Positions 1 through 33,688 of a stretch of DNA of 33,688 nt are shown here, piece after piece. Where the stretch lies: assembly GCA_020344955.1 (NCBI GenBank), contig CP070831.1, forward strand, positions 189,976 through 223,663. The letters are read 5' to 3'. Position 1 is the first letter of the stretch, and each line of letters opens with the position of its first letter. The notes below the pieces were generated by a model. The model was not told the origin of the DNA. It saw only the letters and a list, made by a program, of their open reading frames with translations, and ran no database searches. A program made the position numbers and the translations under genes. Source of the DNA: Promethearchaeota archaeon. GTDB taxonomy: Archaea; Asgardarchaeota; Lokiarchaeia; Sigyniarchaeales; SOKP01.

Positions 1-27
1 TCAAAAAAGAAAGCAAGCAAAAATTAA
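1..27 (+). CDS. C-terminal tail of a further mini-gene (partial)
   Basis: Reading frame 1 is open from the window edge to a TAA at 25-27 and encodes a short basic tail, SKKKASKN. A structured RNA element begins 7 nt after the stop. The same arrangement (basic tail, TAA, 6 nt, RNA) follows the two complete mini-genes at 261 and 1296, so this is probably the end of a third member. Only nine codons are visible, so the call rests on position and not on protein similarity. Confidence 0.3.
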   Translation, partial: SKKKASKN

Positions 28-34
28 ATTAAAA

Positions 35-101
35 AATCTCAAGGAATAGGTTATAAAACGCTAGGATCTATTCTTACGAATTCCGTGAAGAATTCGAGAT
101 T
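35..101 (+). promoter_or_regulatory. Three-way-junction RNA element, copy 1
   Basis: The outer stem AATCTC (35-40) pairs with GAGATT (96-101). Hairpin P2 is a 10-bp stem (42-51 with 66-75, including two G-U pairs) closing a 14-nt loop at 52-65. Hairpin P3 is GAATTC at 78-83 with 90-95. Almost every base pair of P2 differs from the copies at 405 and 1440, yet stem length, loop length and most loop bases are kept, which is covariation support for a real RNA fold. It lies just after a stop codon, as archaeal SECIS elements usually do. It does not show the textbook archaeal or eukaryotic SECIS core, so its role is inferred. Confidence 0.6.
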
Positions 102-260
102 AAAATGATAGTATCTATCCTTTTTTATTGGAACTTAAAATTATTCCATAATTTTTTATAAAACATTAATGCTCGTGAGTGAGTCTTTATATTTTATAAT
201 CGCCATTCTTTTATCTTTTATTTAGTTTGAGACACTTAGAAAACAGGTGATGATTAAATA

Positions 261-398
261 ATGGAAGATCAAGAAGATTATTTGGATCTCGCGTTTGATG
301 ATGATTGCTATAATACAAGTTGAGGAATGCTCAATATGTGGTATCGAAGAGCACAACAACTAAGAAAACTAAGAGACCGGGAAACTCAAAAAGATTAA
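261..398 (+). CDS. 45-residue mini-protein with in-frame UGA (candidate selenoprotein), copy A
   Basis: ATG at 261 follows the ribosome binding site GGTGAT (246-251), and the frame runs to TAA at 396-398. Codon 21 is TGA (321-323). If it is read through, the product has an acidic N-terminal half containing DDDCYNTS, the recoded residue, then GMLNMWYRRAQQ and a strongly basic C-terminal helix. Cys16 lies five residues before the recoded position, a C-x4-U spacing that could form a selenenylsulfide. The paralogue at 1296 keeps TGA, reading frame, length and stop. The structured RNA at 405-470 starts 6 nt after the stop, where an archaeal SECIS would be. I recognise no known selenoprotein family; it is not VhuU-like. 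Alternatives are a 20-residue peptide ending at TGA, or a young duplicated pseudogene. Confidence 0.5.
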
Positions 399-404
399 TC
401 TAAA

Positions 405-470
405 AATCTCAATAAATCAAATTATTAAATGATAGGATTTGATTTAGAGTTCCGCAAGAACTTGGAGATT
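405..470 (+). promoter_or_regulatory. Three-way-junction RNA element, copy A (SECIS candidate)
   Basis: P1 is AATCTC (405-410) with GAGATT (465-470). P2 is a perfect 10-bp stem (413-422 with 437-446) with the 14-nt loop TATTAAATGATAGG. P3 is AGTTC (448-452) with GAACT (458-462), loop CGCAA. Only A411, A412 and G464 are unpaired in the junction. The loop matches copy 1 at 11 of 14 positions. No T-run follows on the plus strand, so it is not a simple terminator for the upstream gene. Confidence 0.65.
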
Positions 471-495
471 AAAAAAAAGAGGATTTTAACAAAAT

Positions 496-631
496 ATATG
501 CTTTTTTCTTTTTATATGATGTACCCTTTACTCCTTAATATATTTCAGCTATTATTGCTCCAGCAATAAATCCTCCTCCATGAGCAAAATGGGTGATTTG
601 ACCGACGGAAAAAGGATCCACCAACGAATAA
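496..631 (-). pseudogene. Truncated rhomboid fragment
   Basis: The reverse strand encodes the last 45 or so residues of the rhomboid protease at 1532-2212 without indels, including FAHxGG around the catalytic histidine. The copy is broken. A Lys codon has become TAA near 534, the original stop codon has become TAT, and everything upstream of the last transmembrane helix, including the catalytic serine, is missing. It is a relic of the duplication that also copied the mini-gene. Confidence 0.85.
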
Positions 632-770
632 TTATCGAAAATTGCAATTTATTTGAAGAAAGAGAATTTACTTGACCTCTTTTAAATTAATTTCTCTCTT
701 CAGAAGTTTTTTATCTTAAATTTAATTTTCTTATTATAATAAAAGACAAGAAGTGATTTAAATAGCAAGA

Positions 771-1223
771 ATGGAATATGTAATAAGATGTGGATCAGCA
801 ATATTTTTTGGAAATTTAATAGTGTACTTCATGTACATTATTAATATAATGCCAGGTACAAGAACTTCTAGAGATGCTTATCTTTATTTTGTGGGTCCTA
901 TGTTTTTAGTAATATCAGGGCTTGTCATTATTGTTGGGATAGTATTATCTAAAAGGATGTCTTTAGAAAAGAAGATAACATCTACTCCGAAAATTGTCGG
1001 GTTTGAAAAAGTTCTATTTAATTATTTAAAAGAGAATCAAGGGAGGGCATTTACGGTAAAAGCTCTAAAGGGCAGAATTGAAGGTACTGTTGATATTTTT
1101 CAAAGAAAGTATTGTACTGAGGATAATATTAAAAGGATACTCGAGAGATTAGTATCTATTAAAGCTCTTCAATCAAATAAACATGAAGGAGAGCCTCATT
1201 ATTTTTTTCAAGGAAAAAAATAG
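771..1223 (+). CDS. Two-helix membrane protein with winged-helix-like C-terminus
   Basis: This is a 150-residue protein. Hydrophobic segments at about residues 8-27 and 41-60 would form two membrane helices. A soluble C-terminal part of about 85 residues follows (FEKVLFNYLKENQG, later NIKRILERLVSIKAL and YFFQ), with the helix-turn-helix and beta-hairpin rhythm of a winged-helix domain. This would suit a membrane-tethered DNA-binding or sensory protein. The ATG at 771 is used here. A GTGAT motif at 753-757 lies closer to an in-frame ATA at 762, so a slightly longer product is possible. The gene sits between the two duplication units. No family recognised. Confidence 0.6.
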   Translation: MEYVIRCGSAIFFGNLIVYFMYIINIMPGTRTSRDAYLYFVGPMFLVISGLVIIVGIVLSKRMSLEKKITSTPKIVGFEKVLFNYLKENQGRAFTVKALKGRIEGTVDIFQRKYCTEDNIKRILERLVSIKALQSNKHEGEPHYFFQGKK

Positions 1224-1295
1224 ATTATAAGCTTATGGTGTACTGGTTATTGGTTCTTCTAAGAATATTACGAATTATAACTTTAGAAAAGACTA

Positions 1296-1433
1296 ATGGA
1301 AGACCATGAAGATTATCTGGATCTAGAGTTTGATGATGATTGCTATAATACAAGTTGAGGAATGCTTAGCATGTGGTATCGAAGAGCACAACAACTAAGA
1401 AAACTAAGAGACCGGGAAAATCAAAAAGATTAA
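1296..1433 (+). CDS. 45-residue mini-protein with in-frame UGA (candidate selenoprotein), copy B
   Basis: ATG 1296, TGA at codon 21 (1356-1358), TAA at 1431-1433: the same architecture as the copy at 261. The two proteins differ at only four positions (Q4H, A11E, N25S, T42N), and four silent codon changes are also present. Cys16, the UGA codon, the following GML and the basic tail WYRRAQQLRKLRD are kept. The RNA element at 1440-1505 follows after 6 nt. Divergence between the copies is modest, so conservation of the TGA alone is weak evidence. The combination with the RNA fold, which is also present in the divergent copy at 35, makes recoding worth testing. Confidence 0.5.
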
Positions 1434-1439
1434 TCTAAA

Positions 1440-1505
1440 AATCTCAATAAATCAAGTTATCAAATGATAGGATTTGATTTAGAGTTCCGCAAGAACTTGG
1501 AGATT
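1440..1505 (+). promoter_or_regulatory. Three-way-junction RNA element, copy B (SECIS candidate)
   Basis: P1 is AATCTC (1440-1445) with GAGATT (1500-1505). P2 pairs 1448-1457 with 1472-1481, where A-U of copy A is replaced by G-U at 1456/1473. The 14-nt loop TATCAAATGATAGG differs from copy A at one base. P3 is AGTTC (1483-1487) with GAACT (1493-1497). The element ends about 26 nt before the convergent rhomboid stop codon. Confidence 0.65.
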
Positions 1506-1531
1506 TAAAAAAAAAAGGAATTTAACAAAAT

Positions 1532-2212
1532 TTATGCTTTTTTCTTTTTATATGATGTACCCTTTACTCCTTTATATATTCCAGCTATTATCGCTCCAGC
1601 AACAAAACCTCCTACATGAGCAAAATGGGCTGTTTGACCAACAGAAAAAGGATCTACCAGCGAATAAATAGCGTATGATAATTCAGCAATAAAGTATGTT
1701 AATATAAAATACCCTGCATTTACTTTTCGCATTGACATACCAGTGGCCGATGGAAGATAAAATTTATTTCTAGAATAGAGAATTAAATATACTCCCATCA
1801 AACCAAATATAGCTCCGGAAGCTCCGAGAGAAGGAATCATATCAAATCCAAGAATCGGTATTACTATAGTGCTTAATGCGTGAAGTAAGCTTCCAAAAAA
1901 TCCTGATATAAAGTATGTCACTAGATATAATATATGACCCATCGCATGTTCGCAATTGTCAGTTATTATAATGAAAAACCACATATTCATAAGGATATGT
2001 ACGAAATCTCCATGCATGAACATTGAAGTAATTAAAGTCCACCAATTTCGTCCTGCAAAGAAATCCGCAGGAACAAAAGCAGCTTCAATATGCATTTGAC
2101 CTGTAGGATCAAGTAATTGCCAAATAAATACGATAATGTTTGCAGCTAAGATAATTACAGAGAAGTATTGTTTAAAAAATGGAATTTTATCTGGTTCTGC
2201 TTCATATACCAT
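1532..2212 (-). CDS. Rhomboid-family intramembrane serine protease
   Basis: The 226-residue, mostly hydrophobic protein has about six membrane helices. Rhomboids cleave single-pass membrane proteins within the bilayer using a Ser-His dyad. The serine lies in GASGAIFG (Ser132) and the histidine in AHFAHVGG (His199). His72 and Asn76 in HGDFVHILMNM match the conserved H-x3-N oxyanion region. Length fits a minimal six-helix rhomboid, followed by the basic tail GTSYKKKKA. The gene is convergent with mini-gene B, and a broken copy of its 3' end lies at 496-631. The substrate is unknown. Confidence 0.9.
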   Translation of the reverse strand: MVYEAEPDKIPFFKQYFSVIILAANIIVFIWQLLDPTGQMHIEAAFVPADFFAGRNWWTLITSMFMHGDFVHILMNMWFFIIITDNCEHAMGHILYLVTYFISGFFGSLLHALSTIVIPILGFDMIPSLGASGAIFGLMGVYLILYSRNKFYLPSATGMSMRKVNAGYFILTYFIAELSYAIYSLVDPFSVGQTAHFAHVGGFVAGAIIAGIYKGVKGTSYKKKKA

Positions 2213-2364
2213 TTTTATTAACTCTTATAGTGTTTAAAGTTTAAAATTATAATAGGTGAAGATAATTTGCTCAAATGATATAAAAATTTTTAGATTAAAA
2301 TCTAAAATGAGATATTAATAAAACTACATTTAACCAAAAAATAAAAAAGAGGAGATCAAGAATT

Positions 2365-2757
2365 TTAATTATCCTTTCCTAAAATTTCTTTTATTCTGTT
2401 TAAAAGTTCTTTCCCTGAAAAAGGTTTGGTAATATAGGCGTCAGCACCTAGTTTCTTACCCTTTTGAACATCTTCATTAAAACTTTTAACTGTAAATAAT
2501 ACTACAAGAATATCTTTAAACTTTTCATTGTTTTTAACCTCCTCCAAAACAGAATACCCACTTCGACCAGGCATCATAATATCTAGTAGTATTAAGGCAA
2601 TTCTGTCATAACTTTCCTCAATAATTTTCATAGCTTCTTTCGCATTACTACTTGTAATAGTGTCAAAATCTCCCAATTTTAAGAATTTCTCAGTTAAATT
2701 CACGATATCGGGTTCATCATCGACAATAAGAATTGTATTTTTCATTTTTGCAGCCAT
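2365..2757 (-). CDS. CheY-like response regulator receiver protein
   Basis: This is a single-domain receiver of 130 residues with the full active site: acidic pair Asp13-Asp14 (VDDEPD), phosphoacceptor Asp59 in LLDIMMPG, Thr89 in VLFTVKS, and Lys111 in ITKPFSG. No output domain is attached, so it should act by protein-protein contact after phosphorylation. The start may be Met1 or the internal MKNTIL. No histidine kinase is in the window. The gene is divergent from the methyltransferase gene at 2875 across about 117 nt. Confidence 0.92.
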   Translation of the reverse strand: MAAKMKNTILIVDDEPDIVNLTEKFLKLGDFDTITSSNAKEAMKIIEESYDRIALILLDIMMPGRSGYSVLEEVKNNEKFKDILVVLFTVKSFNEDVQKGKKLGADAYITKPFSGKELLNRIKEILGKDN

Positions 2758-2835
2758 AACAAATCCTAACCTTTTAATTTATTGTCTTGATTTGTGTGTA
2801 AAAAATTTCTCTTATATTATATTGAATTTAGTCAG

Positions 2836-2845
2836 TTATATAAAT
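2836..2845 (+). promoter_or_regulatory. TATA box (box A) for the methyltransferase operon
   Basis: TTATATAAAT ends 29 nt before the TTG start at 2875, so transcription should begin within about 10 nt of the coding region and the message would be nearly leaderless. GTGAT at 2865-2869 could act as a short ribosome binding site. Confidence 0.5.
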
Positions 2846-2874
2846 AAGTTTATTTTTTACATTTGTGATCATCA

Positions 2875-3534
2875 TTGGTAAGAAAAAACCGACTTCCTAT
2901 ATTTCCAGATGACTATATTGAAGATAAAGCGGAAGAATATGATAGCTCAAAATGGATGGAGCGCAATCAAAAAAGAAGCACATTAATAAGTGTTGAATAC
3001 CTTTTCGATGAAAGATTAAACGATATTGAGGATATAGGGACTGAAATGGGAGAATCATCATTAATTTTAGATTTAGGATGTGGAACTGGTTATTCATCAG
3101 AAGTTTTAATTCAAAATGGTTTTAGAGTAGTTGGTGTTGATATTTTAAATGATATGTTATCAAAAGCTAGAGAGAAAAAAAAAATTTCTAAAGAATTAAA
3201 AAAATTGGAATTAATCTTAGCAGATATTAACAATTTGCCAATTAGAAATAACTCAGTCGATTACATAATCTCAATATCATCATACAACTTTATAATTCAT
3301 GGCTTGGAAAATTATGGTGAGAAAGTAAAACTGTTAAATAACACTGGAAAAAATTTAAATAATTTTTTAAAGAATAAGGGAAGAGTTGTTATTGAGTTTT
3401 ATCCTAAAGATGATAATGAATTAAAAATATTTAATAAGTCATTTATTAATAATGGGTTTGAAGGATTTGTAGTAAAAAACAAGCCAAAACAGAAATCTGG
3501 TCAAACCTTTCTATTACTAAAGAAAAGAATGTAA
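2875..3534 (+). CDS. Bud23-like SAM-dependent methyltransferase (rRNA guanine-N7 type)
   Basis: This is a 219-residue class I methyltransferase. The SAM-binding motif LDLGCGTG is at 65-72 and the acidic motif VVGVDI at about 85-90. Several features match eukaryotic Bud23, which methylates N7 of a small-subunit rRNA guanine with Trm112. These are the N-terminal P-x(n)-EEYDSS-x(n)-Q layout, the SSEVL segment after motif I, ISISSYNF near 132-139, and especially VVIEFYPKDDNEL near 171-182 followed by NNGFEGFVV. No Trm112 gene is in the window. The start is TTG after GTGAT. Its stop codon lies 2 nt before the radical SAM ATG, so the two are probably one operon. Bud23-like membership is likely; the exact rRNA target is inferred. 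Confidence 0.75.
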   Translation: MVRKNRLPIFPDDYIEDKAEEYDSSKWMERNQKRSTLISVEYLFDERLNDIEDIGTEMGESSLILDLGCGTGYSSEVLIQNGFRVVGVDILNDMLSKAREKKKISKELKKLELILADINNLPIRNNSVDYIISISSYNFIIHGLENYGEKVKLLNNTGKNLNNFLKNKGRVVIEFYPKDDNELKIFNKSFINNGFEGFVVKNKPKQKSGQTFLLLKKRM

Positions 3535-3536
3535 TT

Positions 3537-4673
3537 ATGGGAACCTGTAAATTCTGTGGCAAAACAGAGAAAGTAATCTCAGAAATTCTAGAGGTATGTA
3601 GAACATGTATTTTAGAAGGTGATTGGGATCAAATTAAACCACATATATTCAATGTTCACAAACAGGTTCGTCAGCTTGTAAAATTACCAGAAAAACCTCC
3701 AAAAGCAGAGAAGCCAAATATAAAGTTAAAATGTAATCTATGTGTAAATGAATGTGCTCTATCTGATAATGATATCAGTTATTGTGGTCTCAGAAATATT
3801 CAATTAAGAACTTCGGGGCAATTACCATACCCCTCAAAATCGAAAGGATATATTCATGGGTATATAGATTCAAATCCAACTAATTGTTGTAATAGCTGGT
3901 TTTGTCCAGCTGGAACATCAGCAGGCTATCCAACATATTCCAATTATGATGGTCCAGAATATGGTACATATAGTTATGCTGCTTTTCTCTATGGCTGCAC
4001 CTTTAACTGCCTATTCTGTCAGAATAGTAGTCATAAGCTCTTTTCAAAAAGACACTTATTTGATGTTGAAACTCTAGTTAATCAAATTGTTAAAAATGAA
4101 GATATTACTTGTTTGTGTTATTTTGGAGGAACTCCTGAAGCTCAATTACCTTTTTCAATTAATTTAGCTGAGAAAATCGTAGAAAAACTCAAAAATAAGA
4201 AAAGAATCATGAGGTTCTGTTGGGAATGGAATGGCTCTGGTAAACGTGAATGGATTGAAAAAGCAATGCAAATAGCTATTAATACAGGAGGAAATATCAA
4301 ATTTGATTTAAAAACATTTCATGAAAAACTAAATTTTGCATTATGTGGGGTAAGTAACAAAAGAACACTGGAGAATTTTAAATTTCTTGCTGAGAATTAT
4401 TTTGGTACACGGGGAAAAGATATGCCAGAATTGAGTGGGTGCACATTAATGGTTCCAGGTTATACTAATCATGAGGAAGTGGAGTTAATTACGAAATTTG
4501 TTAGTGAGATAAATCCTGAGATTCCTTACAGCCTCTTAGTATTTCATGGTGATTATCAAATGAGAGATTTACCTATTACTCCAAAAAAGCAAGCTTTAAA
4601 ATGTCTTGAGGTCGCAGAAAAGTATTTAAAGAACGTGAATTTGGGGAATAAATTTTTATTAGGATTTTCTTGA
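3537..4673 (+). CDS. Radical SAM protein, PFL-activase-like, with N-terminal zinc-binding region
   Basis: This is a 378-residue protein. Residues 1-30 hold CKFCGK and CRTC, a likely zinc ribbon. A second Cys-rich stretch (CNLCVNECALS, later CGLRN, NNCC-type and WFCPAG) precedes the radical SAM core. The [4Fe-4S] motif is CTFNCLFC (Cys154, Cys158, Cys161) in the C-x3-C-x2-C spacing, followed by YFGGTPE. It resembles the uncharacterised PflA-related radical SAM proteins (COG1180/COG1313 style). The C-terminal part (SGCTLMVPGYTNHEE, HGDYQMRDLP) is duplicated as a fragment at 5828-6127. The gene is tightly coupled to the Bud23-like methyltransferase, which may hint at RNA or protein modification. 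The substrate is unknown. Confidence 0.85.
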   Translation: MGTCKFCGKTEKVISEILEVCRTCILEGDWDQIKPHIFNVHKQVRQLVKLPEKPPKAEKPNIKLKCNLCVNECALSDNDISYCGLRNIQLRTSGQLPYPSKSKGYIHGYIDSNPTNCCNSWFCPAGTSAGYPTYSNYDGPEYGTYSYAAFLYGCTFNCLFCQNSSHKLFSKRHLFDVETLVNQIVKNEDITCLCYFGGTPEAQLPFSINLAEKIVEKLKNKKRIMRFCWEWNGSGKREWIEKAMQIAINTGGNIKFDLKTFHEKLNFALCGVSNKRTLENFKFLAENYFGTRGKDMPELSGCTLMVPGYTNHEEVELITKFVSEINPEIPYSLLVFHGDYQMRDLPITPKKQALKCLEVAEKYLKNVNLGNKFLLGFS

Positions 4674-4699
4674 TTTAAATCATTACTTGTTATTATAAC

Positions 4700-5674
4700 T
4701 CATGGTGATGGGAGCACAGTTAAGTCCCAAATTTTTTCAGCTTCGAGCTCTCCATCGGTTATGATCACTTTAATTTCGAACATCCCTGGATGATAATCCC
4801 CTGAAAAAGTATAGTTGCCGCCAATTTTTGTTAATACATCATCCACGTACCAATTTATGTTTAATGGATCACCATCTAAATCTTTTACTCTAATCCTAAA
4901 TGTTATTTGCTGATCTTCATAAATATATGGAGTGAGGTCTGTAGGGGAATACCAAACAATTTCAGGAGCACGATTGATATTATTTACAGTTAAAGTCCAA
5001 ATCTTTTCTACGACATACTCGCCATCTGTAATGTTTACTTTTACTGTATGCGTACCATTGGAAAAGTAATCGGTTTCATATATATAATTCTCTGAAGTCC
5101 CTCCCGTATATGAGAAGTTTATACCCGTGCTTTTATACCAGATATTCCATTCATAAGTAAAAAGGGTATTATCAACATCCGTTATGGTAATAGCGAATTC
5201 TTGGGACTCGTTTTCATTGATTTCAGAATATGATAAAGGGGAAAAATCAACAATGAAAAGAGGATCGTTCACAATAGTCACATTCACTTTAAACACATCC
5301 GTATCGGTCAGTTTTCCATCTGAAACTTCAATTATCACATAAGAAACTCCAGACCACTCAGCAAGTGGAATAATATCTACGAGATTATCTGTGTCAATAC
5401 TCACTCCGCAGTTTGGGTTTGAATTCACTAGAATGGAATAGTTAAGAGGATCTGACTCTGGATCTGAACTATAATCGCTGAGATTAAAAGCATCTAATTG
5501 CGGAGAGTCTTCTGAGATTGTAATATCAGGCAACTCTGAGATTATAGGGGGTTTATTTTCACCATCTCGCCCAGTTGGCTGATTATATATATAGAAAAAT
5601 ACTCCAGTAGTTATTCCTGAACCAGCTAACGCTGATGCTATGATAATAACAATAATCTTAATATTAAATTTCAC
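4700..5674 (-). CDS. Membrane-anchored surface protein with Ig-like/cadherin-like repeats
   Basis: The 324-residue protein has an N-terminal hydrophobic helix (residues 7-30) acting as signal-anchor. Three beta-rich modules of about 90-100 residues follow, at roughly 40-135, 140-230 and 235-322. Each ends in a strand such as VIIEVSDGKL, VKVNITDGEY or IKVIITDGELEAEKIW, typical of Ig-like/PKD/cadherin folds. DPESDPL and DLDGDPL resemble calcium-ligand or inter-domain loops. The modules share sequence, which suggests internal duplication. It should face outside the cell. The gene is convergent with the radical SAM gene (26 nt apart). Function beyond a surface role is unknown. Confidence 0.75.
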   Translation of the reverse strand: MKFNIKIIVIIIASALAGSGITTGVFFYIYNQPTGRDGENKPPIISELPDITISEDSPQLDAFNLSDYSSDPESDPLNYSILVNSNPNCGVSIDTDNLVDIIPLAEWSGVSYVIIEVSDGKLTDTDVFKVNVTIVNDPLFIVDFSPLSYSEINENESQEFAITITDVDNTLFTYEWNIWYKSTGINFSYTGGTSENYIYETDYFSNGTHTVKVNITDGEYVVEKIWTLTVNNINRAPEIVWYSPTDLTPYIYEDQQITFRIRVKDLDGDPLNINWYVDDVLTKIGGNYTFSGDYHPGMFEIKVIITDGELEAEKIWDLTVLPSP

Positions 5675-5827
5675 AATAGTGTATAATTTCCTTATTTTAA
5701 AAAGGTTATATTTTTGATTAATATTCTATTCTATAAAGAAAAATTATATTTTGTATCTAGATCATAAAACTGTAGGATTTCAAAGGATTATGTATTTTAT
5801 CTTCTTTTCATAAGCAGTCAATTTCAA
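5675..5827. other. Intergenic stretch without a recognised gene
   Basis: AT-rich spacer between the surface protein start and the radical SAM fragment. I see no ORF of note, no strong hairpin and no RNA gene here. Confidence 0.5.
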
Positions 5828-6127
5828 GAAAATTTTAAATATCTTGCCGAAAATTATTTTGGAACGAGAAAAGATTTACTTGAGATGAGTGCGTGTACAC
5901 TGATGGTACCTGGTTATACGAATCATAAGGAAGTAGAGCAGATTGCCGAATTTGTTAGCTCTATTAACAATGAAATTCCATACAGTCTATTAATATTTCA
6001 TGGAGATTATCAAATGCGAGATTTAGGGATTACACCACGAAAACAAGCATTAAAATGCTTGGAAGTATCTAAAAAATACTTAAAAAGAGTAAATCTTGGA
6101 AATAAATTCTTGATAGGATTTGCGTAA
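5828..6127 (+). pseudogene. 3' fragment of a radical SAM gene
   Basis: In-frame similarity to the radical SAM protein at 3537-4673 begins at GAA 5828 (ENFKYLAENYFGTR) and continues to the TAA at 6125-6127. It covers only the last 100 or so residues. The Fe-S motif and the SAM-binding barrel are absent, and no start codon precedes the fragment except an internal ATG at 5885. Amino-acid similarity is high and many third positions differ, so the fragment was under coding constraint for some time or came from a related gene copy. A functional stand-alone C-terminal domain starting at 5885 is less likely. Confidence 0.8.
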
Positions 6128-6165
6128 TACTTTAAGAATGCCGTTTTGAAGTTCAGATAAAAAAG

Positions 6166-6175
6166 TTTATTTAAT
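6166..6175 (+). promoter_or_regulatory. Probable TATA box for uS10
   Basis: TTTATTTAAT lies about 30 nt before the expected transcription start near 6195-6200. This would leave a leader of about 40 nt holding the ribosome binding site at 6229. Confidence 0.35.
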
Positions 6176-6228
6176 AGGAATAATTTAGAATATAAGAATA
6201 GACCGTAAAAGAATAAATAGAATTTATT

Positions 6229-6235
6229 GGTGAGG
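6229..6235 (+). promoter_or_regulatory. Shine-Dalgarno site deciding the uS10 start
   Basis: GGTGAGG contains GGTGA, complementary to the UCACC end of archaeal 16S rRNA. It sits 8 nt (counted from GGTG) before ATA at 6241, the codon where uS10 proteins normally begin (MQKARIRL). Confidence 0.7.
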
Positions 6236-6240
6236 AAAAA

Positions 6241-6546
6241 ATACAGAAAGCACGCATACGGTTGTCATCCACTCAATTAGATGCTCTACAATCAGTATGC
6301 GATCAAGTTCTTCAAGTATGTCATAGTCAAGGTATCAGAAAAAATGGACCTATTCCTCTACCAACTAAAAGATTACGTGTCCCTGTTAGAAAAGCCCCTA
6401 GTGGCCAAGGCACATCAACTTGGGCGAAATTTGAGATGCGCATCCATAAAAGACTCTTTGAAATTATCGCAAATGAGCGAAGTATGCATCTCATCATGAA
6501 AATTCAGATTCCAGAATCAGTTTTGGTTGAAATTGAGTTAATGTAA
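6241..6546 (+). CDS. rps10: 30S ribosomal protein uS10 (archaeal type)
   Basis: The sequence QKARIRLSST, then GPIPLPTKRLRVP, KAPSGQG and WAKFEMRIHKR match archaeal uS10 over its whole length (about 102 residues), ending in the usual VEIELM. uS10 is part of the small-subunit head. The first strand KARIRL is essential but lies before any ATG, GTG or TTG in frame: the first canonical candidate, TTG 6262, falls inside it. With GGTGAGG ideally spaced, initiation at AUA 6241 (or AUU 6226) is the best reading. One extra A in the run of six As would instead create a TTG-started MVRKKIQKARIRL, so a sequencing indel must be excluded. The usual neighbour, elongation factor 1A, is absent. Confidence 0.93.
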   Translation: MQKARIRLSSTQLDALQSVCDQVLQVCHSQGIRKNGPIPLPTKRLRVPVRKAPSGQGTSTWAKFEMRIHKRLFEIIANERSMHLIMKIQIPESVLVEIELM

Positions 6547-6592
6547 TCTGAATTAATTGTGATACAAAAATACAAAAAAAGTCTTTATGATA

Positions 6593-7351
6593 TTATAATT
6601 CATTTAGTTCAATTTGAGTAGGTTCATTAGCTAATTTTGTTTTTTTATCAATCTCGATAGTATCAACATAATATACATTTCCGAGAATTTCTGAACCTTT
6701 ACCTATTGTAACACTTTTACCTTTAATATCTCCATCTACGTGTGTTTTACTAACATTTACATTATTCTTAGCATGTATACTTCCATGAATTCTGTAATGT
6801 TGTTTTTTTCTAATATTTTGAGAGACTCCAAAAAGAACCTCTTCACCAACAACATTTCCTTCAATATGAGTCGATCCATCAATCTTTATGCTTTTCTCAG
6901 AAGAAAGATTTCCGTTTATTTCTGAAGAACCTGAAAGTTGGACCCCCTGTTCACCTCTTACAAAATGACCTACTTTAAAAGAACCTGAGGCAATTAAAGA
7001 ACCTTGAAGATTAACAAGATTGCCTATTTGTGTTGAACCTGAAAAATCGCCATTTTCATCCCCATAAACAAATCCAGCAATATTGAATGACCCTGAACTA
7101 CTTATGTCACCATGAGAAGTAAAATTGCCAGATCCGGTCAAATTACCTGATGATGTAAGCCCATCACATTCTAAATCTCCATTTATTTTTCCTGAACCTG
7201 ATATTCGTATAGATTTGTTGGTTTTCCCACCAGAGATTTTAGCAGAACCCATAGCACTAATATGTTCATCAAATTCTTGTAAATCGCCAGAACTACTTAT
7301 AATAACTCTCTTTTCAACTTCCTTTATAGATTTGCTATCATTATTCTTCAT
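6593..7351 (-). CDS. Bactofilin-like polymer-forming beta-solenoid protein
   Basis: The 252 residues are dominated by short strand repeats rich in SGS/G-x-I/L motifs (ISGSGKINGDL, SGSTQIGNLV, IDGSTHIEGNVVG, GDIKGKSVTIG). This is the pattern of the right-handed beta-helix of bactofilins (DUF583/polymer-forming cytoskeletal family). Bactofilins polymerise without nucleotide at the cytoplasmic face of membranes. No membrane helix or signal peptide is present. The N-terminal 20 residues are polar and flexible, and the solenoid spans about residues 25-240. It is longer than many bacterial bactofilins (about 110-180 residues). It could be a cytoskeletal scaffold, but polymerisation here is inferred from the family. 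Confidence 0.75.
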   Translation of the reverse strand: MKNNDSKSIKEVEKRVIISSSGDLQEFDEHISAMGSAKISGGKTNKSIRISGSGKINGDLECDGLTSSGNLTGSGNFTSHGDISSSGSFNIAGFVYGDENGDFSGSTQIGNLVNLQGSLIASGSFKVGHFVRGEQGVQLSGSSEINGNLSSEKSIKIDGSTHIEGNVVGEEVLFGVSQNIRKKQHYRIHGSIHAKNNVNVSKTHVDGDIKGKSVTIGKGSEILGNVYYVDTIEIDKKTKLANEPTQIELNEL

Positions 7352-7534
7352 CTTATCTCACATCTAAAGGAGCGGATTACAGTTATATAAAATCAAGTTC
7401 AATAAAACTTTTACTTAATTTTAAATTTTTCAAAAAACTTGTAGTCTATTTGAGCAGATTTATATCAATAAATTACTATAATTTTATTAATTAACTATTC
7501 GATTTCTTAACAATATAAAACATCGTGTATTTTA

Positions 7535-8263
7535 TTGGCAGATTTTCATACTAAAACTTTTTACGGGCAAAAGACAAGCGTTAGAATAACAAGCCCATCA
7601 AGACAAGTTCCTTATATTTTCCTTAGTTGTATTAATAGAAAAGATAATGGCTCTTGGGAAAAACCATCTGAAGGAGAGGGAAAAACAGTAAGATTATCAA
7701 TTGAAGAGATTATATGTATCTCAGAGGTTCTTTATAGAAGAAGCGCAAACTGGAGAGGTTATCATGTTTTCAGAGAACGTAAGACAGAAATCTATGTAGG
7801 TTGGGAGGATGAATCTCGTCAAGTTCTACTTATAAAGATAGGAGATTACACTAAAAAACTTCGATTTCCAAACATCAATTTTATGACCATGATGCTAGAT
7901 CACATCTTAGAGGAAAAAATTGAATTTGCTACTAGTGGTACTTTTGAGACAAAAACAAAAGAAGCAGCAGAATTGGATGAAGAAGCAGAATATGGTGTCT
8001 TTTCTGAACATATAACAGCTAGAGATGGGTTACATATTGTAGAAACTACAGAATATAGTGCTTCAAGAGACACCGCGGAAATTGATGCAATAATAAAAGT
8101 AGAAAGCCCAAAAGCTTTATTGATTACATTGGATTCTGGAGAGGAGTTTTGGGTGCCAAAAAGTACTATTCATAGTAACTATAATACTAGTGAAAAAAAG
8201 AAATCTCAGAAATTTATTGTAGATAAATGGATAATAGAAAAATATAAGATTTTGGGAAAATAA
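7535..8263 (+). CDS. Putative nucleic-acid-binding protein (two-part, PC4/whirly-like N-terminus)
   Basis: This is a 242-residue protein from TTG 7535 (MADFHTKTFYGQ). Residues 1-135 alternate strands and one helix (SWEKPSEGEGKTVRLS, IICISEVL, EIYVGWEDESRQVLLIKIGDY, then a helix ending at HILEEKI). This is compatible with a PC4/whirly-type single-strand-binding fold, but I cannot confirm it. The C-terminal 65 residues (IIKVESPKALLITLDSGEEFWVPKSTIH, then a helix ending KYKILGK) look like a small beta-barrel module with the recurring [FW]-WVPKS-x-I signature seen in archaeal and phage proteins. It is a single gene with an A/T-rich promoter. Role unknown; nucleic-acid binding is an inference. Confidence 0.55.
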   Translation: MADFHTKTFYGQKTSVRITSPSRQVPYIFLSCINRKDNGSWEKPSEGEGKTVRLSIEEIICISEVLYRRSANWRGYHVFRERKTEIYVGWEDESRQVLLIKIGDYTKKLRFPNINFMTMMLDHILEEKIEFATSGTFETKTKEAAELDEEAEYGVFSEHITARDGLHIVETTEYSASRDTAEIDAIIKVESPKALLITLDSGEEFWVPKSTIHSNYNTSEKKKSQKFIVDKWIIEKYKILGK

Positions 8264-8348
8264 AAAACCAACTTTTTCAATCTTAAGAAATCTATAAATC
8301 ATAGTTTTTTTTTATTTTTTATTAAATCAAATATTTCATTGAATTTTT

Positions 8349-9179
8349 ATGGAAATTAGTATTGATTTCTTAAAACAGCTAGCTATAAAAGTATATCATG
8401 CTGTAAATCCCCTTTTGGGTACAAGAGAAGCAGCAAAAAAGTCGAATAGAGGTGCTGGTGGAGATGTATCAATGGAAATTGACTTAATTGCTGAAGATGT
8501 AATAGTTAATTCCTTAGAAAAATCAAATGTTAATCTCTTATTGATCAGTGAAGAATTAGGAGAAAAACATATAGGAGATCCTGAGAAAGCTAAAAAAAAT
8601 CAGAATGTATTGATTGTGGACCCTTTAGATGGTTCAAATAATGCAGTTAGAGGTGTTCCATATTGTTCGGTTTCAATCGCATATGCACTTGGAAAAAATA
8701 TAGAAAATATTAAAAAGGCAGTAGTTTTACATTTAAATACGAAAGACATCTATTGGGCAGAAAAGGGAAGAGGTGCTTATCTTAATGATAAAAAAATTCA
8801 TGTTTCTGATTTGGATATTTCTGAAAAATGCTTCTTTGAACTCAATCTTCCAATGAAAAATTTAATGGAGAATCTACAAAAGCTAAGTCCTCTAATAAGA
8901 AGATTTTATAGAGTAAGAATAATGGGAAGCAGTGCCTTAACTTTATGCCAAATAGCAAGAGGAAGCATGGAAGCATTCATTAATTTGAGGATTAGTAATC
9001 GATTAGTGGATGTAGCAGCAGGAATGCTGATTCTAAAAGAAGCTGGTGGTGTTATTTTTTCAATAGAGGGAGCTGAAATTGATCAAAAATTATCAATAAA
9101 TGTAAAATTTCCATTTATAGCCTGTAATACTAAATTAGAGGCTTTCCTTAGAAAGCAATTTGTCAAAAATAGAAGTTAA
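8349..9179 (+). CDS. Inositol monophosphatase / FBPase-family phosphatase
   Basis: The 276-residue sugar phosphatase of the Mg2+-dependent Li+-sensitive family shows its metal-binding motifs in order: an acidic helix MEIDLIAEDV, LISEELGE, DPLDGSN at 91-97, and VDVAAGMLILKEAGG in place of the usual WDxAAG. Archaeal members often hydrolyse both inositol-1-phosphate and fructose-1,6-bisphosphate, and either activity is plausible. The N-terminal NRGAGGDVSMEID segment is typical of the archaeal branch. The ATG has no clear Shine-Dalgarno, consistent with a short leader. Next upstream gene on the same strand ends 85 nt before. Confidence 0.88.
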   Translation: MEISIDFLKQLAIKVYHAVNPLLGTREAAKKSNRGAGGDVSMEIDLIAEDVIVNSLEKSNVNLLLISEELGEKHIGDPEKAKKNQNVLIVDPLDGSNNAVRGVPYCSVSIAYALGKNIENIKKAVVLHLNTKDIYWAEKGRGAYLNDKKIHVSDLDISEKCFFELNLPMKNLMENLQKLSPLIRRFYRVRIMGSSALTLCQIARGSMEAFINLRISNRLVDVAAGMLILKEAGGVIFSIEGAEIDQKLSINVKFPFIACNTKLEAFLRKQFVKNRS

Positions 9180-9249
9180 TCGCTTTTTTTTCTCAACCAA
9201 GTTTAAATAAAAAAAAAGATATTTAGAATAGAGGAATATTAGTTTAGGT

Positions 9250-9348
9250 GTGGTCATTCGAGAAGCCATTTATCTAAACATGTTCCTCCTTTTAGCAAAA
9301 GTGGTTGAGCAATTAGTACGAATGCTCCGTAAACGTGTATATTTTTAA
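9250..9348 (+). CDS. Small hydrophobic/basic protein of about 32 residues
   Basis: The ORF reads MVIREAIYLNMFLLLAKVVE and continues QLVRMLRKRVYF, a hydrophobic helix with a basic end, from GTG 9250 to TAA 9346. GGTG at 9247-9250 could instead serve as ribosome binding site for ATT 9256, matching the unusual starts elsewhere in the window. A TATA-like ATATTTAGAATA lies around 9220. It would suit a small membrane-associated peptide. There is no homology evidence, and chance ORFs of this size are common. Confidence 0.3.
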   Translation: MVIREAIYLNMFLLLAKVVEQLVRMLRKRVYF

Positions 9349-9375
9349 CTAGATTTCATAAAAGAATCTTGTTTT

Positions 9376-9981
9376 ATGGCAGAATTTAAACGAATTGAGA
9401 GGACTTTTTTTTCTAAAGATACAATAATAGTAGCAAAAGAGTTGTTAGGGAAATATTTAGTAAGAGACACCCCAAAAGGCAAGATGGTTGGGAAAGTCAC
9501 TGAAGTTGAGGCTTATCTTGGACCAAATGATAAGGCAAGTCATGCTTATAATTTTAAGAAAACCAAAAGAACAAAAACCATGTATATGAAACCCGGGACT
9601 TTGTATATTTACCTGATTTATGGATTATATTATTGCTTAAACGTAATAACTGAGCCAGAAGGTATGCCGTGTGCTGTGTTAATTAGAAAAATATTTCCAG
9701 TTGATGGAATTGAATTAATGATTGAAAATCGAAATGTTAAAATTGGCAAAAACTATAAAAATCTTACAGATGGACCTGGAAAGCTATGTATAGCTTTAGA
9801 TATTACAAAAAATAAATTTAATGGCAAAGATTCGTGTGCAACTAATTCAAAGTTATATTTTATTAATGCGGTGGGAAATGCTAAAAGAGAAATTATAGCA
9901 ACTAAAAGAATTGGCATTAATTATGCTGAAGAAGATAAAGATCGATTACTAAGATTCACTTTGATGGACAAAAACTCTTAA
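9376..9981 (+). CDS. mpg: DNA-3-methyladenine glycosylase, AAG/MPG family
   Basis: The 201-residue enzyme aligns along its length with AAG-type alkyladenine glycosylases, which excise 3-methyladenine, hypoxanthine and related bases to start base excision repair. Visible signatures are FFSKDTIIVAKELLGK, TEVEAYLGPNDKASHAY, MKPGTLYIYLIYG and LTDGPGKLCIAL. Glu45 and Tyr47 in EVEAY correspond to the catalytic Glu125 and Tyr127 of human AAG. The family normally spans about 180-220 residues. The gene is alone, with T-runs following its stop codon. Confidence 0.93.
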   Translation: MAEFKRIERTFFSKDTIIVAKELLGKYLVRDTPKGKMVGKVTEVEAYLGPNDKASHAYNFKKTKRTKTMYMKPGTLYIYLIYGLYYCLNVITEPEGMPCAVLIRKIFPVDGIELMIENRNVKIGKNYKNLTDGPGKLCIALDITKNKFNGKDSCATNSKLYFINAVGNAKREIIATKRIGINYAEEDKDRLLRFTLMDKNS

Positions 9982-9982
9982 C

Positions 9983-10006
9983 TTTTTTTTTAGTTTTCCA
10001 GTTTTT
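9983..10006 (+). terminator. T-run terminator of the glycosylase gene
   Basis: A run of nine T residues directly after the stop, followed by TTTT and TTTTT runs, fits the oligo-T termination signal of archaeal RNA polymerase. Confidence 0.5.
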
Positions 10007-10036
10007 CCCACTACAAATTAGACATTAATGGATAAA

Positions 10037-10045
10037 TTTATATAT
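10037..10045 (+). promoter_or_regulatory. TATA box for the first V4R-like gene
   Basis: TTTATATAT predicts transcription start near 10068-10073 and a leader of about 30-35 nt that contains the GAGGTG site at 10092-10097. Confidence 0.5.
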
Positions 10046-10105
10046 TTGAATTTTTCCATTTCACTTGTAATTTAGGATTAAAGGATAATTTGAGGTGTTA
10101 TTATC

Positions 10106-10558
10106 ATCAAAGACGCTCTAAAATTTTTTCAGGCTTACATAAAAGAAATGATTGATGTCGGTGGAACCAATTTACCAAAAGCCATATCTTCGAAATCTGG
10201 AGCAAAATTAGGTCAATTATATAAAAAGAGAGGGATGAATCAAACTATAGTGTCAACTCTAAAACAATTATATGCAGCTTTAAATGTAAAGCCAGTGATA
10301 AAGCAATTAAATGAAAACACCATTGAAGTAATTTTAAAATTCTCTAAGAAATTTTGTCCAATTGGGGGTACTTACAATCCTACCCGTGCATCCATTTTTC
10401 AAGAAAATGTTTGCATTCCTTATACAAAAGGATTCCTAAATGAAATTTTTCCTCAATATATGTATGAATCAGATATATTAAATTGCTTTCCACTTAGTAA
10501 TCACAGAACTTGTCATTACATCTTAAAACTTAAAAAAAAGAGTAATGCTAGTTTATGA
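10106..10558 (+). CDS. V4R-like putative ligand-binding protein, paralogue 1
   Basis: This about 150-residue protein is a close paralogue of the one at 10676. It shares KDALKFF, the G-x-LPKAISSK-x-GAKLG segment, KKFCPIGG, IFQEN-x-C, PYTKGFLNE and the ending C-x-PL-x-N-x-R-x-CH. The organisation (helical start, mid Cys, late C-x(n)-CH) recalls V4R-type domains, the superfamily that includes TRAPP Bet3-like proteins; this is a tentative fold guess. The conserved KDALKFFQAYIKE precedes the first in-frame ATG (10148) by about 14 codons. An upstream TGA allows only GTT, ATT, ATC or ATC as start. With GGTG at 10094-10097, ATC 10106 (8 nt spacing) is chosen, ATC 10103 being the alternative. Confidence 0.6.
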   Translation: MKDALKFFQAYIKEMIDVGGTNLPKAISSKSGAKLGQLYKKRGMNQTIVSTLKQLYAALNVKPVIKQLNENTIEVILKFSKKFCPIGGTYNPTRASIFQENVCIPYTKGFLNEIFPQYMYESDILNCFPLSNHRTCHYILKLKKKSNASL

Positions 10559-10675
10559 TTCTTTTATTTCTAATTTATTGACTAATGAATAATTCTAATA
10601 ATAATTCTTAAATACTTTAAGATTGAAAATTAACTATATTTTTCATAATTATAACTATGTTCTCTCATCAATAAA

Positions 10676-11128
10676 ATGTCAAAAAATAAAGATGCTTTGA
10701 AGTTTTTTCAAGTATATATCAAAGAAATGGTTGATATCGGAGGAGAAAATCTGCCAAAAGCCATTTCTAGTAAATTAGGGGCAAAATTAGGAAAAATGTA
10801 TAAAGAGAGAGAATACAATCCGGATATTGTGACCGCATTAAAACAAATTTATATTGCCTTAAATGGTAAACCATTGATAAAACAATTAGATGAGAATAGA
10901 TATGAAGTAACTGTAAAATACTCAAAAAAGTTCTGTCCAATAGGAGGAGCTTATACTCCCTCACAACCGCCGATTTTTCAAGAGAACATTTGCGTACCTT
11001 ATACACGAGGTTTTTTAAATGAACTTTTTCCACAAATTGCTTTTGGAGAAGATTTCTTAAGTTGTATACCCCTTAATAATCAAAGGGTTTGCCACTTTAT
11101 TTTAAAGATTGAGAATAAAAAAACATAA
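10676..11128 (+). CDS. V4R-like putative ligand-binding protein, paralogue 2
   Basis: This is a 150-residue protein with a normal ATG start (MSKNKDALKFFQVYIKEMV). It shares most positions with the preceding gene, 117 nt upstream, so the pair is a tandem duplication that has diverged at silent and coding sites. Conserved cysteines sit in KKFCPIGG, ENICVPYT and FLSCIPLNNQRVCHF. Conserved Cys and His residues could bind metal or a small ligand. No membrane segment. Family assignment is tentative, and no neighbouring enzyme points to a pathway. Confidence 0.65.
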   Translation: MSKNKDALKFFQVYIKEMVDIGGENLPKAISSKLGAKLGKMYKEREYNPDIVTALKQIYIALNGKPLIKQLDENRYEVTVKYSKKFCPIGGAYTPSQPPIFQENICVPYTRGFLNELFPQIAFGEDFLSCIPLNNQRVCHFILKIENKKT

Positions 11129-11200
11129 AATAACTTCTGTAAGAATTTTAATTTTTCTATTGTATCTCTATAAGATTACAATTGTGAGAAGATTGTAGAT

Positions 11201-11258
11201 TAAAAACCCGAATCTTGACCTTAATCCTAATATTATAACCAGAGGTCATGCCTCTCTA
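11201..11258. repeat. Repeat X (partner 12717-12775)
   Basis: About 57 bp beginning TAAAAACCCGAATCTTGACC match 12717-12775 in direct orientation at roughly 85-90% identity. AGAGG/CCTCT flanking TCATG forms a small hairpin in this copy. X and the partner bracket the gene at 11396-12430. It looks like the end of a degenerate mobile element. Confidence 0.7.
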
Positions 11259-11291
11259 TTCTTTGGGATTTTTTCGCGTTTTTCTTTGGTT

Positions 11292-11303
11292 TTTGTATAC
11301 AAA
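11292..11303. promoter_or_regulatory. Perfect 12-bp palindrome before a TATA-like box
   Basis: TTTGTATACAAA is a perfect palindrome immediately before GGTTAAATAC (BRE/TATA-like, 11304-11313). The arrangement fits an operator beside the promoter of the gene at 11396. AT-rich palindromes can occur by chance, so this is a weak call. Confidence 0.3.
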
Positions 11304-11395
11304 GGTTAAATACAAAGAGAGTTTTTTTGTGTCACATAAGACCAAAATTAGAATTATTTAAAGAATTGAAAATAAGATGTAGAAGTAGTTAATTA

Positions 11396-12430
11396 ATGAA
11401 AGTCCTTCTAGAGAACATCAAAGAGATTGAAAATGAAGTTATTCTAATAACAATTCGATTGACTAGCGGACAAGCTATTACGTTAGAATCAAAATTATAC
11501 AAAGATGGTGATATGAAGGATTTTATAGGAAAAGAAATCGATGTTCTACTCTCTGGTTTTCGCTCTCCTATAACAGAATATAAATTAATACCCGAAAATA
11601 ACTCGCCCTTTGAACTGGAGGGAAAATACTATCAGTTTGATATGATTGAAGAATGGGAACGTAAAATGCAGGAAAAAATAAAAAAGAGTAAACCTAAGGC
11701 GATTTCTTTGAAAAAGCTAGGGAATTCGGCCCTTATAATAGAGGGAACATATATCCCAAAATATTTCCCTGATCCTAAATGGAAGAGTAGAGAATTATGT
11801 CTATATCCAGATGGTGGTCCTGCTTTTGATACTGATGATGGAATAATTTTGTTATTACCTTTCCATCTGGAACCAAAAATACCATTTGAAGACTTTCCAA
11901 AGCGATTCAAAATGTTCCTAACACTCAGACTCGTAGATTGGTTCGTAAAAGGGCATGAGAGAAAATTACTAAAGAGAAAACCTATTTATGAGAATACTGA
12001 CAAAACTTTTAGAATATTTATCAAAAATGTCAGGTCAGGTTCACCGAGTGCTTTTGCGGGGTATATTGAAATTTATCTAGGTGATTATTGTCTCATTTAT
12101 GAGCCCTTTCCTGTTATACATGTAGATGCACTTGTAAAAGGTATTACAGAAAATATTATCTCAGAGAGCAACAATGACGATTGGGAGGATGATTATATAA
12201 TAGTCAGAGGATGTGGGCATCTGGGATGCTGTGCAGGACTATTCTGGGATTTAATTCATATGGGAGATGAAATACATATTTCTAATATTAGATGGACTCG
12301 TGGAATGGGATATCCTATTGAAGATAGCGTTGAAGGGGTATATAATATTAAGCTTGAAGATTATAGGTGGGAAGTACTGAAGCTTAAAGAGTTTTGTGAT
12401 ACAAAATCTAAAAATCTTGATTATTATTAA
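11396..12430 (+). CDS. Unrecognised 344-residue protein
   Basis: I do not recognise this family. The N-terminal 70 residues are beta-rich (NEVILITIRLTSGQAITLES), followed by a charged helix (EEWERKMQEKIKKSKPK). The central region is mixed (YPDGGPAFDTDDGIILLLP, then KRFKMFLTLRLVDWF). The C-terminus has a notable RGCGHLGCC motif (Cys273, His275, Cys278, Cys279), a possible metal or Fe-S ligand set. No signal peptide or membrane helix is visible, so the protein is probably cytoplasmic. The gene is bracketed by the direct repeats X and Y, so it may have moved as a unit. Confidence 0.65.
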   Translation: MKVLLENIKEIENEVILITIRLTSGQAITLESKLYKDGDMKDFIGKEIDVLLSGFRSPITEYKLIPENNSPFELEGKYYQFDMIEEWERKMQEKIKKSKPKAISLKKLGNSALIIEGTYIPKYFPDPKWKSRELCLYPDGGPAFDTDDGIILLLPFHLEPKIPFEDFPKRFKMFLTLRLVDWFVKGHERKLLKRKPIYENTDKTFRIFIKNVRSGSPSAFAGYIEIYLGDYCLIYEPFPVIHVDALVKGITENIISESNNDDWEDDYIIVRGCGHLGCCAGLFWDLIHMGDEIHISNIRWTRGMGYPIEDSVEGVYNIKLEDYRWEVLKLKEFCDTKSKNLDYY

Positions 12431-12534
12431 ATGCCCATTTCTAAATTTTAGTGAAAAAGATATTTTTCTGTTTTATTTATTATAAGTTAATACAAGAATT
12501 AATAGAGATGTAAATATTCTCATTATAGCTAAGG

Positions 12535-12560
12535 GGAGTACCTAAAATGGCTAGTACTCC
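12535..12560 (+). promoter_or_regulatory. Hairpin covering a start codon and Shine-Dalgarno
   Basis: GGAGTAC (12535-12541) pairs perfectly with GTACTCC (12554-12560). The G-rich arm includes the GGGGAG ribosome binding site of the small ORF, and the ATG at 12547 lies in the 12-nt loop, so the fold would block initiation unless opened. Confidence 0.35.
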
Positions 12561-12639
12561 TAGGATTCATATCATAACTTCAATAGAAATGGCTGGGAGA
12601 ATGATCAAATTCATAGAAAGTAATGATTTAGTTATTTAA
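12547..12639 (+). CDS. Small ORF of 30 residues
   Basis: ATG 12547 to TAA 12637 encodes MASTPRIHIITSIEMAGRMI and continues KFIESNDLVI. A purine-rich GGGGAG precedes the start. It could be a real peptide or the surviving N-terminus of a larger lost gene, since the sequence resembles an opening beta-strand plus helix of a soluble domain. No downstream continuation was found before repeat Y. Confidence 0.3.
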   Translation: MASTPRIHIITSIEMAGRMIKFIESNDLVI

Positions 12640-12716
12640 TTCTCATAATGATATTTACAAATATATCTTAATTAACTAACAAATAATAAAAATTGACAAA
12701 AAAATAAAGTTAACTT

Positions 12717-12775
12717 TAAAAAACCCGAATCTCGACCTTAATTCTAATGCTATAACCAGAAATCATGCCTCTCCA
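12717..12775. repeat. Repeat Y (partner 11201-11258)
   Basis: Direct copy of repeat X with scattered substitutions. It runs straight into the G+C-rich island at 12771-13035, so X may be what remains of a longer element of the same kind. Confidence 0.7.
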
Positions 12776-13035
12776 CACCCGCACTACAAAGCGTGAACTA
12801 CTATTCGTACGGATGCTCCCGCCAGGGCCTGTCCGGTTTTAAAATTACGAGTTTATATATTTCCTACGAAATATACTACTCTGTAACCCACCTATGCAGC
12901 CGATGTTTCGACGAGAACATGACAGTGGATAACACTACTCATAAAGCCTTAATTCGAGCATTTGCGTCATGTGCATTTTACGCTTCGTTCAGCATGGAAC
13001 TGCAGACTTTGCACAACTTGTCCGTTATGAAATAA
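12771..13035. mobile_element. G+C-rich island, probable degenerate mobile-element remnant
   Basis: This stretch is about 45% G+C by direct count, far above the surroundings. The plus strand has an 80-codon ORF (12793-13035) that resembles nothing known. The minus strand has short stretches such as KLCKVCSSMLN followed by AHDANARIKAL, faintly like the zinc finger and D-x-NA segment at the end of TnpB, but interrupted by stops. A perfect 8-bp inverted repeat, TATATTTC and GAAATATA, lies at 12856-12875. Two internal parts recur at 13942-14030. Together these suggest a decayed insertion sequence or non-autonomous derivative; coding strand and family are uncertain. Confidence 0.4.
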
Positions 13036-13141
13036 TCTACAATAAAATTTAAAATTTACGTGTAGACTATAGAATTATAAATAAGAGTAATCTTATTACT
13101 AATAGAAATATAAATGAGAAAGTAATAGATTTACTATTTCA

Positions 13142-13927
13142 ATGAAAGAATTCAAAATTAATCAATACATCACATTAAAATTAGAAGAAGAAATAATAGA
13201 CAAGCAAGAAAATCTTAAAAAGACAAGGACAAACATCTATGTTAAGGGTGAGAAGTTCCAACACTGCTCCTTCTTATTAATTGATATACCTATTGAAAAT
13301 CCCACATTAATAAGTGAGATTACCTCCATTGATGAAGCGGAAGAAAAATTAGACACGTCATTGGATGATGAAGATAGGGATCCTTTTGAATATATTATAC
13401 CTCCAGAAACAGAGTTTTGGGGACATTGTTCAAACATTCAAGTATGGGCTGAAAATAATTACAATACAAAGCTATTGCATAGAAATCTAGCTTTTCCTCT
13501 ACTTAAAAAATTAACCGAGGTAGGAGATCCAATTGCTAAAAGAATCTTTAAGGAGGAGATCGCAAAGCGATTTGCATCCTGCCATCTCACTGTGATACAT
13601 TTCTTATTGTTCGAAAATTATTTGGATTACCTTTCAGAAGAAGAGCTTGATGTTATGTTTAAAGAATTTAAATCCCAAAATCAACTATTATTCTTGTATT
13701 TTGAACCTATATTTATGATTAAAGGCTATATTAGACATAATCTTACTGATAAAGAATTTGAGCAATATCTCAATAGATTTTATTCTGATGCAGAGAAGGG
13801 TAAGTTTCCAAAACTAAATATCTATGAAAATCTGCAAATAGATCATAACTTTACTATGAGAACTGCTTTTGTAAAGCTTTGGAAGGACCTAGATATGCTA
13901 CCTAAATTCAAAAAAAAGACGATTTGA
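13142..13927 (+). CDS. Unrecognised acidic/helical protein of 261 residues
   Basis: A beta-rich N-terminus (about 1-60) is followed by an acidic linker (EEKLDTSLDDEDRDPFEYI). A mostly helical region then starts at EFWGHCSNIQVWAENNYNTK and includes FPLLKKLTEVGDPIAKRIF, KEEIAKRFASCHL and a last part ending LPKFKKKTI. The EFWGHCSN-to-IAKRF segment has the look of a conserved helical-repeat domain. No catalytic motif, membrane helix or signal peptide is visible. Function unknown. It lies between the island and a repeat derived from it. Confidence 0.6.
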   Translation: MKEFKINQYITLKLEEEIIDKQENLKKTRTNIYVKGEKFQHCSFLLIDIPIENPTLISEITSIDEAEEKLDTSLDDEDRDPFEYIIPPETEFWGHCSNIQVWAENNYNTKLLHRNLAFPLLKKLTEVGDPIAKRIFKEEIAKRFASCHLTVIHFLLFENYLDYLSEEELDVMFKEFKSQNQLLFLYFEPIFMIKGYIRHNLTDKEFEQYLNRFYSDAEKGKFPKLNIYENLQIDHNFTMRTAFVKLWKDLDMLPKFKKKTI

Positions 13928-13941
13928 ACTAACAAAATGAA

Positions 13942-14030
13942 ATATATTTCCTACGAAATATACCACTCTGTAACCCACCTATGCAGCTGTCCAATATGAA
14001 ATAGTTTATCTTCTAATTTAAAATTTATAT
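13942..14030. repeat. Repeat Z, deletion derivative of the 12771-13035 island
   Basis: Bases 13942-13986 match 12856-12900 almost exactly, including the TATATTTC/GAAATATA inverted repeat. The following 40 bases resemble the stretch after 13018. The copy therefore equals the island with about 117 bp removed, joined at the shared CAGC/TGTCC. This is the relationship expected between an element and a small non-autonomous derivative. Confidence 0.6.
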
Positions 14031-14050
14031 TTTATTATCGTCAGATAACT

Positions 14051-14215
14051 CTAGTCTTTAAAATTTAGGTTTTTTTTAATCTCTTTTCTTCTAATTATTG
14101 ATAGAAACTCCTTTGTATCTGGAAATACATAGATTAAATCTTCTCCATCATCCTCGACTACGATTTCCTTATAAAACTTACCTTTAACTTTAGTATCTAA
14201 ATCATTTAATATCAT
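14051..14215 (-). CDS. Small protein of 54 residues
   Basis: ATG at 14215-14213 to TAG at 14053-14051 encodes MILNDLDTKVKGKFYKEIVV, an acidic turn EDDGEDLIYVFPDTK, and a basic helical end FLSIIRRKEIKKNLNFKD. The strand-turn-strand-helix pattern and good codon structure suggest a real small protein. Unknown family; no Shine-Dalgarno is obvious. Confidence 0.45.
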   Translation of the reverse strand: MILNDLDTKVKGKFYKEIVVEDDGEDLIYVFPDTKEFLSIIRRKEIKKNLNFKD

Positions 14216-14310
14216 GAATTAGAAATATGTAAAAGCAATTCAAAAAAACCTATAGCATGGTGATAATATGGAGATACTGATAAAAAAAGGAACAAGAATA
14301 ATTATAATTA

Positions 14311-15165
14311 TTAATTTATTAGTAAATTTTGTAGAAAAGTTTTTACTTGATTATTAGCAGATTTTCCATGGTTGAATAAGCCATTTAGATATCCATTTAG
14401 GAATACTGTGATTTCAGAGTTGAGATCTTTTATATCAACATAATTATATTTTGTTTTTAATTTCTTACCATCGACAACAGGTTTTATATGTTTTTCAATT
14501 AAGTTTAAAGTAAAATTCACCACAGCAGTATTTACGTTTTCTTTATCATTGGAAGATAACTCATAATTTCCTTGGATTGTCTGTTTCCTTAACTCATTTA
14601 ATTCTAATAATAATTTCTCGAGTTCTGGGGTCAATTTTAACAATTTTATTTTTGTGGGTAAATCTTTATTACTATTATTTGGAATTTGAGCATCGCAGTA
14701 TTTTTCTAAATTTGCATAAAATCTAACTAAAAGTTTAAATGTATCTTCAATTTCATACATACTTTCCCAAATATTAAGATCTATACCTTTAAGAGATTTT
14801 TTAATACTGTTTTTAACTTTTTCAGCAACATCTGATAAATATTGTGAATAATCTTCAAATGGAAATCCAAAATAATAATTATTATATTTCTCTTTAATAT
14901 CTTTAGTTACAACACTTTGAGCCTGGATCTTTTCTTTCTTGACTAGTTCTTTAGCAAATCGCATTACGTAATTACAATTAGGGCAATAAGTAATCCAAGA
15001 ACTTAAGATAACCTCAGGTGGTTTAACCCCACTAGAACTTATATACCCATTAAATCCTGATAATAGTTTTCCATCGGAAGAAAAAGTAGCTTCCTCTGGG
15101 TAAAATGTTCTTGGTATAAACTTAGTATTACATAATGGACAATTTAGTTTTTCTTTTTTGTTCAT
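14311..15165 (-). CDS. DUF2225-like zinc-ribbon protein
   Basis: The 284-residue protein begins with a split zinc ribbon: CPLCNTKF at 9-16, then YCPNCNYVMRFAKEL near 60-74, giving four cysteines. This spacing, with a mixed loop between (FYPEEATFSSDG, SSGVKPPEVIL), resembles the DUF2225 family. The remaining 200 residues are helical (YSQYLSDVAEKVKNSIKKSL, LEKLLLELNELRKQTIQGNY). Probably cytoplasmic. The role of DUF2225 proteins is unknown. The start ATG lies 200 nt from the divergent dehydrogenase gene. Confidence 0.6.
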   Translation of the reverse strand: MNKKEKLNCPLCNTKFIPRTFYPEEATFSSDGKLLSGFNGYISSSGVKPPEVILSSWITYCPNCNYVMRFAKELVKKEKIQAQSVVTKDIKEKYNNYYFGFPFEDYSQYLSDVAEKVKNSIKKSLKGIDLNIWESMYEIEDTFKLLVRFYANLEKYCDAQIPNNSNKDLPTKIKLLKLTPELEKLLLELNELRKQTIQGNYELSSNDKENVNTAVVNFTLNLIEKHIKPVVDGKKLKTKYNYVDIKDLNSEITVFLNGYLNGLFNHGKSANNQVKTFLQNLLIN

Positions 15166-15365
15166 GACACTCTAAAATGAATTTTTAATTATCCTTTAAT
15201 TGATTATACAATATCACATATTTTAGAGTAGGTGGCACTATAAATACGAGAATAATATCTAGACCATATTCCTTAAATTCAATTCAAATCTAAAAGTACA
15301 AAAAAAAATAAACATTCTCTTATCAAATCATTAAATGAAATAAAATATATATGGAGTAATTTTTA

Positions 15366-16472
15366 ATGTCTGAAGATATTGTTTATATAGATGCTGATAC
15401 CCTTGAAAGTTTTATGAGAGCCGTATTCATAGGTTTAGGTGTTCCAAAAGAAGATGCTAAAATTATAGCAGATGTATTAATTACATCAGATTTAAGAGGA
15501 ATAGAATCACATGGAATTCAGAGATGTAAAATGTATTATGACCGTATCAAAGAGGGGCTTTATGAAGCAAAAACTAAAATTGATATAATAAAGGACGGCC
15601 CCACGACAGCACTATTAGATGGAAATTGTGGTATGGGACATGTAATAGCTTATAAAGCCATGAATTTAGCTATTGAAAAAGCAAAAAAATATGGATTAGG
15701 AGCTGTTGCAGTAAGAAATTCTACCCATTTTGGTATTGCTGGTTATTATTCTCTTATGGCAATAAAAGAAGGAATGATAGGAATAACAGCCACTAATGCT
15801 AGACCTTCTATACCTCCTACGTTTGGATGTGAACCAATGTTGGGAACGAACCCATTAACAGTTGGAGCCCCTACTGATGAAGAATTTCCTTTTCTTATTG
15901 ATTGTGCTACATCAATTATTCAAAGAGGTAAAGTAGAGGTTAATGCTCGAATTAATAAACCTCTCCCAGAGAATACTGTAATTGATGATAAGGGTGACAT
16001 TATGACTGATCCGAATAAAGTTTTAGATAAAATGTTAGAAAGAAAAGCAGCATTGTTACCCTTAGGAGGGAAAGGTGAAGATACGGCGGGATATAAAGGA
16101 TATGGATATGCAACAGTTGTAGAACTTCTATCAGCAGCATTACAAGAGGGTATTTACTTAAGAGACACACTTGGGATAGTTGAAAATGAGCAAAAAAGGT
16201 TAAAAGTCGGTCATTTCTTCCTTGCAATTAATACAAAGAGCTTTGTTGGTTTAGATTCTTTTAAAAAAACTGCTGGTAAAATAATGAGGGATTTAAGAGG
16301 ATCAAGGCAGATTCCAGGTACTGATAAAATTTACACCGCAGGAGAAAAAGAATATATTACTGAAAATAAAGTAAAGATAAAAGGTATTCCTCTTAATAAA
16401 AGCCTACAAGATGACATAAAAATTATGCAAAAAGAACTTGGATTGGATAAATATAAATTTCCTTTCACATGA
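15366..16472 (+). CDS. Ldh2-family malate/L-lactate-type dehydrogenase
   Basis: The 368-residue NAD(P)-dependent oxidoreductase belongs to the malate/L-lactate/ureidoglycolate dehydrogenase family, which is unrelated to classical LDH. Family signatures are SDLRGIESHGIQR near 42-54, GNCGMGHVIAYKAM, VRNSTHFGIAGYYS with the catalytic-type His, and GTNPLTVGAPTDEEFPFLIDCATS. Length matches the family. The exact 2-hydroxyacid substrate cannot be told from sequence. It is a single gene, convergent with the GNAT gene, whose stop lies 26 nt away. Confidence 0.9.
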   Translation: MSEDIVYIDADTLESFMRAVFIGLGVPKEDAKIIADVLITSDLRGIESHGIQRCKMYYDRIKEGLYEAKTKIDIIKDGPTTALLDGNCGMGHVIAYKAMNLAIEKAKKYGLGAVAVRNSTHFGIAGYYSLMAIKEGMIGITATNARPSIPPTFGCEPMLGTNPLTVGAPTDEEFPFLIDCATSIIQRGKVEVNARINKPLPENTVIDDKGDIMTDPNKVLDKMLERKAALLPLGGKGEDTAGYKGYGYATVVELLSAALQEGIYLRDTLGIVENEQKRLKVGHFFLAINTKSFVGLDSFKKTAGKIMRDLRGSRQIPGTDKIYTAGEKEYITENKVKIKGIPLNKSLQDDIKIMQKELGLDKYKFPFT

Positions 16473-16498
16473 AACTATTCTCCGGATTTTTAAAAGAA

Positions 16499-17662
16499 TT
16501 ATACGCGTTTTTGGAGTACGATGTGCTTTCTAATTGGTTCACAATGAGGAAATATAGTATCAACAGCTCGTGAATTATTAGACCAAATACCAGTTCCCTC
16601 AAAGTAATCTACACCATATAAATTACATGTAAGTTGTCCAATATTATTAAGAGCTGAGAAAATACCTTTACCAAAATATCCTTTTTTCACCATTGCGGTA
16701 TCTACATTACACCTGGTTATCGGATTTCCAGCCCATGCTTCGAATAAATCGGGAAGCCCTAATAAAATGCCAACTAACTCACCAGAAAGCTTATCAAAAG
16801 CCATTGGAGCAAATGGTTCTATTTTTTCCAAGTCATGGGTTTCCCAAGTTTCTCTAAATTGAAGTATATCTGAATGTTCCTTAAAATTAATGTGGCTATT
16901 TAAGGTATAGAAAGATTTTGGAATTTTTTGAAAGGCTTCAATAAACTCATTGATACGGTTTCTACCTGAAGCATCAGGTAAAATTTCATGAAATGAATTA
17001 GCTGCTAAATTACGAATTTCATAAACGTAATCATATAGCTTACTTAATGTCATATATCTAAACTCAATATTTTTATCTATTTTCTTACCTTTACCCCACA
17101 TTTTTTGAGCTACATACATACATGAATATTCTGATTCTCTTTGATATCCAATAGAATTCAAGTACTCCATGATTTTGGAATTTGGATCGGAAAAAGCCAC
17201 ACCATATAACATTGGTTCATTAAATCCCATGGATTGAATTCCTATCCCTCCTAAATTTTTGGGAAAATTGATATTTCCACGAATTTTACGTACCTTAAAT
17301 TCTTTAATAAATACTTCGCACCGTTTAATCAATTCTGTGCATATTTCTAAGTTATTAGCATGAAGCCACCCGAAGGTACCACATTTACGACTATAGCTTG
17401 AATAGTATGGATCAATTTGACAGATAACAAAACCCACTATTTTTTCTGCTTTATATGCAATAAACACTTGTAGTTTATAATCCTCATCTATAAACTTCTT
17501 TTCTAAATAAGAAAGAAGTTCATTAACTACAGACGATTTAAGAATATCATTTGGAATATACAAAATACTTTCTAAAGCTTGTTTAATCTCCCTTAAATCA
17601 GTTGTTTTAACAATTTTTAGAGGTTTATGTACTTCTAAAGATTTTTCTATAACTTGAACCAT
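16499..17662 (-). CDS. Long GNAT-like N-acyltransferase
   Basis: This is a 387-residue protein. Residues 55-130 (LQVFIAYKAEKIVGFVIC, then GWLHANNLEICTELIKRCE) carry the early strands of a GNAT fold. Residues 130-200 have the NFPKNLGGIGIQSMGF-x(n)-PMLYGV segment typical of long GNAT proteins, which have an N-terminal GNAT unit and a second, degenerate one. The C-terminal part (ELVGILLGLPDL, GYFGKGIFSALNN) looks like that second unit. It should transfer an acyl group to an amine or sugar. It is divergent from the PP-loop pair at 17824, and a shared role in building a modified sugar or surface molecule is inferred. Confidence 0.7.
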   Translation of the reverse strand: MVQVIEKSLEVHKPLKIVKTTDLREIKQALESILYIPNDILKSSVVNELLSYLEKKFIDEDYKLQVFIAYKAEKIVGFVICQIDPYYSSYSRKCGTFGWLHANNLEICTELIKRCEVFIKEFKVRKIRGNINFPKNLGGIGIQSMGFNEPMLYGVAFSDPNSKIMEYLNSIGYQRESEYSCMYVAQKMWGKGKKIDKNIEFRYMTLSKLYDYVYEIRNLAANSFHEILPDASGRNRINEFIEAFQKIPKSFYTLNSHINFKEHSDILQFRETWETHDLEKIEPFAPMAFDKLSGELVGILLGLPDLFEAWAGNPITRCNVDTAMVKKGYFGKGIFSALNNIGQLTCNLYGVDYFEGTGIWSNNSRAVDTIFPHCEPIRKHIVLQKRV

Positions 17663-17712
17663 TTTTTCTCGCTTATATTTTATCGATTGTTTTCATAATC
17701 ATAATTTTAAAT

Positions 17713-17722
17713 CTATATAAAG
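17713..17722 (-). promoter_or_regulatory. TATA box for the GNAT gene
   Basis: On the minus strand this reads CTTTATATAG, about 50 nt before the ATG at 17662, leaving a leader of about 25 nt. Confidence 0.4.
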
Positions 17723-17748
17723 AAAAAAGAGAAGAGAGACGGTTTTTT

Positions 17749-17757
17749 CTTTAAATA
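17749..17757 (+). promoter_or_regulatory. TATA box for the PP-loop pair
   Basis: CTTTAAATA lies about 67 nt before the ATG at 17824 and predicts a leader of about 40 nt ending in purine-rich GAGAGAAAAA. Confidence 0.35.
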
Positions 17758-17823
17758 CTCTGACTTGAATAAATTCTAAAATAAGGTTTTTTGTGAAAAT
17801 TAAACAGAATTGAGAGAGAAAAA

Positions 17824-18957
17824 ATGATAGAACAGCAAGTAAAAACAAGAGAGAAAGAGATCTCAATAGAAAAGAATATTTGTAGTAAATGTGTAAATGA
17901 TATTTCTGTTTCTGGAATCTCATTTAATAGTAATAATATATGTAATTATTGCGAAGAATATGAAAGGTTAGAATCAAGACTGACTGATTATAATGCTTTA
18001 ATAAAGTTATGGCTTGGAAGAATAGAAAAATACAAGGGACAAGGGGATTATGATGCCTTAGTTGGACTATCGGGGGGAAAGGATAGTACGTATGTATTAT
18101 ATCAATTGAAGAACACATACGGATTAAAAGTAAAAGCTTGGACGTTAGATCAGGGATTTCTAACCAAATGGTCTAAAGAAAGAATAGAAAGTATTGTCTC
18201 AGAATTAGGAGTGGATCATGAATATTCTAAGGTGGATCAAACAAAAATTACACCTCTTTATATTCTATCGATAATGGCGACTGGAGGGCCATGTTATACC
18301 TGTAGCTATGTTATGTACGGCCTATTCATTAAAACGGCTTCTGAGCAAAATATTCCTATGGCTGTTCACGGGCGTTCCAGACCTCAAATGTTAAAGATAT
18401 ATTCCCCACATAATAAATTTGATCCTTATAAGCCATTTCTAGAAATGTCATTAAAGCCGATTGAAGATGTAAACCTTACAGAAACTTATGAGGATGTTTT
18501 AGCGGTATTAAACACGCTTCTTCCCGCGAATGAAGTTGAAAAATTTAGTGTATATTTTCCAGATCTTCAATGTGGGAATATTGCGGAATTTGTACCCTAC
18601 TTTCTTTACCATCCATATGATGAAACCAGATTAGTTGAATTCTTAGAAGCGAACATGAATTGGAAACGACATCAAGATTATGCTATTTTCACTCATTTCG
18701 ACTGTGCTGCACATGACGCTGCAGGATATTTATACGAAATTGCTGATGAAAGACCATTTATTATGCCAGAACTAAGTGTATCTATACGAGAAGGGATAAT
18801 TTCCAGAGAAGATGCTCTAAAGCGATTAGAAAAGGAAACTTTCACAGAATTTCCTACTAAATCTATGGAAACTCTAACAAAATACATAAATAAAACTCAA
18901 AGATCCCTTATCTCCAATGCAAGACGTATTGCCAGGAGAAGGAGCTATACCCAATAA
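17824..18957 (+). CDS. PP-loop ATPase, N-acetyl-sugar amidotransferase-like, paralogue 1
   Basis: This is a 377-residue protein. An N-terminal zinc-binding pair (CSKC at 21-24 and CNYC near 40-43) precedes the PP-loop SGGKDS (83-88), which adenylates a carbonyl or similar group. A second CxxC lies at Cys157/Cys160 (GGPCYTC). The C-terminal REGIISREDALKRLEKE segment is characteristic of the WbpG/PseA-type N-acetyl-sugar amidotransferases, which convert a 2-acetamido sugar to an amidine. Such enzymes normally use ammonia from HisH/HisF-type partners, which are absent here, so a sulfur-transfer role like TtuA/Ncs6 is a fair alternative. The paralogue follows 49 nt downstream. Confidence 0.8.
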   Translation: MIEQQVKTREKEISIEKNICSKCVNDISVSGISFNSNNICNYCEEYERLESRLTDYNALIKLWLGRIEKYKGQGDYDALVGLSGGKDSTYVLYQLKNTYGLKVKAWTLDQGFLTKWSKERIESIVSELGVDHEYSKVDQTKITPLYILSIMATGGPCYTCSYVMYGLFIKTASEQNIPMAVHGRSRPQMLKIYSPHNKFDPYKPFLEMSLKPIEDVNLTETYEDVLAVLNTLLPANEVEKFSVYFPDLQCGNIAEFVPYFLYHPYDETRLVEFLEANMNWKRHQDYAIFTHFDCAAHDAAGYLYEIADERPFIMPELSVSIREGIISREDALKRLEKETFTEFPTKSMETLTKYINKTQRSLISNARRIARRRSYTQ

Positions 18958-19006
18958 TTAATTCTTTCTTTTTTAACAGATAATTAAAATTTTAAAAAGT
19001 GATAAT

Positions 19007-20179
19007 ATGATTGAACAACAACATATATGTAAAAAATGCATTTTACCAGATGGTTTTCTAGGGATTTCATTAGATTCTCAAGGTGAATGTAATTTCTGTC
19101 GAGATCCTCATCATGAAAATGTCAACTGGGCTCGAACTCAAATTGATCAAGAAAGGAGAGCTAATGCATTAGATGATTGGAATAATATAATTAAGCAAAT
19201 GCAGAAAAATCACGGAAACGTTCCATATGATTGTATCTTAGGATATTCCGGAGGTAAAGATTCTACAGCACTTTTAGATTACATTGTAACTAATCTAAAC
19301 CTAACACTATTATGTGTAACTACGGACACAGGATTTATGACAAATATAGCAAAAGATAATATGAAAGATACTCTGACTCAAATCAATGTTGATCATGTAT
19401 TAATTGAAGACTGTATCCCAACTTTTACTAAACTCTACAAATGGCACTTTCTTAACCATAACTCAAATGAAAGATTTTTAGCAAGGTATATATGTGATTT
19501 TTGTTCTGATTTGATTCATAGCATCGTTGTAAAAGAAGCCATCAAACGTAAAATTCCATATGTTTTTTTTGGATATTCACCAGATCAAATTGCGCGTTAT
19601 TTTTTTGAAATGCCAAGAGATCAAATCATTGAAGAATGGACGCCGGATTTAATATTCAACGATCCTATCTTTGATGATTCTGATAAGCAATGGTATTTAA
19701 CACATGAAGAAATGAATAGTGGAAAACTCCCTAGAGTTCTTTTACCTTATCATGTAATACCCTATCAAGAACAAGATATCATCGAACTCGTGGAATCTAA
19801 GAATTATATTAAGAAGGGCCATGCAGATCCCCTTTTAACTAATTGTAATGTAGTCCACGCAGCTACTTTTTATGATTTTAATCGATATGGTGGGATTCTA
19901 TATGCCTATCAATATGCTGAATTAGTACGTCAGAACCCAGAATCACGTAAAAAGTGGCTTAGAACATTAAAGATTTCTGCTCCACTTATTCTAGACAATA
20001 ACTTTAAACGAAAGGAAGTAAACGTATTTTTAAACAAAATTGGGATTTCTCAGAATGAATTAATTAAACATATAAATCTACAATTAGAACAAGATCCTAA
20101 CAAAAAACAAATACAAACAAATATAAATCTATTTAAGAAAAAGCGAGTAGCTAGAAGATCAATAACAATATCAAATTAA
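19007..20179 (+). CDS. PP-loop ATPase, N-acetyl-sugar amidotransferase-like, paralogue 2
   Basis: The 390-residue protein has the same plan as its neighbour: CKKC and CNFC at the N-terminus, SGGKDS at 81-86, CDFC at 163-166, then YVFFGYSPDQIARYFF and a late conserved Cys (LLTNCNV). The start is ATG after AGTGAT. The two proteins have diverged well beyond a recent duplication and keep separate insertions. They may form a heteromer or act on successive sites of one substrate. The C-terminus is basic (FKKKRVARRS), as is that of paralogue 1 (ARRRSYTQ), a shared feature that could mean binding to RNA or an acidic surface. Confidence 0.78.
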   Translation: MIEQQHICKKCILPDGFLGISLDSQGECNFCRDPHHENVNWARTQIDQERRANALDDWNNIIKQMQKNHGNVPYDCILGYSGGKDSTALLDYIVTNLNLTLLCVTTDTGFMTNIAKDNMKDTLTQINVDHVLIEDCIPTFTKLYKWHFLNHNSNERFLARYICDFCSDLIHSIVVKEAIKRKIPYVFFGYSPDQIARYFFEMPRDQIIEEWTPDLIFNDPIFDDSDKQWYLTHEEMNSGKLPRVLLPYHVIPYQEQDIIELVESKNYIKKGHADPLLTNCNVVHAATFYDFNRYGGILYAYQYAELVRQNPESRKKWLRTLKISAPLILDNNFKRKEVNVFLNKIGISQNELIKHINLQLEQDPNKKQIQTNINLFKKKRVARRSITISN

Positions 20180-20189
20180 ATTGTTAAAA

Positions 20190-20212
20190 TTTTTTTTTTT
20201 AAAAAAAAAGAT
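20190..20212. terminator. Bidirectional A/T-run terminator
   Basis: A run of T residues followed by a run of A residues lies between the convergent genes ending at 20179 and 20231, so each strand reads an oligo-T stretch after its gene. Confidence 0.5.
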
Positions 20213-20230
20213 AGAATAAAATTAATTGAG

Positions 20231-21061
20231 TTAATACTTAGATTTCCTAATATATCCTATAAAGATAATTATACCAATTACAATATCGACAATTTCCGTT
20301 ATTACTACAAATAATGCGTTTTCTCCAATAATAAACTGTACTAAAGGGCGAATAATTTGAGAGATTAAATATGCGCCAAATCCTATAGTTAGCATTAAAG
20401 TATTCACCTGCGATAGCCTTTTATTACGATATGAGAAATAGAACATCCATGTAATTACTAAGAATGAGGAAACAATAAAGATTGCGATATTTATCCCAGC
20501 AAAAGTTGTGTTTGGAGTGATAATTATTAATGTCGCTTCTATTACTGCTATAATTCCTAATATCATTAGTGAAACTCTATTAATTTTCTTAGAATCCATA
20601 TCTTTACTGATCCTTCCTTTTACTTGCCAAAGAGTAATTATCATCATTATACTTAGAAATATCATAGGTGCAACAGCCCCTATTACTGCTAATTGTCGAA
20701 TTTTTAAGTAAGGTAAATAAATCTCAATAGGGACAAGCGGATATAAGAAGTTCACGATAAGTTCCAATAATTTATTAAATGCTACAAAAAGGAAAAACAT
20801 ACCAAAAAGGAAGGGAAGGTCTGATGTATATAATTTCTCCTGTGAAAACCAACGAATAAACAAATATATAGAACACCCTGCTAAGATGCATACTCTTATA
20901 ATATAAGAAATTAATACAATAGGCGCCCCCTCAACAGTATTTAATGTTAATACTATTATATCAAAGTTAATCAAATAAAGAATAATAATCCCCAGAATTG
21001 CTATGCAAACACCTATTATTAGTATTAAGAGGTATTTTCGTTTTTTATCCATTTTAAACAT
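20231..21061 (-). CDS. Multi-pass membrane protein of unknown function
   Basis: The 276-residue protein has about seven or eight hydrophobic helices spread along its length (such as YLLILIIGVCIAILGIIIL, FLFGMFFLFVAFNKLLELIV, IIVIEATLIII-type and VDIVIGIIIFIGYI at the end). The single longer loops are short and basic (KRKY, KGRISKDMDSKK), as expected for cytoplasmic loops. No transporter or enzyme motif is recognised. It follows the PP-loop pair convergently and precedes the GNAT-membrane fusion on the same strand, 366 nt away. Confidence 0.6.
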   Translation of the reverse strand: MFKMDKKRKYLLILIIGVCIAILGIIILYLINFDIIVLTLNTVEGAPIVLISYIIRVCILAGCSIYLFIRWFSQEKLYTSDLPFLFGMFFLFVAFNKLLELIVNFLYPLVPIEIYLPYLKIRQLAVIGAVAPMIFLSIMMIITLWQVKGRISKDMDSKKINRVSLMILGIIAVIEATLIIITPNTTFAGINIAIFIVSSFLVITWMFYFSYRNKRLSQVNTLMLTIGFGAYLISQIIRPLVQFIIGENALFVVITEIVDIVIGIIIFIGYIRKSKY

Positions 21062-21257
21062 CTCGTATTTTTAATATAAACTATTATGTTTGTAATCTCA
21101 AAAAATAATTCGTCAAATATTTTTTTAAAACCAACGAATTCTCTTCATTTTAATTCTAGATTTTTTAAAAATTTAGGAGTGCATTCTAATTTAAATAGAT
21201 GAGTATAAGATATAATACTCGACATAAAAAATAGAGTTTTATTATTTAATATTTAAA

Positions 21258-21422
21258 ATGAGCCGAGAGGATTTAATTAAAGTAATCATTAAACATACCG
21301 GTCTTTCACGAGAAGAGATCAATCAGATGATTGAATGTAAGAAAAAAAAGTTGAAGCATTTGGTAAATGATAAAATTGCATTAATCTTAATTGCAAAAAA
21401 TCTATGTGTTGATAAAAGATAA
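21258..21422 (+). CDS. Stand-alone RPA-type N-terminal helical domain (54 residues)
   Basis: ATG 21258 to TAA 21420 encodes MSREDLIKVIIKHTGLSREE, INQMIECKKKKLKHLVNDK and IALILIAKNLCVDKR. This is the three-helix module at the N-terminus of archaeal replication protein A and related OB-fold proteins (E-x-I-x(n)-TGLS-x-EEI, then the LI-x(n)-A-x-LGV-like end). Here it ends without any OB fold. The next sequence belongs to the convergent gene, whose stop codon is 5 nt away. It may be a genuine small domain protein or the stump of a truncated RPA gene. Confidence 0.55.
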   Translation: MSREDLIKVIIKHTGLSREEINQMIECKKKKLKHLVNDKIALILIAKNLCVDKR

Positions 21423-21427
21423 AAAGA

Positions 21428-23353
21428 TCAACTAAATGATGCCCAACAAAACCAAGGAATTAGAGAAGTAAGAATTGTGATTAGTAATATCCATTCGAGT
21501 AATGGAGATGGAACGATAAAATTTACAACAAGGATTATAAAAGGTAAAATTCCATTTATTCCAATAATTTTTGGCATCTTTAAATTATTATGGAATATAG
21601 CCACTCCAAATATAGGTAATGCTATAATAAATCCACCAAAAGCACATATAGAGGAGATAATATGCAACATTCCCTCTGGTCCTGATCTATCTAAACTAAA
21701 AATACCAACTAACATAATCCCTATACTCCCAATAGATCCGAAAATTAAGCCAAATCTTAGAATTCTCTTCAGCAATTTGTTCTTTACTTTTGCTTGCATC
21801 CTTTTTGAAATATAGCAATACAATAGAGTTGTTGTTAATCCACCTACTATACATGAAAAATCAAAAATAAATGGGAGAGGTGTAATTGTGAATGAACCAA
21901 GCTGACTAATGGTATGAGATATAATATTGTATCCAAAAATATGTGCAGTTATTATACTTCCTACTAGCATAAAAAGATAAATCATTAATCCCATCATCAA
22001 TGAGGATTTAATTGTTTTTGGATAATCCCAGACATTTGAGAGTCTCTCTTTAATACTGTATAATGCTGGAAATTTCTCAAAAAATTGTTTCTCATCCACA
22101 ATATCCTTTATATGTTTTGCATTATCAAGGGATACAATATCTAGAAGTATTTTTCCCTCATCAATTAATTGAATATTAGGATCAATTTTACCGTTATACC
22201 AATTAAATAAAATATGGTCTTCGAACACTTCTTTTTCACTATTAAATACCCAGCTTGGAACATAACCTCGTGGGGTTAGTCCAAGATCATAGAATAACTT
22301 CTGATGAGAAGGCTCATAAGCAGAGATAAATGCTTCACAATATCTAATTCCTAATTCTTTACCACAGTTAATAAAATTTTTCGCAAAAACATACAATTCC
22401 TCAAGGTTTTTTACCTGATATTTAGTTTTTTCAAAATTTTGAACTTGTGGAGTATATATAAATTCAAAAAAAGAATCTGAGTTTGAAAAACTAAATTGAA
22501 TAGTTTCATATCCGAATTTGTCTTTTTTCACTTGTTTTTTTATATCTTTCTTAAGACGATATATCTTTTTTAAATCTAAATTTAATCCTGGTGTTGTGAT
22601 TCTATAATCTCCCAAGTCATATCTGTTTTCAGAATATAAATAACAAATTTCCACTTCTGGTATGATCTCAGGAATTTTATTCACTCTAAATTGTTTTAGA
22701 GCTCGTTCATCATAACATATTTGCATTAAATCCGATTCTACTTTTCCTAAGAATACATCTTTATTCGGATAAAATCCAATAGGAGCAATACCACACACCC
22801 ACATGGAATATTGAGATTTTGAATGAGCTGTTCTGTTCTCAACGTACCATATATAAATCTTATCTTTATACTTATGAATCATCCCGATCATAGAACCGAT
22901 CATCGCTTTTGTGATATCGATATATCCTTGATATTTCTTTTTAAGCATAAAACCCCTGATATAACCACGTTTATTACCAAAATCGAGAACAAATGTTATA
23001 CATCCTGCTATTTGATGAGAAGGATCTTGATAAATAATCCACTGAATATTTGGATCTTGAATCATTCTACGAACTTCATTTATATCTTCCATTTCTTTAT
23101 AAGGGTAAGTACCATTATATAACTCTTTATAAATTCCTACTAATTCTTCGGCATCTTCTGGTTTTGCCAAACATAAGATTGGATTTACTTTCTTCTTTTC
23201 CTTTCTATCGCATATTTCAAAATCAAGACACATTCCATTATGTATATCAGGATTTACTACTTTTTCAAATGGTTTAATAAATTGATTTATAGAATTTGGA
23301 AATAGCTGATTAAGCGATACTACAGAATCTGTTAATGCTTCTTTAGATAACAT
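21428..23353 (-). CDS. GNAT-like acyltransferase fused to a DUF998-like membrane domain
   Basis: This is a 641-residue protein. Residues 55-190 hold an N-terminal GNAT unit (CLAKPEDAEELVGIYKEL, WIIYQDPSHQIAGCITFVLD, YIRGFMLKKKYQG). Residues 320-400 hold a second GNAT-like end (AYEPSHQKLFYDLGLTPRGY, then PSWVFNS). Residues 445-640 contain about six membrane helices, with HTISQLGSF, FSCIVGGLTTTLLY, GIFSLDRSGPEGMLH and HIISSICAFGGF in the order typical of DUF998/Frag1-like proteins. The enzyme part should sit at the cytoplasmic face, suggesting acylation of a lipid-linked or membrane-delivered amine. The fusion is unfamiliar to me. The substrate is unknown. Confidence 0.7.
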   Translation of the reverse strand: MLSKEALTDSVVSLNQLFPNSINQFIKPFEKVVNPDIHNGMCLDFEICDRKEKKKVNPILCLAKPEDAEELVGIYKELYNGTYPYKEMEDINEVRRMIQDPNIQWIIYQDPSHQIAGCITFVLDFGNKRGYIRGFMLKKKYQGYIDITKAMIGSMIGMIHKYKDKIYIWYVENRTAHSKSQYSMWVCGIAPIGFYPNKDVFLGKVESDLMQICYDERALKQFRVNKIPEIIPEVEICYLYSENRYDLGDYRITTPGLNLDLKKIYRLKKDIKKQVKKDKFGYETIQFSFSNSDSFFEFIYTPQVQNFEKTKYQVKNLEELYVFAKNFINCGKELGIRYCEAFISAYEPSHQKLFYDLGLTPRGYVPSWVFNSEKEVFEDHILFNWYNGKIDPNIQLIDEGKILLDIVSLDNAKHIKDIVDEKQFFEKFPALYSIKERLSNVWDYPKTIKSSLMMGLMIYLFMLVGSIITAHIFGYNIISHTISQLGSFTITPLPFIFDFSCIVGGLTTTLLYCYISKRMQAKVKNKLLKRILRFGLIFGSIGSIGIMLVGIFSLDRSGPEGMLHIISSICAFGGFIIALPIFGVAIFHNNLKMPKIIGINGILPFIILVVNFIVPSPLLEWILLITILTSLIPWFCWASFS

Positions 23354-23522
23354 TGTTTATGCTTTTATGTAATTCTAAGGTAGATCAAATAGTTTTTCTT
23401 AAGTTTAACAAGAAATTTCCTATGTATATTTAAATAAAAAAGTGAAGAAGATAGAGTGATTTTTTCCTTTAAATATGAGAAATAAGTTGAATCTATTCTT
23501 CTTTTCAAAGAGGAGCAATGCT

Positions 23523-23882
23523 CTATATAGAAGATTTCATATCATTTTCTAAATTTTTATATATTTTATTAATCCGTTTACCTATGACTTCCAGAAGTTG
23601 ATTTTTTTCTTTTATTTCTTTTTCTAATTGATCTAAATCAGAATTTTCTTTTGTAAATTCTCTAATTGATTTATTTTTATTTGCTTGTTCTATGTGGAAT
23701 GGAATAAAATCTAACAAGGCGTTCAATATATCGGAACGAAGCTCAAGTACTTTTTTTCCTAAATTTGTTATTGAAATTTCTCCAGTTTTTGCCATCATTA
23801 AAGCTTCTTTAAGAGTTTTTAAATTATCCTTATCAAACACAATTTTTTCCAATTGTTCTTCAATTTTTATGCTATTTTCCAT
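23523..23882 (-). CDS. Coiled-coil protein ending the HerA-like operon
   Basis: The protein has about 119 residues from MENSIKIEEQLEKIVF, preceded by a GGGA motif. A start at 23900 (MNREKYMENS) would overlap the HerA-like stop codon. An even longer reading from 23954 is possible but runs inside the upstream gene. It is helical throughout, with a likely coiled coil in the C-terminal half (DLDQLEKEIKEKNQLLEVIGKRINKIYK). No membrane helix. Its place as last gene of the operon suggests a soluble partner of the complex. Confidence 0.6.
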   Translation of the reverse strand: MENSIKIEEQLEKIVFDKDNLKTLKEALMMAKTGEISITNLGKKVLELRSDILNALLDFIPFHIEQANKNKSIREFTKENSDLDQLEKEIKEKNQLLEVIGKRINKIYKNLENDMKSSI

Positions 23883-23892
23883 ATATTTTTCC

Positions 23893-26800
23893 CTATTCAT
23901 TGATAAATTGTTGAATTTTACTAAAAAATGTTGAAATTGAATGATACATCTCATTTGCTAACACTTCCAAATCGGCGACTTCTAAATTGATATGATGAAA
24001 TTGATCAATATAGTCAATCAGTTCTTGTTTTGAAAATGGAAATCCTTCAGTCTTTTCTAATATAGTTAAAAATGAGTTAAAACCTTGTTGAACAACCGTA
24101 TCTTTATTGTAAAAATGTCTATATACTCCCCTTAAATATCCTTTTAGTAATCCCATTTGGGTTTTTATCGCAATCGAATAATTATTTTTAGCAATATACC
24201 TATAGATTTTGAAAATATTATAGTAAAGATCACCAATTTCACGAGACAAAGCCTCTTTTAAGTTCTCCTCTTGGATGATATATTTTCGGGAGTGCATTGG
24301 GAATATTTTCTCAAAATCTTCAAATTTTAGACTTTCCTTATCTAACACTTCTACTTGAAAATTCCTATATTTTCTTCCTTTTACTTTGTAATAATCTTCG
24401 AGCGCTTCTTGATATCGTGGACCTACTGAAAATGAGGTTCTTAACGACTCTCCACCGCCTGCTCTTTTAGGATGATTCTCTACAAGGTATCCATGCTTAA
24501 TAAGAACATCTAATATGTTATTTCTAATTTTCTTCATGTGTTCTTTGTTCTGTGTTTTTTCTGCCAAGGCTGGATAGATAAATTTTTTTAGCTGTTCTTC
24601 TAATTTTTTTCTATAGAGATTTCCAATTTGATCAACCGTCAAGACAGAATCCATGAACCTAATAATCGTTTCTATATAGATATAATAATGTCCTAAATCA
24701 ATTTCAAACAGAGTTTCTTTTACATTTTCTAATATTGTTTTTTCTGAAAATTTTATGTCATATCCTTGTTTATTCATGAATTTTACGATCTCCTCATATG
24801 GCCATTTCGGACAACTGTCAATATCTTTCCAGTCTATTATCGCAGGAAATGGTTGGTCAATATCATCTCTTCGAGTTAGAATTATATTCTTCTTTAGATT
24901 TCTTAGGTAAAAGATCTGATAAGCATGTTTTCTACTCTGAGTGTAATATCCTTGGCCTTCTAACTCTTGGAGGTTCAATTCATTTTTGAGTATACCTATA
25001 TCCCTATTATCTGTTGCTCTTAATGTGATATAATTATTGAAATATAAAAGAGAATTTGGATGTAGATGGCGAATTTGATGAGCAGAAAAGATTAGTCCAA
25101 ATTTTCTCTCAATAAGAGGCTTTAGAAAAATATCTATTTTATCATATGTTTTTCTCAAATTTAAAAAATAGGAGTCAAAAAACACATCGATATAAGGTAT
25201 ATATATGAACTTGGGAAGATATTTCTCCTGATAGGTAATATAATGAATGAGTTTTGATACCAAAACAAAGGTTACAAAAAGCTTCTTCTTCAGTTCCCGA
25301 AACACTGAGAGATCAATAATAACAGTCTTGGAACTAGTAAGGAAATCACCTACTGTGATTCCATCCTTTTGAATGTTCTGAAAGAAAATTAATTCATTTG
25401 GAGTAAAATCTGCAAATACAGAGAGAAGTAAATCGCTTACAGGGGTTTTTTCCCATTCACTTTGATTTTTTAATTGCATTTGAATCGTTCCTAAGTCCAT
25501 TTCAGGATTTTTTTGAATTGTGTGTCGAAACATTTCTACGATACGCTCATCTCTTTTTAATGCCAATCCAAAAGCATCATAAATATATTCTAAATAATCA
25601 GTATGATGAGGATCGTATGGAATATCTGATTTAATAGGATCGATAATAAAAGAGCTACCATATTTGAAATATAAAATTTCTTCCTGAAAGATCGTATCTT
25701 TAAAATAGTCGAGCAATTTAGACCATGCCCCGTTAAAATCAAAAATAAGAGAATAATTCCGAGTTTTAATTAACTCCGATACTATTTTCATTGCAAGTAG
25801 TTCACGATGTTCCGGAATACCATTAGTAATGAATAAATTATGCAATTGTTCAAGAGTAAAACCAAATGGTACTTCGGTTTCTAAAACTTCTGTATTTATG
25901 GTATTTCCAATAGTAATAAAATTATCTAAGTATAAAGGAGTGTTAAACTCTGCAGCAATTTCTGTCCTCTCACCTTTCTTTAAAATATCGACAATATCAG
26001 TAAGTGGATACATTCGTGCCCCTTGAAACATCACATAATTTAAGTGAGTTCCATTTAACCGAAATAAATTGTGTTTTAATGTGGAGAAAAGATACCCTGA
26101 ATGTAAATTACTAGACCTAACGTCTTCAATCACATATGATTGAAAATTGATTCCAAAAGCTCCTTTTAAAACATTAACTTGATTATCAAGGTCATTCTCA
26201 AGGTCTTCAAAAGAATTTTCGTCAGCGATATCAGTATATCTATAGGAATTTACTGACATGGTTAACATGGTAAACCACATTCCAGATCGGATTCCTAACC
26301 ATTTTTCTTCATGAGCTTGAGTTTTAATCATTGTTTCTTCATCCCAAAGCATTCCTTTTCGTATTTTCTCTTTTAAATATTTTAATCCGCCACTGTGTTC
26401 AAATAAATAATAACTAATGGGTCGGTTCTTCAAAGTGTAGCTAAAATTTACATTATGGTTATTGAGAGCTTCAATAAATTTGCCTAATAAACAGAAAGGA
26501 CTTTCATAGACACATTTTAGGTTCACCATTTTCATTCCGATTAAAAGTTCATTCTCTACATGAAAAAAAATGCTATGAGGATATTGTCTTATCCGATAAA
26601 ATTTCATATTATCAAATGGCTTAGCAACTACTATATTTTGATCATGTATCAATTTTGTTTTACTGAACTGAAATAAGGTAGATCTCCACCATAACAAGAT
26701 TATAGCAAGAAGAATTCCGAAATTAATAGGGAATATATAAATAAAGAGCAATTTCATCCAAAGAATAAAGAAATCAAAATAGAAAACCAAGATACTACAC

Positions 26801-27705
26801 ATGATAAGTTTCCAAAATTTATGTGAATTATTACTTTTTAAGGCATACCTCTTTGCAATAGGTGTTTCGTAAATAGATGTCTTATCCTTAAGGTAGAATG
26901 TACGAACTGCATTCATTAGAGCATTTCCTGACAATAAAACAGTTTTAAAGTGATGAAAATTGCTTACAATATTACTCTTAAGATTGTTCGCATATTGGAC
27001 GATACGATAATGTAATTGCTCCAAAGTACGATTTGAAAGATTTCCTTTTTCTTTGGTATATACTGAGAAATATATAGTTGCTCCTCTGGATTGTAATGAT
27101 TTAAGAGTATTAACTCGTGAAGATTCTTTATTAAATATCTTTATTGTCGGTTTCTGAACAATTTGATATGAGTATGATAATCTCATACCTTCGGAACCTA
27201 ACGCTTTTACAAATTGATTGATTGCAGAATGTACATTTTCAGCTATAACTTTTATTTGATAGATTTTTAATGCGATATGGAGTAAATCTCTTCGATTTGA
27301 AAAATATAATGTTGATGTATCATCTTTATGATACCAGAACACTAAATCTTCAAATGGTTTGGATATTATTTTATTTCTAAAAGAATATGAAAAGAAATTC
27401 TTTAGGAAATAGAATTCATCATGAAAAACTATAATGAAAGCAACACAAAAACCAATTCCTAACCCAACAGATGCGATCAAATGGTTTGTTAGGATATACA
27501 TTGAAATTATGAGTGCTGAAGAAAGAATAATAAAGAAAATTGTCTTTATTAAACTAAATTTGCGTGAAATATCTTTATATGACGGATTTACATCCCAAAT
27601 ATTTAAATAACTCTTTAGATTCGCTCCTTCTTCTATTATGATTTTCCTGTTTTTCTTTTTATCGTATTCGGAATATTCCTCTGAAGAGTTATAGACTTTT
27701 ACCAT
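23893..27705 (-). CDS. HerA/VirB4-like membrane pseudo-ATPase (1270 residues)
   Basis: Two membrane-helix pairs lie near residues 48-92 and 297-340. A HerA/VirB4-type motor region follows. FGFTLEQLHNLF (about 614-625) aligns with the strand before the P-loop, but the Walker A GxTGSGKS is replaced by TNGIPEHRE (627-635). A Walker-B-like SLIFDFNGAW (Asp656) remains, and TVIIDLS (794-800), IPYIDVFFD (836-844, where ATPases have a DEAH/DE motif) and GLIFSAHQIRHL followed by YITLRATDNRDIG are recognisable. So the fold appears kept while nucleotide binding is probably lost. The last 350 residues are helical. The start follows GGAGAT and lies 7 nt after the previous gene. Family assignment comes from motif order and needs a profile search. 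Confidence 0.55.
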   Translation of the reverse strand: MVKVYNSSEEYSEYDKKKNRKIIIEEGANLKSYLNIWDVNPSYKDISRKFSLIKTIFFIILSSALIISMYILTNHLIASVGLGIGFCVAFIIVFHDEFYFLKNFFSYSFRNKIISKPFEDLVFWYHKDDTSTLYFSNRRDLLHIALKIYQIKVIAENVHSAINQFVKALGSEGMRLSYSYQIVQKPTIKIFNKESSRVNTLKSLQSRGATIYFSVYTKEKGNLSNRTLEQLHYRIVQYANNLKSNIVSNFHHFKTVLLSGNALMNAVRTFYLKDKTSIYETPIAKRYALKSNNSHKFWKLIMCSILVFYFDFFILWMKLLFIYIFPINFGILLAIILLWWRSTLFQFSKTKLIHDQNIVVAKPFDNMKFYRIRQYPHSIFFHVENELLIGMKMVNLKCVYESPFCLLGKFIEALNNHNVNFSYTLKNRPISYYLFEHSGGLKYLKEKIRKGMLWDEETMIKTQAHEEKWLGIRSGMWFTMLTMSVNSYRYTDIADENSFEDLENDLDNQVNVLKGAFGINFQSYVIEDVRSSNLHSGYLFSTLKHNLFRLNGTHLNYVMFQGARMYPLTDIVDILKKGERTEIAAEFNTPLYLDNFITIGNTINTEVLETEVPFGFTLEQLHNLFITNGIPEHRELLAMKIVSELIKTRNYSLIFDFNGAWSKLLDYFKDTIFQEEILYFKYGSSFIIDPIKSDIPYDPHHTDYLEYIYDAFGLALKRDERIVEMFRHTIQKNPEMDLGTIQMQLKNQSEWEKTPVSDLLLSVFADFTPNELIFFQNIQKDGITVGDFLTSSKTVIIDLSVFRELKKKLFVTFVLVSKLIHYITYQEKYLPKFIYIPYIDVFFDSYFLNLRKTYDKIDIFLKPLIERKFGLIFSAHQIRHLHPNSLLYFNNYITLRATDNRDIGILKNELNLQELEGQGYYTQSRKHAYQIFYLRNLKKNIILTRRDDIDQPFPAIIDWKDIDSCPKWPYEEIVKFMNKQGYDIKFSEKTILENVKETLFEIDLGHYYIYIETIIRFMDSVLTVDQIGNLYRKKLEEQLKKFIYPALAEKTQNKEHMKKIRNNILDVLIKHGYLVENHPKRAGGGESLRTSFSVGPRYQEALEDYYKVKGRKYRNFQVEVLDKESLKFEDFEKIFPMHSRKYIIQEENLKEALSREIGDLYYNIFKIYRYIAKNNYSIAIKTQMGLLKGYLRGVYRHFYNKDTVVQQGFNSFLTILEKTEGFPFSKQELIDYIDQFHHINLEVADLEVLANEMYHSISTFFSKIQQFINE

Positions 27706-27712
27706 AATCTTT

Positions 27713-28570
27713 TTATCTCCCTTTTCGAAATTGTTTGATATAAAAGTAAATTAAAATTACAGCACACGTGAAAAATATTAACACCAATGAGCTTAAGCCA
27801 CTTGAAACAATCGGAAGAACACTCAGTTCAAGAAGAATCATAATTCCGAGAGAAACTAATAATATTACTAACCCTAAAATGAAATACCCAAAAATGGATT
27901 CAATAGATTTTCGATATATGATATTATCCTTTAAAGCCCCTTGAACTATAATCTTCCCTGTTTTTTGTTTAGTGATTGATTTTTTAAGTGAGTGTAGGTG
28001 AATAGCGGTTTCAAAATTTTGAGAGTTCAACTCATGTTGTAGATTCTTTCTAAGATTAGATTCTTTTTCTGATATTTTTTGTAAAAGTAGAGGTTTCAAA
28101 TCTGAGGTATGATTATTTTTACTAGTGTTTCTAGATGATAGAAATGAAAATATACCTAATTTAGAAGACTCTAGAAACTCTTCCTGCTTTAAACTTTTAT
28201 GAAGATTAGGTACTTCCATTCTTCTTAAATCATAGTAAGTAGTAAACATTTGTTTAATATATTCTAAAGGAATATTTCCTTTATTTTTCAAGAAAAGTAT
28301 TTCACATTGCCTTATTATGTCAATATGTTCATTGGGAAAAATAGGAACTTGTAAATTCTTATAAAATATATCATTTATAAGCTCCATATATTCAAATATT
28401 CTTTCTCCTGAAGAATGATTTCGAGCTCGTACTCCCAGATTGATCCCAATTTCATTTAATCTATTACTTGTTAAAATAAAACTTACAACAGCTAATTTCT
28501 TATAATTTTGAGTATCTTTGCAAATCTGGATAAGATTTTTTAATTTTGCATCAATTATCTCATAATTCAT
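27713..28570 (-). CDS. Tail-anchored membrane protein of the HerA-like operon
   Basis: This is a 285-residue protein. The first 225 residues are polar and helical (LKNLIQICKDTQNYKKLAV, EYIKQMFTTYYDLRRME, ISEKESNLRKNLQHEL). Two hydrophobic helices follow (about 228-250 and 256-277) and a basic end FRKGR, so most of the protein should face the cytoplasm. Its ATG overlaps the stop of the preceding gene (ATGA), and GGAGGG precedes it, showing translational coupling. Unknown family. Confidence 0.6.
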   Translation of the reverse strand: MNYEIIDAKLKNLIQICKDTQNYKKLAVVSFILTSNRLNEIGINLGVRARNHSSGERIFEYMELINDIFYKNLQVPIFPNEHIDIIRQCEILFLKNKGNIPLEYIKQMFTTYYDLRRMEVPNLHKSLKQEEFLESSKLGIFSFLSSRNTSKNNHTSDLKPLLLQKISEKESNLRKNLQHELNSQNFETAIHLHSLKKSITKQKTGKIIVQGALKDNIIYRKSIESIFGYFILGLVILLVSLGIMILLELSVLPIVSSGLSSLVLIFFTCAVILIYFYIKQFRKGR

Positions 28571-29298
28571 TTTTTTCCCTCCACGAAGGTAATTAATAAT
28601 GATTCTGCGTCTCTTTCTGATAGTCGGGTGTCCAATTTTGATTGTAGTTCCTCTTCGGCAATATATTTATCTAAATCAATAAGTTCTTGAGAATTTTCAA
28701 TTATTTTTTGTACTATTTTTTCAGGCTCTCGTTCTTTTTGGATGAACGCACTAACAGTTCTATAATAAAATATAGAATAAGGAAAAATCAAAGGAAATGA
28801 GATAAGTTGCAGTATATATCCAGGTCCAACTGCATAAACATACAATAACTCTAATTCATAATTCCTTACGCTTAAAAAAGGGAAATAAAATTCATTGGGA
28901 ACTAAATATAATATAGGGCTAATAATTACGTAATATCCCACAAGCAATACTAAAAATATATTAATATAAGCAAATTTCATATAATTCTTGATGGCTTCTG
29001 CATTGTCGATATTCTTTACTAATATAACATAGCTAGAAGCTAAAATCCCACATATTATGATATAATTTATCACAACCGGAATTGTGGCATTATCAGGTCT
29101 CATAATTGAATTTAAAATAGAACTTGACGAAAAGGGCGTTTGCCATTCAGTAAGAAAATAATAGCTCCAAGAGACTACAAGGTCGTTATTAAAATCATAG
29201 ATCTGTACTGAATACCATTCTAAGAAAACTGAGAACAATAGTAATATTAATCCTATTAAAGCAACCAACCTAAAAATTTGGGATACACTTCTTTCCAT
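28567..29298 (-). CDS. Multi-pass membrane protein of the HerA-like operon
   Basis: The 243-residue protein has four or five hydrophobic helices (LVALIGLILLLFSVFLEWY at 12-30, VINYIIICGILASSYVILV near 75-95, FAYINIFLVLLVGYYVII near 107-127, and a later one near 155-175). A charged cytoplasmic tail follows, with REPEKIVQKIIENSQELIDL and a last helix. GGAGGAT precedes the ATG, 3 nt after the upstream gene. No family recognised; it is likely a structural subunit of the same membrane complex. Confidence 0.6.
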   Translation of the reverse strand: MERSVSQIFRLVALIGLILLLFSVFLEWYSVQIYDFNNDLVVSWSYYFLTEWQTPFSSSSILNSIMRPDNATIPVVINYIIICGILASSYVILVKNIDNAEAIKNYMKFAYINIFLVLLVGYYVIISPILYLVPNEFYFPFLSVRNYELELLYVYAVGPGYILQLISFPLIFPYSIFYYRTVSAFIQKEREPEKIVQKIIENSQELIDLDKYIAEEELQSKLDTRLSERDAESLLITFVEGKK

Positions 29299-29301
29299 CT
29301 T

Positions 29302-31293
29302 TCAATCCTCCAAAAATGAGCTGTATTTATCTACATATTTAAGTCTCGATTTGGGTTTTGATTCATTGGAATTCTCTAAATTCTCTGAGTCTTCAGATAT
29401 TTCGTCCTCAAAAAGATCTGAATCCTTAATTTTTTTCTTTCGCTGCTGTTCTTCAAGGTATTTTTCAGCATTATCTGTTTCTATTTTGTTAATGAAAATA
29501 TTCGCTGAATTTTTCCCTACGCACTCATATAAAAACTGAACCATCAATTTTTGACTTAGTTCTTCACGTATCATAATTAAAGTACCATCGTCAAAATTTT
29601 CTTTCTTCTGGTAATAGGGAGTTGAGAACTGTTGATGAAGCGCTGATTTTTGTTTATATAGGGTTAAATAAACATATCCTACCACAAAACAATAGAATAT
29701 GACAACTCCATACCCTAAATTGATTAACAATGGTAAGACTGAATATGTTTGGAATAATATTATTAACAAAACTACTAATCCATAGAGCATAAATGGAGCT
29801 GAATAGTTTCTCAAGTCCTTCATAAATTTATTTGAAGCTTCAAAGTTAAGCTCTATAGCAGTTTTTTCTTCACTATACGTTTCTAGCAAAAAATATTTCT
29901 GGTCAAGATACTGTAGAAGATCAGAGAGTTTATTAAGTTCTACAATATGAATATTAGATTGATTTTGATACGCAAACGGAATAAGTTTTTCAATAAATCC
30001 GACAGTATTTTGGGTAATCAGTAATGGTTCAATAAGGATTTTATATTGCAGTGGTCCAGATCGGAAAAATAGGTCTTTTCTTGTGATGGATTTTTCCAAA
30101 GTTATCTGAAGCCCTAAATATCTTGAAAGGTATTTAAATAGATTTCCTTGGTTTATTATATCAGAAGAGATGGACTGTTCGGCTTGAGAGAGCGCCTTGA
30201 GGAACGATTGTGGTAATAATTCTAACCGATAAGCATTACTTTCTGAATTTTTTTCTTTAGGGTGGTATTTTACATTCTCATTCGATACTATTAATGATCC
30301 TTTAAGAGAACAAATTTTTAAAGGAATGATATATATCAGATCTAAAAACTCTTTTACTTGTATATGTTTAACGGCTATTAAATCAACTCCTACAAACACT
30401 GCTCGTAATTGAGGGATCTTATCAATTATAATGAAATCAGATAAGTTTAGATATTTGGCAATTTGTTGGTGAAATTCTTTTATTTGTAAGTGAGAAAGGA
30501 GTTCATTGGTAGTAGCTTCCTTTTCCTGAAGAGCAAGAGTAGATTGGCGCACTACTTCTGGTGATATTACCACTTGTTTGGGAAACGGTATAGGAGATTC
30601 CATATCTATCCTTTCCTCAATACTATTATTATTAATATCATTATGTTCCTCAGCCAAATCTTCATAATCCTCTGAATCTTTATCATTTGATATTTCATCT
30701 TCGATCTCAATATCTCTCTCAAATCTTTCTTGCGCTTCTATTTTTTCAGGTTCTAAATCTTCAAATTCATATTCAGGTGATTCCAAAATTGGCTCAGGTT
30801 CCGTCTTCATTTCCTTAGATGACTCTTGAATCGTGTCTAATGTCTCTTGAGTCTTTCTAGGATTAGGAAAATCATTTAATTTTTTTAGGCGTAAATGATC
30901 TTTTGCCCCATTGATGTATTTCTCTGCTGTAGATAAACCAATTCCCTCTATCTTAGATAAACGGATTGGAGAAGAGTTCGCTAACTCTGATATTGACCTG
31001 ATCCCATAAGCAACAAGCCTTTCAGCACTCTTCGGACCGATTCCAGAAATTATTGTAAGTGATTCTTTCTGTATACTAGGAACTAAAGATTTAAGTTCGG
31101 AAACATTTGTACTAAATGAATTAAATTTTTTAACCCAATCATCACTTTGAAGTTGTTTTGCTTGTTCAAGTCCACTTTTAGAGAACTTCAAAGCTTCCTC
31201 TACATCGTTTTCTTGAAATGCCTCTTGTGCTAATTTATAATATGTGCTTAAATCTGGTTTTTTGTTTAGAACACTTTTTTCTAATTCCTGCAT
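29302..31293 (-). CDS. Helix-hairpin-helix membrane protein (TPR-like start), first gene of the HerA-like operon
   Basis: The protein has about 663 residues. Residues 10-45 form a TPR-like pair (YYKLAQEAFQENDVEEALKF). Residues 75-135 contain two helix-hairpin-helix units (IISGIGPKSAERLVAYGI, then LSKIEGIGLSTAEKYI), usually non-specific DNA binding. A highly acidic linker spans about 150-235, followed by a folded region of unknown type to about 500, two membrane helices at about 500-550, and a charged tail rich in acidic residues and lysine. So a DNA-binding module and a membrane anchor share one chain. The ATG at 31293 fits a leaderless message from the TATA box at 31321-31328; TTG 31302 is the alternative. 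Confidence 0.65.
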   Translation of the reverse strand: MQELEKSVLNKKPDLSTYYKLAQEAFQENDVEEALKFSKSGLEQAKQLQSDDWVKKFNSFSTNVSELKSLVPSIQKESLTIISGIGPKSAERLVAYGIRSISELANSSPIRLSKIEGIGLSTAEKYINGAKDHLRLKKLNDFPNPRKTQETLDTIQESSKEMKTEPEPILESPEYEFEDLEPEKIEAQERFERDIEIEDEISNDKDSEDYEDLAEEHNDINNNSIEERIDMESPIPFPKQVVISPEVVRQSTLALQEKEATTNELLSHLQIKEFHQQIAKYLNLSDFIIIDKIPQLRAVFVGVDLIAVKHIQVKEFLDLIYIIPLKICSLKGSLIVSNENVKYHPKEKNSESNAYRLELLPQSFLKALSQAEQSISSDIINQGNLFKYLSRYLGLQITLEKSITRKDLFFRSGPLQYKILIEPLLITQNTVGFIEKLIPFAYQNQSNIHIVELNKLSDLLQYLDQKYFLLETYSEEKTAIELNFEASNKFMKDLRNYSAPFMLYGLVVLLIILFQTYSVLPLLINLGYGVVIFYCFVVGYVYLTLYKQKSALHQQFSTPYYQKKENFDDGTLIMIREELSQKLMVQFLYECVGKNSANIFINKIETDNAEKYLEEQQRKKKIKDSDLFEDEISEDSENLENSNESKPKSRLKYVDKYSSFLED

Positions 31294-31320
31294 GCGTATC
31301 AAAGAAAAATACTTTAATTA

Positions 31321-31328
31321 TATATAAA
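31321..31328 (-). promoter_or_regulatory. TATA box of the HerA-like operon
   Basis: On the minus strand this reads TTTATATA, ending 28 nt before the ATG at 31293. Transcription would start within a few nucleotides of the coding region. Confidence 0.5.
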
Positions 31329-31405
31329 GAAAAAAAAAGTCTCATCATGAATTTCTTATTTAATTGAAATAATTTTATGATATTATATTCACTACTCCTT
31401 TTTTC

Positions 31406-31414
31406 TTTAAATTA
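31406..31414 (+). promoter_or_regulatory. TATA box of the His/Cys protein-helicase unit
   Basis: TTTAAATTA-type box about 25-30 nt before the expected start near 31436-31440, giving a leader of about 30 nt with GGTGG at 31459-31463. Confidence 0.35.
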
Positions 31415-31469
31415 AACTATTTCATTCACATTATAACTAAGTGAAAAAGTAAAGATTAGGTGGTCAGTA

Positions 31470-31772
31470 ATCGTTATCGTCTTTGGAAAGATTAGGGATA
31501 TTAAAGAAGTAAAGCAGAATTCTCAGAAAGTCATATGTCCCTTATGTACTGAGAAACTAGAAATTGGAGTGGAATTAAATATAGCTCAAAAGGGTAATAA
31601 TGAGATTTATTTTCCACATATTCATCTGCATGGTAATCCTCTTCATGCTTTAATCTGCTATATGAACTCAGAATTAAAGATAAGGAATATGGGGGTAATT
31701 AAAAGTATTGAAATTTCGCGAGACTCAGAAACATTTGCTCAACTTATGAAAAAATGGACTAATCCCTATTAA
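31470..31772 (+). CDS. Small His/Cys-rich putative zinc protein
   Basis: The product has about 100 residues. CPLC lies at about residues 34-37 and a His cluster HIHLHGNPLH near 60-70, so metal binding is likely. The tail SRDSETFAQLMKKWTNPY ends the chain. The frame is open back to a TAA near 31434 and has no ATG, GTG or TTG before GTG 31569, which would remove the CPLC motif. GGTG at 31459-31462 lies 7 nt before ATC 31470, chosen as start (ATC 31476 is the alternative). The helicase gene begins 20 nt after its stop, so the two are probably co-transcribed. Unknown family. Confidence 0.55.
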   Translation: MVIVFGKIRDIKEVKQNSQKVICPLCTEKLEIGVELNIAQKGNNEIYFPHIHLHGNPLHALICYMNSELKIRNMGVIKSIEISRDSETFAQLMKKWTNPY

Positions 31773-31792
31773 AATTCTGTAGGTGAAATTAT

Positions 31793-33688
31793 ATAACATT
31801 AATAGATTTTACAGATAAAATTAAAGAGAAAGATTTAGAAAATGGATTAAATAAAGAGATCTTTAAATTTATTCCTGATAAACGTATATTGCGGGTATTA
31901 TTTGAAGAAAAAATTTTTTCCTTGCGAGAGATCCAAAAAGAAGCCATTAAGCAAGGTCTCTTTTTTCGAAAATCATTTTTAGTATGTGCTCCTTCTGGAA
32001 GTGGTAAAACTCTAATTGGGGAAGTATGTGCTATAAACAATGTTTTCCAGAAATTTGGCAAGTCGATATATTTAGTGCCTTACAAAGCTCTTGCTACGGA
32101 AAAGTATACTCACTTTAAAAAAAGTTATAGCAGATTTGGAGTAAAAATTGAACTATCTATAGGGGATTATGATATTGATGATTCCAAATTGGAAAAAGCA
32201 GACCTTATTGTTACCACTTATGAAAAATGTGATAGTATCTTAAGAAACTTTCATGAGAAGGCGTGGATTTTTGATATCTCTACTATCATCATAGATGAAA
32301 TTCATATTATTGGTGAATCAGATCGTGGTCCTCGTTTAGAATCATTAATTGTACGATTAAATGAGTTCCTTTATAATCCACAAATAATCGGACTTTCAGC
32401 GACGATAGCAAATCCAGAATTTTTTAATTCATGGCTTTCTTCACTTGGAAATCATACTCATCTTGTGAAGTCTGATGATCGTCCTGTTCCACTTCATTAT
32501 AAAATAGAAATTACTCAAAATAAAATCTCTACTATAAAAAGATTAGTTAAAAGCGCTTTAGAGAAAGATGGTCAAGTACTTATTTTTGTGAATAGAAGGA
32601 AAGTAGCCCAAAAGGTAGCTGATACTATTAAAAATGTAGTGGAGAAGTTTCTGGAACAAAATGAACTGAATGTATGTAAATCACTTGAAAAACGGTTAAA
32701 TTCTGTCAAAGGAGGGCACCGTGAATTAATAAAGGTAATCAAACACGGGATTGCGTTCCACCATGCCGGATTACTCCCAAAAGAGCGAAAGGTAATTGAA
32801 GATAATTATAGGAAAAGGATTATAAAGGTTATATGTTGTACTACTACACTTTCAGCTGGAATCAATACTCCTGCTCGTATAGTGATTTTAAAGGATTTTA
32901 AAAAGTACATAACATCAGGACATAATATTAAAAACTTTTCGGGATACCATGAAAATGGTGATGGTTTTTCCTATTTCAAGCCTTTTTCAGCAAACGAGGT
33001 ATTTCAAATACTTGGGAGAGCGGGGCGTCCTGGACTTGATACAGTAGGATATGGTATTATCCTTGTGAAAAACATCGAAGAAAAAATGTGGGTAGAAGAT
33101 CACTTTTTTCAAAATCATCACCTTCAATCCACTTTAATACCGAAATATAACAACCTGACTTCAGGGTTAAATAAAATCAATACTCTTAAAGAACAAGTAC
33201 TTCTTCGAATTTATGAAGAAAATAAAATTACATTAGAGAAATTAAAAGAGTTCTTCGAGAAGACGTATTTTTGGTATGGAATTAAAAATAAAATGAAAGA
33301 GCAGCAAATTCCTATAGAGCAACTGTTAATGATAAAAGAAATTACTCAAATCAACATCTTAAAACTTCATTCTAACCCTGAACAGGTAATATTATTAAAA
33401 AAAGAGAATCTCCAAATTAAACTCACAAAAGTAAATGAAGATAATATTTCTGGGTATATAAAAACCCCATATGGTGTTTATTATTGTCAATTCGATATTG
33501 AGACAGGAATCCAATGTACATGTGGATTCAAGAATGGTATATCAGATAATTTCATAAACGACGAGTTCTCCTTTGAGTTCTGTAATCATATAAGTACTTT
33601 CTTGGTATATCTAATTCAGATGCCTGATATGAATTTTCAGAAGTATGTGGATTCAATTATTCCTAAGTCTGTGAAAAACCAATATATT
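31793..33688 (+). CDS. Ski2-like (Hel308-type) DExH helicase with SWIM zinc finger, partial
   Basis: 632 codons are visible and the 3' end is cut. Superfamily 2 motifs are in order: a Q-like FSLREIQKEAI, Walker A APSGSGKT, motif Ia YLVPYKALA, DExH IIIDEIH, LSAT in GLSATIANPE, HHAGLLPKERK, TTTLSAGINTPAR and motif VI QILGRAGRPG, all typical of the Ski2/Hel308 branch. Near the visible end, CTC at 33515-33523 and CNH at 33581-33589 form a C-x-C-x19-C-x-H SWIM finger, usually a nucleic-acid or protein contact. An upstream TGA at 31784 leaves no canonical start near the expected N-terminus. GGTGA at 31782-31786 precedes ATA 31793 by 7 nt (from GGTG). TTG 31889 would give a version shortened by 32 residues. 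Confidence 0.88.
   Translation, partial: MTLIDFTDKIKEKDLENGLNKEIFKFIPDKRILRVLFEEKIFSLREIQKEAIKQGLFFRKSFLVCAPSGSGKTLIGEVCAINNVFQKFGKSIYLVPYKALATEKYTHFKKSYSRFGVKIELSIGDYDIDDSKLEKADLIVTTYEKCDSILRNFHEKAWIFDISTIIIDEIHIIGESDRGPRLESLIVRLNEFLYNPQIIGLSATIANPEFFNSWLSSLGNHTHLVKSDDRPVPLHYKIEITQNKISTIKRLVKSALEKDGQVLIFVNRRKVAQKVADTIKNVVEKFLEQNELNVCKSLEKRLNSVKGGHRELIKVIKHGIAFHHAGLLPKERKVIEDNYRKRIIKVICCTTTLSAGINTPARIVILKDFKKYITSGHNIKNFSGYHENGDGFSYFKPFSANEVFQILGRAGRPGLDTVGYGIILVKNIEEKMWVEDHFFQNHHLQSTLIPKYNNLTSGLNKINTLKEQVLLRIYEENKITLEKLKEFFEKTYFWYGIKNKMKEQQIPIEQLLMIKEITQINILKLHSNPEQVILLKKENLQIKLTKVNEDNISGYIKTPYGVYYCQFDIETGIQCTCGFKNGISDNFINDEFSFEFCNHISTFLVYLIQMPDMNFQKYVDSIIPKSVKNQYI

Follow-up and report, generated by a model that had tools for sequence, protein, structure and literature searches.

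At its very start, the stretch of Promethearchaeota DNA analysed here (33,688 nt of contig CP070831.1, hereafter the window) carries short reading frames that are interrupted by an in-frame TGA and followed closely by structured RNAs. This arrangement raises the question of whether the UGA is read as selenocysteine (Sec) and whether the RNA is the SECIS element that would make this possible. The initial annotation of the window had described two genes of 45 residues with TGA as codon 21 and a cysteine at residue 16, and a structured RNA starting 6 nt after each stop codon. Translation of the two frames, which end in TAA and have the layout C-x4-UGA, agrees with this description, as does the position of the RNA, whose stem P1 begins 6 nt past the stop codon in both copies (Table 1). 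We refer to these genes as family B.

Table 1. Features at the start of the window; SECIS and selenoprotein assignments are predictions, and fold z compares each RNA with shuffled sequences.
Feature	Position	Strand	Details
Putative family-A selenoprotein gene, 3′ end	2..49	+	Tail QKRKQAKIKLKNLKE followed by the stop; matches complete homologues in L029, L003 etc.; remainder, including the UGA, in the upstream gap
Candidate three-way-junction SECIS, family-A gene	34..103	+	Model R1 61.1 bits, E 2.7e-11; fold z -4.2
Duplicated segment, copy 1	258..645	.	Family-B gene, candidate SECIS and rhomboid 3′ fragment; other copy ~1293-1680; 89% identity
Putative family-B selenoprotein gene, copy 1	261..398	+	45 codons, predicted Sec UGA 321-323, Cys16
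Candidate three-way-junction SECIS, family-B copy 1	404..472	+	R1 87.2 bits; fold z -3.6
Putative family-B selenoprotein gene, copy 2	1296..1433	+	45 codons, predicted Sec UGA 1356-1358, Cys16
Candidate three-way-junction SECIS, family-B copy 2	1439..1507	+	R1 84.9 bits; fold z -4.0

The likeness between the two family-B copies of the window is weak evidence, because both sit in a recently duplicated segment of ~385 bp (repeat search and alignment; ~89% identical), and our case is therefore built on other genomes. The segment also contains, on the minus strand at ~497-645, a 3′-end fragment of the rhomboid-like gene located at 1532-2212; the fragment is not a complete gene any more. An ORF of 150 residues with hydrophobic segments (771-1223, plus strand) separates the family-B copies. 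UGA also serves as an ordinary stop codon in this genome, since 8 of the 25 long ORFs of the window end in TGA.

A third RNA had been placed by the initial annotation behind the tail of another ORF. The placement stood, and the ORF, whose identity had not been given, is the end of a UGA gene of another family, A. Directly upstream of the window there is a run of ~100 N (L030, ~5875-5976), probably a scaffold gap, that would hide the rest of this gene. Complete family-A genes have the layout C-T-G-UGA (C-x-x-U), as in an example from a relative, MSEWKSKLDNEFDDFDYAESNCTGUSIVDSVIACIRGIKKRRQNRKQAKIKIKNLKE. The TAG stop codon of family A (window 47-49) falls within the 5′ arm of stem P2 of its own RNA. 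Genes of the two families have ~45-57 codons and the RNA elements ~70 nt; genomes that have both A and B usually carry two RNAs per locus, ~370 nt apart, with the upstream one coming after the family-A gene, and the first RNA of the window is that upstream copy. The gene order conserved around A and B is split in the window's genome (G000) over two places, G000:C1 ~2.126-2.138 Mb (L092) and window positions 1-4700. Both places hold copies of A and B, with A at the window truncated by the gap, which suggests that the assembly is chimeric or that a rearrangement duplicated sequence at its breakpoint.

We then looked at how UGA behaves among relatives, whose genomes are mostly metagenome bins. 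Family B was found in 27 of 147 related genomes, with one in-frame TGA in all copies except one; within its taxonomic family this corresponds to 27 of 65 genomes and 29 genes, of which one has TGT and the other 28 TGA. Of the 228 genomes of the phylum, 46 carry family A, all of them inside the same taxonomic family as B, and TGA is present in 46/46 copies. The hosts of both families are Candidatus Lokiarchaeota, and a DNA pattern of the RNA matched four such MAGs. A family-A protein pattern had no match in genome contigs, as expected, because it spells Cys where the genes have TGA. Selection continues beyond the UGA in both families, as judged from dN/dS, which is 0.49 before and 0.52 after it in A, and 0.22 before and 0.35 after it in B. 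The sole non-UGA gene, the family-B gene of genome G017, has TGT (Cys) at the UGA codon; no Cys homologue was found in family A. The A and B genes of G015 (L009), and G017 B (L014), appear to have TGA as their true stop, so that in the G015 genes UGA would mean Sec internally and stop terminally, near the SECIS. A profile comparison of the two families, which gave a probability of 31 with E 5e-4, placed the U of A opposite the U of B, and a common origin is possible.

The peptides have no match in NCBIfam or PDB and no significant match in Pfam; a Pfam RHS_N match to B (E 0.11) and two PHROG matches to A (E 0.03 and 0.05) were rejected as not significant. The gene neighbourhood of A and B is conserved and points to no function. 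The hydrogenase of methanogens has a selenoprotein subunit, VhuU, that is likewise a very small archaeal selenopeptide; however, no sequence likeness to A or B was recognised, and no hydrogenase gene was seen in the conserved neighbourhood. In a comparison by name, motif and domain, neither the seven Asgard selenoprotein families (Huang et al. 2024, PMC11227280) nor the table of a 2026 review, which lists 119 families (PMC13188914), includes A or B. With the known Asgard selenoproteins (SelD, FrhA/VhuU, HdrA, FrhD/VhuD, Prx-like, AhpF-N and DsbA-like) they would share UGA for Sec and a SECIS on the 3′ side, and the C-x-x-U motif of family A is also that of FrhD and HdrA. Structure models, of modest confidence, are long helices (residues 23-56 of A, mean pLDDT 75; residues 14-44 of B, mean pLDDT 79), and in each model U falls early in the helix. 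Each peptide is acidic at the N-terminus and basic in its tail, which, together with C-x-x-U or C-x4-U, suggests that A and B are small redox peptides.

The RNA was followed with a covariance model, R1, searched against the 147 genomes, which gave 75 copies, all within one taxonomic family. Seven weak matches elsewhere (E > 0.003) were set aside as chance, having no UGA mini-gene and a poor fold. An Rfam scan of the window returned no match above the gathering threshold, either to SECIS or to any other family. All three RNAs of the window fold better than shuffled sequences. In the 75 sequences, the 20-pair three-way junction has 94.9% of its cells paired, and double changes are found at 15 of the 20 pairs (141 such cells versus 35 ± 7 in shuffles); sliding the pairing partners by one column destroys this compensatory signal. 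Compensatory changes, originally noted for stem P2 of the third copy, are thus abundant in the whole set. Stem P2 had been described with 10 pairs and a 14-nt loop; the pair count holds (~9-11 bp here), but the loop has 12 nt. The conserved parts of the RNA are P1 (UCUC/GAGA) and the P2 loop, which reads AAAnnnUAG in 74/75 copies and has three invariant adenines in the alignment. The P3 loop is GCAA-like and more loosely conserved (62/75 with a simple pattern).

Does this RNA resemble known SECIS elements? The Asgard eSECIS-like elements, types I and II, as set out in the text of Huang et al. 2024 (PMC11227280), have a core AUGA_GA (loose form GA_[G/A]A), an upper stem of 7-15 bp, an apical loop of 8-20 nt and unpaired adenines in the loop. 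The mini-gene RNAs share with them the place in the 3′ UTR near the gene, the length of P2, the size of the apical loop and the conserved loop adenines, and lie inside these stem and loop ranges. In contrast, they do not have AUGA_GA at the base of P2 and stand outside the Asgard models published there. The strict quartet occurs in 9/11 SelD and 8/17 FrhD 3′ regions versus 3/75 mini-gene RNAs; in its relaxed form it occurs in 11/11, 14/17 and 8-10/75, respectively, the last against ~6 in shuffles. Euryarchaeal SECIS elements (Methanococcales) are found in the 3′ UTR of selenoprotein genes too, but their GAA_A bulge is found in the mini-gene RNAs only at the level of chance (7/75 versus 6.1 in shuffles). 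The initial annotation was, thus, correct that both the standard GAA/A and the kink-turn cores are missing.

The SelD 3′ regions of these genomes form a three-way junction as well, in which the base of P2 carries AUGA_GA, the P2 loop contains a ministem and P3 ends in a loop of GCAA/GCGA type; 93.7% of the junction pairs are formed, with 13 double-change cells versus 3.3 expected. FrhD 3′ regions can be drawn by eye in the same three-way layout, their alignment being too poor for pair counting. An AAAnnnUAG-type motif is present in 12 of the 17, and in ten FrhD elements it is located, by eye, in the P2 loop. R1 does not detect the SelD 3′ regions; the likeness to SelD and FrhD SECIS, therefore, is one of architecture and loop and not of overall sequence. 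Since the architecture is common to the ordinary SECIS of the same genomes, the mini-gene RNA is best taken as a SECIS variant, and not as the different recoding element that had earlier been offered as an alternative. The junction with P1 and P3, common to mini-gene, SelD and FrhD RNAs, is not in the Asgard model as worded in the accessible text (PMC11227280), although a third arm may have been drawn in earlier literature. This third arm (P3) of the ordinary SelD and FrhD SECIS of these Lokiarchaeota is seen at loci L112-L134 and L199-L217, with covariation for SelD.

The window's genome has genes for Sec synthesis and insertion. We found SepSecS (482 bits) and, adjoining it, a tRNA-Sec with a UCA anticodon that scores 35 bits, below the Rfam cut-off of 47; two SelB/EFSec candidates, with scores just under the NCBIfam cut-off; two SelD genes, each with an in-frame TGA; and FrhD/MvhD genes with two in-frame TGAs. 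A tRNA-Sec search over many genomes scored just part of the candidates, and absences in it were left out of the evidence. A second SelB-like gene, a tRNA-like match and an N-terminal fragment of SepSecS lie at G000:C1:772224-778292, which is either a partial second cluster of Sec machinery or a sign of strain mixing in the bin. The machinery bears on the possibility that the UGA undergoes programmed read-through, promoted by the RNA, with insertion of an ordinary amino acid and no selenium. Constraint past the UGA would look identical in the coding sequence in that case. We nevertheless consider it very unlikely, given that Cys is the sole sense codon found replacing UGA, that the C-x-x-U layout of family A is common in redox selenoproteins (PMC13188914), and that these genomes combine the Sec machinery with other UGA selenoprotein genes of the same SECIS architecture.

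The RNA is closely tied to the UGA. It lies directly downstream, within 16 nt of the end of the match, in 73 of 74 UGA genes (45/46 in A, 28/28 in UGA-B), all of which are related by descent. The exception, the family-A gene of G044, has its end ~20 nt upstream of its B partner, and the latter is followed by the RNA; this single RNA seems to be common to these adjacent UGA genes, much as one element is reported to serve adjacent hdrA and frhD in Asgard archaea (PMC11227280). Every RNA homologue accompanies a UGA gene, barring two whose genes are cut off, the window's first copy by the assembly gap and one in G016 by the contig end. Behind the Cys gene G017 B, there was no confident R1 match even with all filters off, and the family-A gene adjoining it retains both UGA and RNA, which makes a natural control within one genome; the tie between Cys and RNA loss is this one case. 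A canonical AUGA_GA element was found within 600 nt after 4 of 27 UGA-B genes (0.6 expected from shuffles), and two of these overlap the RNA, so that for most genes the mini-gene RNA is the sole SECIS candidate found. These observations leave it extremely unlikely that the real SECIS is elsewhere and that the RNA serves some purpose other than recoding, as a riboregulator, a terminator or a stabiliser of the mRNA. The rarity of the AUGA_GA quartet in the RNAs would fit such a role; however, the lack of another candidate behind most UGA-B genes, the absence of the RNA behind the Cys gene, its apparent sharing in G044 and its match to the architecture of SelD SECIS all speak against it. The chance that UGA is a true stop, leaving peptides of 15 to 25 residues or degraded genes, is negligible: the frames do end there under the standard code, but frame, sequence and selection go on past it in the UGA genes, and G017 B reads straight through with Cys.

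It is thus very probable that A and B are two new families of small selenoproteins whose SECIS is a three-way junction without the quartet. The conservation of the UGA, the constraint past it, the RNA, its tie to the UGA and the machinery genes are directly visible in the sequences, and we infer with high confidence that Sec is inserted at the UGA and that the RNA takes part in the insertion. The original proposal, a new family of small selenoproteins and a SECIS in the 3′ UTR, passed each of the refuting checks named with it, with two families in place of one. In the mechanism we propose, the ribosome would encounter UGA within the reading frame, as part of C-T-G-U in A and of C-x4-U in B, and the RNA right behind the stop codon, acting as SECIS, would direct tRNA-Sec (UCA) and EFSec to it. 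This element would consist of the closing stem P1, P2 with its AAAnnnUAG loop, and P3, which usually ends in a loop of GCAA type. The mini-gene elements would have mostly lost the AUGA_GA quartet from the base of P2, or would never have had it. The selenol would be placed near the start of the predicted long helix, consistent with a redox role of the peptides.

The seven selenoprotein families known from Asgard archaea (Huang et al. 2024, PMC11227280) would be joined by two others that rank among the smallest, and that would be overlooked by a search setting out from known families and the AUGA_GA core. The quartet is taken to define the archaeal-eukaryotic element, and we lean slightly towards the view that Lokiarchaeota read a quartet-less class of SECIS, the constant part of which is the three-way junction, the AAAnnnUAG apical loop and, often, a third arm of GCAA type. 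If this is true, the SECIS-binding factor would recognise the apical loop and the junction rather than the kink-turn, and the quartet would have been added and then become indispensable in the lineage leading to eukaryotes. Huang et al. 2024 report no significant homologue of SBP2 in Asgard archaea (PMC11227280). Lokiarchaeota are archaea near the origin of eukaryotes, and the third arm of their SECIS, together with the quartet-less set, would bear on the origin of eukaryotic SECIS and on the identity of the Asgard SECIS binder.

Follow-up and report, generated by a model that had tools for sequence, protein, structure and literature searches.

In bacterial competence, ComEA/ComFA combine a membrane-anchored helix-hairpin-helix (HHH) DNA receptor with a helicase. 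Among secretion systems, VirB4 has been called a signature subunit, one that all T4SSs described so far possess (PMC12857230). The Ced and Ted systems are T4SS-derived and domesticated for DNA exchange (PMC9905601, PMC11868833). In Ced, CedB and CedD each carry part of the VirB4 N-terminal domain (PMC11868833), while Ted loci adjoin HerA, Rad50 and ParA genes (PMC9905601). For the recombinase RadA, a duplication in Asgard archaea, with two RadA clades in some of them, is described in the available part of Matsuo et al. (2025, PMC12722695); that part makes no mention of gene neighbourhood or of a link with Hel308 or VirB4.

The window analyzed here is a stretch of 33,688 nucleotides from the genome of a Promethearchaeota archaeon, assembled as a single contig of 3.34 Mb. 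It harbors five minus-strand ORFs, all co-directional, between positions 23523 and 31302. The earlier note had described five tightly spaced or overlapping genes, and the ORFs are confirmed with two refined starts (31293 and near 23900), the second suggested by relatives of the coiled-coil protein of 121-127 aa. The genes for the 285-aa and 243-aa proteins overlap by 4 bp. A Hel308-like helicase gene lies upstream of the operon and is transcribed divergently.

31889-33688, plus strand: Hel308-like helicase, conserved divergent neighbour; continues past the window end
29302-31302, minus strand: 666-aa HHH membrane protein, probably starting at the ATG at 31293
30898-31062, minus strand: HHH_5 domain of the 666-aa protein, residues 81-135
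28567-29298, minus strand: multi-spanning membrane protein, 243 aa, 3-4 transmembrane (TM) segments
27713-28570, minus strand: 285-aa protein, soluble in its N part, with a C-terminal TM segment (hydropathy, synteny)
23893-27705, minus strand: membrane-anchored VirB4/HerA-like putative pseudo-ATPase, 1270 aa
27424-27543, minus strand: its first TM hairpin, residues 55-94 (hydropathy and model helices)
26644-26829, minus strand: its second hydrophobic helical hairpin, residues 293-354
24811-25941, minus strand: its RecA/ASCE core, residues 589-965; matches VirB4, HerA, DndH-C and TrwB
25801-25827, minus strand: TNGIPEHRE at the P-loop position, residues 627-635
25186-25209, minus strand: degenerate Walker B, residues 833-840
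23523-23954, minus strand: coiled-coil protein, ORF of 143 aa, likely ~125 aa

The 666-aa protein consists of a RadA-type HHH (HHH_5, E 3.7e-12 in the Pfam search), an acidic linker, an alpha/beta domain and then a C-terminal TM hairpin, in keeping with its first description as an HHH membrane protein with an acidic linker. Foldseek and VIA-align find no PDB fold match for the alpha/beta domain. Fold searches with the C-terminal part give nothing significant (best Foldseek E 0.08; best VIA Z 8.4, a helical hairpin only). The two other membrane proteins that had been claimed, of 243 and 285 aa, are borne out, and hydropathy places membrane segments in four of the five Lokiarchaeal operon proteins. 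Downstream of the operon is a gene for a GNAT-like plus DUF998 membrane protein (21428-23353), found at the same position in 10 of 20 relatives. The window also contains a gene for a 387-aa protein with no Pfam match (16499-17662), which keeps its synteny with the operon in nine loci of Lokiarchaeia, and two paralogous genes in tandem (17824-18957 and 19007-20179) with weak similarity to QueC / argininosuccinate synthase (HUP).

Fold and nucleotide site of the large protein

The 1270-aa chain has no convincing match in Pfam or NCBIfam, and a profile of its Lokiarchaeal family finds no match in the PDB by sequence-only search. The AF2 model (residues 1-1132; pLDDT 77.4, pTM 0.59) has a RecA/ASCE fold, and its best structural match is R388 TrwK/VirB4 (Foldseek E 2.8e-18). 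The VIA-align superposition with TrwK/VirB4 has a Z of 25.8 and covers model residues 115-981, with an rmsd of 12 A over this multi-domain span; a VirB4-type N-terminal domain is thus present beside the core. The core itself (589-965) matches VirB4 (4ag5/4ag6; Z ~24, rmsd 4.1), DndH-C (Z 24.3, rmsd 3.9) and HerA (4d2i; Z 23.4, rmsd 4.6), all by VIA-align. Since VirB4 fits the fold best along almost all of the chain, the derivation from a conjugation or DNA-pumping system that the earlier note had proposed gains ground. Only residues 319-337 of the second hairpin (~293-354) pass the hydropathy threshold. Judged by sequence and model, the N-terminal domain that follows each hairpin is similar, which looks like a duplication. 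A check of the genome for an active HerA plus NurA elsewhere located NurA at 608,874 and five DUF87 (HerA-type) matches; the 1270-aa protein is therefore not the HerA of this cell.

At the P-loop position, Arg634 of TNGIPEHRE replaces Lys and Glu635 replaces Ser/Thr. This motif had been singled out from the beginning, and the alignment now places the GxxGxGK[ST] of intact relatives in exactly its columns, where intact Asgard relatives show, for example, GAIGSGKT and GMSGSGKS. The loss goes beyond chance, being common to 50 distinct sequences of Lokiarchaeal homologues: the position reads xNGxxxxR[ED], with Arg at the place of Lys in 48 of the 50 and Glu or Asp as the next residue in 47. A search for G....GK[ST] along whole chains finds no such motif in the 1270-aa protein or in any of the 50 homologues. 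In the model, Pro837, which is invariant in the Lokiarchaeal family, would sit at the Walker B Asp position, and the acidic pair of Walker B is missing from this family. Split-gene homologues of other families retain hhhhDD or DE (e.g., L091), their Walker A being equally dead.

Across 15 Asgard families, 19 of 19 checked copies have no P-loop; Arg is retained in most of them, the exceptions being families f2, f5, f11 and f25. In the tree, these dead copies separate from active ones, save for the placement of one 106-column fragment, and the AU test does not reject monophyly of the dead copies (p 0.40). This is consistent with their common origin. The dN/dS of near-identical pairs is 0.22 and 0.25, and 0.18 and 0.13 in a central stretch of the core, values of 0.13-0.25 that indicate a gene that is not decaying. 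Broken copies do occur, one with an internal stop (L047) and another with several stops (G012:C4). The fold, the family-wide loss of the P-loop and purifying selection together support a pseudo-ATPase of HerA/VirB4 descent, to which the model assigns the full VirB4 architecture. The claim of a pseudo-ATPase has therefore held, with a RecA/ASCE fold in the model and a P-loop nowhere in the chain.

Synteny and helicase linkage in Lokiarchaeia

The nearest named relatives of the 1270-aa protein belong to Lokiarchaeia MAGs, the best (65% identity) being from isolate ABR05. A profile built from the Lokiarchaeal alignment and run against genome contigs recovers Lokiarchaeia only, plus one Hodarchaeum MAG; all five families occur in the same order in one MAG of that name (L102 = G098). 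The five-gene order is repeated in ~14 of 20 loci, and 12 of the 20 have the Hel308-like helicase as divergent neighbour. The large protein itself has a patchy distribution, present in 43 of the 65 genomes of the Lokiarchaeal family and in 0-5 copies per genome. The helicase is found in 34 of the 43 genomes that have it versus 5 of the 22 that do not (Fisher p 3e-5, 65 genomes). When completeness is at least 90%, genomes with and without the helicase number 26:7 in the first group versus 1:8 in the second (p 4e-4), and none of 20,000 within-genus permutations reaches the observed co-occurrence. In G009, one of the five exceptions, the contig ends ~1.4 kb upstream of the helicase, so the operon may be missing from the assembly alone. 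Given their linkage, a single deletion or missing contig takes away both genes; the co-occurrence shows a genetic unit and is by itself no proof of shared function. Synteny and co-occurrence agree with the conserved system that had been predicted.

Some loci depart from this arrangement. In L042 (9040-12726), the N part of the HHH protein is fused in frame to residues 365-1270 of the large protein, and the membrane genes formerly between the two partners are lost. Paralogues L046-L048 and L055 are located elsewhere with different neighbours; L046, L047 and L048 are second-type Lokiarchaeal copies with another conserved upstream pair, of 171-186 aa and 366-500 aa.

The patchy occurrence, with some copies broken, may point to an accessory role in defence or against plasmids, with invading DNA trapped at the membrane, comparable to other defence systems that contain HerA; ATPases of this type are found in SIR2-HerA, DUF4297-HerA and DndH systems (PMC10853773). 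However, PADLOC matches none of the eight proteins of the system that were tested, the Lokiarchaeal operon contains no recognised nuclease or effector, and in other Asgard families the system is near-universal and syntenic, unlike defence islands. A role in defence is improbable on this evidence. The membrane segments in four of the five proteins would also suit an envelope or protein-secretion scaffold of T4SS descent that has no DNA role, next to which the helicase could be a coincidence. This is highly improbable, as the helicase linkage is repeated within Lokiarchaeia and in other families, is reflected in the co-occurrence, and is accompanied by an HHH domain in the operon itself. Of the DNA-handling or envelope machine suggested by the earlier note, the DNA role, first guessed from the HHH, is strengthened by the recombination neighbours described below, and the DNA-free envelope role becomes less likely.

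Homologues and recombination genes across Asgard archaea

A profile of the split core has matches in 186 of 227 Asgard genomes, covering 53 of 61 genera. For the dead family, 186 of 227 is a maximum, since the weak tail includes intact HerA-type relatives. Outside Lokiarchaeia, the protein is often split into an N part of 200-350 aa and a core of 480-535 aa that ends in a C-terminal winged-helix-like segment; the other form is a fusion of 770-1400 aa. Clustering of 16 non-Lokiarchaeal neighbourhoods gives Hel308-cluster helicases in 11, RadA/RadB in 10, the N part in 10 and FEN1-like proteins in 8. Two of those 11 helicases (L096, L084) are distant helicase types and were dropped from the Hel308 set. 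When the Lokiarchaeal 243-, 285- and 143-aa proteins are compared with the island proteins of other families, the hhalign probability is at most 20%, except for one homologue of the 243-aa protein in L095. NifH-like genes lie directly downstream of the VirB4-like gene in two families (L085 6299-7189; L091 4514-6729), and L091 also has a nitrogenase component-like gene there; these neighbours are judged incidental.

In family f8, a single co-directional operon of ~15 genes with many overlaps occurs in eight neighbourhoods from ~seven genera (L187-L190, L194-L196, L103), and its content is complete wherever the contig extends far enough. The order is two small ORFs, RadA-like, c6, an ORF, XPD-like, N-part-like, an ORF, the pseudo-VirB4, Hel308-like, an ORF of ~530 aa, RadB-like, an ORF of ~315 aa, RadB-like without a P-loop and, last, FEN1-like. 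Several of the ORFs have no family. The RadB-like protein without a P-loop (L190 3129-3833 and equivalents) and the RadB-like protein beside it, which has one, may form a second dead/active pair in the operon.

In nearly all tested genomes, the canonical recombination gene resides on another contig and scores far higher than the island copy, that is, the copy adjoining the VirB4-like gene. The canonical and island scores are 440-495 versus 204-334 bits for RadA, 617-677 bits versus 247-318 for most island copies of Hel308, and 414-519 versus 112-306 bits for FEN1; f8 genomes have a second XPD elsewhere. That the canonical genes lie scattered serves as a built-in control for clustering by chance. 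Of seven island RadAs, six fall in one clade (support 95/99). The canonical Hel308 proteins group with 100/100 support, apart from both the island copies and that of the window; placing the Lokiarchaeal copies among the island proteins gives AU p 0.39, placing them with the canonical proteins 0.18, and a single clade of island and window copies is neither shown nor rejected by these tests. By scores and trees, the island RadA, RadB, Hel308 and FEN1 of Asgard archaea (and XPD in f8) are diverged paralogues and not housekeeping copies. The duplication of Matsuo et al. (2025) probably includes the island RadA2. Derivation of the HHH domain of the 666-aa protein from this RadA2 is unsupported, canonical and island RadA scoring alike. 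In Lokiarchaeia, the sole recombination link of the operon is the Hel308-like gene, and both RadA genes in the genome of the window are canonical. This genome also has a second, diverged FEN1 (263 bits; G000:C1:2643259-2644272), away from the operon.

Proposed role and comparison with known systems

The favoured reading, given about an even chance, is a membrane-anchored scaffold derived from VirB4 that works without ATP hydrolysis and whose partners would direct it to DNA exchange or uptake with recombination. Like VirB4, the dead subunits would form a ring on the cytoplasmic side of the membrane, holding DNA there as a dock or the base of a channel. The HHH protein would be the membrane DNA receptor and the multi-TM proteins would make up the membrane part, while the dedicated Hel308-like helicase, joined in other Asgard lineages by RadA-, XPD- and FEN1-like partners, would supply energy and processing. 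DNA reaching the membrane would pass straight into homologous recombination. By analogy, the most likely purpose would be intercellular DNA exchange or uptake plus recombination, functionally like Ced/Ted or bacterial ComEA/ComFA. A DNA role is backed by the recombination paralogues that adjoin homologues across the phylum. Against DNA exchange, no clear pilin or VirB6 homologue is recognised, the operon has only a dead paralogue and no active translocase, and in Lokiarchaeia it is linked to a Hel308-like gene alone. As to a VirB6-like channel, multi-TM proteins exist (243 aa here; 323 aa with 5 TM by hydropathy in L190). More tentatively, the system may be an ancient, phylum-wide Asgard machine for sex-like DNA exchange, with a dead VirB4-type ring and its own paralogous recombinase/helicase/flap nuclease kit, distinct from that used for housekeeping.

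The main rival is a tether that serves DNA repair or replication at the membrane, where it would anchor stalled forks, chromosome ends or the nucleoid and recruit enzymes of the Hel308/RadA type while no DNA is transported. The neighbours are repair and recombination enzymes and not pilins or relaxases, a dead motor fits a tether better than a pump, and the counterparts of both the HHH and the C-terminal winged-helix-like part are DNA-binding in other proteins. However, polytopic membrane proteins and VirB4-specific N-terminal domains exceed the needs of a tether, and a presence in 43 of 65 Lokiarchaeal genomes is unlike that of a core repair function. The tether is doubtful taken by itself and, as an account of the data, nearly as good as DNA exchange.

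A conserved family that lost ATP binding ahead of much of the Asgard radiation, and on which purifying selection nevertheless kept acting, would mean that pumping is not the sole job of the VirB4 ring. Linkage with diverged RadA, RadB, Hel308 and FEN1 (and XPD) makes this a candidate dedicated membrane recombination apparatus of Asgard archaea, the closest known prokaryotic relatives of eukaryotes. Chromosomal DNA exchange in these relatives, as well as the role of the second Asgard RadA, thereby become testable. A literature search found no description of an archaeal complex of such composition, in line with the earlier note; in the open-licence literature, no paper was found that connects archaeal VirB4 with Hel308, or that treats a dead VirB4 family of Asgard archaea or the operon.

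Like VirB4 (R388 TrwK and T. pseudethanolicus VirB4), the large protein has an N-terminal domain, a RecA/ASCE core and an association with the membrane. In L085, a small gene with 2 TM segments precedes separate N-part and core genes, comparable to virB3 before virB4 (PMC12857230). Unlike in VirB4, Walker A is lost family-wide and Walker B in Lokiarchaeia, the N-terminal domain with its own TM hairpin is apparently duplicated, and the partners are recombination enzymes. In contrast to a T4SS, none of VirB2/5/6/8/10/11 or VirD4 is recognised beside the gene. The HerA-NurA end-resection complex has the core fold in common (HerA Z 23.4), but here NurA is absent from the operon and the ATP site is gone. 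For ComEA/ComFA, the HHH protein and the helicase offer an analogy, with no homology demonstrated beyond the HHH and no ComEC channel identified. Ced and Ted differ in that CedB/TedB are described as ATPases and that both systems possess a pilin and VirB6, and for neither is a RadA2/Hel308/FEN1/XPD operon described. Nevertheless, these importers of Sulfolobales (Ced) and Thermoproteales (Ted) are likewise chromosomal and archaeal and include a TM-containing protein of VirB4/HerA type, and they are the nearest known systems and the closest working precedents for the Asgard system.
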